This document shows positions 1 to 64,000 of a stretch of DNA of 64,000 bases, in pieces. The stretch is from the NCBI GenBank assembly GCA_024628785.1, contig CP102405.1:1240001-1304000 (forward strand), read 5' to 3'. The translations under genes and the position numbers were made by a program. The notes beneath the pieces were generated by a model, which saw only the letters and a program-made list of their open reading frames with translations, was not told the origin of the DNA and ran no database searches. Position 1 is the first letter of the stretch, and each line of letters begins with the position of its first letter. Origin of the DNA: Fusobacteria bacterium ZRK30 (GTDB lineage: Bacteria > Fusobacteriota > Fusobacteriia > Fusobacteriales > Fusobacteriaceae).

Positions 1-810
1 GAAGTTTTTGGATCGGATTCAGTTATATTGGATTTAGAGGATGCTGTATCATTAGGAGAAAAAGACGCAGCCAGGATCTTAATAAAGGGAGCACTGAAGA
101 CTTTTAACTATGGAACTACAGAAGTAGTAATAAGAATAAATCCATTTTCAACTCCATATGCACTAGAAGATATAGATGTAATGGCTAGACTTAAGCCAAA
201 CGCTATCTTACTGCCTAAGGCAACACCTGAAGATATGAAACTATTAGATGAGATGTTGACAAAGATAGAAAAGGAAGAGGGATTCGAGGAAGGGTCTATC
301 AGAATTCATGCATTGGTTGAGACTACATATGGTGTAGAAACTGTCTATGAAACAATCCAAATGAGTAACAGAGTAGATTCAGTTTGTTTAGGTGGAGAGG
401 ACCTGGCAGCTGATTTAGGAGTTGCAAGAACAAAAGATTCAGAAGAATTATTTTATGCTAGAACAAAGGTAGTAAATGCTTGTAAGGCATTAAAAATAGA
501 TGCAATAGATACACCATTTACAGACACCAACGATGAAGCAGGTCTATTGGCTGATACAATTCATGCAAAAAAATTAGGATTTACAGGGAAATTATCTATA
601 AATCCTAGACAAATAAATACAATACATAAAGTATATTCTCCTACAGCTGATGAAATTTCATGGGCTAACAGAGTGATGTATGCTAAGGATGAAGCAGAAA
701 AAGAGGGATTAGGAGTATTTTCTTTAGATGGAAAGATGATAGATGCACCTATTATAAGTAGAGCTATGAACACATTGAATACAGCTAGGGTAATAGGATT
801 AATAAAATAA
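1..810 (+). CDS. citE: Citrate lyase beta subunit (citryl-CoA lyase), 5' truncated by window edge
   Basis: Catalyses the second step of citrate lyase: cleavage of citryl-ACP into oxaloacetate and acetyl-ACP in the cytoplasmic citrate lyase complex, the entry to citrate fermentation. The open frame runs in from base 1, so a start placed at the TTG at base 28 would be wrong. About 25 N-terminal residues of the usual ~295 are missing. It shows the HpcH/HpaI aldolase-citrate lyase fold signatures: DLEDAV near the visible start, GGEDLAADLG in the middle and SINPRQI toward the C-terminus. It is followed 102 bases later by citF in the same direction, the canonical citDEF order. Confidence 0.93.
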   Translation, partial: EVFGSDSVILDLEDAVSLGEKDAARILIKGALKTFNYGTTEVVIRINPFSTPYALEDIDVMARLKPNAILLPKATPEDMKLLDEMLTKIEKEEGFEEGSIRIHALVETTYGVETVYETIQMSNRVDSVCLGGEDLAADLGVARTKDSEELFYARTKVVNACKALKIDAIDTPFTDTNDEAGLLADTIHAKKLGFTGKLSINPRQINTIHKVYSPTADEISWANRVMYAKDEAEKEGLGVFSLDGKMIDAPIISRAMNTLNTARVIGLIK

Positions 811-912
811 ACTCTTCCTTTTTATAGGATTTTCATGATTATCTAATAAATTTTAATATTCGTTAATCGGAAAAGCGACAACGAGGAAAGAGTCTCAAAA
901 GGAGAATTAAAT
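811..912 (+). other. citE-citF spacer closed by complementary ends
   Basis: In most cit operons citE and citF abut; here there are 102 bases. The two ends of the spacer are nearly complementary (ACTCTTCCT at 811-819 and AGGAAAGAGT at 884-893, one bulged base), so the mRNA could fold into one long stem-loop that ends just before the citF ribosome binding site (ggag at 901-904). The loop has no T-run, so it is not a terminator. It may stabilise or process the transcript, but that is inference. Confidence 0.3.
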
Positions 913-2451
913 ATGAAAAATATCTTAGGTAGAGAAGTACCTGATAACATAAAAGGTTATGGAGAAGTAAAACACTATGATGGATACTTAGCATCTAAAG
1001 GAACAAAAACTAAAAGATCAATTAAATTGACTAATGTTTTACCTGGGGATGAAAAATTACACGATAATTTAGATACAGTACTGGATAAATTACCGTTAAA
1101 AGACGGAATGGTAGTTTCATTTCATCATCATTTAAGAAATGGAGATTTTGTCTTAAATATGGTAATGGAAAAGATCGCAGCTAGAGGTTATAAAGATATA
1201 ACGATTGCAGCAAGTTCAATTTTTCCATGTCACGGTGAATTAGTAGAATTGATAGAAAAAAAAGTAGTGACTAGTATATATGCTGCTTATATCTCAGGAC
1301 CGGTAGCAGAAGCTATCTCAGCCGGGAAATTGGAAAACCCAGCAGTAATGCATACTCATGGTGGAAGAGCCAGAATAATGGAATCAGGAGACCTGAGTAT
1401 AGATATAGCCTTTATAGCAGCTCCTACATCAGATGACTATGGAAACATAAATGGTGTAGACGGAAAATCAGCTTGTGGAGCATTGGGATATGCATATACA
1501 GATGCAGAAACTGCTGATATTACAGTGGCTATCACAGATAACTTGGTAGAATATCCAAATACAACTATTGATATTCCTCAAACACTTATAGATTATGTAG
1601 TAGTGGTAGATGCTATAGGAGATCCAAACGGAATCGTATCTGGAACTACTCAAATTACTAAAAATCCAATCGGATTAAAAATAGCAAATATGACTACAGA
1701 ATTAATTAAAAACTCCGGTTACTTTAAAGATGGAATGAGTTTTCAGACTGGAGCCGGAGGAGTATCTCTAGCAGTAGCAGCAGACATGAAAGCTGAGATG
1801 ATCGAAAATAATATCAAAGGAAGTTTTGCTTCTGGAGGGATAACAGGTTATATAGTAGACATGTATAAAGAGGGGTTATTCAAATCACTATTTGATGTAC
1901 AGTGTTTTGACTTGGCAGCTATAAAATCAGCTAAGGAAAATCCGGGACATATGACTATGTCGGCATCTATGTATGCAAATGCAGACAATAAAGGGTCTGT
2001 AGTAAATAAATTAGATGTAGTTATCTTAGGAGCTACAGAGATAGATACAGACTTTAATGTAAATGTAACTACTACTTCTGACGGTACTATCATGGGTGGT
2101 TCTGGTGGACATGCAGATACATCAGCTGGAGCTAAATTAGCTATAATAGTAACTCAATTAGCTAACTCTAGAATATCTGCTATAAAAGATAGGGTAACAG
2201 CTCTGACTACTCCAGGGGAAACTGTAGATGTAATAGTAACTGAAAGAGGGATAGCAATTAATCCTAAAAGAACAGAATTAATAGAAAGATTAAAGGAAAC
2301 TAACTTACCGATTATGACAATCGATGAGTTAAAAAATATTGCTGAAAATATGACAGGTAAACCAAAGGAAGTGGAATTTACCGATGAGATAGTAGCAGTA
2401 ATAGAATATAGAGATGGAACTGTATTGGATGTAGTAAGAAAGGCAAAGTAA
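913..2451 (+). CDS. citF: Citrate lyase alpha subunit (citrate:acetyl-ACP transferase)
   Basis: Swaps the acetyl group on the acyl-carrier subunit for citrate, giving citryl-ACP and acetate, the first half-reaction of citrate lyase. The 512 residues match the family's usual length, and the glycine-rich CoA-transferase-like segments are visible (QTGAGGVSLAVAADM about residue 277, GGSGGHADTSAGAK about 395). The ATG at 913 follows an aaggag site. It lies directly behind citE. No citX, citG or transporter follows; the next gene belongs to another unit after a terminator. Confidence 0.95.
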   Translation: MKNILGREVPDNIKGYGEVKHYDGYLASKGTKTKRSIKLTNVLPGDEKLHDNLDTVLDKLPLKDGMVVSFHHHLRNGDFVLNMVMEKIAARGYKDITIAASSIFPCHGELVELIEKKVVTSIYAAYISGPVAEAISAGKLENPAVMHTHGGRARIMESGDLSIDIAFIAAPTSDDYGNINGVDGKSACGALGYAYTDAETADITVAITDNLVEYPNTTIDIPQTLIDYVVVVDAIGDPNGIVSGTTQITKNPIGLKIANMTTELIKNSGYFKDGMSFQTGAGGVSLAVAADMKAEMIENNIKGSFASGGITGYIVDMYKEGLFKSLFDVQCFDLAAIKSAKENPGHMTMSASMYANADNKGSVVNKLDVVILGATEIDTDFNVNVTTTSDGTIMGGSGGHADTSAGAKLAIIVTQLANSRISAIKDRVTALTTPGETVDVIVTERGIAINPKRTELIERLKETNLPIMTIDELKNIAENMTGKPKEVEFTDEIVAVIEYRDGTVLDVVRKAK

Positions 2452-2472
2452 AATTTTTTAAGATAAATAATG

Positions 2473-2523
2473 AAACCCTGTGGAAGAGATTCTTTTTTAA
2501 GAGTCGTATTCATGGGGTTTTTT
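2473..2523 (+). terminator. Probable terminator of the citrate lyase operon
   Basis: AAACCC-TG at 2473-2480 pairs with CA-GGGGTTT at 2511-2520, with a T-run at 2518-2523. The loop is long and itself partly paired. It lies 20 bases after citF. Confidence 0.6.
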
Positions 2524-2595
2524 AGATAATTTTTATAAAAGTATGAAAATATATGATAGAATTGATTCAATAAAAAAATTAAGGGAGGAGATATA

Positions 2596-2880
2596 GTGTT
2601 AATCGTGAATTTAACTTATAAAAAATCGTTTGAAGAAGTGGGGAAATATCTAGAAGAACACATGGAGTTTGTTAAAAATGAATTCTCAAAAGGTAGTTTT
2701 ATAGCATCAGGAAAGAAAGTTCCAAGGGATGGAGGAATAATTCTATCAAAAATAAAAGATATTAAAAAATTGGAAAAGATATTAAATGAAGATCCTTTTA
2801 TAATTAATGATGTTGCGAAATATGAAATTACTGAATTTACACTGAGTACTACAGGTGAAGGATTTGAGAATTTAAAATAA
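2596..2880 (+). CDS. YciI-like small protein
   Basis: A 94-residue ferredoxin-like alpha/beta protein resembling the YciI family: N-terminal strand IVNLTYKKS, a conserved central GKKVPRDGGIILSK segment and DPFI preceding the last strand. YciI proteins are small cytoplasmic dimers, often of unknown activity, proposed to act on small molecules. The start is GTG at 2596, chosen because a strong gggaggag lies at 2583-2590. Single-gene unit between two terminators. The family assignment is fair; no function can be given. Confidence 0.75.
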   Translation: MLIVNLTYKKSFEEVGKYLEEHMEFVKNEFSKGSFIASGKKVPRDGGIILSKIKDIKKLEKILNEDPFIINDVAKYEITEFTLSTTGEGFENLK

Positions 2881-2882
2881 TA

Positions 2883-2923
2883 AAAAAGGATTTGAAACCA
2901 CATTTTAGGCTCAAATCCTTTTT
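2883..2923. terminator. Bidirectional terminator
   Basis: A perfect 13-base stem (AAAAAGGATTTGA at 2883-2895 with TCAAATCCTTTTT at 2911-2923), A-rich on one side and T-rich on the other. It serves both the YciI-like gene and the convergent helicase gene. Confidence 0.9.
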
Positions 2924-2927
2924 AATA

Positions 2928-4211
2928 TTAGCTTCCCTTCTTGAAACTTTTAGGTTTTCTGGAAGGACCTTTTTTACCTCTTCTACTCGGTTTCTTTCTC
3001 CCTGTAGAAGTTCCTTTAAAGTCATACTTTTTCTTATTTCTTTCCTCTCTGGCTGCCTGTAACTCACCAAAAGAAGGCTTTGCATCTCTAAGGTGGTAAG
3101 GGTGATCCTTCTCCACATAGATAGTTCTGTCTATAGTTTTTTGGATAGTTCTAAGGAATCTTTTTTCCTCTACATCACAGAATGAGATTGAAATTCCTTC
3201 GCTCCCTGCTCTACCTGTTCTACCGATTCTATGAACATATGTCTCAGGAATACTGGTAAGGTCGTAGTTTATAACATGGGAAAGGTCATCGATATCTAAA
3301 CCTCTAGAAGCCAGGTCTGTGGCTACTAAGAACTGGATATTTCCCTTCTTTAGATCTCTGATAGTTCTCTGTCTGGCAGACTGAGATCTCTCTCCATGGA
3401 TAACGTCTGATTTATATCCTGCTTGAAGTAACATCTCATTGATATCGTTGGCTCTAAATTTGGTTCTGGCAAAGATAATTGCAGAACTTATCTTTTGTTT
3501 TTTCAAAACATGAAGCAGCAGTGCCGGCTTATCTCCCTTGTCTACTAAATAGATACTCTGGTTAACAGTATCCACAGTAGAAGATGTAGGGGATACAGAT
3601 ATATCCACCGGATCAATCAATGCAGTTTTTACCAGGTCTTTTATCTCGTCTGGCATGGTAGCAGAAAAAAGCATAGTCTGTCTTTCTTCTGGTAGTTTTG
3701 AGATGATCTTACGAACTTCGTGGATCATACCCATATCTAACATACGGTCAGCCTCATCGATTACCAATTGGTCTACCAGTTCTAAGTTAAGGTAACCCTT
3801 TGAAATTAAATCAAGTAATCTACCAGGGGTAGCTACGATGATATTTGGTCCTGTTTTAAGTTTATGGATCTGCTTTATAGGTGAAACTCCTCCAAAGATT
3901 ACAGCACTGGTAACTCTGGTATTTTTCCCATATGAATGAACACTTTCCTCTATCTGGAGTGCCAATTCTCTGGTAGGAGCCAAGATCAATGCTGTCAGAT
4001 CCTTTGTCTTTCCGTCCAGAGCAATTTTTTGCAGTATTGGAAGGGCAAAGGCTGCTGTTTTACCAGTTCCCGTCTGAGAAGATCCTATGATATCTCTTCC
4101 ATCCATAATAAGTGGAATAGCTTGTTCCTGTATAGGTGTAGCCTCTATATAGCCCTTTTTTTTAATGGCTTCTAATAATGGTTCAACTAAATTTAATTCA
4201 TTAAATAACAT
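2928..4211 (-). CDS. DEAD-box ATP-dependent RNA helicase (RhlE/CshA type)
   Basis: ATP-driven RNA unwinding enzyme, probably acting in ribosome assembly and mRNA turnover. All helicase motifs are intact over 427 residues: Q motif ATPIQEQAIP, Walker A SQTGTGKT, PTRELALQ, TPGRLLD, Walker B DEADRMLD, SATMP, and in the second RecA domain VATDLASRGLDID and HRIGRTGRAG. The C-terminal ~45 residues are a lysine/arginine-rich basic tail typical of RNA-binding extensions in RhlE and CshA. It is alone on the minus strand between the zupT-like gene and a shared terminator. Confidence 0.95.
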   Translation of the reverse strand: MLFNELNLVEPLLEAIKKKGYIEATPIQEQAIPLIMDGRDIIGSSQTGTGKTAAFALPILQKIALDGKTKDLTALILAPTRELALQIEESVHSYGKNTRVTSAVIFGGVSPIKQIHKLKTGPNIIVATPGRLLDLISKGYLNLELVDQLVIDEADRMLDMGMIHEVRKIISKLPEERQTMLFSATMPDEIKDLVKTALIDPVDISVSPTSSTVDTVNQSIYLVDKGDKPALLLHVLKKQKISSAIIFARTKFRANDINEMLLQAGYKSDVIHGERSQSARQRTIRDLKKGNIQFLVATDLASRGLDIDDLSHVINYDLTSIPETYVHRIGRTGRAGSEGISISFCDVEEKRFLRTIQKTIDRTIYVEKDHPYHLRDAKPSFGELQAAREERNKKKYDFKGTSTGRKKPSRRGKKGPSRKPKSFKKGS

Positions 4212-4280
4212 GTTTTTTCTCCTTGATCTATAAAAATTTATTATTCAATATTTTATCATATATACCTTAATAAGACAAAA

Positions 4281-5144
4281 TTAAATAAATAATAATAAAC
4301 TGACAGCCATGACTCCCATACCGCTTATCAGTCCATAGATAGAGAGATGATGTTCTCCGTATTTTTGTGCTGCCGGAAGAAGTTCATCCAAAGATATAAA
4401 TACCATTATACCTGCAATTCCTGCAAATATGATTCCAAAAACTGTATCGGATAAAAATGGCATCAAGATCAAATAACCTACCAAAGCTCCTATAGGTTCA
4501 GCCAGTCCGGAAAGGAAGGAATAAAAAAACGCTTTCTTTTTATTTCCTGTGGCGAAATAGATAGGAACTGAAACAGCTATTCCCTCTGGTATATTATGGA
4601 TAGCAATGGCAACAGCAATGGGGACTCCCAATGTTGGGTCTTTCAATGCCGCTACAAAGGTAGCCAGTCCTTCGGGGAAATTATGTATCCCTATGGCAAG
4701 AGCAGAGAATACACCCATCCTCATCATGGCGTGGTTAAACTCATGATGTTCTCCTGTACTTTTATGGCCTTTTTCCATCTTACCTAAGTCATCTTCTAAT
4801 TCTGTGATCTCACTGATCTCCTCAATTTCCTTTAATTCATGGGGGTTTTCAAAGGACGGAACCAATTTATCGATAACGGCTATGAGAAATACTCCTCCAA
4901 AGAAAGAAACTACAGTAACCCATGTTCCCTTTACTACCCCTAGGTCTGCGACTAAAAATATCTTGGCCTTGACGAAGATCTCTACAAAGGATACATAGAT
5001 CATTACCCCGGCAGAAAATCCAAGAGCTAAAGACAGAAATTTTTTATTGGTTTGTTTTGTAAAAAAAGCTAGTGCACTACCTATCCCTGTGGCTAATCCT
5101 GCAAACAAGGTGAGGCCGAAAGCTATGTAAAAATTTTCATGCAT
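4281..5144 (-). CDS. zupT: ZIP-family metal ion transporter (ZupT-like)
   Basis: Imports divalent metal ions, chiefly Zn2+ and in some members Fe2+ or Mn2+, across the inner membrane. The 287 residues give eight predicted membrane segments. The paired metal-site helices carry HNFPEG (about residue 165) and HNIPEG (about 195), the ZIP hallmark. A variable cytoplasmic loop about residues 110-140 contains the histidine cluster GEHHEFNH. The strong AGGAGGGG site sits inside a potential stem-loop (see 5151-5197). Substrate preference cannot be read from the sequence. Confidence 0.9.
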
Positions 5145-5150
5145 AAAAAA

Positions 5151-5197
5151 ATCCCCTCCTAATTGATACTGTTATAGTAATACCAATCAAGCGGGGG
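5151..5197 (-). promoter_or_regulatory. Stem-loop overlapping the zupT ribosome binding site
   Basis: Read on the minus strand, CCCCC at 5197-5193 can pair with the GGGG of the ribosome binding site at 5156-5153, and ATTGGTA (5187-5181) with TATCAAT (5168-5162). A U-run follows directly before the ATG. The hairpin could hide the zupT ribosome binding site or act as a terminator for the upstream radical SAM gene. Which of the two is not decidable here. Confidence 0.4.
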
Positions 5198-5222
5198 AAA
5201 TCCTCTTATATTATATATTTAT

Positions 5223-6410
5223 TTATCCTTCAAATCCTTCATAGATCTCATCGTCAAAAGAAAAGTCTTCTAAGATTTCCTCTATAAATTCCTTACAGTT
5301 TTCCAACTTATACTTAGCTGGCAGAGGAACAGAATCTAAAAATTTAAAATTCTCATTCTCTAAGATAGGTAAAAATGCAGCAATAAGGGGTCTGTCAAAC
5401 TCACTGATATAAGTATGAGAACCAAATTGGCCGCTGTTTTTCATCTTGTTGATCTCTCTGGCATACTTAGTATGGTTAGAACAGTCATGAATCAGCATAT
5501 CCCAATTTTCTTTTACAGCAGTTTCCATAAATTTAAGGGTTACCTTCCTAGACCAAAGTGGTGAAAGGTATCCGTTTCTATATGTGTAGAAGTTTTCTCC
5601 CATATAGTTATTTAGGTTGTCCGTTCCTAAGTGAAGCTCGGCACAGTTCATATAATCCAACCCGATAGAAAGGATCTCCTCCTTTTTAGCCATGAAATCC
5701 TCATAGAATTTAGGAGTCATAGGAGTCTCTATCCCTACCCATTTAAAATATTTACGGGCAGTTCTCATAGCTTCTATAACCTGATCACTGGTGTCAGAGG
5801 CATTAAGGTTAAATCTGATCTCGTCCAGTCCGGCTTCAGCTAATTTTTTTAAATTATCGTCTGTACAAAGGGTACCATTGGTATACATATGCTGGTGAAC
5901 GCCTGCATCAGAGAATTTTTTAACTACATCATAGTATTTTTCTATCTCCATAAATGGCTCTAAGTATACATAGGCGATTCCAGATGGTTTCTTCTGAATA
6001 GATAACAACAGGTCGATATCTTCAGTCTCATACAGTTCCTCCCCAATATCCCACATATCCTGAGGGATAGGGTCTACTGAATCCAGTGAATCGTGGTAGT
6101 AACAGAACTCACAGGTAAGGTTACAGGTATGGGTCTTTCTGATCCCTCCAAGTCCGTCACCGAAGAGGCAAGAAATACATCCTGGAGGAAATTTTTCCTT
6201 TTTACCTACATAGTATGTACGTCCTCTCATATCTTTCAATCCATCTATCTTACTCTGGATCTCAGCTATCTCGCTCATATATGATCTCTCGATCTGTCTT
6301 TGGGTAGATCTGATTATATCTTCATACTCCTCAAAAACTTCCTTTGCATCTACGGGAATGTCTGCTAAATATTCAAACCATTCCAATGCTTCTTGCTTAC
6401 TTATTTTCAT
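5223..6410 (-). CDS. Radical SAM protein of unknown substrate
   Basis: A 395-residue radical SAM enzyme. The 4Fe-4S motif CNLTCEFC (CX3CX2C) lies about residues 97-104, preceded by a second cysteine pair in GCISCLFGDG. The SAM-binding part shows VYLEPFMEIE and YTNGTL. N-terminal residues ~1-60 are an acidic, helical segment. I chose the ATG at 6410 because ggaggtaaag lies just upstream; an upstream ATG at 6461 would add 17 residues without a good site. It resembles activating-enzyme or peptide-modifying radical SAM proteins, but no partner peptide or glycyl-radical enzyme is nearby. Confidence 0.85.
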   Translation of the reverse strand: MKISKQEALEWFEYLADIPVDAKEVFEEYEDIIRSTQRQIERSYMSEIAEIQSKIDGLKDMRGRTYYVGKKEKFPPGCISCLFGDGLGGIRKTHTCNLTCEFCYYHDSLDSVDPIPQDMWDIGEELYETEDIDLLLSIQKKPSGIAYVYLEPFMEIEKYYDVVKKFSDAGVHQHMYTNGTLCTDDNLKKLAEAGLDEIRFNLNASDTSDQVIEAMRTARKYFKWVGIETPMTPKFYEDFMAKKEEILSIGLDYMNCAELHLGTDNLNNYMGENFYTYRNGYLSPLWSRKVTLKFMETAVKENWDMLIHDCSNHTKYAREINKMKNSGQFGSHTYISEFDRPLIAAFLPILENENFKFLDSVPLPAKYKLENCKEFIEEILEDFSFDDEIYEGFEG

Positions 6411-6811
6411 CTTTACCTCCAATGTGTTGATGCTGTTTTCATTTTTATATTTCATAAACACAATTCTTAAATATTATAATTTTATTTTTACTCTTAATTA
6501 TATCATAAAATGAAAGATGTTGTTTACTAAAGAACTTGTTTTATCCCCTGGATTTGTTTTTGAAAGATAAATCCAGATCATGATTTGGGAAGTTAATGGG
6601 GGATTTTAAAATTTTATGAAAAATAAAAATTTAAGTATTTTTTAATAATTATTTTGAAATTGATTTCAAGGGGGGTATACTCGTAAGTGAAGAAGTAGGT
6701 AAGTGCTTCTCTTTTAGTGGTGATTTCAGAATATTATAATTTTAAATCTATGGAAAAAATAAAAGATATATTACAGTTTATTAAAGAGTCTAAATAAAGG
6801 GGAAAGAAATT
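6411..6811. other. Divergent intergenic region, 401 bases
   Basis: Holds the ribosome binding site of the radical SAM gene, an 8-base stem-loop (CTGGATTT at 6548-6555 with AAATCCAG at 6569-6576, no T-run), the promoter at 6654-6681 and about 130 bases of leader before the first GNAT gene. A 15-codon frame at 6750-6797 (MEKIKDILQFIKESK) lacks a ribosome binding site and I do not count it as a gene. Confidence 0.6.
6654..6681 (+). promoter_or_regulatory. Sigma-70 type promoter with GGG before the -10
   Basis: TTGAAA at 6654-6659, 16-base spacer, TATACT at 6676-6681. The spacer ends in GGGGGG. The same G-run-plus-TATACT form recurs at 18769 and 21765. It would drive the acetyltransferase-rich gene run. 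Confidence 0.7.
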
Positions 6812-7303
6812 ATGAATATCAGACAGATACAAGAAAAAGATGCAGAATTATTTTTAAATTTATTGTTGGAATTAGATAACGAAACTAAGTTTATGATGCT
6901 AGAGCCAGGAGAAAGAAAAAATGATCCTGAGGTAACCAGATCAATAATCAAAAGGAACCTTCAAGATTCATTTATGTATGTTGCAGAGGAGGGGGATAAA
7001 TTAGTCGGGTTTTTAACCGGAGAAAGAGGAAGTGCCAACAGGATAAAACACACCACCTATATAGTTATCGGAATCCTGGGTGGTCATCGTGGGAAAGGGA
7101 TAGGAAGGAAACTTTTTGAGGAACTGGAAAAATGGTCCAAAGAAAATAATATCAAAAGACTTGAATTGACTGTAATGATCCACAATGAAAAAGCAGTTAA
7201 CTTATACAAGAAGATGGGGTTTAAAATAGAGGGTGTCAAGGAATACAGTATCTTAGTGGACGGAAAATTTATAGATGAATATTATATGGGGAAAATACTA
7301 TAA
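6812..7303 (+). CDS. GNAT family N-acetyltransferase
   Basis: Transfers an acetyl group from acetyl-CoA to an amine; the substrate is unknown. The 163 residues contain the complete fold with the pyrophosphate-binding loop GGHRGKGIGRKL (about residues 90-101) and the C-terminal NEKAVNLYKKMGFKIEG, a pattern seen in RimI, ribosomal-protein and small-molecule acetyltransferases. The ATG follows aaaggggaaag. First gene of a plus-strand run and 15 bases before the CPBP gene, so probably co-transcribed with it. Confidence 0.9.
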   Translation: MNIRQIQEKDAELFLNLLLELDNETKFMMLEPGERKNDPEVTRSIIKRNLQDSFMYVAEEGDKLVGFLTGERGSANRIKHTTYIVIGILGGHRGKGIGRKLFEELEKWSKENNIKRLELTVMIHNEKAVNLYKKMGFKIEGVKEYSILVDGKFIDEYYMGKIL

Positions 7304-7318
7304 GTAAAGGGGCGGAAT

Positions 7319-8155
7319 ATGGAAAATCAAGCTAGGGAAGGTAAATTTGAATTATCTGTTTTAGGAGCTGTATGGATGGTAGTTTTTTATAATTTTATAG
7401 TTATGTTTATTATATTGATCCCTTTTCAAATTGTAATTGAGCTTATTTCTTTTAAAGATATTGGAAATGTTAAAGTAATCATGGATTTATTGAGAGGTAC
7501 TATTATAGACATTATAATAATAGTGCTGGCTTTAAAAAAAGTTAAAAAGGTAAGTAATGGGAATTTTAAGATAAAATTTATGGATAAATTTAACTATAAA
7601 TTATTGTTTTCTGTTATTTTCTTGATTGGAGGATATTATTTATTGTATGAAAGTTCAATAGGGATAATGATGGAGAAAGTTCCAGTACCTCAATTTATAG
7701 AAGAAGGATTTGAAGAAATGTTTCTACATCCTTACTCTGCTTTTATATCTACAGGAATAAGAGCACCTATCTTTGAAGAAATTTTAATGAGAGGAATAAT
7801 TCTGACAGGCTTATTGAATAGATACAGTCCCAGGAAAGCTATAATTGCCTCTGCACTGATATTTGGAGCATGTCATCTTAATATCCCGCAGTTTGTAGAT
7901 GCCACATTAGGAGGATTGATTTTAGGAATGATTTATTATAAAACAAATTCTTTGTTTCTTTGTATCGCTGCACATATGACCAACAATATGTTGTGTACGA
8001 TTATGGAGTATACAGAACATTCATTCAATATGACTACTTTCTTTATAGGTGTTTTAATTTTCCTAGGTTCAACAATGCTGTTCTTTCGATATCTCAAGGA
8101 ATTGGATGAAAGTTTAAAAGTAGACAGATCATATAAGAATCAGGAGGTACTATGA
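7319..8155 (+). CDS. CPBP family intramembrane metalloprotease (CAAX protease/Abi), copy 1
   Basis: A 278-residue polytopic membrane protein of the CPBP (Abi) family, glutamate-type intramembrane proteases linked in Gram-positives to bacteriocin self-immunity. The three motifs are present: EEILMR (EExxxR), FGACH (FxxxH) and HMTNN (HxxxN), within about seven predicted membrane segments. A paralogue lies at 11059-11925 with near-identical N- and C-termini. It overlaps the next gene by four bases (ATGA), so the two are translationally coupled. The substrate is unknown. Confidence 0.9.
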   Translation: MENQAREGKFELSVLGAVWMVVFYNFIVMFIILIPFQIVIELISFKDIGNVKVIMDLLRGTIIDIIIIVLALKKVKKVSNGNFKIKFMDKFNYKLLFSVIFLIGGYYLLYESSIGIMMEKVPVPQFIEEGFEEMFLHPYSAFISTGIRAPIFEEILMRGIILTGLLNRYSPRKAIIASALIFGACHLNIPQFVDATLGGLILGMIYYKTNSLFLCIAAHMTNNMLCTIMEYTEHSFNMTTFFIGVLIFLGSTMLFFRYLKELDESLKVDRSYKNQEVL

Positions 8156-8883
8156 AGATATATTATTTCAGCGGATCGGGGAACTCCTACTACATAGCCC
8201 AGAAGATAGCTAAAAAAACTAAAGGGACATTGGTAGATATAGCAAAATTAGAAGAAAATACAGTTTTAGAGGGGAAGGTAGGAGTCGTAGTTCCATGTTA
8301 TGCCTTTGGGGTACCAGATAAAGTGATTAAATTTTTAAAAAGAGTTGAAAATAAATCCACATATTCTTTTTTTATCCTCACATATGCCGGTTATTATGGG
8401 GGAACATTCAAACAGGTGGATAACCTGATGTCATTTAACTATAACAATGGGATTAAGATGCCGGGGTCGGACACGGTATTTACCAGTAAAAAAAATAGAG
8501 ATAAGAAAAATGAGGAGATTTATAGTTTAGCAGATGAAGAGATAGGTAAGATAATTAAAGAGATAAAAACGATGAAAGAGAATAAAATAAAGAGGAGTTT
8601 TGAATATTATCTGTTACTCCCTGTATATAAATTAGCCATGTGGTATTTCAGGGGAGCCAAAAGAGGATTTAAAACCAGTGAAAAGTGTACCCTGTGCGGG
8701 TTCTGTGAAAAGATATGTCCGGTAGAGAATATAAAGGTAGGAGATAAAGTTGTTTGGAAAAATCACTGCGAGGGATGCCTCAGGTGTATCAACTATTGTC
8801 CCTTTGAAGCTATAGAATATAAAAAATATACAAAGGGAAAGTTAAGGTTTAAAAATAAAAGGATAGACATAAGTGAAATATAG
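8152..8883 (+). CDS. EFR1-type flavodoxin/ferredoxin fusion protein
   Basis: A 243-residue electron-transfer protein: an N-terminal flavodoxin-like domain (FMN loop SGSGNSYYIAQ, residues ~6-16) followed by two 4Fe-4S motifs, CTLCGFCEKICP and CEGCLRCINYCP (about 177-220). This is the EFR1 architecture found in many anaerobes, a cytoplasmic redox carrier of unknown partner. It overlaps the CPBP gene by ATGA. Confidence 0.9.
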   Translation: MKIYYFSGSGNSYYIAQKIAKKTKGTLVDIAKLEENTVLEGKVGVVVPCYAFGVPDKVIKFLKRVENKSTYSFFILTYAGYYGGTFKQVDNLMSFNYNNGIKMPGSDTVFTSKKNRDKKNEEIYSLADEEIGKIIKEIKTMKENKIKRSFEYYLLLPVYKLAMWYFRGAKRGFKTSEKCTLCGFCEKICPVENIKVGDKVVWKNHCEGCLRCINYCPFEAIEYKKYTKGKLRFKNKRIDISEI

Positions 8884-8920
8884 AGAAGAGAGGAAGAAAA
8901 CGTAATTTAATGGGGGAAAA

Positions 8921-9742
8921 ATGCTGGGATATAAAGAAATTTTAGAGATACTGGAAGAAGTTGCAAAAAAAAATGAAAATAATTTAAAGATGATTTTAGA
9001 AGAGAAATTAAATGAAAGGGAAAAAAAAGTTTTTAGGTGGCTGTTTAAGGAGTATGAGGATCCTTCAAAGAAGCGTTGGTTTGATCCCCATCATATAATA
9101 TTTTCAACAAATTTTGCCCTAAGTTTAGTCGAGGAAGAAGATCTTGACAGGTTGATAGTAACAGCAATAATATTACATGATATTGGTTATTTTGCTATAG
9201 AGGATAAAAAAAATTGGATTAATTCAAATAGCAGAATTATTCATATGCAGGAAGGAGCTGCATTAGCTTCTAAAATTTTATATGAACAGGGTTTTAATCC
9301 GAAAGAGGTAGAAAAGGTTGTTGGGATGATAGCTGTTCATGATAATCCATATATTGGTATACCGATTATAGGTGATGACAGACTTGGCCTGAGAGATTGT
9401 GACAGGGCCTGGGTAATGCATCCCCTCTCTTTCTATAAAGACCTAAGTGAAACAGGGAGAAGTTATGAAAATCCAAAGGAATTATTGTTAGATAGAATAG
9501 TTCAATTTTATGCTCATGAACATCCATTTGACAGATCAAAGTGGAAGATAGATCTGCAGGAATTAAAAGATAATGGAATGTACATTGAGAAACCTGCTTA
9601 TGAATTTACAAAACAATATATAGAAAAACAATTTAACGGTAGGATAATGGAGAACAAAGACATGGAGTTATTAAGCAATAGAGAGTTGTTCACAAAATAT
9701 TTAGAAGAAAACATTATAAATTCAATGAAGGGGAAGATATGA
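8921..9742 (+). CDS. HD-domain phosphohydrolase
   Basis: A 273-residue protein with an HD domain: an upstream histidine in DPHHIIFS, then the metal-binding LHDIGY (about residue 88) and AVHDNPYIG. HD proteins are metal-dependent phosphohydrolases acting on nucleotides or cyclic nucleotides; the N-terminal 50 residues are a charged helical segment of no known family. The ATG follows tggggg. The last codons overlap the next GNAT gene by ATGA, pairing the two. The substrate is unknown. Confidence 0.82.
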   Translation: MLGYKEILEILEEVAKKNENNLKMILEEKLNEREKKVFRWLFKEYEDPSKKRWFDPHHIIFSTNFALSLVEEEDLDRLIVTAIILHDIGYFAIEDKKNWINSNSRIIHMQEGAALASKILYEQGFNPKEVEKVVGMIAVHDNPYIGIPIIGDDRLGLRDCDRAWVMHPLSFYKDLSETGRSYENPKELLLDRIVQFYAHEHPFDRSKWKIDLQELKDNGMYIEKPAYEFTKQYIEKQFNGRIMENKDMELLSNRELFTKYLEENIINSMKGKI

Positions 9743-10233
9743 ATATTAGAAAAGGGACAATAGGTGATGCAGAAGAAGTTTATAAACTATATAAAGAAGT
9801 TTCTCAAATAGAAGGGGGAATAGCCAGGTTTGAGGATGAAGTCACCCGAGAATATGTGGAAGGGTTTATAAAGAGTTCATTGAATAATGGTATTTTTATA
9901 GTGGCTGAAAAAGACGGGAATATAGTAGGAGAGATCCATGGATATAAGATAGGGATTCGAGTATTTGACCATATATTGTCAAATATAACTATAGTTGTGT
10001 CTCCTAATTTTTGGGGAAAAGGGATAGGAAAGAAAATATTTATGAGATTAATAGAGGAAGGTAAAAAGATAGAAGGGATTTCAAGGATAGAATTAGTTGC
10101 TATGGGTAGCAATAAAAAAGCTTTAAAATTTTATGAAGGTTTAGGTTTTCAAGTAGAGGGAAAGATGAGGAACAGGATTAAAAACTCCAAGGGGGAGTTT
10201 GAAGTTGGAGTTATGATGGGAATGATATTTTAA
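9739..10233 (+). CDS. GNAT family N-acetyltransferase
   Basis: A 164-residue acetyltransferase with the acetyl-CoA loop NFWGKGIGKKIF (about residues 93-104) and the C-terminal NKKALKFYEGLGFQVEG. It resembles L-amino-acid or peptide N-acetyltransferases of the YhhY type but the substrate is not predictable. Translationally coupled to the HD gene by a four-base overlap. Confidence 0.9.
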   Translation: MNIRKGTIGDAEEVYKLYKEVSQIEGGIARFEDEVTREYVEGFIKSSLNNGIFIVAEKDGNIVGEIHGYKIGIRVFDHILSNITIVVSPNFWGKGIGKKIFMRLIEEGKKIEGISRIELVAMGSNKKALKFYEGLGFQVEGKMRNRIKNSKGEFEVGVMMGMIF

Positions 10234-10262
10234 TACAAAATAAAAATAGGGGTTGAAAAACA

Positions 10263-11006
10263 ATGGGAAAGAATCAAAATGTTTATGACAATGAAATATT
10301 CTTTGAGGGGTATAAGGGGATCAGAGAACAGGAATATAATTATAATAAATTACAGGAACAGCCTGCAATAAAAAGTCTACTTCCGGATCTAAAAGGAAGA
10401 CGAGTTTTGGATCTAGGCTGCGGTTATGGGGAAAGCTGCAATTACTTTATACAAAATGGTGCACAGAAGGTTGTAGGAATTGATATCTCCAAAAAAATGC
10501 TGGAAGTTGCAAAAAAAGAAAACTCTCACGAGAATATTGAATATTTAGAGATGAGTATGGATGAAATAGATAATGTAACTGGGAAATTTGATCTGGTATA
10601 TAGTTCCCTGGCACTTCACTATATGGAGGATTTTAAAAAATTATTGACAGATATAAATAGTCTTCTTAGCAAAAATGGATTATTTATATATTCTCAAGAA
10701 CATCCCTTAAGTACAGCACATGGAAGTGGGCTGAGATGGACAAGGGATGAGAACGGAATGGGAGTCCACTATAACCTAGCTAATTATATGAAAAGCGGTA
10801 AGAGGGAAACAACGTGGTTTGTTGATGGTGTCATAAAATATCACAGGACCTTTTCAGAGATCATAAATACAGTGAATGAGTGCGGGTTTCAAATAGAGAA
10901 AATTTTGGAACCACTACCCAGTGAAGAGGATATAAAGCTTATTCCAAAGATGGTACAGGATTTTCATAAGCCTAATTTTTTAGTTATAAGGGCAGAGAAA
11001 AGATAA
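10263..11006 (+). CDS. Class I SAM-dependent methyltransferase
   Basis: A 247-residue methyltransferase of the Methyltransf_11/25 type. Motif I VLDLGCGYGES (about residues 47-57), the acidic strand-2 end VGIDIS, and DLVYSSLALHYMED are visible. Small proteins of this form methylate diverse small molecules; no substrate is suggested. It begins 29 bases after the GNAT gene with the same strand and style of ribosome binding site (aggggttg). Confidence 0.88.
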   Translation: MGKNQNVYDNEIFFEGYKGIREQEYNYNKLQEQPAIKSLLPDLKGRRVLDLGCGYGESCNYFIQNGAQKVVGIDISKKMLEVAKKENSHENIEYLEMSMDEIDNVTGKFDLVYSSLALHYMEDFKKLLTDINSLLSKNGLFIYSQEHPLSTAHGSGLRWTRDENGMGVHYNLANYMKSGKRETTWFVDGVIKYHRTFSEIINTVNECGFQIEKILEPLPSEEDIKLIPKMVQDFHKPNFLVIRAEKR

Positions 11007-11058
11007 ATTATCAAGTTTAAATAAAGTTACATAAAAATTTATAAGAAGAGGGTGTAAT

Positions 11059-11925
11059 ATGGAAGATCAAGCTAGGGAAAGTAAATTTGAACTATCTGTT
11101 TTAGGAGCTGTATGGATGGTAGTATTTTATAGTTTTATTGTCGGGGTAATCATGGGGTTATTATGGATTCCTTTTAGCCTTATAATTGATACTATTTATA
11201 GTAAATATTCTTTTGAAAATATTCAAAATATTAAAGCAGTTATGAATTTATTAGGGGAATCTATTTTAGACTTTATAATAATAGTATTGATTATAAAAAA
11301 AGCTAAAAAAATGAGTGAGAATAGTTTTAGGATAAAATATATGGGGAAATTAAACTATAAATTGTTGTTATCTGTTATTTGTTTAATGATAGGGTATTAC
11401 TTTTGGTATCACAGTTCTATCGGGGTAATAACAGATAAGATCCCCCTTCCTGAATGGCTAAAAGAGGCAGAAATGGAGATGGAATTACATCCTTATTCTA
11501 CATTTTTTTCTATGGGGATAGTGGCTCCTATTTTTGAAGAATTTCTTATGAGGGGAGTCATCCTAGCAGGATTATTAAATAGATATAATCCTAAGAAAGC
11601 TATAATTATCTCTGCACTGATCTTTGGGATATGGCATTTTAATATTGTGCAATCTGTTAATGCAACACTGATAGGATTACTCTTAGGAATTATCTATTAT
11701 AAAAGCAATTCATTGATCCTATGTATTGCTTTACATATGACTAACAATATATTTGCTGGGATTATGGGGGAAGCGAAAGAATATATGGGATATTCTCCTA
11801 CTATCATTTCATTTTTAGTAGGGGTAATAATATTCATAGGTTCAGCTATGATGTTCTTTCGATATCTCAGGGAATCGGATGAAAAATTAAAATTGAATAA
11901 ATTATGTGAAAAAGGGGAGGTTTAG
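11059..11925 (+). CDS. CPBP family intramembrane metalloprotease, copy 2
   Basis: Paralogue of 7319-8155, 288 residues. The first 25 residues differ at only a few positions (ELSVLGAVWMVVFY is shared), the motifs EEFLMR, FGIWH and HMTNN are intact, and the C-terminal FFRYL segment is conserved. The central loops diverge most. Seven to eight predicted membrane segments. The stop codon abuts the ATG of the MccF-like gene, so they are likely translated together. Role inferred from family: membrane proteolysis, possibly in immunity or envelope stress. Confidence 0.9.
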   Translation: MEDQARESKFELSVLGAVWMVVFYSFIVGVIMGLLWIPFSLIIDTIYSKYSFENIQNIKAVMNLLGESILDFIIIVLIIKKAKKMSENSFRIKYMGKLNYKLLLSVICLMIGYYFWYHSSIGVITDKIPLPEWLKEAEMEMELHPYSTFFSMGIVAPIFEEFLMRGVILAGLLNRYNPKKAIIISALIFGIWHFNIVQSVNATLIGLLLGIIYYKSNSLILCIALHMTNNIFAGIMGEAKEYMGYSPTIISFLVGVIIFIGSAMMFFRYLRESDEKLKLNKLCEKGEV

Positions 11926-12903
11926 ATGATAATACCGGAGAAATTAAAATGTAACGATGAGATAAGGATAATAGCTCCAGCAAGGAGTTTAAAGCTGATA
12001 AGTGAAGAATGCAGAGACTATGCAGATAGATGTTTTGCTGAGATGGGGTTAAAGGTAACTTTTTCTAGAAATTGTGAGATAAGTGATGATTTTATATCCT
12101 CATCTATAGAGGAAAGGATAGAAGATCTCCATGAGGCTTTTGCCGATAAAAATGTAAAGTGTATCCTCACTGTAATAGGGGGATTTAATTCAAACCAGCT
12201 GTTGAGATATATAGACTATGATCTCATAAAAGATAACCCTAAGATACTATGTGGTTATTCAGATATAACGGCTCTTTCAAATGCTATTTATAGCAAAACA
12301 GATTTAGTTACTTATTCCGGGCCTCATTATTCTACTTTTGGGATGAAAAAAGGGATTGATTATACCATTGAATATTTTAAAAAGTGTTTATTTTCAAAGG
12401 ATGAATATAAGATAGGACCTTCAAAGGTGTGGAGTGATGACCTCTGGTTTTTGGAGCAGGAGGAGAGAGTATTTTATGAGAACAACGGTTATAAATCATT
12501 GGGAAGTGGAAATGCAGAGGGGAAAATAATCGGCGGAAATCTATGTACTTTTAACCTCCTCCAGGGAACAGAATTTATGCCGGATTTAACAGATACACTT
12601 CTATTTATAGAGGACGACGGGATGACTTCACCTGAAACATTTGACAGAGATCTCCAGTCTCTGATCCACCAGCCAAATTTTGAAAAGGTTAAGGGAATAG
12701 TATTCGGGAGATTTCAAATAGAATCGAAGATGGAAGAAGATTTGTTTGAAAAAATAATAAGTACAAAGGCGGAATTAAAAAATATGCCTATTATCTATAA
12801 TGTTGATTTTGGGCATACTACCCCGCATATTACTTTTCCTATAGGAGGTTATGGAGAGATCTCATCAGGTGAAAAGATAGAGATAATAATTAAAAGACAT
12901 TAG
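11926..12903 (+). CDS. S66-family serine peptidase, MccF-like (LD-carboxypeptidase superfamily)
   Basis: A 325-residue S66 peptidase. The nucleophile serine is in GYSDIT (Ser112), with Glu229 in FIEDDG and His297 in VDFGHTTPH, the Ser-Glu-His triad of the family. The family includes LdcA, which trims murein tetrapeptides, and MccF, which cleaves microcin C-type peptide-nucleotides and gives resistance. The ~325 residues and DDGMTSPETFDR are closer to MccF than to LdcA. It directly follows the CPBP gene and sits among acetyltransferases, which is suggestive of a detoxification role but not proof. Confidence 0.85.
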   Translation: MIIPEKLKCNDEIRIIAPARSLKLISEECRDYADRCFAEMGLKVTFSRNCEISDDFISSSIEERIEDLHEAFADKNVKCILTVIGGFNSNQLLRYIDYDLIKDNPKILCGYSDITALSNAIYSKTDLVTYSGPHYSTFGMKKGIDYTIEYFKKCLFSKDEYKIGPSKVWSDDLWFLEQEERVFYENNGYKSLGSGNAEGKIIGGNLCTFNLLQGTEFMPDLTDTLLFIEDDGMTSPETFDRDLQSLIHQPNFEKVKGIVFGRFQIESKMEEDLFEKIISTKAELKNMPIIYNVDFGHTTPHITFPIGGYGEISSGEKIEIIIKRH

Positions 12904-12962
12904 ATAAAGGAGTTAATGTTTTAACGGATATAAAAATAAGAAATACAATAGGGGAGGGGAGA

Positions 12963-13484
12963 ATGCTAAATATTAAATTAATTAAACCAAATGAACATTA
13001 TAGGATTTCATTTTTAAACTATATTAAAGAAATAAAAAAAAGTGGTTCAGAAACATATGAATTATATAAGGATGCAGAAGAAGATTTTAAATTATATATA
13101 GAAAAATTAAAAAAGATAGAATTAGGAGTTGGTTTGCCAAAAGGGTGGGTTCCTTCTAGTAGCTACTGGCTTATTGACTCAAGGTGTGAAGTCCTTGGTG
13201 TGATAAGAATCCGTCATAGAGTAGATAATGATTACCTGAAAACCATCGGTCATATAGGTTATGAAATTAAAATGACTCGAAGAAAAAAAGGGAATGGAAG
13301 TCAAATTTTAAAGATGGGGTTATTAGAAGCTAGGAAGCTGGGAATGACTAATATATTGATAACTTGTGATGAGAAAAATATTGGTTCTGTCCGAATAATT
13401 AAAAAAAATAAGGGTAAATTAAAATCCTCATTTATAGATGAAGATACAGGTGAGAAAGTATTGCAATATATTATTGAATTATAG
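12963..13484 (+). CDS. GNAT family N-acetyltransferase
   Basis: A 173-residue GNAT protein with a longer N-terminal part (about 60 residues, lysine/glutamate-rich) than its neighbours. It contains GWVPSSSYWLID, the acetyl-CoA loop TRRKKGNGSQIL (about residues 104-115) and ENIGSVRIIKKN-like C-terminal helix. The pattern is that of the COG3981 acetyltransferases. Substrate unknown. It has its own ggggaggggag site. Confidence 0.88.
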   Translation: MLNIKLIKPNEHYRISFLNYIKEIKKSGSETYELYKDAEEDFKLYIEKLKKIELGVGLPKGWVPSSSYWLIDSRCEVLGVIRIRHRVDNDYLKTIGHIGYEIKMTRRKKGNGSQILKMGLLEARKLGMTNILITCDEKNIGSVRIIKKNKGKLKSSFIDEDTGEKVLQYIIEL

Positions 13485-13551
13485 GATAGAGTAGAGAAAA
13501 TCTTTAAAATACTGTTATAAAAGTTTATACAATGGTTAAAGGGAGGGGTTA

Positions 13552-14199
13552 ATGAAGTATAAATATATTTTATTTGATCTGGATGGGACTCTTACAGATC
13601 CGGGAGTGGGGATAACAAAAGCAGTACAATATGCATTGAAAAAAAATAATATAGTTGAGGAATCATTGGATATTCTGGAAAAATTTATAGGGCCTCCATT
13701 AAAAGATTCCTTTGTGGAGTTTTATTCATTCGATGAAAAGATGGTTTCAGACTCAATCCAATATTTCAGGGAATATTTCAGAAAAAATGGGATATTTGAA
13801 AATGAAGTGTATTCCGGTATCCTGGATCTGTTGGGGGAATTGAAAAACAGGGATTGTAAAATTGCAGTTGCAACGTCTAAGCCTACAGTGTTTGCAAACA
13901 GTGTTTTAAAGCATTTTGGAATGAGGGAATATTTTGACCTGGTAGTGGGGAGTAACTTAGATGGAACCCTTGGGAATAAGGCAGAGATAATTAACTGTGT
14001 AATTGAGAATTTGAAAATAAAAAACTTGAAAGAAACCATTATGATAGGTGACAGAAAATATGATGTTATTGGAGCAGAAAAAAATAATATAGACTCAATT
14101 GGAGTCCTATACGGCTATGGAAGTCTGGAAGAATTAGAAGCTGCCAGCCCGACCTATATTGTAGATTCTATAAATCAGTTGTATAAACTGCTGACCTAG
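13552..14199 (+). CDS. HAD-family phosphatase, phosphoglycolate phosphatase-like
   Basis: A 215-residue HAD subfamily IA phosphatase with all motifs: FDLDGTLTDPG (nucleophile Asp), VATSK, the lysine in GTLGNKAE and GDRKYDVIGA. The PGVGITKAVQYAL cap opening is the pattern of the Gph/PpaX/5'-nucleotidase-like group. A housecleaning role on phosphoglycolate or nucleotides is plausible; the substrate is not certain. Confidence 0.88.
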   Translation: MKYKYILFDLDGTLTDPGVGITKAVQYALKKNNIVEESLDILEKFIGPPLKDSFVEFYSFDEKMVSDSIQYFREYFRKNGIFENEVYSGILDLLGELKNRDCKIAVATSKPTVFANSVLKHFGMREYFDLVVGSNLDGTLGNKAEIINCVIENLKIKNLKETIMIGDRKYDVIGAEKNNIDSIGVLYGYGSLEELEAASPTYIVDSINQLYKLLT

Positions 14200-14230
14200 A
14201 TTATATAAAAAATTTGAGGAGTAAAAAAAT

Positions 14231-14917
14231 ATGAAAAAAATAGGAATAATTGGTGCTATGGAGGTAGAGATTAAACTACTGCTGGATAATATAAAATCCC
14301 TGAAAACAGAAAAAGCAGGGGGATTTTTATACTATATGGGAAAATTATATGGAAAAGATGTGGTTATAACATCCTGCGGGGTAGGGAAAGTAAATGCAGC
14401 TGCCTGTACCCAGACATTGATCAATAAATTTGAAGTGGATGGGATTATAAATACAGGTATTGCAGGAGGATTACATAAAGATGTAGAAGTCTGTGATGTG
14501 GTTATCTCCAGCGATGTCACCCATCATGATGTACGAAAAAAACAGATGAAAAACTGGTTTCCTCATCAGGAATATTTTGAAGGGGACAGAAAGTTAATTG
14601 CAGCTGCTGAGAAGGCGTTTAAAAATAGTGAGGTTATAGACAGTTCTTGTCATCTGGGAAGGGTTGTAACCGGAGAATGTTTTGTAGATGATAGTAGGTT
14701 AAAAGAACAGATTATAAAAGAATACTCGCCTCACTGTGTAGAGATGGAAGGAGCAGCCATAGGGCATGTGGCACATATAAATGATGTGCCCTTCGTTGTG
14801 ATAAGAAGTATCTCAGATGAGGCAGATGGAGAAGCAAATATGAGTTATGAAAAATTTGAAAAAATCACAGCCCAAAATGCAGCAACGATAGTTATGAATA
14901 TGATGAAAATACTGTAA
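14231..14917 (+). CDS. mtnN: 5'-methylthioadenosine/S-adenosylhomocysteine nucleosidase
   Basis: Hydrolyses the N-glycosidic bond of methylthioadenosine, S-adenosylhomocysteine and 5'-deoxyadenosine, recycling by-products of SAM use and of radical SAM enzymes. The 228 residues match the family, with GAMEVEI at the N-terminus (catalytic Glu), GVGKVNAA, NTGIAGG, EMEGAAI and ISDEAD (catalytic Asp). It is a single copy embedded between two HAD phosphatases, 31 bases from the previous gene. It would support the methyltransferase and radical SAM proteins coded nearby. Confidence 0.95.
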   Translation: MKKIGIIGAMEVEIKLLLDNIKSLKTEKAGGFLYYMGKLYGKDVVITSCGVGKVNAAACTQTLINKFEVDGIINTGIAGGLHKDVEVCDVVISSDVTHHDVRKKQMKNWFPHQEYFEGDRKLIAAAEKAFKNSEVIDSSCHLGRVVTGECFVDDSRLKEQIIKEYSPHCVEMEGAAIGHVAHINDVPFVVIRSISDEADGEANMSYEKFEKITAQNAATIVMNMMKIL

Positions 14918-14944
14918 AGATAAATTTTTTGGGAGGAGAAAATC

Positions 14945-15541
14945 ATGATAAAAAATATAGTTTTTGATTTGGGAATGGTATTGATTAAATTTAATCCAAA
15001 AGAATTTTTAGAGATAAATAACTATGAGAAAAAAGAAAAAATTATGGAGTATATATTCGGACATGAGGATTGGTTAAAACTAGACAGGGGGACTCTGACA
15101 GAAAAAGAACTGGCAGAAAAATTAGATGAAAGTGGAAACCTTACCTACGATGAGGTAATGGATATTATGAAAGTAAGAAAGGATATTATGGTTCCCTTTG
15201 ATTTTAATAAGGAGATCCCTAAAAAGTTGAAAGAAAAGGGGTACCACCTTTATATATTGTCAAATTTTCCAAAAGTTCCATTTGAGGAGATAAGGGAAAG
15301 GGATGAATTTTTTAGATATTTCGATGGAGGAGTTGTCTCTGCCTATGTAAAACATCTAAAACCTGAAAAAGCTATTTATGAAAACCTTCTGACAGATTAT
15401 TCTTTAAATCCAGAAGAGACAATTTTTATAGATGACAAGATGGATAATATAATAGCGGCTGAAGAACTTGGAATATCTGGGGTGCATTTAAAAACTCCGG
15501 AGTCTTTAAAAGAAAAACTTAAAGAATTAAAATTATTGTAA
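14945..15541 (+). CDS. HAD-family hydrolase, YihX-like
   Basis: A 198-residue HAD phosphatase of the YihX type, whose members include glucose-1-phosphate phosphatase. The first motif is FDLGMVL, with Gly where most HAD enzymes have Asp, as is normal for this subgroup. Then LSNFP, a lysine in HLKPEKAIYE and FIDDKMDNI. It follows mtnN by 27 bases. The substrate is an inference from family only. Confidence 0.87.
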   Translation: MIKNIVFDLGMVLIKFNPKEFLEINNYEKKEKIMEYIFGHEDWLKLDRGTLTEKELAEKLDESGNLTYDEVMDIMKVRKDIMVPFDFNKEIPKKLKEKGYHLYILSNFPKVPFEEIRERDEFFRYFDGGVVSAYVKHLKPEKAIYENLLTDYSLNPEETIFIDDKMDNIIAAEELGISGVHLKTPESLKEKLKELKLL

Positions 15542-15584
15542 AAATAAATAGCATATAAAAAATTATTGAGGAGAGGGGATAATT

Positions 15585-16028
15585 ATGGTTGAAATTTTTG
15601 ATATTTCTTATGCAGATGTTGAAGTAATTAGGGATCTTTGGGAAAAAAATAGACAGTATCATGAAGATAGTTCGGAGTATTTTAAGGAATCATATGGTTC
15701 TATTAAATTTGATGAAAGGATAAAGGTTTTCAGTGAATACAGCGGGGACGCTATAAAAATAAGTGTTGTCAGGGATAAAGACAAATATATTGGGTATTGT
15801 ATATCGGTGATAGATGGAAGCAAGGGGGAACTAGAGACTCTCCATATAGATGAAACTGCGAGAGGAAATGGAGTCGGGAAGAGACTTGTAGGAAAACACC
15901 TAGAGTGGATGAATGAAAAAAAATGTGAAGAAATTGGGGTGACAGTATCCCAGGAAAATAACCTTGCCATAGGGTTTTATAAAAAACTAGGATTCTATCC
16001 AAATACCCTCTATATGGAGAAGAAATAG
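15585..16028 (+). CDS. GNAT family N-acetyltransferase
   Basis: A 147-residue acetyltransferase with the acetyl-CoA loop ARGNGVGKRLV (about residues 92-102) after LETLHIDE, and NNLAIGFYKKLGF at the C-terminus. One of the shortest in the run, lacking extra domains. Own ribosome binding site gaggagagggg. Substrate unknown. Confidence 0.9.
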   Translation: MVEIFDISYADVEVIRDLWEKNRQYHEDSSEYFKESYGSIKFDERIKVFSEYSGDAIKISVVRDKDKYIGYCISVIDGSKGELETLHIDETARGNGVGKRLVGKHLEWMNEKKCEEIGVTVSQENNLAIGFYKKLGFYPNTLYMEKK

Positions 16029-16036
16029 AGAAGTTA

Positions 16037-16082
16037 AAGGTGGGACAGACGTCATCACCTTAGATACAAAATTAGTCTGTTC
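16037..16082 (+). promoter_or_regulatory. Two mutually exclusive hairpins in a GNAT leader
   Basis: AAGGTG (16037-16042) pairs with CACCTT (16056-16061), extended by GAC/GTC inside. Alternatively GGACAGAC (16043-16050) pairs with GTCTGTTC (16075-16082). The two stems share the GGACAGAC bases. The arrangement lies 22 bases before the start of the next GNAT gene and looks like a translational switch, though no known riboswitch class fits. Confidence 0.35.
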
Positions 16083-16104
16083 TATCTTAATAAAGGAGAA
16101 AATA

Positions 16105-16626
16105 ATGAAAAATATAACTATTGAGATAATATCCAAATCACATGCAAAGGAGTTGTTGAAGTTTGAGAAGGAAAATAGAGAATTTTTTGAAGAAAATATC
16201 CTCCCTAGAGCAGATGAATATTACTCATTAAAAAATATTGAGAAAGTTTTAGATGAAATTGTAATGGAGCAGGAAAACGGACTATGTTATATGTATTTAA
16301 TTAGAAATAAATCTAAAGAGATCGTGGGGAGAGTAAATCTATATTCAATTGTAAGGGGATTATTTCAAAAAGCAGAGATAGGATACAGGATTGGAAAAAA
16401 ATATAATGGATGCGGATATGCAACTAAAGCAGTTAAATTAGCTATTGAGGAAGCTTTCAATAAATATAATTTACATAGAATTGAAGCCGGAACATCACAA
16501 AGCAATATTGGTTCACAGATAGTTTTGGTTAAAAACGGATTTGAATTTATTGGAAGGACAAGACAGGTTATTAAAATAAATGGAGAATGGAAAGATGGAA
16601 TAATTTTTGAAAAAATTAAGGGATAA
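16105..16626 (+). CDS. GNAT family N-acetyltransferase, RimJ/RimL type
   Basis: A 173-residue protein of the RimJ/RimL (Acetyltransf_3) group: EIGYRIGKKYNGCGYATKAV is the signature strand plus acetyl-CoA loop (about residues 91-110), followed by HRIEAGTSQSNIGSQIVLVKNGFEFIG. Family members acetylate ribosomal protein N-termini, and RimL/MccE relatives detoxify processed microcin C. Last gene of the run, followed by a strong terminator. Its 76-base leader has alternative hairpins. Confidence 0.9.
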   Translation: MKNITIEIISKSHAKELLKFEKENREFFEENILPRADEYYSLKNIEKVLDEIVMEQENGLCYMYLIRNKSKEIVGRVNLYSIVRGLFQKAEIGYRIGKKYNGCGYATKAVKLAIEEAFNKYNLHRIEAGTSQSNIGSQIVLVKNGFEFIGRTRQVIKINGEWKDGIIFEKIKG

Positions 16627-16628
16627 AT

Positions 16629-16673
16629 AAAACAGGTCAAAGTCTTATTGAATATAAGATTTTGACCTGTTTT
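16629..16673. terminator. Bidirectional terminator
   Basis: A perfect 13-base stem, AAAACAGGTCAAA at 16629-16641 with TTTGACCTGTTTT at 16661-16673, with TCTTA/TAAGA pairing inside. It ends the GNAT run and the convergent phosphodiesterase gene. Confidence 0.92.
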
Positions 16674-16680
16674 AATTGTA

Positions 16681-18606
16681 TTAGTCATTTAGATTCATAA
16701 GGTAGGTGCCGTTTTTTAATTTATCTAAAACGACTTCTAATCTTTCCGGTTTACCGAAATAATATCCCTGGAAAATATTAACTCCCATTGCCCTTAAGAA
16801 ATCTACCTCTTTCTTTTCCTCGACCCCCTCTACGACCACTTTTAAATCTAAATTTTTCCCCAATTCAATAATAGTTTTTATAATTTTCATATTTTCAGGA
16901 CTCTTGAACATATTAACTATAAATGAACGGTCAATTTTTAAAGTGGTTACCGGCAACTTTGATAAATAGGAAAGGGAAGAATATCCAGTCCCGAAATCAT
17001 CGATCAAACAATTTATTCCTATTTTTTTTAAGGATTTTATTTTTTTTACGGATTTTTCTATGTTTGTTATAAAATTTTCCTCTGTTAATTCAAATTCTAT
17101 ATTGTGTAGATCATCATATTTATTAATCATCTCATCTAAGAAGAATTCTTTGTTGAAATGATTAGGAGATATATTTAAAGAAACCTTTGTTTTAATCGCT
17201 TTAATATCTTTTTTTACCTGCTTGATTAAAAATTCAGTCAGTGAAATTATCAAGGAAGAATTTTCAGCTATATGAATGAACACCTCTGGTGAGATCATAC
17301 CTTTTTCTTTATGATTCCATCTCATAAGGGCTTCGAATTCTATATTTTTACTTATGATATCTACCTTTGGCTGATAGTATATTTCAAATTCATTTTCGCG
17401 TAATCCCCTCTGGATATCAAGTTCTATAATAGCGATCTCTTTTTTATCGTTACCTTTTTCAAACCTGAGTTTTTCAAATAAAACTCTTAACATGGAATTT
17501 AAATTTATTTCATTATTCCATTCTAAAAATACTTTTCGTACACTCATGTGGAGTTTTCTTTTTCTCTCAAAATCATATTTTTTTAGAAACACATCAAATC
17601 TATTTTCTAACCCTTTTATATTCTGACCATCTAGAGGTTCTATAATAGCAACTAAAAATTGATCTCCATTTAATCTTATTATCTTATCGGTTTCTCTAAA
17701 AGTCAGCTTTAATATTTCGGCCAATTTTTTTATCATATTATCGCCTACTGGTGTTCCAAACTCCTCATTGACATAGGTCATATCCATGATATCAAACAAG
17801 CCCAAAAACAATTTTTTATTTTCCATGGGAAGTTGTTTTATTATCTTATCTATCTGATCCATTCCATTTTCTCTCTTTAAAACACCGGTAAGTTTATCAA
17901 AATTTATATTTTTAATTAAGATCTCTTGGAGTTTTTTTTGTTTTTTTATATTAGTTAAGATAATAGATAGAGATACTACCAATACTAATGAAATTAATAA
18001 AGCATATATTGTCAGAGTAAAGAGTCCATTGATTATGGATTTTTTCAGATTGGGAACAGTTGTATCAGCACCTGCTATATATCTCCGGCCGTCCTTTGAA
18101 GTCAGCATAAGATATACGGATCTGTAGCTGCCAATATCATCGGAACTGTCGATATAATAAATATCTTTATTATTAAATGCTTCCACGGTCTCATCGATGG
18201 AATCATCTTCTACATCTTCAAAAGTCAGCCAGTAAAGTTTGTCTATATTTTTATTTTCGATATATTCATGGTATTCATAGCCGCCACCAATGGAGGTGTA
18301 GGTAGGCATACCATCTTCAATTATTATAGTATAGAGGAAATCAACGTTATTTATCTCTGCTAATCTCGTAATTTTTTTTGAAGTTTCTAAAATTTCTTCA
18401 TGGGTATATGAAGTTTTATTCATTCCATAGAAGTTATATTCCTCCTTTAACAGATACTCCAAATTTTTAGCAGATCTATAAAGGTTATCATCTATTTTTT
18501 TTATCTCATCTTTATATATTGAGTTGCCCTTATAAAATAAGAATGAAAATATTACAATAAATAAAAATAAGTATATATATTTAATTTTAAATTCTTTAAA
18601 CTTCAT
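16681..18606 (-). CDS. Membrane-bound c-di-GMP phosphodiesterase (sensor-GGDEF-EAL)
   Basis: A 641-residue membrane protein likely to hydrolyse c-di-GMP. Membrane segment about residues 8-27, periplasmic sensor about 30-185 (dCache-like, with VYLMLTSKDGRRYIAGAD), a second segment about 190-218, GGDEF domain about 235-400 and EAL domain about 405-635. The GGDEF site reads NGDQF, so cyclase activity is probably lost. The EAL domain keeps EALMRW, ELTEENF, DDFGTGYSS, DRSFI and VEGVE, so phosphodiesterase activity is expected. It is divergent from a cyclase gene 208 bases away. Confidence 0.92.
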   Translation of the reverse strand: MKFKEFKIKYIYLFLFIVIFSFLFYKGNSIYKDEIKKIDDNLYRSAKNLEYLLKEEYNFYGMNKTSYTHEEILETSKKITRLAEINNVDFLYTIIIEDGMPTYTSIGGGYEYHEYIENKNIDKLYWLTFEDVEDDSIDETVEAFNNKDIYYIDSSDDIGSYRSVYLMLTSKDGRRYIAGADTTVPNLKKSIINGLFTLTIYALLISLVLVVSLSIILTNIKKQKKLQEILIKNINFDKLTGVLKRENGMDQIDKIIKQLPMENKKLFLGLFDIMDMTYVNEEFGTPVGDNMIKKLAEILKLTFRETDKIIRLNGDQFLVAIIEPLDGQNIKGLENRFDVFLKKYDFERKRKLHMSVRKVFLEWNNEINLNSMLRVLFEKLRFEKGNDKKEIAIIELDIQRGLRENEFEIYYQPKVDIISKNIEFEALMRWNHKEKGMISPEVFIHIAENSSLIISLTEFLIKQVKKDIKAIKTKVSLNISPNHFNKEFFLDEMINKYDDLHNIEFELTEENFITNIEKSVKKIKSLKKIGINCLIDDFGTGYSSLSYLSKLPVTTLKIDRSFIVNMFKSPENMKIIKTIIELGKNLDLKVVVEGVEEKKEVDFLRAMGVNIFQGYYFGKPERLEVVLDKLKNGTYLMNLND

Positions 18607-18745
18607 AAGCTGACTCTCCTCGATAAGATATAGATGCTTTTCCTGTTTATATTTACTGAAATTTCAAGGATTTCCTTTTTCTGTAGATTAAATAATATTA
18701 AAGGTTCTAAAATTTAATTAAGACGTATTTAATTTTTCTATTATT

Positions 18746-18774
18746 TTGAATTTTTATTTTTGGAGGGGTATACT
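18746..18774 (+). promoter_or_regulatory. Promoter of the cyclase gene
   Basis: TTGAAT at 18746-18751, 17-base spacer ending GAGGGG, TATACT at 18769-18774. It has the same G-run before TATACT as the promoter at 6654. Confidence 0.7.
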
Positions 18775-18814
18775 ATAGAAAGAAAACAGTAGTTTGATTA
18801 GGAGGGTGGTAGTT

Positions 18815-20950
18815 ATGGAGAGTTTAAAACTTCTTTCACAGATAGCATTAACTTTTATAAAATCTGATAATTTTGATTTTAAAATAAAAAATTCCCTGGA
18901 TAAAATTGGGAATTATTTTAAAGTTTCAAGGATATATATTTTTTTAGATAACGAAGATGGGACAACTACCAGCAATATATATGAATGGTGTAATGACGGG
19001 ATCATACCTCAAATTAATGAATTACAGGATATTCCCTATGAGAGTGTCCCCTCATGGAAAAATTTTTTTTTAAAAGAAGGGGATATCTACTATGAGAATG
19101 TAGAAGACCTGCCTTCGGATATTGCAGATATACTGACCCCCCAGAGAATTCTTTCTATAATTGTTAAACCTCTTTATATTGGCGGGGGAAAATATGGATT
19201 TATAGGATTTGATGAATGTGAGGAGAAACAAAAGTGGTCTGAAAAAGACAAAAGACTTCTGGAAACAATTTTAAATATAATTGCAGCTGCGTATAAAGAT
19301 CATTTTTTTCAGAAGAAGATCAATGCAGAAAATAATAATTTTGAATCGCTATTTAATACCATAGAGGACTTGGTGGTAATAGCTGATAAGCAGCAAGGGA
19401 AGATTCTCTATGCAAATGATGCAGTAACAAATAAACTTGGATATTCCTCTAAGGAGTTATATAAAATGAATATGACTGAACTTCATCCACTGGAGAAGAG
19501 AGAGGAAGCTGATAATTTTTTTAAATTAAGACCTTTTCATGATGAGAACTATTGTTCCATTGAACTACAAAGTAAAAATAAAGAATATATTTCTGTGGAA
19601 ACAAGAATATGGCTTGGAAAGTGGGATAATCAGGAGTGTTTATTCTGCCTGTCAAAGGATCTCAGAGAGGAGCAGGAGGCATTACAAAAGTTTGTGAAAT
19701 TATTTGAAAATAACCCTGTTTTAATGATAATTAGTGATTTAAAAAATAGAAAGGTTATGAAAATTAATAGAGCAGTGATAGATAAACTTGGATATTCGAG
19801 AGATGAGCTTATTGGGAAAAAGAATAAGGAACTAAAAATTATTATAGATTCTAAAAAGCAACAACAAATTATTAAAAAACTGAATATTTCAGGGAGAGTA
19901 AAGGACTTTGAAGTTCAAGTAAGGTGTAAAGATGGAAATATATTAGATGGACTGCTTTCAGGACAGATAATTGAAATCCAAGGGAAAAAGTTCTCTTTAA
20001 TAGTTATTGCTGATATAAGTGAACAGATATTGCTGACAAAAAAAATAGAAGAACAAAAAAATAAATTACAAAATGTTATTGAGGGGAGCAGATTGGGAAC
20101 ATGGGAGTGGGAATTAAAAAGTGGTGAATTTGTCGTTAATGAAAGATTCACAGAGATTTTTGGATATACAAAGGAGGAATTGATGCCTATACATATAGAA
20201 ACATGGATAAGACATACTCATTTGGAGGATCTAAAAAAATCCTATGATTCATTAAAAAGGCATTTTAGTAAAGTATCGAAATATTATAGTGCTGAATTCA
20301 GGATGAAACATAAAAATGGAGACTGGATGTGGGTTCTTTCCAAGGGTAAGGTTATTGAATGGGATGAAGAGGGGCAGCCTGTTAAAATGTTTGGGACACA
20401 CTCTGATATAACAGAAAAAAAACAACTGGAGGAAAAAATAAAAGAGATCTCTATACGGGACCCCCTTACTAATATATATAATAGAAGGTATATTTTTAAA
20501 CAATTAGAATTTTTATTTTTAGAATTTATTAGAACAGAGAGAAACTTTACAGTTTCTATAATAGATATAGATTATTTTAAGAGTGTAAATGACAGATATG
20601 GTCATCAGGCAGGAGACTTTACACTCAGAGAATTTGCTCAAATTATAAAGAAAAATATAAGACCTTATGATTTGTTTGGTCGTTATGGAGGGGAGGAGTT
20701 TATTATTATTTCAAAAAATATAAGTAAAGATGAAACCATATTAACGATTGAACGAATTTTAGATATTATCAGGGATCATGAATTTATATATTATGAAAAT
20801 AAAATAAGGTTGGCATTTAGTTGCGGCATTTCAGAGTGTAAAGAAATAGAAAAAGACAAAATATCTGTTGAAAAGATAATTGAAAAAGCAGATGAGAGAC
20901 TTTATATGGCAAAAAATAATGGAAGAAACAGGGTGGTTAATTCTGATTAA
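18815..20950 (+). CDS. Diguanylate cyclase with GAF and PAS sensor domains
   Basis: A cytoplasmic c-di-GMP synthase of 711 residues. A GAF-like domain (about 1-165) is followed by three PAS repeats (about 180-290, 295-405 and 415-535; the LGYSSKEL, LGYSRDEL and FGYTKEEL motifs mark them, the third with a PAC segment) and a GGDEF domain (about 540-705) with RDPLTNIYNRR, the DIDYFKSVND substrate loop and an intact GGEEF site. No membrane segment. I chose the ATG at 18815 behind aggaggg; a TTG 21 bases upstream has no site. It has its own G-run promoter. Confidence 0.93.
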   Translation: MESLKLLSQIALTFIKSDNFDFKIKNSLDKIGNYFKVSRIYIFLDNEDGTTTSNIYEWCNDGIIPQINELQDIPYESVPSWKNFFLKEGDIYYENVEDLPSDIADILTPQRILSIIVKPLYIGGGKYGFIGFDECEEKQKWSEKDKRLLETILNIIAAAYKDHFFQKKINAENNNFESLFNTIEDLVVIADKQQGKILYANDAVTNKLGYSSKELYKMNMTELHPLEKREEADNFFKLRPFHDENYCSIELQSKNKEYISVETRIWLGKWDNQECLFCLSKDLREEQEALQKFVKLFENNPVLMIISDLKNRKVMKINRAVIDKLGYSRDELIGKKNKELKIIIDSKKQQQIIKKLNISGRVKDFEVQVRCKDGNILDGLLSGQIIEIQGKKFSLIVIADISEQILLTKKIEEQKNKLQNVIEGSRLGTWEWELKSGEFVVNERFTEIFGYTKEELMPIHIETWIRHTHLEDLKKSYDSLKRHFSKVSKYYSAEFRMKHKNGDWMWVLSKGKVIEWDEEGQPVKMFGTHSDITEKKQLEEKIKEISIRDPLTNIYNRRYIFKQLEFLFLEFIRTERNFTVSIIDIDYFKSVNDRYGHQAGDFTLREFAQIIKKNIRPYDLFGRYGGEEFIIISKNISKDETILTIERILDIIRDHEFIYYENKIRLAFSCGISECKEIEKDKISVEKIIEKADERLYMAKNNGRNRVVNSD

Positions 20951-21067
20951 TATTGCAACTTATAGTAGAGATGAAAAAAATGGATTAAATATTATTATAA
21001 ATTAGCCGAATAAGCTCTTGAAGGATATCTAGTAGGGATTAGATATGTATAGGCAGAGGTATATTAT

Positions 21068-21103
21068 AATAAGCATCAGCGATTTAATCCGCTGATGCTT
21101 ATT
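21068..21103. terminator. Bidirectional terminator
   Basis: A perfect 13-base stem, AATAAGCATCAGC at 21068-21080 with GCTGATGCTTATT at 21091-21103. The T-tracts are weak. It overlaps the stop codon of the flavodoxin gene on the minus strand. Confidence 0.75.
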
Positions 21104-21587
21104 ATAAATTATTCATTATATTTTCTGCCCATTTTCTTGCTTTCTCAATATTTTCATCGGTGTTATGTTTTAGCGGATCTCGAAAATCGATCTCTCCTAA
21201 GATCTGATTGTCTTTTAACGCATCTTTCATATGGTCAAATATTTTTCCCTTGCCGCCACCGTGGCAGCAGAACAATGCTATTTTTTTACCCGATAATAGG
21301 TGGGCAGAAAAAAAAGTATTTAATGCTGGAGCATATGTCCAAGCCCACACAGGTGTACCGATAAATAAAATGTCATAACTGCTGATATCTTTATCTAGAG
21401 GAAGCAGTTCTGGCTGTTCGTGCATCATAGCCGCTTTCCCGCCCCGTAGATATTTCATAAATCCTTTCGACTTTAAATCTTCTTTTGGCTTTAATTCCAA
21501 AATATCTGCATCTATAGTTTTGGCTATATTTTCAGCTATCATTTTTGTATCACCTTCAAAAGAATAAAAAATCACAATTTTTTTCAT
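21102..21587 (-). CDS. Flavodoxin family protein
   Basis: A 161-residue flavodoxin-like protein with the N-terminal FMN phosphate loop YSFEGDTKMIAENIA and the aromatic segment GTPVWAWTYAPALNTFF that stacks on the flavin, then LFCCHGGGKGK. It is similar to the flavodoxins of many anaerobes (Flavodoxin_4 group), which carry low-potential electrons or reduce quinones. Single gene on the minus strand with a gaggaag site. The partner is unknown. Confidence 0.88.
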   Translation of the reverse strand: MKKIVIFYSFEGDTKMIAENIAKTIDADILELKPKEDLKSKGFMKYLRGGKAAMMHEQPELLPLDKDISSYDILFIGTPVWAWTYAPALNTFFSAHLLSGKKIALFCCHGGGKGKIFDHMKDALKDNQILGEIDFRDPLKHNTDENIEKARKWAENIMNNL

Positions 21588-21741
21588 AGATCTTCCTCCT
21601 CATATTATAAATTATTTTATATACTTGATTATTAAAGGGCTTATAATAAATTCTTCATTATAAATTTAACCTTGTCAACTAAATTTATAAAATTTATATG
21701 GACTATGAGGAGGGAGCTGGATATTTACCTTATTAATTCTT

Positions 21742-21770
21742 TTGGATTATTATTTTCAACAGGGTATACT
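21742..21770 (+). promoter_or_regulatory. Promoter upstream of the HEAT-like gene
   Basis: TTGGAT at 21742-21747, 17-base spacer ending AGGG, TATACT at 21765-21770. The bases after it (GTTAGATGAGGAAG) resemble those after the promoter at 6676 (GTAAGTGAAGAAG), so the similarity extends past the -10. Confidence 0.65.
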
Positions 21771-21843
21771 GTTAGATGAGGAAGGCTTAAATTTTTTCTA
21801 AAATATATTTAGGTTATTTTATTAGGAATAGGAGTTGATAAAG

Positions 21844-22368
21844 GTGGGTCAGATACTGAAAAAATTAAAGGGAGGCGACTTAAGATCTATAGGTAAATCA
21901 GATGAAGTAGTTCGAGAAATTTTAGACAATCCCTCCTTGTTCAGAGAAGTTTTTGAAGGGATGTTAAATAATGATCCGATTATTAGGATGAGATCTGCTG
22001 ATGTTTCTGAAAAGGTATCTGCAAGACATCCAGAATATCTTCAGCCTTTTAAATATGAATTAATTAATGAAATTTCAAAGATAAAACAGCAGGAAGTTCA
22101 GTGGCATACAGCTCAAATGTTTTCCTATATAAAAATTGACAGAAAAGAGCGGGATAAAATCATAAAGATATTATTATCTTATATAAGGATGACTGACAGT
22201 AATATTGTGAAGGTTTTTTCGATGCAGACACTGGCTGATTTTGCTGAAAGAGATCAACAGCTTAAATCCCAAATAATAAAACTAATTGAAGAAATGATGG
22301 AACAGGGGGCTCCCTCATTAATAAGCAGGGGAAAAAAACTAATTAAGAGGTTGAAGAGGGAGGAATAA
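21844..22368 (+). CDS. HEAT-repeat-like helical protein
   Basis: A 174-residue all-helical protein with HEAT-like pairs: NNDPIIRMRSADVSEKVS, EVQWHTAQMFSYI and DSNIVKVFSMQTLADFAE are successive repeat units. Such proteins bind other proteins or nucleic acids; the role is unknown. I preferred GTG at 21844 to the TTG at 21835 because ataggag at 21827-21833 is correctly spaced only from GTG. It has its own promoter and lies two bases before the next gene, so they are probably one operon. Confidence 0.72.
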   Translation: MGQILKKLKGGDLRSIGKSDEVVREILDNPSLFREVFEGMLNNDPIIRMRSADVSEKVSARHPEYLQPFKYELINEISKIKQQEVQWHTAQMFSYIKIDRKERDKIIKILLSYIRMTDSNIVKVFSMQTLADFAERDQQLKSQIIKLIEEMMEQGAPSLISRGKKLIKRLKREE

Positions 22369-22369
22369 T

Positions 22370-23155
22370 ATGAAAATGATAACTATCGATAAAAATAATA
22401 TAGACTGTGAACATATCTGCTGTGCCATTGGAAATGATAAAAAAAATAAAAACAGGGCTCAGTCGAAAAAAGAATGGATGAAAAAAAGATTTGACGAAGG
22501 GTTAGTCTTTAAAAGGTCCGATGAAAGAGGTAAGGTTTTTATTGAGTATATGCCCATTGAAAAAGTATGGAAACCCATAAGGGGAAAGAATTTTATGGTT
22601 ATCAACTGTTTATGGGTTTCGGGGAAGTTTAAGGGCAAGGGAGCGGCGACAGCCTTATTGAATGAATGTATAAAAACTGCAAAAACAAAAAAAATGGATG
22701 GAGTTGCTGTGGTTACCAGTGCAAAGGTAAAACCGTATTTAACTGACAAAAATTTCTATTTAAAACACGGTTTTGAATTGGTCGATTCAGCTGCTCCTTA
22801 TTTTGAATTACTGGCATTAAAGTTCAATAAGAAAGGAGAGAATCCAGTATTTTCAGACAGTGTAAAAAATAATTGTTATCCAGATAAAAAAGGATTTACT
22901 TATATCTATTCAAATCAATGTCCCTTCATGGAAGAATACGCAGGATTACTTGCTGAAATTTCTATGAGAAGTGAAATTCCCTTTAATGTTAAAAAGTTAA
23001 AAAGCTATGAGGAAGCCCAGGAAACCGGGAGTGCCTTTGGAACCCTTGGGATTTATTATAATGGAGAATTTATAACTCATGAATTAATGTCTGAAAAAAA
23101 GTTTGAGAAATTTATAGAAAAATTAAAAGGGGTGAAAAAATATGAATGGATATGA
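22370..23155 (+). CDS. GNAT acetyltransferase with YoaP-like C-terminal domain
   Basis: A 261-residue two-part protein. Residues ~1-150 are a GNAT domain with the acetyl-CoA loop GKFKGKGAATALL and NFYLKHGFELVD; residues ~155-260 are a YoaP-like thioredoxin-fold-related region with YIYSNQCPFMEEY. The function of this widespread pairing is not known to me. It starts two bases after the HEAT-like gene and overlaps the nucleotidyltransferase start by 14 bases. Confidence 0.85.
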   Translation: MKMITIDKNNIDCEHICCAIGNDKKNKNRAQSKKEWMKKRFDEGLVFKRSDERGKVFIEYMPIEKVWKPIRGKNFMVINCLWVSGKFKGKGAATALLNECIKTAKTKKMDGVAVVTSAKVKPYLTDKNFYLKHGFELVDSAAPYFELLALKFNKKGENPVFSDSVKNNCYPDKKGFTYIYSNQCPFMEEYAGLLAEISMRSEIPFNVKKLKSYEEAQETGSAFGTLGIYYNGEFITHELMSEKKFEKFIEKLKGVKKYEWI

Positions 23156-23960
23156 TGATATATTGCTGGAGCTGGTAGATGATTTTTCAAAACATGAGTC
23201 GGTAGAGGCCGTTCTTTTATCGGGATCGAGGACTACTTCTAATTTTGATAGTGATTCGGACTATGATTTATATATATATTCTAAAGGGGAAATACCACTG
23301 GAATTCAGGGAAAAGATAGCGGATAAGTATTTTAATTATGCTGAATTAAACAATACAACCTGGGAGCAGGAAGACCAGGGATTTTTCAAGGATATCAATG
23401 TTCAGGTGGATATTGTATATAGAGATATAGAATTTATAGAAAGGGTATTGGAAGAGATAGTTGTGAAATGCAAAGCTTCAACAGGTTACAGTACCTGTTT
23501 TTGGGCCAATCTTATAAAATCAGATATTCTCTATGATAGAAATGGAAAATTAAATCAGCTGCAAAAAAAGTTTGATGTTGATTACCCGGAACAATTGAAA
23601 AGAAATATAGTTTCAAAAAATTTCCCTCTTTTAAATAAGATAATACCTGCTTATACCAACCAAATAAAAAAGGCTTTAAAAAGGGGTGACTTTATAAGTG
23701 TTAACCACAGAATAAGTGCATTTTTTGAAAGTTATTTTGATATTATTTTTGCAATAAACATGAAACTCCATCCTGGAGAGAAAAAATTGCTTAAAATTAG
23801 TGGAGAACAGCTGGACTATCTTCCGGAAAATATGGACAAAGATATAAGGGAACTGTTTGAAAATCTTCATAGGAAGGAGTTTGATATTATAGATAAACTA
23901 GATATAATTACCGATAGACTGGAAAAATTATTGAGGAAAATGGATTTGATGGTGGATTAA
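23142..23960 (+). CDS. Nucleotidyltransferase, DUF4037-like
   Basis: A 272-residue protein with an N-terminal Pol-beta-type nucleotidyltransferase domain: GSRTTSNFDSDSDYDLY has the GS loop and paired metal-binding aspartates, and a third acidic residue is in VQVDIVYR. Residues ~150-260 form a helical DUF4037-like region. Members are probably nucleotide-adding enzymes, perhaps modifying antibiotics or proteins, but are uncharacterised. The start lies inside the previous gene with ggggtg upstream. Confidence 0.82.
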   Translation: MNGYDDILLELVDDFSKHESVEAVLLSGSRTTSNFDSDSDYDLYIYSKGEIPLEFREKIADKYFNYAELNNTTWEQEDQGFFKDINVQVDIVYRDIEFIERVLEEIVVKCKASTGYSTCFWANLIKSDILYDRNGKLNQLQKKFDVDYPEQLKRNIVSKNFPLLNKIIPAYTNQIKKALKRGDFISVNHRISAFFESYFDIIFAINMKLHPGEKKLLKISGEQLDYLPENMDKDIRELFENLHRKEFDIIDKLDIITDRLEKLLRKMDLMVD

Positions 23961-23996
23961 AGTAATATTGTAAATTATTGATAGAGGGGAGACCAT

Positions 23997-24434
23997 ATGA
24001 AACTAAATTATGTTGTGTTCATTTTGTTTATATCTTTTTTATTTTCAGCCTGTAATTCAGAAAAAAATCGATTGCCAGAAAATGGTATGGATAAATTTTT
24101 AGGAAAATATGTCTCTGAAGGTTATTTTAGGCATTCAGATGGTTATGACTGGATAAGTGTTTTAATTAGTAAAAAAGATGATAATACTGTTTATATTAGT
24201 GTTAAATCTCGTTCAGATAAAAAAAAGCCGACCTGTACCTTTGATGGAGAGGGAATTATGGTAGAGCGCAATACTTTAAAATCAGTATTTAATGAGAAAG
24301 TTATTTTATTTGATTTAGAAGATGAAATTTTAAAAGTTTTTATGGAAAAGGAAAAAGACGGAAATCTGCTTTATTTTTTCTGCTCCGGAGGTGCTACTTT
24401 AGAGGGGAGGTATAAAAAGATAGATGAGAAATAA
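23997..24434 (+). CDS. Predicted lipoprotein of unknown function
   Basis: A 145-residue protein with a classical lipoprotein signal: MKLNYVVF followed by a hydrophobic stretch and the lipobox LFSAC with Cys19. The mature part begins NSEKNRLPENG and looks like a small beta-rich domain (repeated short strands, GKYVSEGYF and GRYKKID at the ends). I recognise no family. It is likely envelope-anchored. It follows the nucleotidyltransferase by 36 bases and ends at a terminator. Confidence 0.78.
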   Translation: MKLNYVVFILFISFLFSACNSEKNRLPENGMDKFLGKYVSEGYFRHSDGYDWISVLISKKDDNTVYISVKSRSDKKKPTCTFDGEGIMVERNTLKSVFNEKVILFDLEDEILKVFMEKEKDGNLLYFFCSGGATLEGRYKKIDEK

Positions 24435-24442
24435 TTAAAAAT

Positions 24443-24471
24443 GGAGCAGATAGATATCTGCTTCCTTTTTT
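24443..24471 (+). terminator. Terminator
   Basis: GGAGCAGATA at 24443-24452 pairs with TATCTGCT at 24455-24462 plus CC, followed by a run of Ts. The very short loop is unusual but the stem is perfect. Confidence 0.75.
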
Positions 24472-24541
24472 AAATTGCAGAATTTATATTATCTATTAAT
24501 ATAGATATTGATTTTTTTTTAATAATATACAGGGGGATAAG

Positions 24542-25096
24542 ATGAAAAGATGTGATTGGTGTATAGGAGATGAACTCTATGAAAAATATCATGACGAGGA
24601 GTGGGGTAAAATAGTCTATGATGACAAAACCTTATTTGAATTTCTTGTCTTGGAATCAGCCCAGGCAGGACTGAATTGGTTGACTATATTGAAGAAAAGA
24701 GAAAATTATAGAAAAGCCTACGATGATTTTGACTATAATATAGTAGCTGAATACGATGAAGAAAAATTTGAAGAGCTGATGGGGAATAAGGGGATAGTAA
24801 GAAATAAATTAAAGATAAGAGCTTCTATAAACAATGCCATTAAGTTTATAGAAATACAGGGTGAGTGGGGCAGTTTTTATAACTATCTGTGGAATTTTAC
24901 AGATAAAACTCAGATAGTAAATAGGGTAAAAAATATAAAAGAAGTCCCGGCAAAAACTGATTTATCTGATATAATAAGTAAAGATATGAAAAAAAGAGGA
25001 TTTAAATTTATTGGTACTACAATTATCTATGCATATCTGCAGGCAGTAGGAGTAGTAGATGATCATGTGGATGGATGTTTTTTTAAAAAAAGCTAA
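24542..25096 (+). CDS. tag: DNA-3-methyladenine glycosylase I
   Basis: Removes 3-methyladenine from alkylated DNA in base excision repair. The 184 residues start MKRCDWC and carry the zinc ligands Cys4, His17, His and Cys in VDDHVDGC near the C-terminus. The active-site segment ESAQAGLNWLTIL is intact, as is NRVKNI. An alkylation-repair glycosylase of another fold (AAG) is coded at 50756-51364. Confidence 0.95.
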   Translation: MKRCDWCIGDELYEKYHDEEWGKIVYDDKTLFEFLVLESAQAGLNWLTILKKRENYRKAYDDFDYNIVAEYDEEKFEELMGNKGIVRNKLKIRASINNAIKFIEIQGEWGSFYNYLWNFTDKTQIVNRVKNIKEVPAKTDLSDIISKDMKKRGFKFIGTTIIYAYLQAVGVVDDHVDGCFFKKS

Positions 25097-25132
25097 AGAT
25101 TTGTAATAAAAAGGTCAGATATAGGAGGAAAT

Positions 25133-26260
25133 ATGAAACTAAAAATTACAGAATTAAAAAAAGAAAAAGATAGATATTTAGCGGTGGTCGAATACTTAGA
25201 TGGAGGTATAGAATTTTATCCTGATGGTAAGGGTGGCCAGTTAGGAGACAGAGGGAATGTAGGAGAAGCTCATGTATTGGAAGTGGATAGGGACGGCAAT
25301 CTCTTTTTGGATATGGAATTAGAATTAGGAGAGTATGAGTACCTTATAGATATGGACAGACGGTGTGAGATAGGGAAAAATCATACAACACAGCATATAG
25401 TATCGGCATATTTAAAGAAAAAATACGACTATGATACTGTAGGATTTCGTATGGGAGAGGAATATTCTACTGTAGATTTCCCTAGTCTAGACCTTATAGA
25501 CAGTGAAAAAATAAAGGATTTAGAGGAAGAGGTAAACAGGATAATCGGAAAAGACATGAAGATAGAGGTATTAGAACTTTCAAGGGAGGAAGCCAGCCAG
25601 ATAGAATCCCTCAGGAAATCTATAAGTGATAAGATAGTAGGGAAAATAAAGGTTGTAAAAATAGAAGATTTCGATATGAATGCCTGCGGCGGATTTCATA
25701 CCCAGAAAACAAGTGAGATCGGATTATTTAAAGTTATAAATTATGAGAAAGTAAAGAAAACTATAACTCGTGTCTATTATAAAGCAGGGAAATCAGCCTA
25801 TGAAGATTATTATGAAAAACATAATATAATAAAAAAATCTACTACTCAACTGAGCTCTACTGTGGAAGAGATAAATGATAAGATAGATTGTTTGTTGGAA
25901 GAAAATAAATCTAAAGCTAAGGAACTGAATAGTCTGTATCACGACTACAGTGAATTGTTGTGTGAAAAATTAAAGGTTAATGCAAAAATTCAAGGTGAAA
26001 ATAAAATAATTATCTATAAAAAAAATGATGCGGTAACTAAATTTTTTCCTAAGTTTATAGGGAATGAAAAATACTCTGTTATACATGGCGAAGATGGCAA
26101 TTTTACTGTGATGAGTAGGGCTATAAACTGTGGTGAATTGAAGAATAATTTAGAAAAGCTAGGGTATATTGTAAAAGGTGGCGGGAATTCCGCAAGAATT
26201 AATTTGAGAATAGATATAAATATAGAAAAAATAGTTGATATTTTTATGAAATTACTTTAA
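25133..26260 (+). CDS. Alanyl-tRNA editing protein, AlaX-L type
   Basis: A 375-residue stand-alone editing protein that probably hydrolyses Ser-tRNA(Ala). An N-terminal beta barrel is followed by the zinc site: HTTQH (His84 and His88) and CGGFH (Cys185 and His189), the AlaRS/ThrRS editing signature. Residues ~230-375 resemble DHHA1, ending GNSARINLRI. It stands 36 bases after tag with its own aggaggaa site. Similar to the DHHA1-containing proteins of many Firmicutes and fusobacteria. Confidence 0.88.
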   Translation: MKLKITELKKEKDRYLAVVEYLDGGIEFYPDGKGGQLGDRGNVGEAHVLEVDRDGNLFLDMELELGEYEYLIDMDRRCEIGKNHTTQHIVSAYLKKKYDYDTVGFRMGEEYSTVDFPSLDLIDSEKIKDLEEEVNRIIGKDMKIEVLELSREEASQIESLRKSISDKIVGKIKVVKIEDFDMNACGGFHTQKTSEIGLFKVINYEKVKKTITRVYYKAGKSAYEDYYEKHNIIKKSTTQLSSTVEEINDKIDCLLEENKSKAKELNSLYHDYSELLCEKLKVNAKIQGENKIIIYKKNDAVTKFFPKFIGNEKYSVIHGEDGNFTVMSRAINCGELKNNLEKLGYIVKGGGNSARINLRIDINIEKIVDIFMKLL

Positions 26261-26419
26261 AATTAAGAGTAAAATTAAATTTTTTATAATATTTCAAAAA
26301 AATGAAATTTTGAAATAAAAATATAGAATAATATGGAAGTTAGTAAGTAGGTAAAAAAAGCGTGTAACTATATGAAAATTTAATTGAAATTATGAATATA
26401 AAGATTGTGGAGGAGAAAA

Positions 26420-27463
26420 ATGAATAAGATAAACTTATTAGAGTTAGAGTACGATGAATTAGAAGGTGTTGTAATAGATTTAGGAATGAAAAAATTTAAT
26501 GCAAAACAAATATATGAGTGGCTACATGTAAAAATTGCCAGAAAGATAGAGGATATGACAAATATATCTAAAAAAAATAGGGAATTATTGGAAGAAAAAA
26601 CTTATATACCTTATTTAAACCTATTAGATCACCAAGTATCTAAAAAAGACGGGACAGAGAAGTTTTTATTTAAATTAGAAGATGGAACTAGTATTGAGAC
26701 TGTATTGTTAAAACATAAAGATAGAAATACAGTGTGTCTTTCAAGTCAGGTAGGATGTCCTGTAAAATGTAGTTTCTGTGCAACAGGTCAAGGTGGATAT
26801 ACTAGAGACTTATTCAACCATGAGATTGTAAACCAGGTATATACTATCCATAGGAGATTAGTTAAAAAAGGTGAAGGAGTAAATAACTTAGTATTTATGG
26901 GAATGGGAGAGCCATTATTAAACATAAATAACACTATAAAATCTATAAGAATGTTATCTGATGAAAAAGGACTTAATATTTCAAAGAGAAGAATAACAGT
27001 ATCTACTTCTGGAATTGTACCAGGAATTGAAAAGTTATTACAAGAGAAGATGCCTATAGGATTAGCTGTTTCACTTCATGCAGTAACTGACGAAAAGAGA
27101 AATGAGATCATCCCTATCAACAGAAGATATCCATTACAGGATCTATATACAACTTTACAACAATATCAAATGTATACAAAGAGAAGACTTACTTTTGAAT
27201 ATATCTTAATAGATGAATTCAACTGTTCAATGAGAGATGCTGATATGCTGGCTGAATTTATGTATGGGTTTGATCATATAGTAAACTTGATCCCTTACAA
27301 TGAAGTAGAGGGGACAGACTATAAGAGACCTGATAAGGAGAAAATTGAAAAGTTCTACAATCAATTGAAGGAAGTAAGAAAGATCAATGTAACTTTTAGA
27401 GGAGAAAAAGGTTCTGACATAGATGGAGCTTGTGGACAACTAAGACAAAAAAACAAAAGGTAG
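26420..27463 (+). CDS. rlmN: Dual-specificity 23S rRNA (adenine2503-C2) / tRNA methyltransferase
   Basis: Radical SAM methyltransferase that methylates C2 of A2503 in 23S rRNA and A37 in several tRNAs. The 347 residues have the CPVKCSFC cluster motif (CX3CX2C), GMGEPLLN, and the C-terminal methyl-carrying cysteine in DGACGQL. I chose the ATG at 26420, seven bases after gaggag; an upstream TTG would add only five residues. It precedes the PBP gene by six bases, so they are probably one operon. Confidence 0.96.
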
Positions 27464-27469
27464 GATACT

Positions 27470-29653
27470 ATGAAAAAATTATTTCGTAATATATTATTTA
27501 TATTTATAGGATTATTCATATTAGGGGGAGTAGGAGCGACAGTTCTTATTGTGAAAGCATATAGGGAACTGCCGGACCTGGGACAGTTAATAGAAGGGTA
27601 TAACCCAGTAGTACCAAGTAAAATATATGATGCAAATGGTGAAGTAATAGATATTCTTTATAAGGAAATCAGAGAAACTGCAACTATAGAGGAGATGCCA
27701 AAATCTCTTAAAGATGCTTATGTGGCTATAGAGGACAGGAGATTTTATAGTCATCATGGGTTTGATGTTTTGGGAATGGGAAGAGCTATGGTAGTAAATG
27801 TAGTTACTATGAGTAAAGCCCAGGGAGCCAGTTCGATAACCCAGCAGCTGGCTAAAAACGCCTTTCTTACCAATGAGAAAAGGATCATGAGAAAGGTAAA
27901 AGAAGCTATAATTACAGTGGAATTGGAAAGAGGATATACCAAAGATGAGATCCTGGAAAAATATATGAATGAGATATATTTTGGGTCAGGGGCCTACGGA
28001 GTAAAAACAGCAGCCAGGGCATTTTATGGTAAATCTGTGGGAGATATAAATATAGCTGAATCTGCACTTTTAGCCGGGGTACCTAACAGGCCTAATAAAT
28101 ATAACCCTAGAAGGCATCTAAATAATGCAGTAGCTAGAGGAAAATTAGTTCTGGTTCAAATGAAAAGATATAACCTCATAGATGAAGAAGAATATCAAAA
28201 AGCACTGTCCCATAAATTTTATAATGAAGGGCAGCTGCCAGATGAGTTGAAAGACTTGTCTATAGAGGAATTATCCAAATTAAATGTTACTGTAATAAAG
28301 AGTGTGAGTAAAAAAAGGAGCTATAATACTCCTGATTTTACCAATATAGTAGAAAAAAAATTATTTGAATTATTTACAGAAAAGCAAATATACGAAGAGG
28401 GATTAGAAGTCTATACGACCTTGGATATAGGGATGCAGAAGGCAGCTAAATTAACATTTGAAAATTATGAGCCATTAAAAGAAAAAAAAGGTTTAGATGG
28501 CGGAATGGTCACTATAGAAGCTGATACAGGTTATGTAAGAGCAGTTATAGGCGGAAAAGGTTTTAAATCTGGAGATTACAACAGAGCTATCTATGCCAAA
28601 AGGCAGCCAGGATCAGCCTTTAAACCATTTGTATATTTCACAGCTTTGAGACTTGGTTATCCTATGAATACGGTGATTGAAGATACTCCGCTGGAATTTG
28701 GGGAGTGGAAACCAAGAAACTATGGGGGGAATTTCAGAAAAAATTTCACCCTCTTAGAAGGAATGGAAAGGTCTATAAATATAGTTGCAATAAAAACATT
28801 GCAAAAAGTTGGGCTTAAAAATGTAGGTGAAACTGTAAAATTAGCAGGTGGAGAAGATATAAAGATCCCTCAAAATTTAACAGCGGCACTTGGAACAATG
28901 GTAGTGACTCCATATGAACTTTCAAGTTTATACCTGCCATTTGCAAATGGCGGGTATAGGGTTAAACCTCAGTTTATTACCCAGATAAAAAATAGATATG
29001 GAAAGGTAATATATCAGGAACAAGCAAAGCAGCAGAGAGTTTTCAAAAGTGAAGATGTAGCTCTCATTACTCATATGATGGAAGATGTTGTAAACCTTGG
29101 AAGTGGTAGAAATGCCAGAGTTAAAAAAGATGGAAAAAACATTGTGCAAGGGGGAAAAACCGGTACAACCAACAGGCAGAGAACAGCTTGGTTTGCTGGG
29201 ATAACTCCTAAGTATGTTACTACAGTCTATATAGGATATGATGATAACAGACCTATGGATAAATCAGCTACTGGAGGAGGCCTCACAGCCAAATTATGGG
29301 GAAACTACTATCAAATGCTGGTAGATGATGGGTATGATACCGGTAAGGAGTTTAATTATATTACTGATGGCTTAAAAAATGGTAAATTGAGTAAGGTACT
29401 TATCGATTCTAAAAATGGTAGATTAGCAGATTCTACATCTGGATGGAATAAGAGGTGGGCTTTATTTAAAAAAGGAACCGAACCAGTAGAGATGGCTTCG
29501 ATATATAACTCAGATTTCAATGATTTTTTTATAGAATCCAATGAAATTATGATGGATAAGGTAGAAGAAACAAGGGAATCAAAAAAAAATATGGAACAGA
29601 ATAAAAAAAATATAAACTCTGATTCTATGTTTAAAGATCTCTTTGGGAATTAA
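27470..29653 (+). CDS. Bifunctional penicillin-binding protein 1A
   Basis: Polymerises and crosslinks peptidoglycan at the inner membrane. A membrane anchor lies at residues ~7-28 and the GT51 transglycosylase domain at ~55-235 with EDRRFYSHHGFD, GASSITQQLAKN and YLNEIYFG-like EIYFGSGAYG. The transpeptidase domain at ~330-600 has the SxxK motif GSAFKP, SIN, and KTGTTN. The 727 residues are normal for class A enzymes. The C-terminal tail is acidic and asparagine-rich. It follows rlmN closely. Confidence 0.94.
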   Translation: MKKLFRNILFIFIGLFILGGVGATVLIVKAYRELPDLGQLIEGYNPVVPSKIYDANGEVIDILYKEIRETATIEEMPKSLKDAYVAIEDRRFYSHHGFDVLGMGRAMVVNVVTMSKAQGASSITQQLAKNAFLTNEKRIMRKVKEAIITVELERGYTKDEILEKYMNEIYFGSGAYGVKTAARAFYGKSVGDINIAESALLAGVPNRPNKYNPRRHLNNAVARGKLVLVQMKRYNLIDEEEYQKALSHKFYNEGQLPDELKDLSIEELSKLNVTVIKSVSKKRSYNTPDFTNIVEKKLFELFTEKQIYEEGLEVYTTLDIGMQKAAKLTFENYEPLKEKKGLDGGMVTIEADTGYVRAVIGGKGFKSGDYNRAIYAKRQPGSAFKPFVYFTALRLGYPMNTVIEDTPLEFGEWKPRNYGGNFRKNFTLLEGMERSINIVAIKTLQKVGLKNVGETVKLAGGEDIKIPQNLTAALGTMVVTPYELSSLYLPFANGGYRVKPQFITQIKNRYGKVIYQEQAKQQRVFKSEDVALITHMMEDVVNLGSGRNARVKKDGKNIVQGGKTGTTNRQRTAWFAGITPKYVTTVYIGYDDNRPMDKSATGGGLTAKLWGNYYQMLVDDGYDTGKEFNYITDGLKNGKLSKVLIDSKNGRLADSTSGWNKRWALFKKGTEPVEMASIYNSDFNDFFIESNEIMMDKVEETRESKKNMEQNKKNINSDSMFKDLFGN

Positions 29654-29684
29654 AAAAATTAAATATTTAAATCCACTTTTGTGG

Positions 29685-29758
29685 TAGATGTTCGAAAAAT
29701 CCATCTATAAAAAACCAAAGACTATGTGTAGAGGTCGAAACAAATCTACGCTTTTTTT
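29685..29758 (+). ncRNA. Candidate preQ1-I riboswitch with terminator platform
   Basis: TAGATG at 29685-29690 pairs with CATCTA at 29702-29707 around an 11-base loop (TTCGAAAAATC). The 3' tail TAAAAAACCAAAG matches the A-rich tail of preQ1-I aptamers. A terminator (GTGTAGA at 29726-29732 with TCTACGC at 29745-29751, then seven Ts) follows. An antiterminator is also visible: TAGAT and TTCGA at 29685-29695 pair with TCGAA (29735-29739) and ATCTA (29744-29748). Ligand holding P1 would release the terminator, an OFF switch. Oddity: the usual P2 pairing of loop with tail is not clear. The gene context (a queuosine-precursor transporter) fits the class. Confidence 0.6.
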
Positions 29759-29769
29759 GGTGTACTTTT

Positions 29770-29795
29770 AGGAGGGATTTTTTATCCCTCCTTTT
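29770..29795 (+). terminator. Second terminator in the queuosine leader
   Basis: A perfect 9-base stem, AGGAGGGAT at 29770-29778 with ATCCCTCCT at 29784-29792, and a T-run. It stands 12 bases after the riboswitch terminator, and 115 bases before the transporter. Confidence 0.8.
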
Positions 29796-29846
29796 ATATT
29801 TAGAGAAATAAGAGGGAGATCTTAGACAAAAAAATTAAGAAATGGT

Positions 29847-29875
29847 ATTTGGGGCAGTCAAAAGTCAGCCCAAAT
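29847..29875 (+). repeat. Stem-loop before the transporter gene
   Basis: ATTTGGG (29847-29853) pairs with CCCAAAT (29869-29875), extended by GC pairing with one bulge; the loop is AGTCAAAAGTCA-like. There is no T-run, so it is not a terminator. Confidence 0.45.
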
Positions 29876-29909
29876 AATAGAGTGTAAAGAATAAAAAGGA
29901 GAAATAAAT

Positions 29910-30653
29910 ATGCAAAATATAATACTTTGGTTTGTAATGTTGTTAGTTAACTTTGGATTTATCTTATATTTTTATAGGGCTTATGGTAAGAATGGTCTCT
30001 ATGCTTATATACCGATAACTATAATATTGGCTCAGATACAGGTAAATAAAGCTATAGAGATAGGCGGGATGTCATCTACTTTAGGAAATATAATGTTTGC
30101 ATCAAGTTTTTTGGTGACAGATATATTATCAGAAAAATATGGATTGAAGGCAGCAGCCAAAGGAGCCAAGATAGGACTTTTAAGTAATATAGCAGCTACT
30201 ATATTACTCCAAGTTTCAGTGGCTTTTGAGCCTAGTACAGCTGATTATTCACAGGTGGCTATGGAAACATTGTTTGGACCATTATCCAGGTTTACAGCAG
30301 TGGGACTTATATGTTACTGGATGTCACAAAATATAGATATCCACCTGTTTGAAAAACTCAAGAAAAAATTTCCAGAAAATAAACATCTTTGGCTTAGAAA
30401 TAACGGTAGTACGATGCTGAGTCAATTTGTAGACACAGCAATCTTTACGTATTTAGCTTTCTACCTAAGTTTTGACTTTTTAGGATTCTCATATGCGGGA
30501 TTTTATGATTTTAAAACATGTTTAGAGATATTTACAACTACATATCTGATGAAAATTGTAATAGCAACCTTTGATACACCATTTTTATATCTGGCTAAAA
30601 AGATGCATAGAGAGACGGCAATTGAAGATGGAAAATTAAAAATGGAAAGTTAA
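29910..30653 (+). CDS. yhhQ: Queuosine precursor transporter, YhhQ/VUT family
   Basis: A 247-residue inner-membrane carrier of the VUT (YhhQ/COG1738) family, which imports the queuosine precursors preQ0, preQ1 or queuine. The family pattern SSFLVTDILSEKYG (about residues 65-78) and SQFVDTAIFTYLAF (about 171-184) is present within seven predicted membrane segments. It follows a candidate preQ1-type riboswitch leader and precedes a QueL candidate by 61 bases, which supports the role. Confidence 0.88.
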   Translation: MQNIILWFVMLLVNFGFILYFYRAYGKNGLYAYIPITIILAQIQVNKAIEIGGMSSTLGNIMFASSFLVTDILSEKYGLKAAAKGAKIGLLSNIAATILLQVSVAFEPSTADYSQVAMETLFGPLSRFTAVGLICYWMSQNIDIHLFEKLKKKFPENKHLWLRNNGSTMLSQFVDTAIFTYLAFYLSFDFLGFSYAGFYDFKTCLEIFTTTYLMKIVIATFDTPFLYLAKKMHRETAIEDGKLKMES

Positions 30654-30714
30654 AATAATATGATTATTATTTTAAATAAGTGAAAAATACAGAATATAAA
30701 GGTAGAGGTGGAAC

Positions 30715-31413
30715 ATGAGATATAATAAGGTTTTAGATAAAAATATTAGAGAAATAGTACTCCTTAAAAGCTTTCCCTGCAGTTATGGGAAATGCAAATT
30801 TTGCAACTATATAGAAGATAATTCTATAGATGAAGGAAAAATAAATGAGGTTAACTTTGATGTTTTAAAGGAAGTAACCGGAGAATTTGGAGTATTAGAA
30901 GTTATAAACTCTGGTTCTGTTTTTGAAATTCCCTCTGAAACACTAAAAAAAATCAGGGAAGTTGTCAAGCAAAAGAAGATAAAGATCTTATATTTTGAAG
31001 CCTATTACGGTTATATAAAAAGATTGGATGAGATCAGAGATTATTTTGATGGGGTAGAAATAAGATTCCGTATAGGAGTTGAAACCTTTGATGACAAGTA
31101 CAGGATAAATTCCTACGGTAAAAACTTTGTGATAGACGAAGGTATCTTAAAAAAATTAAGCAGTGAATTTTATTCAGCTTGTTTACTGGTTTGTACTGTA
31201 GGCCAGACTGAGGAAATGATAGCTAAAGATATAGAGAGAGGACTGGAAAACTTTAAACAGATAACCATAAATGTATTTATAGACAATGGAACCGAGGTAA
31301 AGCAGGATAAGGATCTGGTTAAATGGCTTATGAAAAACTATAGTTATTTAAAGGCTGATCCCCGTGTGGAACTTTTATATGACAATAAAGATTTAGGAGT
31401 ATTTGAACAGTAA
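30715..31413 (+). CDS. Radical SAM protein, probable queuine lyase (QueL)
   Basis: A 232-residue protein with cysteines at 22, 27 and 30 (FPCSYGKCKFC), giving CX4CX2C instead of the usual CX3CX2C. FEAYYGYI, RIGVETFDD and NSYGKNF are further conserved-looking segments. Queuine lyase, known from Clostridioides difficile, is a non-canonical radical SAM enzyme that converts imported queuine to preQ1 and is coded beside queuosine transporters. The setting here, directly behind the YhhQ gene and under a preQ1-type leader, matches that. It could instead be another small radical SAM enzyme. Confidence 0.65.
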   Translation: MRYNKVLDKNIREIVLLKSFPCSYGKCKFCNYIEDNSIDEGKINEVNFDVLKEVTGEFGVLEVINSGSVFEIPSETLKKIREVVKQKKIKILYFEAYYGYIKRLDEIRDYFDGVEIRFRIGVETFDDKYRINSYGKNFVIDEGILKKLSSEFYSACLLVCTVGQTEEMIAKDIERGLENFKQITINVFIDNGTEVKQDKDLVKWLMKNYSYLKADPRVELLYDNKDLGVFEQ

Positions 31414-31449
31414 AATATTTTAAATGGAATAAGGTGTCAAAAGAATAAA

Positions 31450-31485
31450 AAAAGACTGTAGAGGAAAAATTCTACAGTCTTTTTT
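31450..31485. terminator. Bidirectional terminator
   Basis: AAAAGACTGTAGA at 31450-31462 pairs perfectly with TCTACAGTCTTTT at 31471-31483. It ends the queL candidate and the convergent MATE gene. Confidence 0.92.
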
Positions 31486-31487
31486 AT

Positions 31488-32801
31488 TTAAGCTAATTTT
31501 AAACTTTTTATTGATCTATTTGTCAGACAATAACTTACAATTAGACAGCAAACTTCGGAAAGAGGAATAGCCAGCCAGATTCCCTTGTCACCGAAAAAGT
31601 GAGGAAGTGTAAATAAAAATATCGATACAAATATAAGAGAACGTAAAAGAGCTATCAATGCTGATTCAAATGGTTTTTCAATGGCTGTATGAAATGCAGA
31701 AGCAATTACATTTATAAATGAAATGAAGTAAGCTAAGATAAAATAACTGGTGGCTGTTAATGCTAACTTAGTCAGTTCAATATTTCCTTTAGTAAATAAA
31801 CTTATAAGTGACACACTGTTGAACTTCATTATAAAAAAAGCAGAAATACCTACAAAAGCTCCAGTAAAAAGTGAAATTTTCAAAATTTCTTTTATTTTAT
31901 CAGGCCTGTTTGCACCTAAATTATAAGAAACAATCGGCTGAAGAGCTAGAGAGAGTCCGTATAATGTTATATTTACGAGGTTATTTACATAAAATACAAT
32001 AGTGAGAGCGGAAACACCCAGTTCACCAATATATTCCATTATAATTCTATTGAATAAAAATGCTGCTATTGCAGTGGATATAACTGATAACATCTCAGAG
32101 CTCCCATTATAGAGTGCTGTTTTTAATAGTGTGAAATCTCCTTTAGGTTTACAAAGCTGGATTTTAGACCTGCCTTTAAAAAATAGCCCAAATAGTGCCA
32201 TTGTTCCAAATAAATTAGCCAAAATAGTTGCCCAGCCGGCCCCTTCTATTCCCCAGCCAAGTTTTACAATAAAGATGTAATCCAATATGATATTAGAAAG
32301 GCAGCAAGTAAATCCACTTAAAAAGATAGCATTTGGTTTTCCACCGATTCTTGCAAAAGTTTCTGTAAATATTGGCCCGGTAAAAAAAATTGCAAATAAA
32401 AGAATTGGAAATAAATAACCTTTGACTAAATTAAAAAGTGTAGCTCCTCCAAGGAAAATTATTATCTTATCTATAAAGATTAAACTAAATAAAGATAAAC
32501 CACTAATGATAGCAAGAAAAGATATAAAGATAAAACTAGTGATCTCGTTTGCTTTTTGAGTGTTACCTTTTCCCATTTGGATATTAGCTACAACCGATCC
32601 ACCTATAGCAATCATCATGGCTATACTGGTTAGTGTATTTACATAGGGCATAGCTAAGTTTATAGCCGCAAGCCCCCTTGGTCCTACAAAATTTCCTACA
32701 AACATCCCATCAATCATAGTCTGCATAGAAACTATTAGAAGACCGATGATACTTGGAATAGCAAATTTAAAAAATGTTTTTGTTGTTGATTCGTTTTTCA
32801 T
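31488..32801 (-). CDS. MATE family multidrug efflux transporter
   Basis: A 437-residue, twelve-segment membrane exporter of the MATE family, likely driven by Na+ or H+. It has the early TMIDGMFVGNFVGPRGLAAI segment, GWGIEGAGWATILANLFG, and the second-half ALTIVFYVNNLVNITLYGLSLALQP copy. It resembles the MepA/VmrA-like branch. Expression is probably repressed through two tandem palindromes directly upstream (32833-32858). The repressor gene is not in view. Confidence 0.9.
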   Translation of the reverse strand: MKNESTTKTFFKFAIPSIIGLLIVSMQTMIDGMFVGNFVGPRGLAAINLAMPYVNTLTSIAMMIAIGGSVVANIQMGKGNTQKANEITSFIFISFLAIISGLSLFSLIFIDKIIIFLGGATLFNLVKGYLFPILLFAIFFTGPIFTETFARIGGKPNAIFLSGFTCCLSNIILDYIFIVKLGWGIEGAGWATILANLFGTMALFGLFFKGRSKIQLCKPKGDFTLLKTALYNGSSEMLSVISTAIAAFLFNRIIMEYIGELGVSALTIVFYVNNLVNITLYGLSLALQPIVSYNLGANRPDKIKEILKISLFTGAFVGISAFFIMKFNSVSLISLFTKGNIELTKLALTATSYFILAYFISFINVIASAFHTAIEKPFESALIALLRSLIFVSIFLFTLPHFFGDKGIWLAIPLSEVCCLIVSYCLTNRSIKSLKLA

Positions 32802-32832
32802 AAAATGTCCTCCTTAATATATTTATAGTATA

Positions 32833-32858
32833 AACTATATAGTTGACTATATAGTCAA
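32833..32858 (-). promoter_or_regulatory. Tandem palindromic operators upstream of the MATE gene
   Basis: AACTATATAGTT (32833-32844) and TTGACTATATAGTCAA (32843-32858) are perfect palindromes of 12 and 16 bases, sharing two bases. The larger contains TTGACT, usable as a -35 for the minus-strand MATE gene, and TATACT lies nearer the gene. They resemble TetR- or MarR-type operators. Confidence 0.7.
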
Positions 32859-33049
32859 GAGAAAAATAGAAAAGATTTAAAATGGATAAAAGTATTCAAA
32901 TTTTATCTGAACAAAATATTGAAATTAGAAAGCAGTTACCTGAATACATATTGAGAATTGATTTTGAAAAAGAAGATCTGTGACTTAAAAATAAGAAAAA
33001 TACTTTCTGGGCAGTTTGAATAGAATCACCAATAGATTACAATTAAATT

Positions 33050-33079
33050 TTGATTTACTTTAAATAAGGGTGTTACAAT
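33050..33079 (+). promoter_or_regulatory. Promoter of the GAF-GGDEF gene
   Basis: TTGATT at 33050-33055, 18-base spacer, TACAAT at 33074-33079, 43 bases before the start codon. Confidence 0.55.
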
Positions 33080-33122
33080 AGAATGAAAATAAAATTATTT
33101 AAGGCTGACTAGGGAGGAAAAA

Positions 33123-34592
33123 ATGTTTGATGAAAACCTTAAAACAATTATGTGGGAACTCTATGAGATAATATATACATATGACAAGATAAGTACAATG
33201 GGAATTGTATACTATGAAAAAGACAGCGACAGAATACTTTTTAAATATTCTATAAAGGACAACCAATGGGTTGAAAAGATAAATAGCAATAAAAATTTAA
33301 TTGAGAAATGTATAGAAAAAGAAGAAGAGATAATCATAAATGATTATATTGATAGCAGTATGATCTTAGATGATGACCGAAAACAGTCTGTATATTATTG
33401 TCCTATATCTTTAGATGCAGAGGTTGTGGGAATATTTTTTTTGGAGAGTAGAAAAAAAGGTATTTTTGCAGGAGAAATTCTAAAAAAAGTTGCGATTTTA
33501 AAGAAGATGATAGGAGTACTTTTTTTTAAAGAAAAGGAAAAAGAACTGTTAAGAGAAAGTAATGAAAGGGTAAAAAAATTACTGAAACAGCGTTCCATAG
33601 TTAAAGAAGCCAGTAAGGCAGTGGTTTCTACATCCTCAGTGCAAAAGATGTCCCAGAGGATTTATACTATAATGAGAAAAAATTATGGTGAGTGTGCCAT
33701 AGGGATATTTATAAATGATATACAAAATAAAAGGTTAAAAGATGGATTTTGTTATGAATTTGGTGAAAAGTTAGATTTTGGTGATATACCTTACTCTAAA
33801 AAAAATAGCTTTATGATAGAATCAATTTACGCAAAAAATGAAGTGATAAAAGAAGATATAATAGACAGGGATACCAGTCTTCTGGTAGGGGAAGTCCCTA
33901 AGTGCGTCTATTGTGCCCCCCTTTTAATGGAAGAGGAAGTAATTGGAGGTTTTACATATCAGATATATGAGAGAGTAAGTTTTGAGAAAGAGGAACTTGA
34001 TGTATGCCGGGAATTGATCTCTTTTATGACTATTGCACTAAATAATACCTTGGAACATGAAAAATTGAAGGTAACAAATAATCTATTGAAAGAATATTCA
34101 GAGCGGGATCATCTTACCGGTCTTTGTAACAGGAGGCATTTTTATGAAGCTTTTGAAAAAAAGATAGAGGGGGCTAAATTAGAGGGGAAGAAAATATTTA
34201 TATTTTTATTTGACCTGGATAATTTCAAAGGAATCAATGACAATTTTGGGCATATTCAAGGGGATATTGCCCTTCAAAAGGTGGCTGAAATTTTGAAGGA
34301 AGAGCTCAAGATGGGTTATATAGCACGTTATGGAGGTGATGAATTTATTGGGGGAATGCAGAACTGTAATAAAGATGAACCCAGAATAGCGGTTGAAAAT
34401 ATACAAAAAAGAGTAGAAAAACTGGGGATACCTACAGACAGGGAAGGGGTTCCATTGACTATAAGTATAGGAGTCTTGGAGTTTGTCCCTAAAAATTCAA
34501 TTGAATCTTATTTCGTAATGGTAGATGAAGCCCTTTATCTGGCTAAAAAAACTGGAAAAAATAAGATGATCTTTAAAGAATATACAAAGTAG
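33123..34592 (+). CDS. Diguanylate cyclase with GAF-like domains
   Basis: A 489-residue cytoplasmic c-di-GMP synthase. Two GAF-like sensor regions (about residues 1-145 and 160-310) are joined by a coiled-coil stretch rich in Lys and Glu (about 135-160). The GGDEF domain (about 320-488) has RDHLTGLCNRR, DLDNFKGINDNFGH and an intact RYGGDEF catalytic site. There is no membrane segment. It is its own unit, with promoter upstream and terminator behind. Confidence 0.92.
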   Translation: MFDENLKTIMWELYEIIYTYDKISTMGIVYYEKDSDRILFKYSIKDNQWVEKINSNKNLIEKCIEKEEEIIINDYIDSSMILDDDRKQSVYYCPISLDAEVVGIFFLESRKKGIFAGEILKKVAILKKMIGVLFFKEKEKELLRESNERVKKLLKQRSIVKEASKAVVSTSSVQKMSQRIYTIMRKNYGECAIGIFINDIQNKRLKDGFCYEFGEKLDFGDIPYSKKNSFMIESIYAKNEVIKEDIIDRDTSLLVGEVPKCVYCAPLLMEEEVIGGFTYQIYERVSFEKEELDVCRELISFMTIALNNTLEHEKLKVTNNLLKEYSERDHLTGLCNRRHFYEAFEKKIEGAKLEGKKIFIFLFDLDNFKGINDNFGHIQGDIALQKVAEILKEELKMGYIARYGGDEFIGGMQNCNKDEPRIAVENIQKRVEKLGIPTDREGVPLTISIGVLEFVPKNSIESYFVMVDEALYLAKKTGKNKMIFKEYTK

Positions 34593-34599
34593 GAAAATA

Positions 34600-34629
34600 A
34601 AAAAATGAGCGGGAAACCACTCATTTTTT
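34600..34629. terminator. Bidirectional terminator
   Basis: AAAAAATGAG at 34600-34609 pairs with CTCATTTTTT at 34620-34629, serving the cyclase and the convergent pssA. Confidence 0.88.
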
Positions 34630-34647
34630 CTATCTTTTAAATATAAT

Positions 34648-35346
34648 TTAGTTTTGATCTTTAGAGCTGAAAAAAGTAAATAAGTTAGCGAAAACATAGT
34701 ATAGCCCCAATGGGAATAACGAATATTCTGCTGTACCTAAGATAGCTATTGCTACAAATAAGATCATCTTTTTAGGTATAAAACTAAATACTTTTTGTGG
34801 TATCTTAAATGGAATTGTACTTACCATAAGAACTGCTGAACCTAAGGCAACTATAGCTAATATTTTTGGATCTACTCCTAATCCAGTAGCTTCAGCAAAT
34901 AAGAAATAAGATACTACTAAATTTGCACCGTTTGGAATAGGCATTCCACTAAAGTCGTCTTTACTGTCGCTGGCAGTAGTGACTACATTAAATTTAACCA
35001 GTCTAACTACTCCTGCAAGGGCATATATAAACGCAAGGGGTGTAATAAGTTCCTTAGGGAAATTATTTGCTGTATTTGATAAGACTGAAAAAATTAATAT
35101 ACCAGGTGCAAGTCCAAAGGATACAGAGTCACAAAATGAATCGAATTCTTTACCAAATTCACTGAAGGCATTTAATTTTCTAGCAGTAAGACCATCTAAT
35201 GCATCAAAAACCATAGCTAATAAAATTAACCATGCAGCTAGGTTGTAATTTTCTTTGATGGACATGGTAATACTCAAGAAACCTAGAAACATATTAGTGG
35301 CTGTAATGGCGTTGGGCAGAATGTATTTTCTTTCAATTTTGTTCAT
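34648..35346 (-). CDS. pssA: CDP-diacylglycerol-serine O-phosphatidyltransferase
   Basis: Makes phosphatidylserine from CDP-diacylglycerol and serine, the precursor of phosphatidylethanolamine. The 232 residues have the CDP-alcohol phosphotransferase motif with spacing DG-x2-AR-x8-G-x3-D-x3-D, read as DGLTARK ... GKEFDSFCD (about residues 47-70). Seven to eight predicted membrane segments. No psd gene (decarboxylase) is in this window. It stands alone on the minus strand. Confidence 0.92.
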   Translation of the reverse strand: MNKIERKYILPNAITATNMFLGFLSITMSIKENYNLAAWLILLAMVFDALDGLTARKLNAFSEFGKEFDSFCDSVSFGLAPGILIFSVLSNTANNFPKELITPLAFIYALAGVVRLVKFNVVTTASDSKDDFSGMPIPNGANLVVSYFLFAEATGLGVDPKILAIVALGSAVLMVSTIPFKIPQKVFSFIPKKMILFVAIAILGTAEYSLFPLGLYYVFANLFTFFSSKDQN

Positions 35347-35568
35347 AAAATCTCCTTTTCTATCTGTAATAATATAATATAAAATTTAATAACAATTGAT
35401 TTTACCATACAAATAATATAAAATCAATTATACTAAAAAATACTTAAATGAAAACTACTGTTTTTTCACAAGGAACTAATAGATCTATAAGGTTTAAATT
35501 TTGGATTTGTTTTCTAAAATTTTTATAGTTTATGAGTTCTTAATTTAGATAGAGTATATGGAGGGGAA

Positions 35569-36342
35569 ATGGATAAGAAAAAATTTAAAAATTACTTTAT
35601 AGATGAAGAGGAAGGAACTATATCTAGTATCTACGACAAGATAGAACTTTGTAAAAAAATAGATGGAATAGTGTATACAGATATATTTCTATCACCTCAA
35701 ATTTGGTCAAAATTAATTGAGATAGAGGCTGAATTAGGAGTGCTGGTAGAGGTAAAGGGGCTTTCTCTGGAGAGTGAAAAGAAGATGGCAGCTTTTAAAA
35801 GTTATTATTCCGATGAAAGGGTGGAATTTCCTTCTAAACTAATAGCTATAAAAACCACTTCTAAATTTGATAGCTTAGAACACAGACATTATCTGGCCGG
35901 TATCTTATCTACAGGGATAAAGAGGGAAAAATTAGGAGATCTTATAGTGGAAGATAAAACTTGTTATACGATTGTTTTTGATGGGTTATTTGAATTTTTA
36001 AAACTTAATCTTTTGAGTATTGGAAGATCTAAGGTAGAGATAGAGGAGATAGGAGACATGGAGATTCCTCAGTATAAATTTGAAGTGAAGGAATATCTGA
36101 TAAACTCCTACAGATTGGACGTAATTGTTTCGGCACTTATAAGTGGTTCTAGAAATGATGCCCTAAAGTTGATAAACTCCTCCCAGGTTATGGTAAACTA
36201 TAGATTGAAAACCAACAAATCATTGACTGTTAAAGAAGGAGATGTTATTTCTATCAGAAAATATGGAAAACATATATTTGCAGGGAGTGAAGGGGAGACA
36301 AAAAAAGGGAAGATCAAGGGAAAATTTAAAAAATATATTTAG
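35569..36342 (+). CDS. S4-domain RNA-binding protein, YlmH type
   Basis: A 257-residue protein with an N-terminal YlmH-like domain and a C-terminal S4 RNA-binding domain about residues 180-240: YRLDVIVSALISGSRNDALKLI and VMVNYRLKTNKSLTVKEGDVISIRKYGK. YlmH family proteins act in ribosome quality control by binding the 50S peptidyl-tRNA complex, and sit near division genes in Firmicutes. Here the neighbours are different. A lysine-rich tail ends the protein. Confidence 0.87.
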   Translation: MDKKKFKNYFIDEEEGTISSIYDKIELCKKIDGIVYTDIFLSPQIWSKLIEIEAELGVLVEVKGLSLESEKKMAAFKSYYSDERVEFPSKLIAIKTTSKFDSLEHRHYLAGILSTGIKREKLGDLIVEDKTCYTIVFDGLFEFLKLNLLSIGRSKVEIEEIGDMEIPQYKFEVKEYLINSYRLDVIVSALISGSRNDALKLINSSQVMVNYRLKTNKSLTVKEGDVISIRKYGKHIFAGSEGETKKGKIKGKFKKYI

Positions 36343-36429
36343 AATAATTAAGAATCTATACTGGGGAAAAAATGAGGTAATTGATAAATTATTCATAGAG
36401 TTATTTTATTGTTGGCAAAAGGAGGAAAG

Positions 36430-38166
36430 ATGAAAAAAATAAAAAAAATATTGGGAATAATAATAGGAACTATAGTCTTAGTGGTATTAGGAGTATATCT
36501 TTTTAGAAACACTCTCATAGAGTATTTTGGTGAAAGGATAGGGAGTCAAAAATATGGTGCTAAAATAGATATAGATAATGTAGATTTAGATTTATTTGGT
36601 GGTAACCTGAAAGTTGGCAGAGTTCAAATTACTGATAAGAATAATACTATGAGAAATATAGGAGATATTCAAAAAATTAATTTGGAGATAGAATATAAAC
36701 CTCTCCTAAAAAAACTCATAATAATAGATGACGCCACTCTGGGGCTGGTTGAGATATTCACACCCAGAGCAGTTGATGGAGCACTTGAAAAATCACAATT
36801 AATTACTCCTTCAGAGGATATTTTTGATGCTGATGGAAGTGAGGAGAAAAAGAAGGGAAAATTAGATCTGGGCAGTTTAGATATAGATCTAAGCGGAGAC
36901 AATTATAAGAAAATTTTAGACGATTTAAATATTAAAATAGTTAAGGAATATGAAGCTGAGAGGGGAAAAGTAGAAAAAATTTATACCCATTGGAATAAGA
37001 AATTAAATGAAGAAACTTATAAAGCCAGATTAAAAAATATAGAGGCTAAATATAAAGTAGTGGAAGAAAGGATAAAAGATGAGAAAGATCCATTGAAACT
37101 ACTGAATGAACTGGATAAATTAAACGACCTGATTGATGAGATAGATGGCCTGGTAAAGGAAGCTGAAAAGGATAAAAAACAGTTTGATAAGGATATAAAA
37201 GTTATTAAAGATATACAGGATAAAGCTTTTGGATATATTAATAGCGAAGATCCTTTTAAGGATATAGTAGGGTGGAATGAAGAGCAACTGAAATCAGAGA
37301 TAAATCTCATTTTAAACAACTATCTAGAGGAGTACATAGGAAAAAATGTAGACTTTTTTAACGGGCTTAACAAACAAGATGAGGCACCTAAGGAAGAGAG
37401 TTATGATCTCTGGTTGAAAAATGCAAGTTTAACATTTAAACATCTAGATTATACTTTAAAGGGTGGGGTCAAAGATATCACCTCTAAGGCAGGGATTACT
37501 CCAAATCCCATAAAATTTAATTTGGATGCAGATGATAAGACTATTAAAGGTGATATCCGTGGAGAGTTAAACAGAGAAACAGAGACAGCAGAGATTAAAT
37601 TAAATCTATCTGGACTAACAATAGATGATAAAATGATAGGTGAAAATAAAAATTTAATTATAATAGTTGGAAGTAAGGTGAATTTAAGTTATAATATGAG
37701 TTACGAAAATAAAATATTAGACCTAGATGGCAGAGTGGTTTTAAATAATTTAAAAATTAATCCCAATGAGTTAGAGATGGATCCGAAGATCAAAGAGGTA
37801 TTAGGAGAAGGTTTACAGGGGATAGATCAGTTGATTATTAACTATACCTATGATGGAGCAAAAGAAAAATTGGAGTTTGATACAAATATAGGAACTATTT
37901 TATCCGGTTTGATAAAGGAAGTTTTAGATGAAAATATAAAGAAATATAAGGTAGAGGCAAAACTCATGATAGATGAGGAGGTAAAAAAATATACAGAGGA
38001 ATTGAATATAGAGGTAGAAAAAGTAGAGGAATTAAGAAAGATAATGGGTGAAAGTTCAAAGGAATTAAAGAGTTTAGAAAAAGAAACAAAATCAAATAAG
38101 GATTCTAAAAGTACAAGAAATCTAATCGATGGATTAGGAGACGGCCTTAAAAATCTTTTTAACTAA
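36430..38166 (+). CDS. Large single-pass envelope protein (AsmA-like, TIGR03545-like)
   Basis: A 578-residue protein with one N-terminal membrane segment (residues ~5-28, LGIIIGTIVLVVLGVYLF) and a large exported part. Residues ~28-75 (AKIDIDNVDLDLFGGNLKVG) and ~320-480 (repeated beta strands, DKTIKGDIRGELN) resemble AsmA-like envelope lipid-transport proteins. Residues ~170-270 are a lysine/glutamate coiled coil. The C-terminal ~80 residues are again coiled coil. I chose ATG 36430 behind aaaggagg rather than an upstream TTG. It is most like the TIGR03545 group, whose function is unknown. It precedes mgtE by 15 bases. Confidence 0.72.
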   Translation: MKKIKKILGIIIGTIVLVVLGVYLFRNTLIEYFGERIGSQKYGAKIDIDNVDLDLFGGNLKVGRVQITDKNNTMRNIGDIQKINLEIEYKPLLKKLIIIDDATLGLVEIFTPRAVDGALEKSQLITPSEDIFDADGSEEKKKGKLDLGSLDIDLSGDNYKKILDDLNIKIVKEYEAERGKVEKIYTHWNKKLNEETYKARLKNIEAKYKVVEERIKDEKDPLKLLNELDKLNDLIDEIDGLVKEAEKDKKQFDKDIKVIKDIQDKAFGYINSEDPFKDIVGWNEEQLKSEINLILNNYLEEYIGKNVDFFNGLNKQDEAPKEESYDLWLKNASLTFKHLDYTLKGGVKDITSKAGITPNPIKFNLDADDKTIKGDIRGELNRETETAEIKLNLSGLTIDDKMIGENKNLIIIVGSKVNLSYNMSYENKILDLDGRVVLNNLKINPNELEMDPKIKEVLGEGLQGIDQLIINYTYDGAKEKLEFDTNIGTILSGLIKEVLDENIKKYKVEAKLMIDEEVKKYTEELNIEVEKVEELRKIMGESSKELKSLEKETKSNKDSKSTRNLIDGLGDGLKNLFN

Positions 38167-38181
38167 AAAGAGGGTGAAATT

Positions 38182-39549
38182 ATGCAAAAAGAAAAAGAAA
38201 TACAACAGTTGGTAGACAGCTTAGAAGGATATCTGCATCAAAAAGTCAAGGCGGATCTGCATTATTCAGAATTGTCTAAAATTTTTAAACGTATGAGAAG
38301 GTTGGATGAGGAGAGATTCTCCGAATATATTAAGAGGATGCCAACACATATCCTAGGAGATATATTGGAAACATTCAATGAAAGAATGTTAAAGGAAAGT
38401 TTGCAGATTTTAAGTCTGAAAAAGATGATCGGAACGATTAAGAAGATGGATTCAGATGACGCAACTGACCTTATGCAGGATATTGAGGAATTGGATGAAG
38501 AGTTAGCAGAGAGTATTTTAGCGGGATTAGACAATAAGGAACAGGAAGAAATCCAAAGACTTAAAGGGTATGAGGAAGATGAAGCTGGAGCCTACATGCA
38601 GACTGAGTTTTTTGCAGCTAATCATAATGAAACAGTTAGGGAAACCATTGAAAATTTAAGGAAGCTAAAGTACAGTGAGGAGCTGGAGAATGTAAGCAGT
38701 GTTTTTATTTTAGGAGATTATAATAATCTGGTAGCTACAGTACAATTAGAAGATATGCTGTTATTTGACTTTGATAAAAGTTTTAAAGAGATAATAAGTA
38801 AACGTCCTGAAAAATACAAGCCGAGATATGTAAACGATAAGGAAGATATCGAGAAGGTAGTAATGGAGTTTAAGGAGTATGACCTTCAAGTTGTACCTGT
38901 AATAGATAATGATAATTATCTGGTGGGTAGGATAACTGCCGATGATATCTATGACCTTTTACAAGAGATGGCAACGGAACAGATCTATAACCTGGCCGGA
39001 GTAGATGACGATGTAGAAGGAGAGAGAAGGGCTATAGATATCTCCAGAAAAAGAGGGAAATGGCAATTTTTAAATATGTGTACAGCTTTCTTTTCAGCTT
39101 CTGTTATTGCCAGATACCAGACGACCATAGAAATGTTGCCAGCTCTAGCTGTTCTGATGCCTATAGTTGCCAGTATGGGAGGTAATACAGGTAATCAGGC
39201 TCTTACAGTAATGGTAAGACAGATGGCTATGGGTGATGTAGATGATACAAACTGGGATCAGAGTTTGCTAAGAGAGATAATTGTAGCTATTCTAAATGGT
39301 CTGATATTTGCAACTCTTGTGGGTCTTGGATCATATATGTGGTTCAAAAATACTAAAATATCTCTGGTTATGTCCTTTGCTATATTTATGAACTTCACAA
39401 TAGCAGGACTTTGTGGGACTTTGATACCACTGCTATTAAAGAAACTGAAGACGGACCCGGCAGTTGGAAGTTCTATACTTCTAACGATGATTACAGACGC
39501 TCTAGGCTTCTTAATCTTCCTGGGGCTAGCTAATCTTTTCATTTTTTAG
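38182..39549 (+). CDS. mgtE: Magnesium transporter MgtE
   Basis: Mg2+-gated Mg2+ channel of the inner membrane. The 455 residues contain the N-terminal superhelical domain (about 20-130), two CBS domains (about 140-260), the plug helix and five membrane segments (about 290-455). The pore signature GGNTGNQALTVMVRQMAMGDV is present. It starts 15 bases after the envelope protein gene, so they are likely co-transcribed. No M-box leader is seen. Confidence 0.93.
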   Translation: MQKEKEIQQLVDSLEGYLHQKVKADLHYSELSKIFKRMRRLDEERFSEYIKRMPTHILGDILETFNERMLKESLQILSLKKMIGTIKKMDSDDATDLMQDIEELDEELAESILAGLDNKEQEEIQRLKGYEEDEAGAYMQTEFFAANHNETVRETIENLRKLKYSEELENVSSVFILGDYNNLVATVQLEDMLLFDFDKSFKEIISKRPEKYKPRYVNDKEDIEKVVMEFKEYDLQVVPVIDNDNYLVGRITADDIYDLLQEMATEQIYNLAGVDDDVEGERRAIDISRKRGKWQFLNMCTAFFSASVIARYQTTIEMLPALAVLMPIVASMGGNTGNQALTVMVRQMAMGDVDDTNWDQSLLREIIVAILNGLIFATLVGLGSYMWFKNTKISLVMSFAIFMNFTIAGLCGTLIPLLLKKLKTDPAVGSSILLTMITDALGFLIFLGLANLFIF

Positions 39550-39754
39550 GTAAAAGTATTAATTTGAGAGAGGTTGGTTATAATAATTATTAAAATTATT
39601 AAAAATTTTAATATAGATTCAGTAGTTAAAAATGAGGATTAAGTGATAAAATTATTGACGTTAATATGAATTTTTGAGAGAAACACTATGAAAAATTATT
39701 AAGAAAAAAATTATAGAGGATAGAAAAAAATTATTTATTAAGGTTCTTTTGTGT

Positions 39755-39788
39755 TATAATACACATACTTTGACCTGTTAAGGTCCAA
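39755..39788 (+). promoter_or_regulatory. Promoter with overlapping operator-like palindrome
   Basis: An extended -10 (TGTTATAAT, -10 at 39755-39760) is followed by TTGACCTGTTAAGGTCCAA at 39770-39788, an imperfect palindrome with core GACCT-gtt-AAGGTC. It overlaps the likely transcription start of the regulator gene, as expected for self-repression. The -35 is weak. Confidence 0.5.
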
Positions 39789-39814
39789 TATAATACTAAA
39801 AAGAAGGTGCTGTT

Positions 39815-40318
39815 TTGAATAGAAGAGGACAAAATTTAAATGTATTTTTTAGAAAACTTTTAAAAGATTTTAGAGAAAAATCAAATCTTACACAAAGAGA
39901 AGTTGCAGATTTAATTGGGACAGGGCAGGCTAGTGTCTGTAATTTTGAAAATGGGAAAAAAGGAATAACTTTAGATCTTGCAACTAAACTTTTAAATCTC
40001 TTTGAAAAAAGATTATTTGTGGTAGATTCTAAAGAAAGAGATCATTCTAAAAGACCTCTTAGAGTTTTTTACCTTGAAAGTATTAAAAATAAATTTTATT
40101 TTGATAATTTTGATGAATTTAGAAGATGGTTATTCAAGGATTTCTTAAGTGAATTAATTATAGTTGAAGTAGATTCTAGAAAAGTCTTTGATATTATTAA
40201 ATTTTATGAGAGGGATTCTAATGGGGATATATTTAATGTCGAAGAACCAACTCTTACAGAGGAAGGAGAAGATTTAGTGGTCATCTCTTTATCTAAAAAT
40301 ATAAAATATAAAAAATAA
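39815..40318 (+). CDS. XRE-family helix-turn-helix regulator
   Basis: A 167-residue protein. The helix-turn-helix is at residues ~15-65: LRDFREKSNLTQREVADLIGTGQASVCNFENGKK-like sequence with LTQREVADLIG as the recognition scaffold. The C-terminal ~90 residues (FDEFRRWLFKDFLSEL and ISLSKNIKYKK) are a unique domain I do not recognise. The start is TTG at 39815, the only possible one in frame, with gaagg upstream. It is a lone gene with a palindrome over its start site. Confidence 0.8.
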   Translation: MNRRGQNLNVFFRKLLKDFREKSNLTQREVADLIGTGQASVCNFENGKKGITLDLATKLLNLFEKRLFVVDSKERDHSKRPLRVFYLESIKNKFYFDNFDEFRRWLFKDFLSELIIVEVDSRKVFDIIKFYERDSNGDIFNVEEPTLTEEGEDLVVISLSKNIKYKK

Positions 40319-40326
40319 AAATTAAA

Positions 40327-40488
40327 TTACTTTCTTTTTGGGGGAGAGGAAAAATAGATCCCACAATAGATTAAGATTCCTGTTAACAATCCATGGGTAA
40401 ATGAATGTAAAACAAAGTAAAAATATCCCATTAGAATAGAAAAAAATAATGTGAGAAAAAGTTTTAGCTTAAATTTAACTGGGAACAT
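40327..40488 (-). CDS. Small membrane protein, 53 residues
   Basis: A short frame read on the minus strand: MFPVKFKLKLFLTL... to ...YFSSPPKRK, 53 residues. Two hydrophobic stretches (about residues 9-27 and 34-47) flanked by basic ends suggest a two-pass membrane protein. The ATG has aaggcggtg seven bases upstream, and TATAAAAT further upstream. It lies in an otherwise empty 332-base gap and shows no family I know. The composition is protein-like but conservation is untested. Confidence 0.5.
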   Translation of the reverse strand: MFPVKFKLKLFLTLFFSILMGYFYFVLHSFTHGLLTGILIYCGIYFSSPPKRK

Positions 40489-40520
40489 ATTTTTCACCGC
40501 CTTATTATTTTATATAGATG

Positions 40521-40553
40521 TGCCACCTATTTAAAAATAGGTGGCATTTTTTT
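40521..40553 (+). terminator. Plus-strand terminator
   Basis: TGCCACCTATTT at 40521-40532 pairs perfectly with AAATAGGTGGCA at 40535-40546, followed by seven Ts. It is 200 bases past the XRE gene, so the XRE transcript would run across the small minus-strand gene. Confidence 0.85.
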
Positions 40554-40650
40554 AAAATAAAACCTTTACAAATCACTAAATAAATTTTGATTTTAAATTC
40601 ATATATTATTTGTAGCTTTTTGATTTATGCAGATACTAGAAGGAATTTTA

Positions 40651-42069
<1,419 letters not shown>

Positions 42070-42073
42070 CTAA

Positions 42074-42085
42074 AAACGATATTTT
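42074..42085 (-). promoter_or_regulatory. Leader element AAAATATCGTTT of tpl
   Basis: On the minus strand reads AAAATATCGTTT, followed by a second TATCGTTTT copy (42070-42062 region). The same 12 bases lie at 42262-42273 in the leader of the divergent gene, in the same orientation relative to transcription. Confidence 0.55.
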
Positions 42086-42122
42086 AATGCATTTTAATTA
42101 CTGATATAGGTCCTTGATTCTT

Positions 42123-42151
42123 AATATAGCTCTATTTTTTTTATTTGTCAA
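42123..42151 (-). promoter_or_regulatory. Promoter of tpl
   Basis: On the minus strand TTGACA (42151-42146), a 17-base spacer and TATATT (42128-42123). It gives a leader of about 85 bases. Confidence 0.75.
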
Positions 42152-42227
42152 GGGTGAAAAAACATTTTTTATTCGTTATTAGTTATAAAAAAATTGCTTT
42201 TTGATTTTTTTTGAGGTAAAAACAAAG

Positions 42228-42233
42228 TATAAT
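42228..42233 (+). promoter_or_regulatory. -10 box of the AGCS gene
   Basis: TATAAT at 42228-42233. No good -35 (only T-rich DNA 17 bases upstream), suggesting activator dependence. A leader of about 90 bases follows. Confidence 0.5.
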
Positions 42234-42261
42234 AATATTTTTTTTGATATATTATTATACA

Positions 42262-42273
42262 AAAATATCGTTT
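42262..42273 (+). promoter_or_regulatory. Leader element AAAATATCGTTT of the AGCS gene
   Basis: The exact 12-base copy of the element in the tpl leader, about 22 bases after the likely start of transcription. Confidence 0.55.
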
Positions 42274-42331
42274 CACATTTCAGAGGCTATATTTTTTTAT
42301 TGTGTTTTGTTGAAAAGGGTGGTGAAGAATA

Positions 42332-43705
42332 TTGAATTATTTGGAAAATGTTGTTAATTTTATCAATGGAATTTTTTGGGGTAAAAACCTTTTAGCTGTT
42401 ATGTTACTTTCTGTGGGACTTTACTTTACAATTAAAACTCGATTTATGCCGGTGAGATTATTCAAAGAAATGGTTAGAATTATTTTAGAAAAAAATGAAT
42501 CTAAAGATGAGAATACTGTTTCATCATTTCAGGCTTTTTGTATATCTACGGCATCGAGAATCGGAGCAGGAAATTTGGCTGGAGTCGTTGCGGCTGTTTC
42601 TATAGGAGGACCTGGGGCTGTTTTTTGGATGTGGGTTGTTGCACTAGTGGGCTCTTCTTCTGCATTTATCGAAAGTACTCTAGCTCAAATTTATAAGGGA
42701 AAAGACCCAAATGGAGGATACAGGGGAGGACCTGCTTACTTTATGGAGAAGGCTTTAAACAAAAGATGGATGGGAATACTTTTTGCAATCTCAGGGCTTA
42801 TTTGTTGGGCTGGTATAAGTCAGATAGTTTCAAATTCAGTTACCGAATCATTTGAGAATGCTTTTGATATCCCTAGGATCTACAGCGTTTCTATTCTTGT
42901 AATATGTGCAGCTGTAGTCATATTTGGAAAAAGTAACAAAACTGCTAGAGTCTTAGATAAATTAGTTCCAATAATGGCAGGAGCTTATGCATTTATTGTT
43001 GTTTTCATAATAATAAAAAATATAACTCTTCTCCCTAGTGTACTTATTAGTATTTTTTCAAACGCTTTTGGGATACAGCAGGTCGTTGGTGGTGGACTTG
43101 GAGTTGTTATTATTGCAGGGATAAAAAGAGGATTATTCTCCAATGAAGCTGGAAGTGGAAGTGCACCTTGTGCCGCTGCTGCCGCGGAAGTTAGTCATCC
43201 TGCCAAACAAGGATTAATACAGTCTTTAGGAGTCTTTATAGACACTCTTGTTATATGCAGTGCAACTGCATTTGTTATCTTACTTGCAGATAAAACAGTT
43301 ACTCAAGGGAAAACTGGGATGAGCCTTTTACAAGCTGCTATGAGAGACCATCTAGGGGAATTTGGAGTAATATTTATTGCTGTTGTTCTCCTATTATTTG
43401 CTTTTAGTACTTTTTTAGGAATACTTTTCTATGCAAAATCAAATGTATCATTCATTATAGAGGGAGAGTTCGCTCAAAACGTTTATAAAACTTTTGCTCT
43501 TTTGATGATGTTTGTAGGAGGGTTAAGCCAATATTTATTTGTTTGGGCTCTTGCAGATATGGGGGTAGGGCTCATGACAGTTTTAAATCTTTTTGCTATA
43601 GTTCCTCTAGGTAAAATAGCTTTAGATTCTTTGGCTGATTATGAAAAAAATCATATGGATCCTAAGACTGAGACTAAAAAATCTAATGAAATAGAGCAGT
43701 CATAA
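42332..43705 (+). CDS. AGCS family sodium:amino-acid symporter
   Basis: A 457-residue, ten- to eleven-segment Na+/alanine (or glycine) symporter. The family signatures are GAGNLAGVVAA (about residue 75) and GLFSNEAGSGSAPCAAAA (about 265). The start is TTG at 42332 with gggtggtg eight bases upstream, since no ATG fits. It is divergent from tyrosine phenol-lyase. The family mostly moves alanine, glycine or serine; a link to tyrosine or to alanine metabolism is inferred from position only. Confidence 0.9.
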   Translation: MNYLENVVNFINGIFWGKNLLAVMLLSVGLYFTIKTRFMPVRLFKEMVRIILEKNESKDENTVSSFQAFCISTASRIGAGNLAGVVAAVSIGGPGAVFWMWVVALVGSSSAFIESTLAQIYKGKDPNGGYRGGPAYFMEKALNKRWMGILFAISGLICWAGISQIVSNSVTESFENAFDIPRIYSVSILVICAAVVIFGKSNKTARVLDKLVPIMAGAYAFIVVFIIIKNITLLPSVLISIFSNAFGIQQVVGGGLGVVIIAGIKRGLFSNEAGSGSAPCAAAAAEVSHPAKQGLIQSLGVFIDTLVICSATAFVILLADKTVTQGKTGMSLLQAAMRDHLGEFGVIFIAVVLLLFAFSTFLGILFYAKSNVSFIIEGEFAQNVYKTFALLMMFVGGLSQYLFVWALADMGVGLMTVLNLFAIVPLGKIALDSLADYEKNHMDPKTETKKSNEIEQS

Positions 43706-43711
43706 CACATT

Positions 43712-43750
43712 AGGAGTTCACCCAACATAACATAGGGGGAACTCCTTTTT
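43712..43750 (+). terminator. Terminator of the AGCS gene
   Basis: AGGAGTTC (43712-43719) with GAACTCCT (43739-43746), extended by CCC/GGG, and a T-run. Confidence 0.9.
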
Positions 43751-43821
43751 GTTGGTTTTAATACTGAATCGGGGTTATTCTTAGATGAAATACATAGATA
43801 AAACATTACGGAGGAAGTACC

Positions 43822-43968
43822 ATGAAAATAAGTTCAGAATCAGAGAAGTTTCAAAACTTTTTAGAATGAGTATAAAAATATTGCAGAATTAGAATACCTC
43901 ATCTATTTTCAAAGAAAGAAGATTTAGAACTTGCTGTGAGAGAATTTGAGATAAAATTAAAAAAATGA
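43822..43968 (+). pseudogene. Small frameshifted gene remnant
   Basis: Starts MKISSESEKFQNFLE behind a good ggaggaag site and then stops. The reading continues in another frame as EYKNIAELEYLIYFQR, and a second shift gives KEDLELAVREFEIKLKK to a TGA at 43966. Joined, it reads as one acidic helical protein of about 48 residues. Two single-base shifts in 150 bases suggest decay; sequencing error is possible. A perfect terminator overlaps its end. The family is unknown. Confidence 0.55.
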
Positions 43969-43999
43969 GAATTTATTTAAAAGAAAATTCTCATTTTTT
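43960..43999 (+). terminator. Terminator behind the small remnant
   Basis: A perfect 15-base stem, AAAAAATGAGAATTT at 43960-43974 with AAATTCTCATTTTTT at 43985-43999. Confidence 0.9.
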
Positions 44000-44310
44000 A
44001 ATGTGATCTATTAAATTTTATTTTTAAGGTTTGGACTTTTATCTACATCATCTCCTAATAATTAAATTTTTTGTAAGATTAAACTATTAAAATATATCTC
44101 TTTGCATGAAATATTTTTTTAATAAATTAAAGAAATTTGAATTTGTTTTTTTCATTTTTATTACCTCCAAAATAATTTTTTATTGCTCTCTTTTACAAAA
44201 TTATTATATCATAACAGCCTTTTTTTGTAATCAAAAAATAGTATTATTTCGTATATAAGTTTTAAATAAAAAAACAAAGTATGATATATGTGGTTCATAA
44301 TTTAAGCAAT

Positions 44311-44337
44311 AAAAAAAGAGGTTTTCCCTCTTTTTTT
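44311..44337 (-). terminator. Terminator of the 44.4-kb gene
   Basis: On the minus strand AAAGAGG-gaaaa-CCTCTTTTTTT. The short tight stem lies 13 bases past the stop codon. Confidence 0.8.
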
Positions 44338-44349
44338 ATTATATAATGT

Positions 44350-44688
44350 TTATTCAACGTATTTGTCTAATATTTTTTCAATATTGTTTAGTGAAGACAA
44401 TGCTTCTTCACATTTCCTAGCCCCCTCTTCCCAAAATGCTTTATATTCGCTGCTGCTTTTAGAAAGTTCTATATGATCTCTTAGATTTGTTTCGATTACC
44501 TCTCTTTGCTTGGATATCAAATTTAAATTTACCACCCCTGTAATTCCTATCCCTTCCAAAAAAATTTCATTATTTTCTGCTAAATGTGCTTTTAATACAT
44601 AGGAAAGATAAATTTCATCTCCTTTCGTTGAAATACCATTGAAAAAAAATGATTTATCAACAATTATTGTTTTTTTTATCTCCAACAT
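44350..44688 (-). CDS. Protein of unknown function, 112 residues
   Basis: An unrecognised small cytoplasmic protein. The N-terminal half is strand-rich (MLEIKKTIIVDKSFF, LEGIGITGVVNLNLI), the C-terminal half is a helical region rich in Glu and Ser (EAFWEEGARKCEEALSSL-like, 75-112). I chose the ATG at 44688, which follows ggaggggatgaag; an upstream ATG would add eleven residues without a site. It has its own terminator. It lies beside the partner-switch cluster but is oppositely oriented. Confidence 0.6.
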   Translation of the reverse strand: MLEIKKTIIVDKSFFFNGISTKGDEIYLSYVLKAHLAENNEIFLEGIGITGVVNLNLISKQREVIETNLRDHIELSKSSSEYKAFWEEGARKCEEALSSLNNIEKILDKYVE

Positions 44689-45063
44689 AACTTCATCCCC
44701 TCCTTGTTTTAAGATATACACATAATTATTATTTAATCCTGTTTTTTTTACAATTTTATAAAAAAAATGTAATAAGACTTTAAAATTTTCAGTATCCTTT
44801 TAAAATATATACTTGTTTTAAATATTATAATCCTATAAATCTTTATTATATTCAGTTTTCATTGTAAAAATTGACATATTGGCCTTTTTTATGTTTTCTG
44901 CTAAAGAAAAGTTATACCACCTCAGATAAAGGGGGAGGATATTTATTTGACAACCTTAAATTTATAATGAAATATATATTATAGAGTTATTTCAAAATTA
45001 CCAAAAATAAACTATAAATTTAAAATATGTGCAACATTAATTCCGCAATAAGGGGGGAATAAA
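44689..45063. other. Divergent intergenic region, 375 bases
   Basis: Contains two TTGACA boxes (44871-44876 and 44947-44952) with only poor -10 partners, so the promoter of the STAS operon is not pinned down. The STAS ribosome binding site (aaggggggaat) is at its end. No other gene or fold is seen. Confidence 0.45.
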
Positions 45064-45405
45064 ATGAAACTTAATTTTGAGAAAAAAGAAAATATTGATA
45101 TTGTCAGTCTTATTGGAAGACTCGATGGAAATACTGCACCTTCGGCAAAAGATGAGATTATAGAGAAGTTAGATGAGAATACAAGCCTGATTATTAATAT
45201 GAAAAATTGTGAATATGTGTCAAGTGCAGGTTTGAGAGTTTTGATGATAATAGCAAAAACACTAAAATCAAAGGGTGGGAATGGAGTGCTTGTAGAAATG
45301 AACGAAGAAGTCGGTGATGTGATGGAAATGACAGGCTTTGGAAATATTTTCAAATCTTTTAATACTATAGGTGAGGCTTTTGAGTTCTTGCAAAAAGGAG
45401 AGTAA
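45064..45405 (+). CDS. STAS-domain anti-sigma factor antagonist (RsbV/SpoIIAA-like)
   Basis: A 113-residue single STAS domain. The phosphorylatable serine lies in YVSSAGLRVL (about residues 55-64), the canonical site targeted by RsbW-type kinases and reset by RsbU-type phosphatases. Both partners are coded downstream (47713-48120, 48205-50376). It starts the cluster and ends three bases before glgX, so the two are one operon. No sigma factor gene follows, so the final target is unknown. Confidence 0.9.
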   Translation: MKLNFEKKENIDIVSLIGRLDGNTAPSAKDEIIEKLDENTSLIINMKNCEYVSSAGLRVLMIIAKTLKSKGGNGVLVEMNEEVGDVMEMTGFGNIFKSFNTIGEAFEFLQKGE

Positions 45406-45408
45406 AAA

Positions 45409-47529
45409 ATGTTAAGAATAGATGTTTTTCCAACCCACCAACAAGATGGAATAAAGTTTAGAAGAGGTAGAGCATTACCTTTTGGAGCAACCATCGTTCC
45501 AGAAGGAGTTAATTTTTCCATATTTTCAAGGTATGCAACCAGCTGTGAATTAGTTTTATTCAAGAGAAAAGAAAAAGAACCCTTTGCAGTAATACCATTT
45601 CCTGAAGAATTTAGAATTGGAAATGTCTTTGCTATGACTATTTTTGATCTTGAATTTGAAAATATTGAATACGGATACAGAGTGGACGGGCCGCATAATC
45701 CTACAGAGGGGCATCTATACAACAAAGAAAAAATATTGATGGATCCATATGCAAAAGCTGCCGGAGGAAGGGAAATTTGGGGTATAGAACCAGATTGGAT
45801 TGATCCTTTTCAACATAGATCGAGAATATTTTTTGATGATTTTGAATGGGAGGGTGAAAAACCTCTTGAACTGGATATAAAAGACCTGATTATTTACGAA
45901 TTACATGTGAGAGGTTATACAAAAGATCCGACTTCAAAGGTAAAGTATCCTGGAACTTATGCTGCTATTATTGAAAAAATACCTTATTTGAAAGAACTGG
46001 GAATTAACTGTATTGAACTCCTTCCTGTATTTGAATTTGATGAATTTGAAAATTCAAGGGTTTCAAAGGAAAATGGGGAAAAATTGATGAATTATTGGGG
46101 GTATAGTACTGTAGGATTTTTTGCACCAAAAACTGGTTATGCTGCAACAGGCAAGTTTGGAATGGAAGTTGATGAATTGAAAAACCTCGTAAAAGAATTA
46201 CATAAAAATGGTATTGAAATTATTCTTGATGTTGTCTTTAATCATACAGCTGAAGGGAATGAGAGTGGACCTTATATTTCCTTTAAAGGACATGACAATA
46301 AAACTTATTACTTACTGACTCCAGAAGGCCACTACTATAATTTTAGCGGATGTGGAAATACACTAAATTGTAATAATCCCATAGTCAGAAATATGATATT
46401 GGATTGTTTGAGGTATTGGGCATCTGAATATCATATCGATGGATTTAGGTTTGACCTTGCGTCTATTCTTTCAAGGGATCAAAATGGGGTACCCATGGCA
46501 AATCCACCGCTACTTGAAACACTGGCATTTGATCCGATTTTAGGAAAATGTAAACTTATTGCAGAAGCATGGGATGCTGGTGGTTTGTATCAGGTAGGAT
46601 CATTTCCTTCTTGGGGAAGGTGGGCAGAGTGGAATGGAAAGTTTAGAGATGATATTCGAAAATTTTTAAAGGGAGATAAACAAGTGGTCAAAGAAGTAAT
46701 TCAAAGGATTCAGGGATCACCTGATCTATATGGACTGGAAAATAGAGGAACCACTGCTTCTATAAATTTTATCACTTGTCATGATGGATTTACCATGATG
46801 GACCTTGTTTCATACAATGAAAAACATAATATTGCAAATGGAGAAGGCAATTGTGATGGAGGGGATGATAATGAAAGCTGGAATTGTGGGTGGGAAGGAC
46901 CTACAGATGATCCGGATATTAATTTTTTGAGAAAAAAACAAATAAAGAATGCGGTGACATTATTGCTCGTAAGTCGTGGTATTCCAATGTTGCTCTCAGG
47001 GGATGAAATTGGGAATACCCAGTTTGGAAATAACAATGCTTACTGTCAGGACAATGAGATTTCATGGTTAAATTGGGATAAAGTAACAGATAATTCTGAT
47101 CTTTTTTCGTATTTTAAAAATATAATAGCATTTAGAAAAACACATCCTGTTTTAAGGGTTACCAGATTCGACAGCTATCACACTGACACAGGGTATCCTG
47201 AAATTTCATGGCATGGAACCAAAGCCTGGGATTATAATTGTGATTCTCTATCGCATACGATAGCAGTGATGTTTTGCGGATCTGCTGAAAAATATAAAAC
47301 TGAGGAGGATGAATTTATTTATATGGCTATGAATTCCCATTGGAAGATGCATATATTTGAACTTCCAGTGCTTCCAAGGGGGAAATGTTGGTATGTAGCT
47401 GCCAATACAGATATGCCCAGTGGAGAAGATTTTTGGACTCAGGGAGAAGAGAAAAAATTAAAAGATCAAAATAAAATCTTAGTGGGGTCTAGATCTGTAA
47501 TTGTCTTAATTTCAAAAAAGAAGGATTGA
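45409..47529 (+). CDS. glgX: Glycogen debranching enzyme (isoamylase type)
   Basis: Hydrolyses alpha-1,6 branches of glycogen or limit dextrin. The 706 residues have an N-terminal CBM48 domain (about 15-110) and a GH13 barrel with LDVVFNHTAEGNE, nucleophile GFRFDLAS, acid AEAWDAGG and transition-state Asp in TCHDGFTMMD. A C-terminal beta domain closes it. It is between the STAS antagonist gene (three-base gap) and a short frame that overlaps its stop. The other glycogen genes are not in this window. Confidence 0.93.
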   Translation: MLRIDVFPTHQQDGIKFRRGRALPFGATIVPEGVNFSIFSRYATSCELVLFKRKEKEPFAVIPFPEEFRIGNVFAMTIFDLEFENIEYGYRVDGPHNPTEGHLYNKEKILMDPYAKAAGGREIWGIEPDWIDPFQHRSRIFFDDFEWEGEKPLELDIKDLIIYELHVRGYTKDPTSKVKYPGTYAAIIEKIPYLKELGINCIELLPVFEFDEFENSRVSKENGEKLMNYWGYSTVGFFAPKTGYAATGKFGMEVDELKNLVKELHKNGIEIILDVVFNHTAEGNESGPYISFKGHDNKTYYLLTPEGHYYNFSGCGNTLNCNNPIVRNMILDCLRYWASEYHIDGFRFDLASILSRDQNGVPMANPPLLETLAFDPILGKCKLIAEAWDAGGLYQVGSFPSWGRWAEWNGKFRDDIRKFLKGDKQVVKEVIQRIQGSPDLYGLENRGTTASINFITCHDGFTMMDLVSYNEKHNIANGEGNCDGGDDNESWNCGWEGPTDDPDINFLRKKQIKNAVTLLLVSRGIPMLLSGDEIGNTQFGNNNAYCQDNEISWLNWDKVTDNSDLFSYFKNIIAFRKTHPVLRVTRFDSYHTDTGYPEISWHGTKAWDYNCDSLSHTIAVMFCGSAEKYKTEEDEFIYMAMNSHWKMHIFELPVLPRGKCWYVAANTDMPSGEDFWTQGEEKKLKDQNKILVGSRSVIVLISKKKD

Positions 47530-47663
47530 TTGAGAAAGTAGATAGAATTAGAAAGTTAGAATTCACTTCTGAAAAAAACGATGAAGTTCTCAACTATGTA
47601 TATATTCTTCTAGAAGTTATTGTTGTTACTGAATTTATTAAAAGGCTAAAATTTTATTGGTAA
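47526..47663 (+). CDS. Possible 45-residue frame or RsbW remnant
   Basis: A TTG-started frame of 45 residues overlaps the glgX stop by four bases (TTGA), with aagaagg upstream. It reads MIEKVDRIRKLEF...YVYILLEVIVVTEFIKRL, ending in a hydrophobic helix. Parts (FTSEKNDEVLNYVYILLE) resemble the N-terminal part of the following RsbW-like kinase (DNLEEMIQFILLE), so it may be the remnant of a duplicated kinase gene. Coding status is uncertain. Confidence 0.35.
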   Translation: MIEKVDRIRKLEFTSEKNDEVLNYVYILLEVIVVTEFIKRLKFYW

Positions 47664-47712
47664 ATTGGTGGGAAATATTGTGTTTATTCTAAAAAAATAT
47701 ATGGTGATAAAT

Positions 47713-48120
47713 ATGTCTAAAAAAAAATTCAAGGTAGGTATGGATAACCTCGAAGAGATGATACAGTTTATTCTTTTAGAAACTAAGGCAATAGTTGATA
47801 ATGGAAAAGTAGATTATCAACTGAGATTAGTTAGCGAAGAAGCATTGATAAACATTATAAATTATGCATACACTAAAGAAAGTGGAGAGCTTAAAATTGA
47901 TTGCGAAACCATAAACAATGATACGATTCTTATAGAAATAAGTGATACAGGAACTGCCTTCGATCCCCTTCAAAAAGAGGATCCTGATATTACACTGCCC
48001 GTAGAAGAAAGAAGGGTTGGGGGACTTGGGATTTTCATAATTAAAAATATTATGGATACAGTTGATTATAAAAGGGAAGGTGGAAAAAATATACTTACTC
48101 TGACAAAAAAACTGCTTTAA
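47713..48120 (+). CDS. RsbW/SpoIIAB-like anti-sigma serine kinase
   Basis: A 135-residue HATPase_c_2 kinase that probably phosphorylates the STAS protein at 45064. The ATP-binding boxes are present: N box EEALINIINYAY, G1 box DTGTAFDP, G2 box VGGLGIFIIK. I chose ATG 47713, six bases after atggtga; an upstream GTG/TTG region lacks a site. It is 84 bases before the phosphatase gene. No sigma factor is encoded beside it, so its second partner could be another protein. Confidence 0.88.
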   Translation: MSKKKFKVGMDNLEEMIQFILLETKAIVDNGKVDYQLRLVSEEALINIINYAYTKESGELKIDCETINNDTILIEISDTGTAFDPLQKEDPDITLPVEERRVGGLGIFIIKNIMDTVDYKREGGKNILTLTKKLL

Positions 48121-48204
48121 ATTATTTCTTTTATCGATAAGTTGTTTTCTGACCTAAAAAAATCTATATTATTGATGTAAGTATGAAAATTGGAGTTGGT
48201 TAAA

Positions 48205-50376
48205 ATGTCTGTAAATAAAATCAATAAAAAAACAATAAAAACAAAAATACTGTCATTATTATTGGGGATGACTTCTATTTCTCTGCTTATATTTTTATTG
48301 ATTACCAGTATAGATATAAAGGTGAAAGCGAAGGCTTCCTTGAAGTCAAGTAAGGAACTTTGGGAAGGATCCATTTCAAAGAGTAGAAAAATGCTAAGAT
48401 CGGATACTGAAGGGTATATGCGTGCACTTGTGAAATCTCAGGCTGATCATACTGATTCTTTATTTGACAAAGTAGAATCTGGTATTAATATTATGGGTGA
48501 GTATGCAAAAGTTATTTTTTCCGATCCAACTATGTTTAAACATATAGACACATATTATAGTGATGAGGAACCTGAAAATTCTCAGAATGTTTCAGTTGTA
48601 ACTTTACCTCCGGGGATCTCTAGAAATATTATGAAGGAGCAGATAGATCTTTTGAGTAATATGGATTATGTTTTCAGACCGATCTATTCAAATGATAGTA
48701 ATTTATTGTCAGTATATATGGGGACAAAGGATGGAGTATATAAAGGCTTCCCCTGGAGGTCGACGATAGCCAGGAGTTATGACCCAAGAAAAAGAGGATG
48801 GTATAGAGACGCGCTAAAGACAAAAGAAATCGGGTGGACAACACCATATATAGATGCAACGCCTTTTCCTTCCCGTAATTATGATATAAATAAAAAACTA
48901 ATTGTGACCTGTTACAAAGCAGTATACGATAATAAGGAAAATTTCATAGGTGTTGTTGCTTCTGATATAACTATTAAATCATTATTAGAAATAATAAATA
49001 CTCAGGTAGAGGATATAGGGACTGCATATATAATTGACAAAGAGGGTAAAGTAATTGCATATTCAGGAAAAAAAATACAATATACTTATGAAAGTAGTTA
49101 TAATTTATTGGAAAGTGAGAATGAAGACTATAGAAAAATAATAAAAAAAATGATCTCCGGAAAAACAGGGTTTGATAGATATTATGATAATAATGGCAGA
49201 GAAAAAGATTTAGCTTATGCACCGATTTCTAGTACCGGGTGGAGTCTTGCTGTTGAAATTCCAGCGGATAAAATAATTGCCAGTGCAGATATAGTTGGAA
49301 ATACCTTTGGAAAAATTCATGAACAAACCGATGCTGATATTGACAGGGCAGTTAACAGTGCCCAGATAAATATGGTGATTGCATATCTAATAATAATAAT
49401 AATAATAATATTTATCGGAAGAAAAATGTCCGATAAACTCTCAAACCCAATTATTGAACTTACAAATTATGTGGAACTTATAGGAACAGGGAATCTGGAT
49501 CATAATATTAAAATTAATACAGGTGATGAGATACAGGTCCTTTCTGAGTCATTTAATAAAATGACAAAGGATCTCAAATTATATATACATGAATTAAAGG
49601 AGACAACTGCAGCTAAAGAAAAAATTGAAAGTGAACTTGAAATTGCAAAAAGAATACAAGTAAGTATGCTTCCAAGAATTTTTCCCCCTTTTCCTGCTAG
49701 AAAAGAATTTGATATTTTTGCCAGTATGGAACCAGCAAAAGAAGTTGGAGGAGATTATTATGATTTCTTTTTAATCGACGAAAATAAGCTTTGTTTTTCT
49801 ATTGCAGACGTATCCGGTAAAGGAGTACCTGCTTCATTATTTATGGTTATTGCTAAAACCTTAATGAAAAATGAAGCTTTAAGAGGGATTTCTGCCGAGG
49901 AGATATTATTTAATGTAAATAATATGCTTGTAGAAGATAATGATGAATGCTTATTTGTTACAGCGTTTATTTGTATATTAAATATAGAAACAGGAGAAGT
50001 AGAGTATTCAAATGCAGGTCATAATCCACCGTTAATCTGTAGAAAAGGTCAACATGAATATGAGTATTTATCTTTGGAAAAGAACTTTGTTATTGGAGGA
50101 ATACCGGGATTTGAATTCAAGAGAGCAAATTTAAAACTTGAAAATGGAGATGTTTTATACCTCTATACTGATGGTGTAACAGAAGCGATGAATAAAGACA
50201 ATAAACAATATTCTGAAAGGAGGCTTAAAAAAGTATTGTCGGAGATGAAAAAAGATAAGAGAGAGGTATATAATATTGAAAAAATAATTAAAGAGGATAT
50301 TAAAGGATTTGTTGATGGAGCAGAACAATCTGATGATATTACAATGGTTATACTAAAATATAACGGGAATGTATAA
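48205..50376 (+). CDS. Membrane RsbU-type PP2C phosphatase with dCache sensor
   Basis: A 723-residue sensor phosphatase expected to dephosphorylate the STAS antagonist. Membrane segment ~16-36, dCache sensor ~45-385, second segment ~392-410, HAMP ~411-465 and SpoIIE/PP2C domain ~490-720 with GGDYYDFF, ADVSGKGVPASLFM, NAGHNPPL and YTDGVTEAMN. The sensor has Tyr192, Arg197, Trp199, Tyr200 and Asp202 (YDPRKRGWYRD), which is the spacing of the dCache amino-acid-binding motif. I used ATG 48205 after ggagttgg. It ends the partner-switch cluster. Confidence 0.92.
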   Translation: MSVNKINKKTIKTKILSLLLGMTSISLLIFLLITSIDIKVKAKASLKSSKELWEGSISKSRKMLRSDTEGYMRALVKSQADHTDSLFDKVESGINIMGEYAKVIFSDPTMFKHIDTYYSDEEPENSQNVSVVTLPPGISRNIMKEQIDLLSNMDYVFRPIYSNDSNLLSVYMGTKDGVYKGFPWRSTIARSYDPRKRGWYRDALKTKEIGWTTPYIDATPFPSRNYDINKKLIVTCYKAVYDNKENFIGVVASDITIKSLLEIINTQVEDIGTAYIIDKEGKVIAYSGKKIQYTYESSYNLLESENEDYRKIIKKMISGKTGFDRYYDNNGREKDLAYAPISSTGWSLAVEIPADKIIASADIVGNTFGKIHEQTDADIDRAVNSAQINMVIAYLIIIIIIIFIGRKMSDKLSNPIIELTNYVELIGTGNLDHNIKINTGDEIQVLSESFNKMTKDLKLYIHELKETTAAKEKIESELEIAKRIQVSMLPRIFPPFPARKEFDIFASMEPAKEVGGDYYDFFLIDENKLCFSIADVSGKGVPASLFMVIAKTLMKNEALRGISAEEILFNVNNMLVEDNDECLFVTAFICILNIETGEVEYSNAGHNPPLICRKGQHEYEYLSLEKNFVIGGIPGFEFKRANLKLENGDVLYLYTDGVTEAMNKDNKQYSERRLKKVLSEMKKDKREVYNIEKIIKEDIKGFVDGAEQSDDITMVILKYNGNV

Positions 50377-50422
50377 AAAGATATCATTTTCGTTAGAAAC
50401 AGAGTAAATATGGGAAATTAAT

Positions 50423-50451
50423 TTGCATTAATATAAAAACCATGATATACT
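50423..50451 (+). promoter_or_regulatory. Promoter of SRP RNA
   Basis: TTGCAT at 50423-50428, 17-base spacer, TATACT at 50446-50451, seven bases before the RNA start. Confidence 0.8.
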
Positions 50452-50457
50452 CATTTT

Positions 50458-50735
50458 GTCGTACTAACTGGGGAGCTAGCGGTGCCTTGTAATCTACAAT
50501 CCGCTTTAGTAGAGGTGAAGTCGACCTGAGGATCAATCTGTCATAGCAGGTCCTTTTAGAAGATGTTGAGAGTAAAGTCCTATACGGCGAAATGCCAGTG
50601 AACCGTGTCAGATCCGGAAGGAAGCAGCACTAAGTTGGTTATTTTGGGTGTTATAGGGTAGCTTTGTTTGAGTTTTCTGATTGGGTGCCGTGTGGTTGGA
50701 ATGTTTTCGAAGGTCGATGTACGGCCCTTTTTTTT
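50458..50735 (+). ncRNA. ffs: Signal recognition particle RNA, long bacterial form
   Basis: The 4.5S/6S RNA core of SRP, which targets membrane proteins. The Ffh-binding helix 8 is clear: GTCAGATCCGGAAGGAAGC with its GGAA tetraloop (about 50608-50627). The 5' part (GGGGAGCTAGCGGTGCC) is the Alu-like domain of the ~270-base form seen in Firmicutes and relatives. The 5' GTCGTAC pairs with 3' GTACGGC at 50719-50725, and the T-run ending the transcript follows. The transcript end converges on the AAG gene. Confidence 0.93.
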
Positions 50736-50755
50736 TACCCAAAAATATAAATATT

Positions 50756-51364
50756 TTATTTACGAGAGATAAAATTATTGTTTTTAATATAAAAACGCCA
50801 TAGTTTTTCTTTGTACTCTTTTGCATATTCTATTCCAATTCTTCTGCAGTCGACTATGAATTTTGGTTTATAGCCGTCATCTTCTATCCATAAATTTTCC
50901 TGAGTCGTCAAGTCACAGGCATTGTCGTTTATACTTATATTAAATGCCTGGCATAATTTCCCAGGTCCGTTTAAAAGTTCACGATCTGTTTTTGGATTTC
51001 TGTTTTCATACATGAATTCTATACCATCTAATGGTTCTAAAGCTCTGATTAAAACAGCATGTGGAATACCTTTACGGTTTGCAACGACATTAAAGCAGGC
51101 ATAGATGCCGTATATGAGGTAAACATAGGAGTAACCCCCTTCCATAAACATGGTTTTTGTTCGTTTTGTTAATTTGTTATTATATGCATGGGAAGCTCTG
51201 TCTTTAGGAGCAAGATATGCTTCTGTTTCTACAATTCTACCTCTCATGATATTTTTTCCTGTCTTTTTGACGAGAACCTTTCCCAAAAGCTCCCTTGCCA
51301 GTGAATGTCCATCCCGGATATAAAAAAATTTATTTAAAACCACTGCCTTTTTCAATTTGTTCAC
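50756..51364 (-). CDS. 3-methyladenine DNA glycosylase, AAG/MPG family
   Basis: A 202-residue alkyladenine glycosylase of the AAG fold that removes methylated and deaminated purines. Family segments are present: ARELLGKVLV, RIVETEAYL with the catalytic Glu, DRASHAYNN, MFMEGGYSYVYLIYG, NVVANRKGIPHAVLIRA and NGPGKLCQAF. The window also codes Tag, a different fold acting on 3-methyladenine. Confidence 0.94.
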   Translation of the reverse strand: MNKLKKAVVLNKFFYIRDGHSLARELLGKVLVKKTGKNIMRGRIVETEAYLAPKDRASHAYNNKLTKRTKTMFMEGGYSYVYLIYGIYACFNVVANRKGIPHAVLIRALEPLDGIEFMYENRNPKTDRELLNGPGKLCQAFNISINDNACDLTTQENLWIEDDGYKPKFIVDCRRIGIEYAKEYKEKLWRFYIKNNNFISRK

Positions 51365-51542
51365 CCCTTTTTATTTTTTACTTACTGCATAAAATCATCT
51401 TTCCTTCTCCTGTACTTTTTTTAATCTGTTTTGGTTATTTAAATAAAAGGATTTTTTATTGTTATTTTGAAATATCTATATAGTAGATGTTGAGTTTAGC
51501 ATAGACGTTAAATTAAATAATAATCTTAAAAAGGGGGGGAGA

Positions 51543-53150
51543 ATGATGCAAAGAGAAAAGAATAAAAATCCAGAGAATTCAAAGATATATCTTATAGGGA
51601 GTGGGATAGCATCCTTAGCAAGTGCAGTTTATTTAATAAAAGATGCTGAGGTACCCGGACAAAATATCCATATATTGGAGCAGGATAATATTTTAGGAGG
51701 GGCCCTTGATGGTATAGGAGATCCAGAAAAAGGATTTATTATTCGTGGGGGAAGGATGCATGAGGAGCATTTTGAATGTTATTGGGATCTTTTATCTAAT
51801 ATACCATCCTATGATGACCCAAATATTTCTGTTAAAGATGAATCCTTTGAATTTAGTTCTAAATTTGTTTCAAATGCAAAAGCTCGCCTGCTTAAAAATG
51901 GAGAAAAAATGGATCTCACATCTTTCGGACTTTCATTAAAAGAAAAGATTGCTTTATTAAAGTTGACACTTACACCTGAAAAGTTAATAGATAATAAACG
52001 AATTGAAGACTGGTTTGAAGATGAATTTTTTGAAACCAATTACTGGAAACTATGGACAACGATGTTTGCGTTTCAAAAATGGAGTAGTTTAGCAGAGATG
52101 AGGCGTTACATGAGACGTTTTATACATCTGGTAGATGGGCTGCCTAGACTTGGAGGGATTATGCGTACTAAGTATAATCAATATCAATCGGATGTTATAC
52201 CCCTTAAACGATATCTTCACGAAAGGGGAGTTCAGTTTGAGATGGAAAAACAGGTCGTAGATATTGACTTTAATATTTCTGCTGACGGGAAAAAAGCTCA
52301 GGTTTTACATGTTTTTGATAAAAATAGAAAAAAAGATGAGATTATCTTGAAGGAAAATGATTATGTATTTATAACTAATGGTTCTATCACAGAAAGCACG
52401 GACAATGGTTCTTGGACAAAACCTCCAGTTTTAAAAAATAAATCAACTTCAGGGTCATGGATGCTTTGGGAAAAAATAGCAAAAAAAGACAAAGAATTTG
52501 GTAACCCGGGAGTTTTTAGTGATAATATCGATTTACAGAAATGGTATTCATTTACTGCCACACTGAAAGATAAAACATTTCATGATTATATGGAAAAATT
52601 TTCTGGGAACATAGACGGAACTGGCGGTTTGGTAACTATGACAGATTCTAACTGGTTGATGTCAATTGTAATTGCCCGTCAGCCGCATTTTTCCAATCAA
52701 CCGGAGGACGTAAAGATTTTCTGGGGATATGGTTTATACCCTGACAAAGTGGGGAATTATATAAAGAAAAAAATGTCTGAGTGTAACGGTGAGGAGATCC
52801 TTGAAGAATTATGGTATCATCTAAAAATTCAAGACCTAATGAAACCTATTGTAAATTCAGGGTTAGTTAATTGTATTCCAGTAGCTATGCCGTTTATCGA
52901 CAGTTTATTCATGCCCCGTGCAAGGGGGGATCGTCCTAAGGTGTTGCCGGAAGGAGCAAAAAACTTCGCTTTTTTAGGGCAGTTTACAGAACTTCCAAAA
53001 GATTGTGTGTTTACAGTTGAATACTCTGTCCGATGTGCACAAACGGCAGTTTACGGGCTCTTTGAAACTGGAAAAGAAGTATTGCCTGTTTATGATTCAA
53101 TTAATAAGCCACAGGTACTGATAAAAGCTATGAAAGCAATAAGCAGGTAG
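51543..53150 (+). CDS. Oleate hydratase (myosin-cross-reactive antigen family)
   Basis: A flavoprotein that hydrates unsaturated fatty acids, for example oleate to 10-hydroxystearate. The 535 residues begin with the FAD motif GSGIASLASAVYLI and contain IRGGRMHEEHFECYWDLL, WKLWTTMFAFQKWSSL and TEYSVRCAQTAVYGLF-like VEYSVRCAQTAVYGL near the C-terminus, all signatures of the family. Length is at the short end of the usual 560-590. Two adjacent ATGs (51543, 51546) follow a ggggggag site. Confidence 0.95.
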   Translation: MMQREKNKNPENSKIYLIGSGIASLASAVYLIKDAEVPGQNIHILEQDNILGGALDGIGDPEKGFIIRGGRMHEEHFECYWDLLSNIPSYDDPNISVKDESFEFSSKFVSNAKARLLKNGEKMDLTSFGLSLKEKIALLKLTLTPEKLIDNKRIEDWFEDEFFETNYWKLWTTMFAFQKWSSLAEMRRYMRRFIHLVDGLPRLGGIMRTKYNQYQSDVIPLKRYLHERGVQFEMEKQVVDIDFNISADGKKAQVLHVFDKNRKKDEIILKENDYVFITNGSITESTDNGSWTKPPVLKNKSTSGSWMLWEKIAKKDKEFGNPGVFSDNIDLQKWYSFTATLKDKTFHDYMEKFSGNIDGTGGLVTMTDSNWLMSIVIARQPHFSNQPEDVKIFWGYGLYPDKVGNYIKKKMSECNGEEILEELWYHLKIQDLMKPIVNSGLVNCIPVAMPFIDSLFMPRARGDRPKVLPEGAKNFAFLGQFTELPKDCVFTVEYSVRCAQTAVYGLFETGKEVLPVYDSINKPQVLIKAMKAISR

Positions 53151-53201
53151 GCAAATTATAGAAAGTGATTTAAAATAACCCAGTTTTTAGGTATTGAAAT
53201 A

Positions 53202-53230
53202 AAAAGTCAATGGGAATCCATTGGCTTTTT
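53202..53230 (+). terminator. Terminator of the oleate hydratase gene
   Basis: AAAAGTCAATGG at 53202-53213 pairs with CCATTGGCTTTT at 53218-53229 (one G-T pair), then Ts. Confidence 0.88.
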
Positions 53231-53238
53231 AATATAAA

Positions 53239-53268
53239 TTGGAGTAAATTTAAGATTTGTATTATAAT
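53239..53268 (+). promoter_or_regulatory. Promoter of the GNAT-CDF gene
   Basis: TTGGAG at 53239-53244, 18-base spacer, TATAAT at 53263-53268. Confidence 0.6.
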
Positions 53269-53305
53269 ATATTAACTAAAAACAACTCTATATGGAGGAG
53301 GGAAG

Positions 53306-54529
53306 ATGTATAGAATATTAAAAGGAAAAACGTTAGAAAAATTTACAGAAAGATTAAAAGGGTTGAATCCTGATATTATGATAGATTCAGATGATAGGGC
53401 ATTTATAATCTTATTCGAAGAAGAAATTATAGGGTATGCCGTATTGGGAAAAGATAAAATTTTGAAGGATATATTCATTAAAGAAGAACGAAGGTATAGT
53501 TCTTTTGGAACCAGGTTAATAGAATTTATTAAAAATTATCTCTCTGCTAAGGGAGTAGATGAGGTATATTTAGACAGATATTTAGAAAATGCCATATTTT
53601 TTAAAAAGGTGGGCTTCAAAGAGTGGTCTGGAAACCTATATAAAATAGATGGTCTTACAGCCAGGGAAAAAAGAAAGAGGGACGGGGTAAGAAGTACTGT
53701 CCTGTCTATTGGAATCAATATGTTTTTAGCAGGGATAAAGATATTTTTTGGGATGCTTGGAAAAAGTAAGGCCTTGGTAGCCGATGGATTTCATTCTGTT
53801 TCAGATATAGTAGGATCTGTAGTAGTTTTAGTAGGGATATATTTGGGAAACAAGCCGGCAGATGAAGACCATCCCTATGGGCATGGGAAATTAGAGAGTA
53901 TAGCCGGGAATATAATCGGTGTAATACTGGTGATTACTGCATATAGTTTGATTATGGAGAATGTACTGGATTATATGCGGGAAACAGTGCGTCTGATTCC
54001 AGAGAATATAACCTTGGTTATTGTGCTTATTTCCATAGCTGTTAAGTATGTATTGTATAGATATAAATATAATATAGGGGTTAGAATAAAAAATGATGCT
54101 GTTTTAGCCGATGCCAGGGAGCATAAGAGTGATGTATTGTCTTCTGTAGGAGTTTTAGTAGGGATATTACTGTCGATCTATGTAAATCCAATATTTGACC
54201 TCCTGCTCAGTATAGTGGTAGGTCTGATCATCGGTAAGGAAGGATTACATATAATTTTTCAGACTTCTAATAATTTAATGGATATACAGGACAGAAAATT
54301 AATAGAAGAGGTAGACAGATATGTAAATTCATTTGGATATATAGAAAATGCTCATGATATAAGGATGAAAACATCGGGAAATATGGTCTATCTCTCGTTG
54401 CATATTAGATTAGATGGGAAGATGACTATTCATGAGGGACACGAACTATCTGATGATATAAAATACTCCATCTTAAATAGATTTGAAGATGTAGGGGATG
54501 TAACAATCCATATGGATTGTACCATATAA
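53306..54529 (+). CDS. GNAT-domain/cation diffusion facilitator fusion
   Basis: A 407-residue fusion. Residues ~1-115 resemble a small GNAT domain (EEEIIGYAVLG, the loop RRYSSFGTRLIEF in a degenerate form, YLENAIFFKKVGF). Residues ~127-407 are a complete CDF metal exporter with six membrane segments, the HxxxD sites FHSVSD and EHKSD and the HPYGHGKLE loop, plus the cytoplasmic C-terminal domain. It probably exports Zn2+ or Mn2+; the GNAT part could sense acetyl-CoA or modify a partner. The reading frame is continuous with no internal ribosome binding site between the parts. Confidence 0.85.
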   Translation: MYRILKGKTLEKFTERLKGLNPDIMIDSDDRAFIILFEEEIIGYAVLGKDKILKDIFIKEERRYSSFGTRLIEFIKNYLSAKGVDEVYLDRYLENAIFFKKVGFKEWSGNLYKIDGLTAREKRKRDGVRSTVLSIGINMFLAGIKIFFGMLGKSKALVADGFHSVSDIVGSVVVLVGIYLGNKPADEDHPYGHGKLESIAGNIIGVILVITAYSLIMENVLDYMRETVRLIPENITLVIVLISIAVKYVLYRYKYNIGVRIKNDAVLADAREHKSDVLSSVGVLVGILLSIYVNPIFDLLLSIVVGLIIGKEGLHIIFQTSNNLMDIQDRKLIEEVDRYVNSFGYIENAHDIRMKTSGNMVYLSLHIRLDGKMTIHEGHELSDDIKYSILNRFEDVGDVTIHMDCTI

Positions 54530-54575
54530 AATTTTAATTGAAATAGATCAATTGTAAGGTCTGTTTTACGATAAA

Positions 54576-54604
54576 TTGAAATAGAAAAAGAGATATGATA
54601 TACT
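54576..54604 (+). promoter_or_regulatory. Promoter of the helicase-lipid A unit
   Basis: TTGAAA at 54576-54581, 17-base spacer, TATACT at 54599-54604, 37 bases before the start of the helicase gene. Confidence 0.75.
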
Positions 54605-54640
54605 TTAAAAGAGTGTAAAAAAGAGTGTAGGGTGTGAATT

Positions 54641-56806
54641 ATGAGTATATTAAACGGATTGAATAATGAACAGAGAAAAGCAGCAGAAAAAATAGATGGA
54701 CCACTACTGATCTTAGCAGGAGCAGGAAGCGGGAAGACAAGAACGGTTACATATAGAATAGCTCATATGGTGCTGGAAAAAAGTATCAGTCCATATAAGA
54801 TCCTGGCTGTAACATTTACAAATAAGGCTGCTAAAGAAATGAGAGAAAGGGTAGAGAGTTTAATCGGCTTAGATGCTAAGAAGGTTATGGTCTCTACATT
54901 TCATTCATTTGGAGTCAGACTGCTCAGGGTATATGCTACAAAATTAGGTTATGATGCTAATTTTAATATCTATGATGCAGATGATCAGAAAAAATTAGTA
55001 GGCAGACTGATGAAGGAACTGGTAGTGACTAATAAGCAGTTAACACCAGCATCTGTAGTTTCTAAAATATCTAAATATAAGGAAGACGGAGAGGAACCGG
55101 CAGACGTATCTAAAGATGTTTATAATGCCGATACAAGAGTTGTAGCAGCTGTATATGAAAAATATGCTGAGGAACTTATAAAAAATAACGCTATGGACTT
55201 TGCCGATCTACTTATAAATACCAATAAATTATTGGATGACCCGGAAGTCTTAGAGAAGATACAGGGTAGATATGAATATGTAATGGTAGACGAATACCAG
55301 GATACCAACAATATTCAGTATCAGATAATAACCAAGATAGCTAAAAAACATAAAAATATATGTGTGGTTGGAGATGAAGACCAGAGTATATATGGATTTA
55401 GAGGAGCCAACATAAGAAATATTCTGGATTTTGAGAAGGAATATAAAGATGCTATGGTAGTAAAATTAGAGCAAAATTATAGATCAACTCAGAATATATT
55501 GGGAGCTGCAAACAGTATTATTAAATTAAATACAACTTCCAGAGGTAAAAATCTCTGGACTGAGAAGGAAAAAGGTCACTTGATTGAGATTTTTTCTGCA
55601 TCAGATGGAAGAGCAGAGGCAGATTATATATTACAGGAGATCATAAAGGGGAAAAATAACGGTAGATCATATAAAGATTATACTGTTTTATACAGAACCA
55701 ATGCACAGTCAAGGGTATTTGAGGAAGCTTTTTTAAGACATAGAATAAGCTATAAAATATTTGGCGGGATGCAGTTCTATCAGAGGGTAGAAGTAAAGGA
55801 TATACTTTCTTATATGAGAGTAATAAATAACCCTAAAGATACTGTTAGTTTATTTAGGATAATCAATGTTCCAAAAAGAAAAATTGGAGCAAAAACCATT
55901 GAAAAAATCAGAGATTTTGCCGATGAAAATGAGATAATATTCTTTGAAGCCATGGGTAGGATAGAGGAAACTAAACTAGGATCAGCTATAAAAGTAACTG
56001 TACTTAGACTGTATGAGATGTTAAAAAATATAATGGAAGAAAGCCAATTTCTAACAGCCTCAGAGATATATGATATGATCTTAGAGGGAACTAATTATAT
56101 GAACTATTTAACTACTTACGATGAAAAATTTGAAGCGAGAATGGATAATGTAAGGGAACTTCGAACTTCGATACAGGAGATGGAAGATTCAGAACAATAT
56201 GAAGGTTTCATAAGTGTAGGAGAATTTTTAGAACAAACTGCATTGGTAGCAGCTACAGACGATTTAGAAGAAGATACAGACTATGTAAAATTAATGACAA
56301 TTCATAACTCTAAAGGGTTAGAGTTTCCAATAGTTTTCCTAGTAGGGATGGAAGATGAATTATTTCCTAGTTCTAAAGCTGATTTTTCCGATGAGGATCT
56401 AGAGGAAGAGAGAAGGCTCTGCTATGTAGCTATAACCCGTGCTGAGGAAAAATTACATATCTCCCATGCATCTGAAAGGATGGTATATGGAAGAATTTCA
56501 TATATGAGAGATCCATCCAGGTTTTTAAAGGAAATAGATGACAGGTATGTGGATTATATAAATAAAGCAAAGGTTGCTCCTAAAAAGAAGGAAAGCAAAT
56601 TAGGAGGGTTAAACTTAATCACAAAAGCAGACTTTAAAGTGGATGAAAAATCACCCTTTAAAATTGGTGAAAGGGTAACCCATAAGAAGTTTGGTACTGG
56701 GATTATAAAAGACGTAGAAGCAGGGAAGAGACTTGTAATTAGATTTAGAGATGGGGATAAAAAACTGCCATTGGTTCTAGCTGAAAAGTTTTTAATAAAA
56801 GAATAA
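54641..56806 (+). CDS. ATP-dependent DNA helicase UvrD/PcrA
   Basis: 3'-5' superfamily 1A helicase in nucleotide excision and replication repair. All motifs are present over 721 residues: Walker A AGAGSGKT, TFTNKAAKEMRER, VDEYQDTN, GDEDQSIYGFRGA, QNYRST, LMTIHNSKGLEFPIVF and AITRAEEKL. The C-terminal KFGTGIIKDVEAGKRLVIRF is a PcrA-like Tudor-type region that binds RNA polymerase. It ends 36 bases before the lpxC start, so the two are likely co-transcribed. Confidence 0.95.
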   Translation: MSILNGLNNEQRKAAEKIDGPLLILAGAGSGKTRTVTYRIAHMVLEKSISPYKILAVTFTNKAAKEMRERVESLIGLDAKKVMVSTFHSFGVRLLRVYATKLGYDANFNIYDADDQKKLVGRLMKELVVTNKQLTPASVVSKISKYKEDGEEPADVSKDVYNADTRVVAAVYEKYAEELIKNNAMDFADLLINTNKLLDDPEVLEKIQGRYEYVMVDEYQDTNNIQYQIITKIAKKHKNICVVGDEDQSIYGFRGANIRNILDFEKEYKDAMVVKLEQNYRSTQNILGAANSIIKLNTTSRGKNLWTEKEKGHLIEIFSASDGRAEADYILQEIIKGKNNGRSYKDYTVLYRTNAQSRVFEEAFLRHRISYKIFGGMQFYQRVEVKDILSYMRVINNPKDTVSLFRIINVPKRKIGAKTIEKIRDFADENEIIFFEAMGRIEETKLGSAIKVTVLRLYEMLKNIMEESQFLTASEIYDMILEGTNYMNYLTTYDEKFEARMDNVRELRTSIQEMEDSEQYEGFISVGEFLEQTALVAATDDLEEDTDYVKLMTIHNSKGLEFPIVFLVGMEDELFPSSKADFSDEDLEEERRLCYVAITRAEEKLHISHASERMVYGRISYMRDPSRFLKEIDDRYVDYINKAKVAPKKKESKLGGLNLITKADFKVDEKSPFKIGERVTHKKFGTGIIKDVEAGKRLVIRFRDGDKKLPLVLAEKFLIKE

Positions 56807-56842
56807 AAAACTACAATGAAAAATGCTGCAGGGAGAGAAAAT

Positions 56843-57670
56843 ATGAGAAGAAAAACCATTGCGAAAGAGATAACCTATGAGGGGATAGGTCTTCATAAGG
56901 GTGAAATGATAAAGATAAAATTAATACCGGTTACAGAGAAAACTGGAATTATATTTAAAAGGATAGATCTAAAAAAGGGAGAGAATGAGGTAATAATGAA
57001 CTTAGAAAATACCTTTGATCTGACTCGTGGAACAAATTTAAAAAATAAATATGATGCCAAAATTCATACTATCGAACATTTTTTATCGGCATTAGCCATA
57101 TTTGAAATAACAGACTTAATGGTAGAAATAGATGGTAATGAATTGCCCATTGGAGACGGGAGTGCCAAAATATTCGGGGAATTAATAAGAGATACAGGAA
57201 CTTGTGATTTAGATTCTGAGATAGAGGAGCTGGTGATAAAAGAGCCGGTATACCTGACTAAAGGTGACAAGCATGTTGTAGGATTACCCTACGATGGATT
57301 TAAAATAACCTATACAATAAAATTTGATCATACATTCTTAAAAACACAGATGTTGGAGATAGATCTTAATCAAGAAAATTATTTGAAGGAGATAGCACCA
57401 GCAAGAACCTTTGGGTTTGACTATGAGGTAGAGTATTTGAGGAAAAATAACCTGGCTCTAGGGGGAACTTTAGAGAATGCCATAGTAATCAATAAAAATG
57501 GTGTGGATAACCCTGGTGGTCTTAGGTTTGAAGATGAATTTGTAAGACATAAAATTTTGGACATAATAGGTGATTTGAAAGTGATCAATAGACCTATAAA
57601 AGGTCATATAATTGCTATAAAAGCAGGACATGCACTGGATATAGAATTTGCAAAATTATTAACTAAATAA
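56843..57670 (+). CDS. lpxC: UDP-3-O-acyl-N-acetylglucosamine deacetylase
   Basis: The committed zinc enzyme of lipid A synthesis. The 275 residues have the first zinc ligand in HTIEHFLSAL, the PIGDGSA loop and the RHKILDIIGDL segment with the remaining His and Asp ligands. I chose ATG 56843, six bases after gggagag; an ATG 27 bases upstream lacks a good site. It leads the operon lpxC-fabZ-lpxA-lpxI-lpxB-msbA. Confidence 0.95.
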   Translation: MRRKTIAKEITYEGIGLHKGEMIKIKLIPVTEKTGIIFKRIDLKKGENEVIMNLENTFDLTRGTNLKNKYDAKIHTIEHFLSALAIFEITDLMVEIDGNELPIGDGSAKIFGELIRDTGTCDLDSEIEELVIKEPVYLTKGDKHVVGLPYDGFKITYTIKFDHTFLKTQMLEIDLNQENYLKEIAPARTFGFDYEVEYLRKNNLALGGTLENAIVINKNGVDNPGGLRFEDEFVRHKILDIIGDLKVINRPIKGHIIAIKAGHALDIEFAKLLTK

Positions 57671-57695
57671 TTAAATAAATAGGAGTGATTAAAAA

Positions 57696-58115
57696 ATGAT
57701 GAATATAGCTGAGATAAAAAAGAGAATACCACATAGATATCCGTTTTTATTGGTAGATAGAGTAACAAAAATTGGTGAAAATACTTTGGAAGCTTACAAA
57801 AATGTAAGTGTAAATGAGGAGTTCTTCAATGGACATTTCCCAGATTATCCAATCATGCCAGGAGTATTAATAGTAGAAGGAATGGCTCAAGCACTTGGAT
57901 TATTAGTAAATGCAGATGATGAACCTATTACACCTCTTTTTGCCTCAATTGAAAGTGCAAAATTTAAAAAACCTGTAGTACCTGGAGATAGATTAGTATA
58001 TGAAGTGGAAGTTATAAAAGCTAAAAGATCTATAGTAAAAGGTAGAGGAGTAGCAAAAGTAGATGGAGAGGTAGTAGCCACAGCAGATCTAATGTTTGCT
58101 ATTATGAAAAAGTAG
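57696..58115 (+). CDS. fabZ: 3-hydroxyacyl-ACP dehydratase
   Basis: Dehydrates 3-hydroxyacyl-ACP in fatty acid synthesis. The 139-residue hot-dog protein has the catalytic His in [16 protein letters not shown] and Glu in [10 protein letters not shown]. It sits between lpxC and lpxA, sharing the 3-hydroxyacyl-ACP pool as in many Gram-negatives. Confidence 0.95.
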
Positions 58116-58126
58116 GGAGGAAGTTC

Positions 58127-58900
58127 ATGGCTAACATACATAAAACCGCAATCATTGGGGAGGGAGCTGTACTTGGTAAAGGTGTAGAAATAGGTCCCTA
58201 TAGTATCATTGGTAGCGAAGTAGTAATAGGGGATAATACCATAATTGAATCCCATGTTGTAATAGACGGAATTACTATAATAGGTAAAAATAATAAGATC
58301 TACTCATATGCTTCCATAGGAAAGGAGTCGCAAGACCTTAAATATAAAGGGGAACCTACTAAGACCATAATAGGTGACAACAATAAAATAAGGGAGTTTG
58401 TAACTATTCATAGGGGAACAGATGACAAGTGGGAAACTGTAATAGGAAGTAATAATCTGCTTATGGTATATGTACATGTAGCCCATGATGTAATCATAGG
58501 AGATAACTGTATTTTGGCTAACAATGTAACTTTAGCAGGACATGTAACTGTAGGAGATTTTGCAATTATAGGCGGATTAACACCGATACATCAATTTTGT
58601 AACATAGGGGCTCACAGTATGACTGGAGGAGGATCCTTGATAGTTCAAGATGTACCACCGTATATTTTAGCAGAGGGATCTCGTGCAGTAGCTCGTGGAT
58701 TAAATAGTGTAGGCCTTTCCAGAAGAGGTTTTTCAAAGGAAGATATATCTATATTAAAAAAAGTATATAGGTTAATATTTAGATCTAAGATGTTATTGAA
58801 GGATGCTTTAGCTGAGATAGAGGAAACATATGGTGAAAATGAGTGTGTAAAAAACTTTTTAGAATTTGTTAAAAACAGTAGTAGGGGGATTATCAAATAA
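58127..58900 (+). CDS. lpxA: Acyl-ACP:UDP-N-acetylglucosamine O-acyltransferase
   Basis: First step of lipid A synthesis. The 257 residues form a left-handed beta helix of hexapeptide repeats (IGEGAVLGKGVEIGPYSIIG and onward), with the catalytic His in VHVAHDVIIGD and a helical C-terminal domain. The stop overlaps the lpxI start codon by one base. Confidence 0.95.
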   Translation: MANIHKTAIIGEGAVLGKGVEIGPYSIIGSEVVIGDNTIIESHVVIDGITIIGKNNKIYSYASIGKESQDLKYKGEPTKTIIGDNNKIREFVTIHRGTDDKWETVIGSNNLLMVYVHVAHDVIIGDNCILANNVTLAGHVTVGDFAIIGGLTPIHQFCNIGAHSMTGGGSLIVQDVPPYILAEGSRAVARGLNSVGLSRRGFSKEDISILKKVYRLIFRSKMLLKDALAEIEETYGENECVKNFLEFVKNSSRGIIK

Positions 58901-59703
58901 TGGAGAAGATAGCTGTTATTGTAGGAAATGGAGAACTTCCGGTAAAATTTTTAGAATCTGCTAAAGAATATGGAATAGATCCATATCCAATAGGGCTATT
59001 TGATACAGTATCTGATAAGGTCAAGTCCCATCATAATTATGTAGAGATGAATATAGGTGAGATGAAAAAAATTCTCCTATATCTATTGACTAATAATATC
59101 GAAAAGATGGTTATGCTGGGAAAGGTAGAAAAAAAATTACTGTTTAATGATCTTCAGTTAGATGAAGTAGGAGAGGAACTTCTAAAGAGGATGCCTGATA
59201 GAAAAGATGAAACTCTATTATTTGGTGTGATCTCTCTATTTAGATTAAATGGTATAAAAGTACTGCCTCAAAATCATCTTATGAAAGATATGATGTTCTC
59301 TGAAAGAGTATATACAAAAACTATTCCTAACGAAGATGAAAATAAAACTATAAAAATAGGTATAGAGGGGGCCCGGGCTCTCTCTATTATAGATGCAGGC
59401 CAGTGTGTGGTCTGTAAGGATGGTTCTATTATTACCCTGGAGGGTATAGAGGGAACCGACAAGACTATTGAAAGGGCCTATGAATATGCAGGGGATAACT
59501 GTATCCTGGTAAAGATGGCCAGGCCTCAGCAGGATATGAGGGTAGATATACCAGCCATTGGTTTGGATACCATAAAAAAAATAATATCTATCGGTGGAAA
59601 GGGTATAGTTGCAGAAGCTGACAGGATGTTATTTTTAGATAAAGAAGAGTGTATAAAATTAGCAAATGACAATAGCATTTTCATTGTAGGAGTTAGGGTA
59701 TAG
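58900..59703 (+). CDS. lpxI: UDP-2,3-diacylglucosamine pyrophosphatase, LpxI type
   Basis: Cleaves UDP-2,3-diacylglucosamine to lipid X, replacing LpxH in many bacteria. The 267 residues match the DUF1009/LpxI family: VGNGELPVKF at the N-terminus, GVISLFRLNGIKV, GQCVVCKDGSIITLEGIEGTD and KMARPQQDMRVDIPAIG with the conserved Asp. It is placed between lpxA and lpxB, the standard LpxI position. Confidence 0.95.
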   Translation: MEKIAVIVGNGELPVKFLESAKEYGIDPYPIGLFDTVSDKVKSHHNYVEMNIGEMKKILLYLLTNNIEKMVMLGKVEKKLLFNDLQLDEVGEELLKRMPDRKDETLLFGVISLFRLNGIKVLPQNHLMKDMMFSERVYTKTIPNEDENKTIKIGIEGARALSIIDAGQCVVCKDGSIITLEGIEGTDKTIERAYEYAGDNCILVKMARPQQDMRVDIPAIGLDTIKKIISIGGKGIVAEADRMLFLDKEECIKLANDNSIFIVGVRV

Positions 59704-59715
59704 AGGAGGGACAGT

Positions 59716-60786
59716 ATGAAGTATTTTGTTTCGACAGGTGAGATCTCAGGGGATCTTCACCTATCATATCTTGTAAATGCAATGAATAAAATTGACAACA
59801 ATGCCAGTTTTTTTGGAGTAGCAGGTAAACATTCCAAAGAAGCTGGTGTTACTGTTATACAGGATATAGATGAACTGGCTGTAATGGGGATTTGGGAAGC
59901 CCTAAAAAAATATAAATTTTTAAAGAATAAAGTCTATGAATATATAGAGTTTATTAAAAAAGAGAAGATCAAAAAAGTAATCTTAGTAGATTATGGAGGA
60001 TTTAATCTGAAATTTATGGAACTTCTGAAAAAACATGTAGAGGATGTAGAGATATACTATTATATACCGCCTAAAGTTTGGGTTTGGGGAGAAAAACGTG
60101 TTGAAAAATTAAGACATGTAGATCATATAGTGGTTATATTTCCATGGGAAGTGGATTTTTATAAGAAACACGGAATAGATGTAGTCTATTACGGAAATCC
60201 ATTTTTAGATATCTACAAGCGGATAGATCAGAGGGGAGAGAAGATCCTTTTACTTCCTGGAAGCAGAAAAAAAGAGGTACAGAAGCTACTTCCTGTAATG
60301 ATGGAAGTTGTGGAAAGATCTGCGAATGAAAACTTTATATTAAAATTAGCCAAAAGGGATCATTTAAAGTGGGTAGACTTGGATATAAACAGATATAAAA
60401 ACTTAGAGGTTGTAGATGATTTATCTCTTAAAGATGTAGTAAAACAATCTAAATATGCCATAGCAGCTTCAGGAACGGTAATATTGGAATTGGCACTCTT
60501 GGGTTTACCGGGAGTTGTAATCTATAAGATCGACAGACTGAGCGGACTGATAGCAAAATATATACTAAAATTAAAATATGTCTCTCTGCCGAACTTAGCT
60601 TTGGATAGGGAAGTTTATAGAGAACTCCTCCAGGGAGAATGCAATAGAGATAACATCCTAGGTGCTATACAAAATATAGAAGATAACAGGGAATATTTTG
60701 AGGAGCAGATAAGTGAAATAATAGAAAAACTAGGCGGAAATAATATAATAGAAAAGTACGCTAAATTCTTTTTGAAAGGAAAATAA
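59716..60786 (+). CDS. lpxB: Lipid-A-disaccharide synthase
   Basis: GT19 enzyme that joins lipid X and UDP-diacylglucosamine into the disaccharide. The 356 residues have GEISGDLHLSYLV at the N-terminus, PPKVWVWGEKRV, LLPGSRKKEV and ASGTVILELALLGLPGVVIYK. A little shorter than the E. coli enzyme (382). Confidence 0.94.
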   Translation: MKYFVSTGEISGDLHLSYLVNAMNKIDNNASFFGVAGKHSKEAGVTVIQDIDELAVMGIWEALKKYKFLKNKVYEYIEFIKKEKIKKVILVDYGGFNLKFMELLKKHVEDVEIYYYIPPKVWVWGEKRVEKLRHVDHIVVIFPWEVDFYKKHGIDVVYYGNPFLDIYKRIDQRGEKILLLPGSRKKEVQKLLPVMMEVVERSANENFILKLAKRDHLKWVDLDINRYKNLEVVDDLSLKDVVKQSKYAIAASGTVILELALLGLPGVVIYKIDRLSGLIAKYILKLKYVSLPNLALDREVYRELLQGECNRDNILGAIQNIEDNREYFEEQISEIIEKLGGNNIIEKYAKFFLKGK

Positions 60787-60787
60787 T

Positions 60788-62545
60788 ATGAATAAAGTAA
60801 AATTAAAAGTTCAAAAAACATCATTAAAAAAGATGGTTGATTATGGAATGCACTATAAATACAGGTTTGTATTTATAGTGATACTTTCTTTAATAGTAGG
60901 TTTAACAAAGGCATTGCCCGCATGGTTATCTAAATCTTTGATGGATGATGTACTCATAGCAAAAGATATGAAAAGATTGTTGTTGGTGTCTGGTGGTTTA
61001 GTAATTGCAACTGTTATAAAGGGTTTTTCCATGTACTATAAGGAAACTTTTTCCTCCTATACAACGAGGCTGGTAGTCAGGGATATCCAGCAGGATATCT
61101 ACAGACATCTTCATAAATTAAGTCATTCTTATTTTGATAAAACTCCCCAGGGGGAGATAATGGCAAGGATCAGTGGAGATGCAGGAAACCTAGGTAAGAT
61201 CGGGTTTATGATATTTCAGATCCTGCCGGAATTTTTGACTATAACAGTACTTCTCATAGGATTATTTAGGATTGATATGGTATTAGCTTTAATGACCTTA
61301 ATTTTGTTACCTGCGATGATGATGATTTTAAAAAAAATCTTGAAAAAAATCAAGAGAACTGCCAGAAAAAGACAGGATCAACGGGGGGAATTAAATTCTC
61401 TTATCCAGGAATCTCTGTCTGGGATCAGAGTTGTAAAAGCATTTGCGACTGAGCAGGATGAGATAAAAAAATATGAAGAAAAAAATATGGAAGTACTAAA
61501 TACTGAGTATAGAAATAAGAAGGTAGAGGCCAGAATTTCACCTATAAATGAAGTTGTAACGATTACTTTAACTGTAGGAGTACTTCTTTACGGTGGAAAT
61601 AAAGTTATAGTTGATTCCAGCTTTACAGCTGGTGACCTTGTTTCGTTTTTAACTTCACTGGGACTTATGTTTGAGCCCCTTAAAAAAGTGATTAAAAGAG
61701 GGAGTGAGCTGATGTCCATCATGCCATCAGCTGACAGAGTAATGGAGCTGTTGGAGGAAATACCGGAAGTAGTGGAGAAAGAGAGCGCTGCAGACTATGG
61801 AGATCTTTCACCTAAGGTAAAATTTAAGGATTTAAAATTTAGATATGGTAAAGATTTGGATTATGCTATAGACGATATTAATTTTGAAGCAAATGCCGGA
61901 GAGATCGTGGCACTAGTAGGTAGAAGTGGAAGTGGAAAAACTACCCTGGTAAATCTGATTCCCAGGTTTTATGAAGTTGAAGATGGTTCTATAACTATAG
62001 ATGGGATGGATATAAGAGATCTGAAAGTGAAAGAATTAAGAGATCATATAGGGATAGTTCCCCAAGAAACATTCTTATTTAGCGGTACTATCTATTCTAA
62101 TATATTATATGGTGCAGGAAGAGAAGTGACGAAAGAGGATGTTATAAATGCCGCTAAGATGGCTAATGCCCATAACTTCATAATAGAGTTTGAAAATGGA
62201 TATGACCAGGAAGTAGGAGAAAGAGGAACATTACTATCAGGCGGTCAAAAACAAAGGATAGCTATAGCTCGTGCACTCCTAAAAAATCCGGAGATTATGA
62301 TCCTGGATGAAGCTACATCTGCTCTGGATACAGAGTCTGAAAGACTGGTTCAAGACGCTCTGGAAAAATTAATGGTGGGAAGAACAACATTTGTAATAGC
62401 CCATAGATTGTCTACAATAGTCAATGCAGACAAGATCGTAGTTATGGATAAAGGAAAGATAGCAGAGGCAGGAAGCCATGAGGAGCTATTAGCCCATGGT
62501 GGGATCTATAAAAAGCTATATGAAACACAATTTGGAGAGGAATAA
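60788..62545 (+). CDS. msbA: Lipid A export ABC transporter, MsbA-like
   Basis: A 585-residue half-transporter: six membrane segments (about residues 20-320) then an ATPase with Walker A GRSGSGKTT, PQETFLFSGTI, signature LSGGQKQRIA and Walker B ILDEATSALD. It begins one base after lpxB, and the position at the end of the lipid A operon supports a role in flipping lipid A-core. The family also includes drug exporters. Confidence 0.88.
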   Translation: MNKVKLKVQKTSLKKMVDYGMHYKYRFVFIVILSLIVGLTKALPAWLSKSLMDDVLIAKDMKRLLLVSGGLVIATVIKGFSMYYKETFSSYTTRLVVRDIQQDIYRHLHKLSHSYFDKTPQGEIMARISGDAGNLGKIGFMIFQILPEFLTITVLLIGLFRIDMVLALMTLILLPAMMMILKKILKKIKRTARKRQDQRGELNSLIQESLSGIRVVKAFATEQDEIKKYEEKNMEVLNTEYRNKKVEARISPINEVVTITLTVGVLLYGGNKVIVDSSFTAGDLVSFLTSLGLMFEPLKKVIKRGSELMSIMPSADRVMELLEEIPEVVEKESAADYGDLSPKVKFKDLKFRYGKDLDYAIDDINFEANAGEIVALVGRSGSGKTTLVNLIPRFYEVEDGSITIDGMDIRDLKVKELRDHIGIVPQETFLFSGTIYSNILYGAGREVTKEDVINAAKMANAHNFIIEFENGYDQEVGERGTLLSGGQKQRIAIARALLKNPEIMILDEATSALDTESERLVQDALEKLMVGRTTFVIAHRLSTIVNADKIVVMDKGKIAEAGSHEELLAHGGIYKKLYETQFGEE

Positions 62546-62589
62546 ACTTTTCATTCTTTTTTGTGGGAGATTAATCAAGGATTAAAATA

Positions 62590-62618
62590 ATATGAGGTTA
62601 TTTTATATAATCTCATAT
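62590..62618 (+). repeat. Imperfect inverted repeat in the rph leader
   Basis: ATATGAGGTTAT and ATAATCTCATAT form a long stem with one bulge around a short AT-rich loop, 25 bases before the rph start. No T-run follows. It may be a leader fold. Confidence 0.35.
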
Positions 62619-62645
62619 TAATAAATTATATAGGAGAAATAAATA

Positions 62646-63374
62646 ATGAGTATTTTAAGAGATGACAACAGAACTAATGAAGATTTAAGACAAGTAAATT
62701 TAATAACAGGATTCACTATTCATGCTGAAGGATCTGTATTGATAGAGATGGGAAATACAAAGGTAATTTGTACTGCTTCTGTAAGTGAGAGCGTACCTAG
62801 ATTTTTAAAAAAATCAGGTAAAGGATGGCTTACAGCAGAATATTCTATGTTACCAAGAGCCACTGAAGATAGAAATAGAAGAGAAGCTTCAATGGGTAAA
62901 TTAGGTGGAAGAACCATGGAGATCCAAAGATTAATTGGGAGATCTCTTAGAGCGTGTTTAGATATGGGTAAATTAGGTGAAAGAAGTATCACTATTGACT
63001 GTGATGTTATTCAGGCTGATGGTGGAACAAGAACAGCTTCTATAACTGGTGGGTATGTAGCTCTTGCTATAGCAATAAAGAAATTAATTGCAGATGGTAA
63101 GTTAGAAGAATCACCATTAATCTCAAATGTAGCTGCTATCAGTGTAGGAGTAGTTGGTGGAGTTCCGATGTTAGACCTTAAATATACTGAGGATGCCAAT
63201 GCAGATGTAGACATGAATGTAATAATGAACTCTAAGATGGAATTTGTAGAAGTACAGGGAACAGGAGAAGAAACTACATTTACAAGAAAAGAATTAAATG
63301 GTCTGTTGGATCTGGCAGAAAAAGGAATCAAAGAATTATTTGAGATGCAGAATGAGGCAATAAAGAAAGCATAA
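62646..63374 (+). CDS. rph: Ribonuclease PH
   Basis: Phosphorolytic 3'-exonuclease that trims tRNA 3' ends. The 242 residues match the family from [10 protein letters not shown] onward: [66 protein letters not shown] and [15 protein letters not shown]. It is upstream of an RdgB-type gene, a common rph-rdgB neighbourhood. Confidence 0.96.
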
Positions 63375-63452
63375 AAAAATTAATTTTTATACTCTCAAAA
63401 ATTTTATTTTTAGTATAGATAAGAAAAGAGAGAGATGAAAAAGAAGAAAAAT

Positions 63453-63486
63453 TATCTCCTGCATTAATTTATGGGAGATATTTTTT
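63453..63486 (+). terminator. Terminator of rph
   Basis: TATCTCC at 63453-63459 pairs with GGAGATA at 63474-63480, followed by six Ts. Confidence 0.85.
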
Positions 63487-63498
63487 ATGTATGCCTCC

Positions 63499-63512
63499 TT
63501 GATGTGGTATAA
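63499..63512 (+). promoter_or_regulatory. Extended -10 promoter before the small gene and rdgB
   Basis: TGGTATAAT (-10 box about 63507-63512) after the rph terminator. The -35 is poor, as is usual with an extended -10. Confidence 0.5.
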
Positions 63513-63587
63513 TTAAAATATAGTTTCAATTATAAATATTGAATTAGATTTTAATAAAAAAATAGAGTGATGTTAACAGCTGGAGAG

Positions 63588-63683
63588 GTGACAATTATAT
63601 TTAATACTAGAGAAATAGCGATATTATTTTGGTTTGGAGTACTTTTTATTTGGTGTATCATAAATGCCAATAAAGAAGACTAG
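63588..63683 (+). CDS. Tiny single-pass membrane protein, 31-37 residues
   Basis: A short frame between the promoter and the RdgB-type gene. From GTG 63588 it has 31 residues, MTIIFNTREIAI then a hydrophobic helix (LFWFGVLFIWCII) and NANKED. From ATG 63570 it has 37. The ggagag at 63582-63587 is too close to GTG for a normal start, and the ATG has only a weak site, so the start is unresolved. The clear membrane helix and the tight spacing to the next gene (23 bases) favour a real gene. The family is unknown. Confidence 0.5.
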   Translation: MTIIFNTREIAILFWFGVLFIWCIINANKED

Positions 63684-63706
63684 AATGTAAATAAGGAGAA
63701 AAAAAT

Positions 63707-64000
63707 ATGAAAAAATTATTTTTAGCCACAGGAAATAAGAAAAAAATAAAAGAAATATCTGAGATCTTAAAGGGATATGAGATACTTTCAATAAACGACG
63801 GATATACAATTCCAGATGTGGTAGAGGATAGAGATACCTTTGAAGGGAATAGCCAGAAGAAGGCCTTAGAGATAGCTAAAGCTGTAGGGATGCCTGTTAT
63901 CGCAGATGACAGTGGGTTGTGCGTAGAGGCTCTAGGAGGAGCTCCTGGGATATATTCAGCTAGATATTCAGGAGAAAATGCTACAGATGAGACGAATAAT
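63707..64000 (+). CDS. Non-canonical purine NTP pyrophosphatase (RdgB/HAM1), 3' truncated
   Basis: Removes ITP, XTP and dITP from the nucleotide pool. The 98 visible residues have the family N-terminus LATGNKKKIKEI, the EGNSQKKALEIA segment and ADDSGLCVEALGGAPGIYSARYSG. The ATG follows aaggag and the gene runs beyond the window. It lies behind rph, a usual association. Confidence 0.93.
   Translation, partial: MKKLFLATGNKKKIKEISEILKGYEILSINDGYTIPDVVEDRDTFEGNSQKKALEIAKAVGMPVIADDSGLCVEALGGAPGIYSARYSGENATDETNN

Follow-up and report, generated by a model that had tools for sequence, protein, structure and literature searches.

The stretch of DNA considered here (the window, 64,000 nucleotides of Fusobacteria bacterium ZRK30) holds at 29654-31413 a leader, a transporter gene and a gene for a radical SAM protein of 232 residues, which an earlier reading, made from the sequence alone, had taken for a queuine-salvage unit repressed by preQ1. 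Do these elements form such a unit, and how would the preQ1 which it delivers fit into the rest of the queuosine pathway of this organism? We conclude that they very probably constitute a preQ1-controlled operon for the import and recycling of queuine, whose parts are known and whose arrangement is new. The genome encodes in addition a de novo route to preQ0 from which the reductase QueF is missing, and in which two neighboring proteins, called B and C below, probably act as a non-orthologous preQ0 (nitrile) reductase; we regard the two statements, taken together, as probable too.

We compared the 232-residue protein, encoded at 30715-31413 (+), with proteins of solved structure. A phmmer search returned a single match, the queuine lyase QueL of Clostridium spiroforme (6p78), with E=2e-58 between residues 2-229 of our protein and 25-249 of the other; the two are 46% identical over their full length and have many invariant columns in common. 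The cysteines of the cluster motif CX4CX2C are present as described in the sequence-only reading (Cys22, Cys27, Cys30) and are invariant in all ten aligned rows, 6p78 included. Foldseek places the AlphaFold model of the protein (pLDDT 87) on 6p78 with a TM of 0.94/0.95, an rmsd of 1.3 A and E=3.4e-24, while the next match is far weaker (E=2.7e-5, TM about 0.5). None of the NCBIfam models applies to the protein, and Pfam Radical_SAM gives 19.3 bits, below its cut-off of 29.5. This means that ordinary annotation would miss this gene, and that it was named by the search of the PDB. As no other radical SAM family fits, the proposed likeness to QueL is upheld, and both the alignment and the predicted fold point to a genuine QueL-type enzyme, with the activity predicted for it, although the protein comes from another phylum than that of C. 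spiroforme and its gene has different partners. The gene was found in 23 of 31 relatives and in 70 of the 98 Fusobacteriota genomes of our survey. In one otherwise nearly complete genome it is split into two overlapping frames (G044:C1:165212-165915), and was probably broken by a frameshift.

The gene preceding queL, at 29910-30653 (+), encodes a transporter of 247 residues of the YhhQ/QPTR family of queuosine-precursor transporters. It scores 175.3 bits against TIGR00697, for a cut-off of 50.95, and 150.6 bits against Pfam Vut_1, in agreement with the earlier assignment to VUT/YhhQ. Among the 31 relatives, yhhQ lies at most 400 bp from queL, on either side, in 22 of the 23 genomes which carry queL; this link provides a genetic handle on the transport substrate of YhhQ in this branch. 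Behind queL we read from the sequence an inverted repeat, AAAAGACTGTAGA...TCTACAGTCTTTT, at 31450-31483, which is likely to be a terminator common to queL and to the convergent gene at 31488-32801.

The leader (29654-29909, upstream of yhhQ) had been credited with preQ1-I-like features, and it does have a match to the preQ1-I riboswitch aptamer RF00522 at 29681-29724 (+), whose 35.7 bits are slightly below the Rfam gathering score of 39. Its E-value is 8.7e-6 in a search of 361 bases and 2.0e-5 in a search of the whole 3.6-Mb genome, where no second RF00522 match was found. In an alignment of ten leaders from its own genus the aptamer does not vary (some of these leaders come from one genome entered twice), and its 3' strand of P1 is preceded by UC, as is the mark of class I type I preQ1 aptamers (PMC11625349). 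In other genera, preQ1-I aptamers of 37.0-41 bits stand beside the same genes, and some of them, at 39.2-41 bits, exceed the Rfam score. Two hairpins follow, so that an expression platform with a terminator-like hairpin is present in the leader. Hairpin 1 (29715-29760, +) has an inner stem, 29726-29732/29745-29751, with a U-run behind it, and an invariant outer stem in which the tail CCAAAG of the aptamer pairs with UUUUGG; one of its pairs shows a compensatory change, and it is a candidate terminator/antiterminator. Hairpin 2 (29770-29792, +) resembles an intrinsic terminator (one found, for 0.1 expected), and has compensatory changes at three pairs, every cell being paired; its coupling to the aptamer is not obvious. 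Over both hairpins and five distinct leaders, four pairs are changed on both sides and 98.6% of the cells are paired.

Some observations on the leader and on other RNA elements may be added here. Between hairpin 2 and yhhQ, our genome and a near relative (L025) have about 90 extra bases (29800-29890 of the window), with an inverted repeat GGGCAGTC...GCCC, which are missing from several congeners. Near the yhhQ-queL unit of G017 there is a purine riboswitch (L030 3107-3204, 53.3 bits). The only Rfam match above threshold in the window is a large bacterial SRP RNA (RF01854, 152.9 bits) at 50459-50724 (+).

We then consider the remainder of the pathway in the genome itself (3.6 Mb, 98% complete). 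It encodes Tgt (TIGR00430, 560.6 bits), in which Cys and Val are kept at the positions Cys158/Val233, the mark of the Tgt enzymes which use preQ1 (PMC3660597), and it encodes QueA and QueH. With these three encoded, the genome has a use for preQ1 made by QueL, so that the salvage reading holds. The sequence-only reading had proposed to look for tgt, queA, queC, queD, queE and queF. All of them are there with the exception of queF (PF14489), for which we found no match in this genome, while the control genomes and 13 other Fusobacteriota did match. Full de novo synthesis without tgt had been named as a finding which would speak against salvage; what we observe is tgt present and queF absent. 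Since queD, queE and queC are present, the organism does not live on salvage only. Nor does the pathogen setting in which the earlier reading had placed such recycling apply: the nearest QueL (91% identity) comes from a Psychrilyobacter MAG, and our genome looks free-living and marine. Through the window unit, the reach of QueL-based recycling of queuine now takes in free-living fusobacteria.

The closest known counterpart is the operon queK-qrtT-queL of C. difficile, which is under a preQ1-I riboswitch (PMC11477304, after Yuan et al. 2019). Each unit combines QueL with a transporter for a precursor and, by prediction in our case, with control through a preQ1-I element, and in each the preQ1 would go to a bacterial Tgt. 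They differ in that our unit has YhhQ/QPTR where C. difficile has the ECF component QrtT, in that queK is not part of our unit, and in that our genome also makes preQ0 de novo. In our reading, preQ1 would bind the leader and lower the expression of the unit, YhhQ would import queuine or another precursor of queuosine, QueL would cleave queuine to preQ1, and the preQ1-type Tgt would insert the latter into tRNA, where QueA and QueH would complete queuosine; the ligand of the riboswitch, the substrate of the transporter and the activity of QueL, like that of B/C below, are what we infer from the sequences.

A second source of preQ1 would be an operon, intact in queD-queE-queC, outside the window and unlinked to it, B-C-queD-queE-queC, at G000:C1:485564-489355 (5565-9356 of the extracted locus L053, in whose coordinates B is at 5565-6587, C at 6580-7374, queD at 7389-7808, queE at 7904-8569 and queC at 8679-9356). 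Curated models match QueD, QueE and QueC, all three of full length, and these would provide preQ0. B matches PF06050 (139.7 bits, cut-off 28.4) and C is an ATP-dependent activase of the HgdC type (TIGR00241, 164.5 bits, cut-off 125.4). As QueF is absent, the reduction of preQ0 to preQ1 most likely falls to this pair.

We looked for the same genes in our sample of 98 Fusobacteriota genomes, which are related to one another. QueC was found in 27 genomes, QueF in 13 and B in 15, and C adjoins B in all 15. Of the 27 QueC genomes, 13 have QueF and another 13 have B; the two never occur together, and one genome has neither. Thus every QueF genome has QueC and none has B, whereas all but one of the 14 QueC genomes devoid of QueF have B. 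The exception is G013, a draft which is 90% complete; its congener G069 does have B, on a contig with no que gene in view. The two B genomes without QueC (the other 13 have it) are likewise drafts, with completeness values of 70 and 81%. The split between B and QueF gives a Fisher p=7e-7 before allowing for relatedness, which weakens this raw value. Most of the association is due to one QueC clade, but on the QueC tree B stands alongside two QueC lineages or more (p=4.7e-7 in the AU test). B occurs in at least two gene orders. In G019, a member of another family, B-C stands directly before a different queC, as read across two contigs with an exact overlap of 119 bases. In the genomes examined, the QueF operons of other genera have the order queD-queE-folE-queC-queF or a rearrangement of it, and contain neither B nor C. 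Among plasmids, B was found in Ilyobacter only: on pILYOP01 of Ilyobacter polytropus, the annotation gives a 2-hydroxyacyl-CoA dehydratase and an activase, followed in this order by queD, queE, folE and queC (the pair ILYOP_RS11680/ILYOP_RS11675 is an example of B/C in this species). We found no match to B in viral contigs, and no preQ1 riboswitch at the B/C operons, where we looked for one. A preQ1-I aptamer of 39.2 bits (L134 4871-4915, +) precedes queF-queC-queD-queE in G070.

The cysteines of B give some indication of how it could work. Across the 15 sequences, C52, C62, C78 and C281 are invariant and C164 is kept in 13. The triad C52, C78, C281 aligns with cysteines of DCCP and agrees with the three cysteines seen in subunits that hold a single [4Fe-4S] cluster, BzdO among them. 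No further cysteine conserved in these 15 sequences could serve a second (distal) cubane, as judged by the ligand pattern of BzdN (PMC11971306), hence a single [4Fe-4S] cluster is predicted. C keeps both cysteines of the bridging cluster (HgdC Cys127 and Cys166) in comparison with 1hux and in all 15 sequences. Like HgdAB, HadBC and BzdNO (2-hydroxyacyl-CoA dehydratases and class I benzoyl-CoA reductases), B thus has the PF06050 domain, the cysteine triad and an activase of the HgdC type. Those enzymes, however, act on CoA substrates and are built from two catalytic subunits that differ from each other, whereas a single B gene with the activase is found at all 15 loci, nearly all of them within or beside queuosine genes. 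The closest relatives of solved structure are DCCP/DCCP-R (6eno, 7yyl; NF040772), which likewise consist of one subunit and one ATPase, and which reduce small substrates such as acetylene and azide at the expense of ATP (PMC11971306). B falls short of their length by about 85 residues, and its conserved cysteines number four to five, against the six ligands of the [8Fe-9S] cluster. The absence of these six ligands and a score of 51.4 bits against NF040772, the DCCP equivalog model (cut-off 350), led us to drop the reading of B as a DCCP; seven of seven B members tested match this model, none of them as an equivalog. An "in-frame TAG" flagged in B of the genus g19 is the natural stop after residue 330, and no case of recoding.

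From these features a mechanism can be proposed. C would hydrolyse ATP and hand low-potential electrons from its [4Fe-4S] cluster to B, whose own [4Fe-4S] cluster, having an open iron, would be charged in this way at the cost of ATP; B would then reduce the nitrile of preQ0 in two stages of two electrons each. The catalytic cysteine of QueF forms a thioimide, and the invariant Cys62 of B could do the same. In this more specific form, B/C would be a nitrile reductase with iron-sulfur clusters, driven by ATP, from the superfamily of the 2-hydroxyacyl-CoA dehydratases and benzoyl-CoA reductases; unrelated to QueF and replacing it in anaerobes, it would take the nitrile to the primary amine with four electrons, possibly via the thioimide; we think this likely, if a little less so than preQ0 reduction as such. 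With the NADPH-dependent QueF, B/C would share the reaction and the association with queD-queE-queC; it has no detected sequence relation to QueF, and would depend on ATP and iron-sulfur clusters and presumably be sensitive to oxygen.

One may object that the window unit carries out salvage as described while B/C has nothing to do with preQ0, which would then serve another product or be a dead end, all preQ1 coming from QueL or from import. The family of B is indeed best known for the dehydration or the reduction of CoA-bound or small substrates (PMC11971306), and our genome does have QueL and YhhQ. But the distribution of B described above, which is absent from all QueF genomes and present in all QueC genomes without QueF except one, speaks against it. 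Moreover, seven B genomes lack QueL, and two of these, G016 and G019, lack YhhQ and QueF as well, while keeping QueA, QueH and QueC. As for another product of preQ0, our genome encodes a single protein of the TGT family, and thus gives no sign of a DpdA using preQ0 for DNA. We consider this objection unlikely to be right.

Far less probable still is that B/C works at another step, for instance as an epoxyqueuosine reductase or in an alternative QueD, QueE or QueC chemistry. The operon does contain in B/C a system of the oxidoreductase type, QueH offers a precedent of a non-orthologous epoxyqueuosine reductase (PMC5372724), and G009 gave no match to QueH; but most B genomes, ours included, have QueH already, QueD, QueE and QueC are accounted for by the curated models, and the only empty step is the one from preQ0 to preQ1. 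We give just as little credit to plain salvage of preQ1, in which the 232-residue protein would be related to QueL but act on another substrate, and YhhQ would import preQ1 or preQ0 directly. It is true that YhhQ of E. coli handles preQ0 more efficiently than preQ1 (PMC5372724), and that 46% identity does not prove identity of substrate. Yet the best fold match, at 1.3 A, is a queuine lyase with queuine bound, many invariant columns are common to both proteins, and the unit carries a preQ1-I aptamer as does the C. difficile operon (PMC11477304). We retain queuine recycling by the window unit, with B/C as the probable preQ0 reductase.

To our knowledge, no enzyme of primary metabolism other than QueF turns a nitrile into an amine. 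In the open-access papers which we searched, we found nothing that joins preQ0, QueF or queuosine with double-cubane proteins, dehydratases or activases. Genome surveys judge from QueF whether a bacterium is capable of making queuosine, and a survey of the gut sorts the variants of the pathway by QueF, with no B/C-like alternative in its passages on these variants (PMC6593275). Should the proposed reaction be true, anaerobes devoid of QueF would be misread as auxotrophs. The dehydratase/benzoyl-CoA reductase superfamily, in which the physiological role of the single-subunit DCCP members is still unclear (PMC11971306), would also gain such a role, with a substrate that can be tested directly.

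Finally we must note a second copy of B, without activase or que genes, at G068:C4:831923-832900 (L124). It adjoins genes which flank the intact operon in sister genomes, and looks like a leftover of the relocation of this operon.
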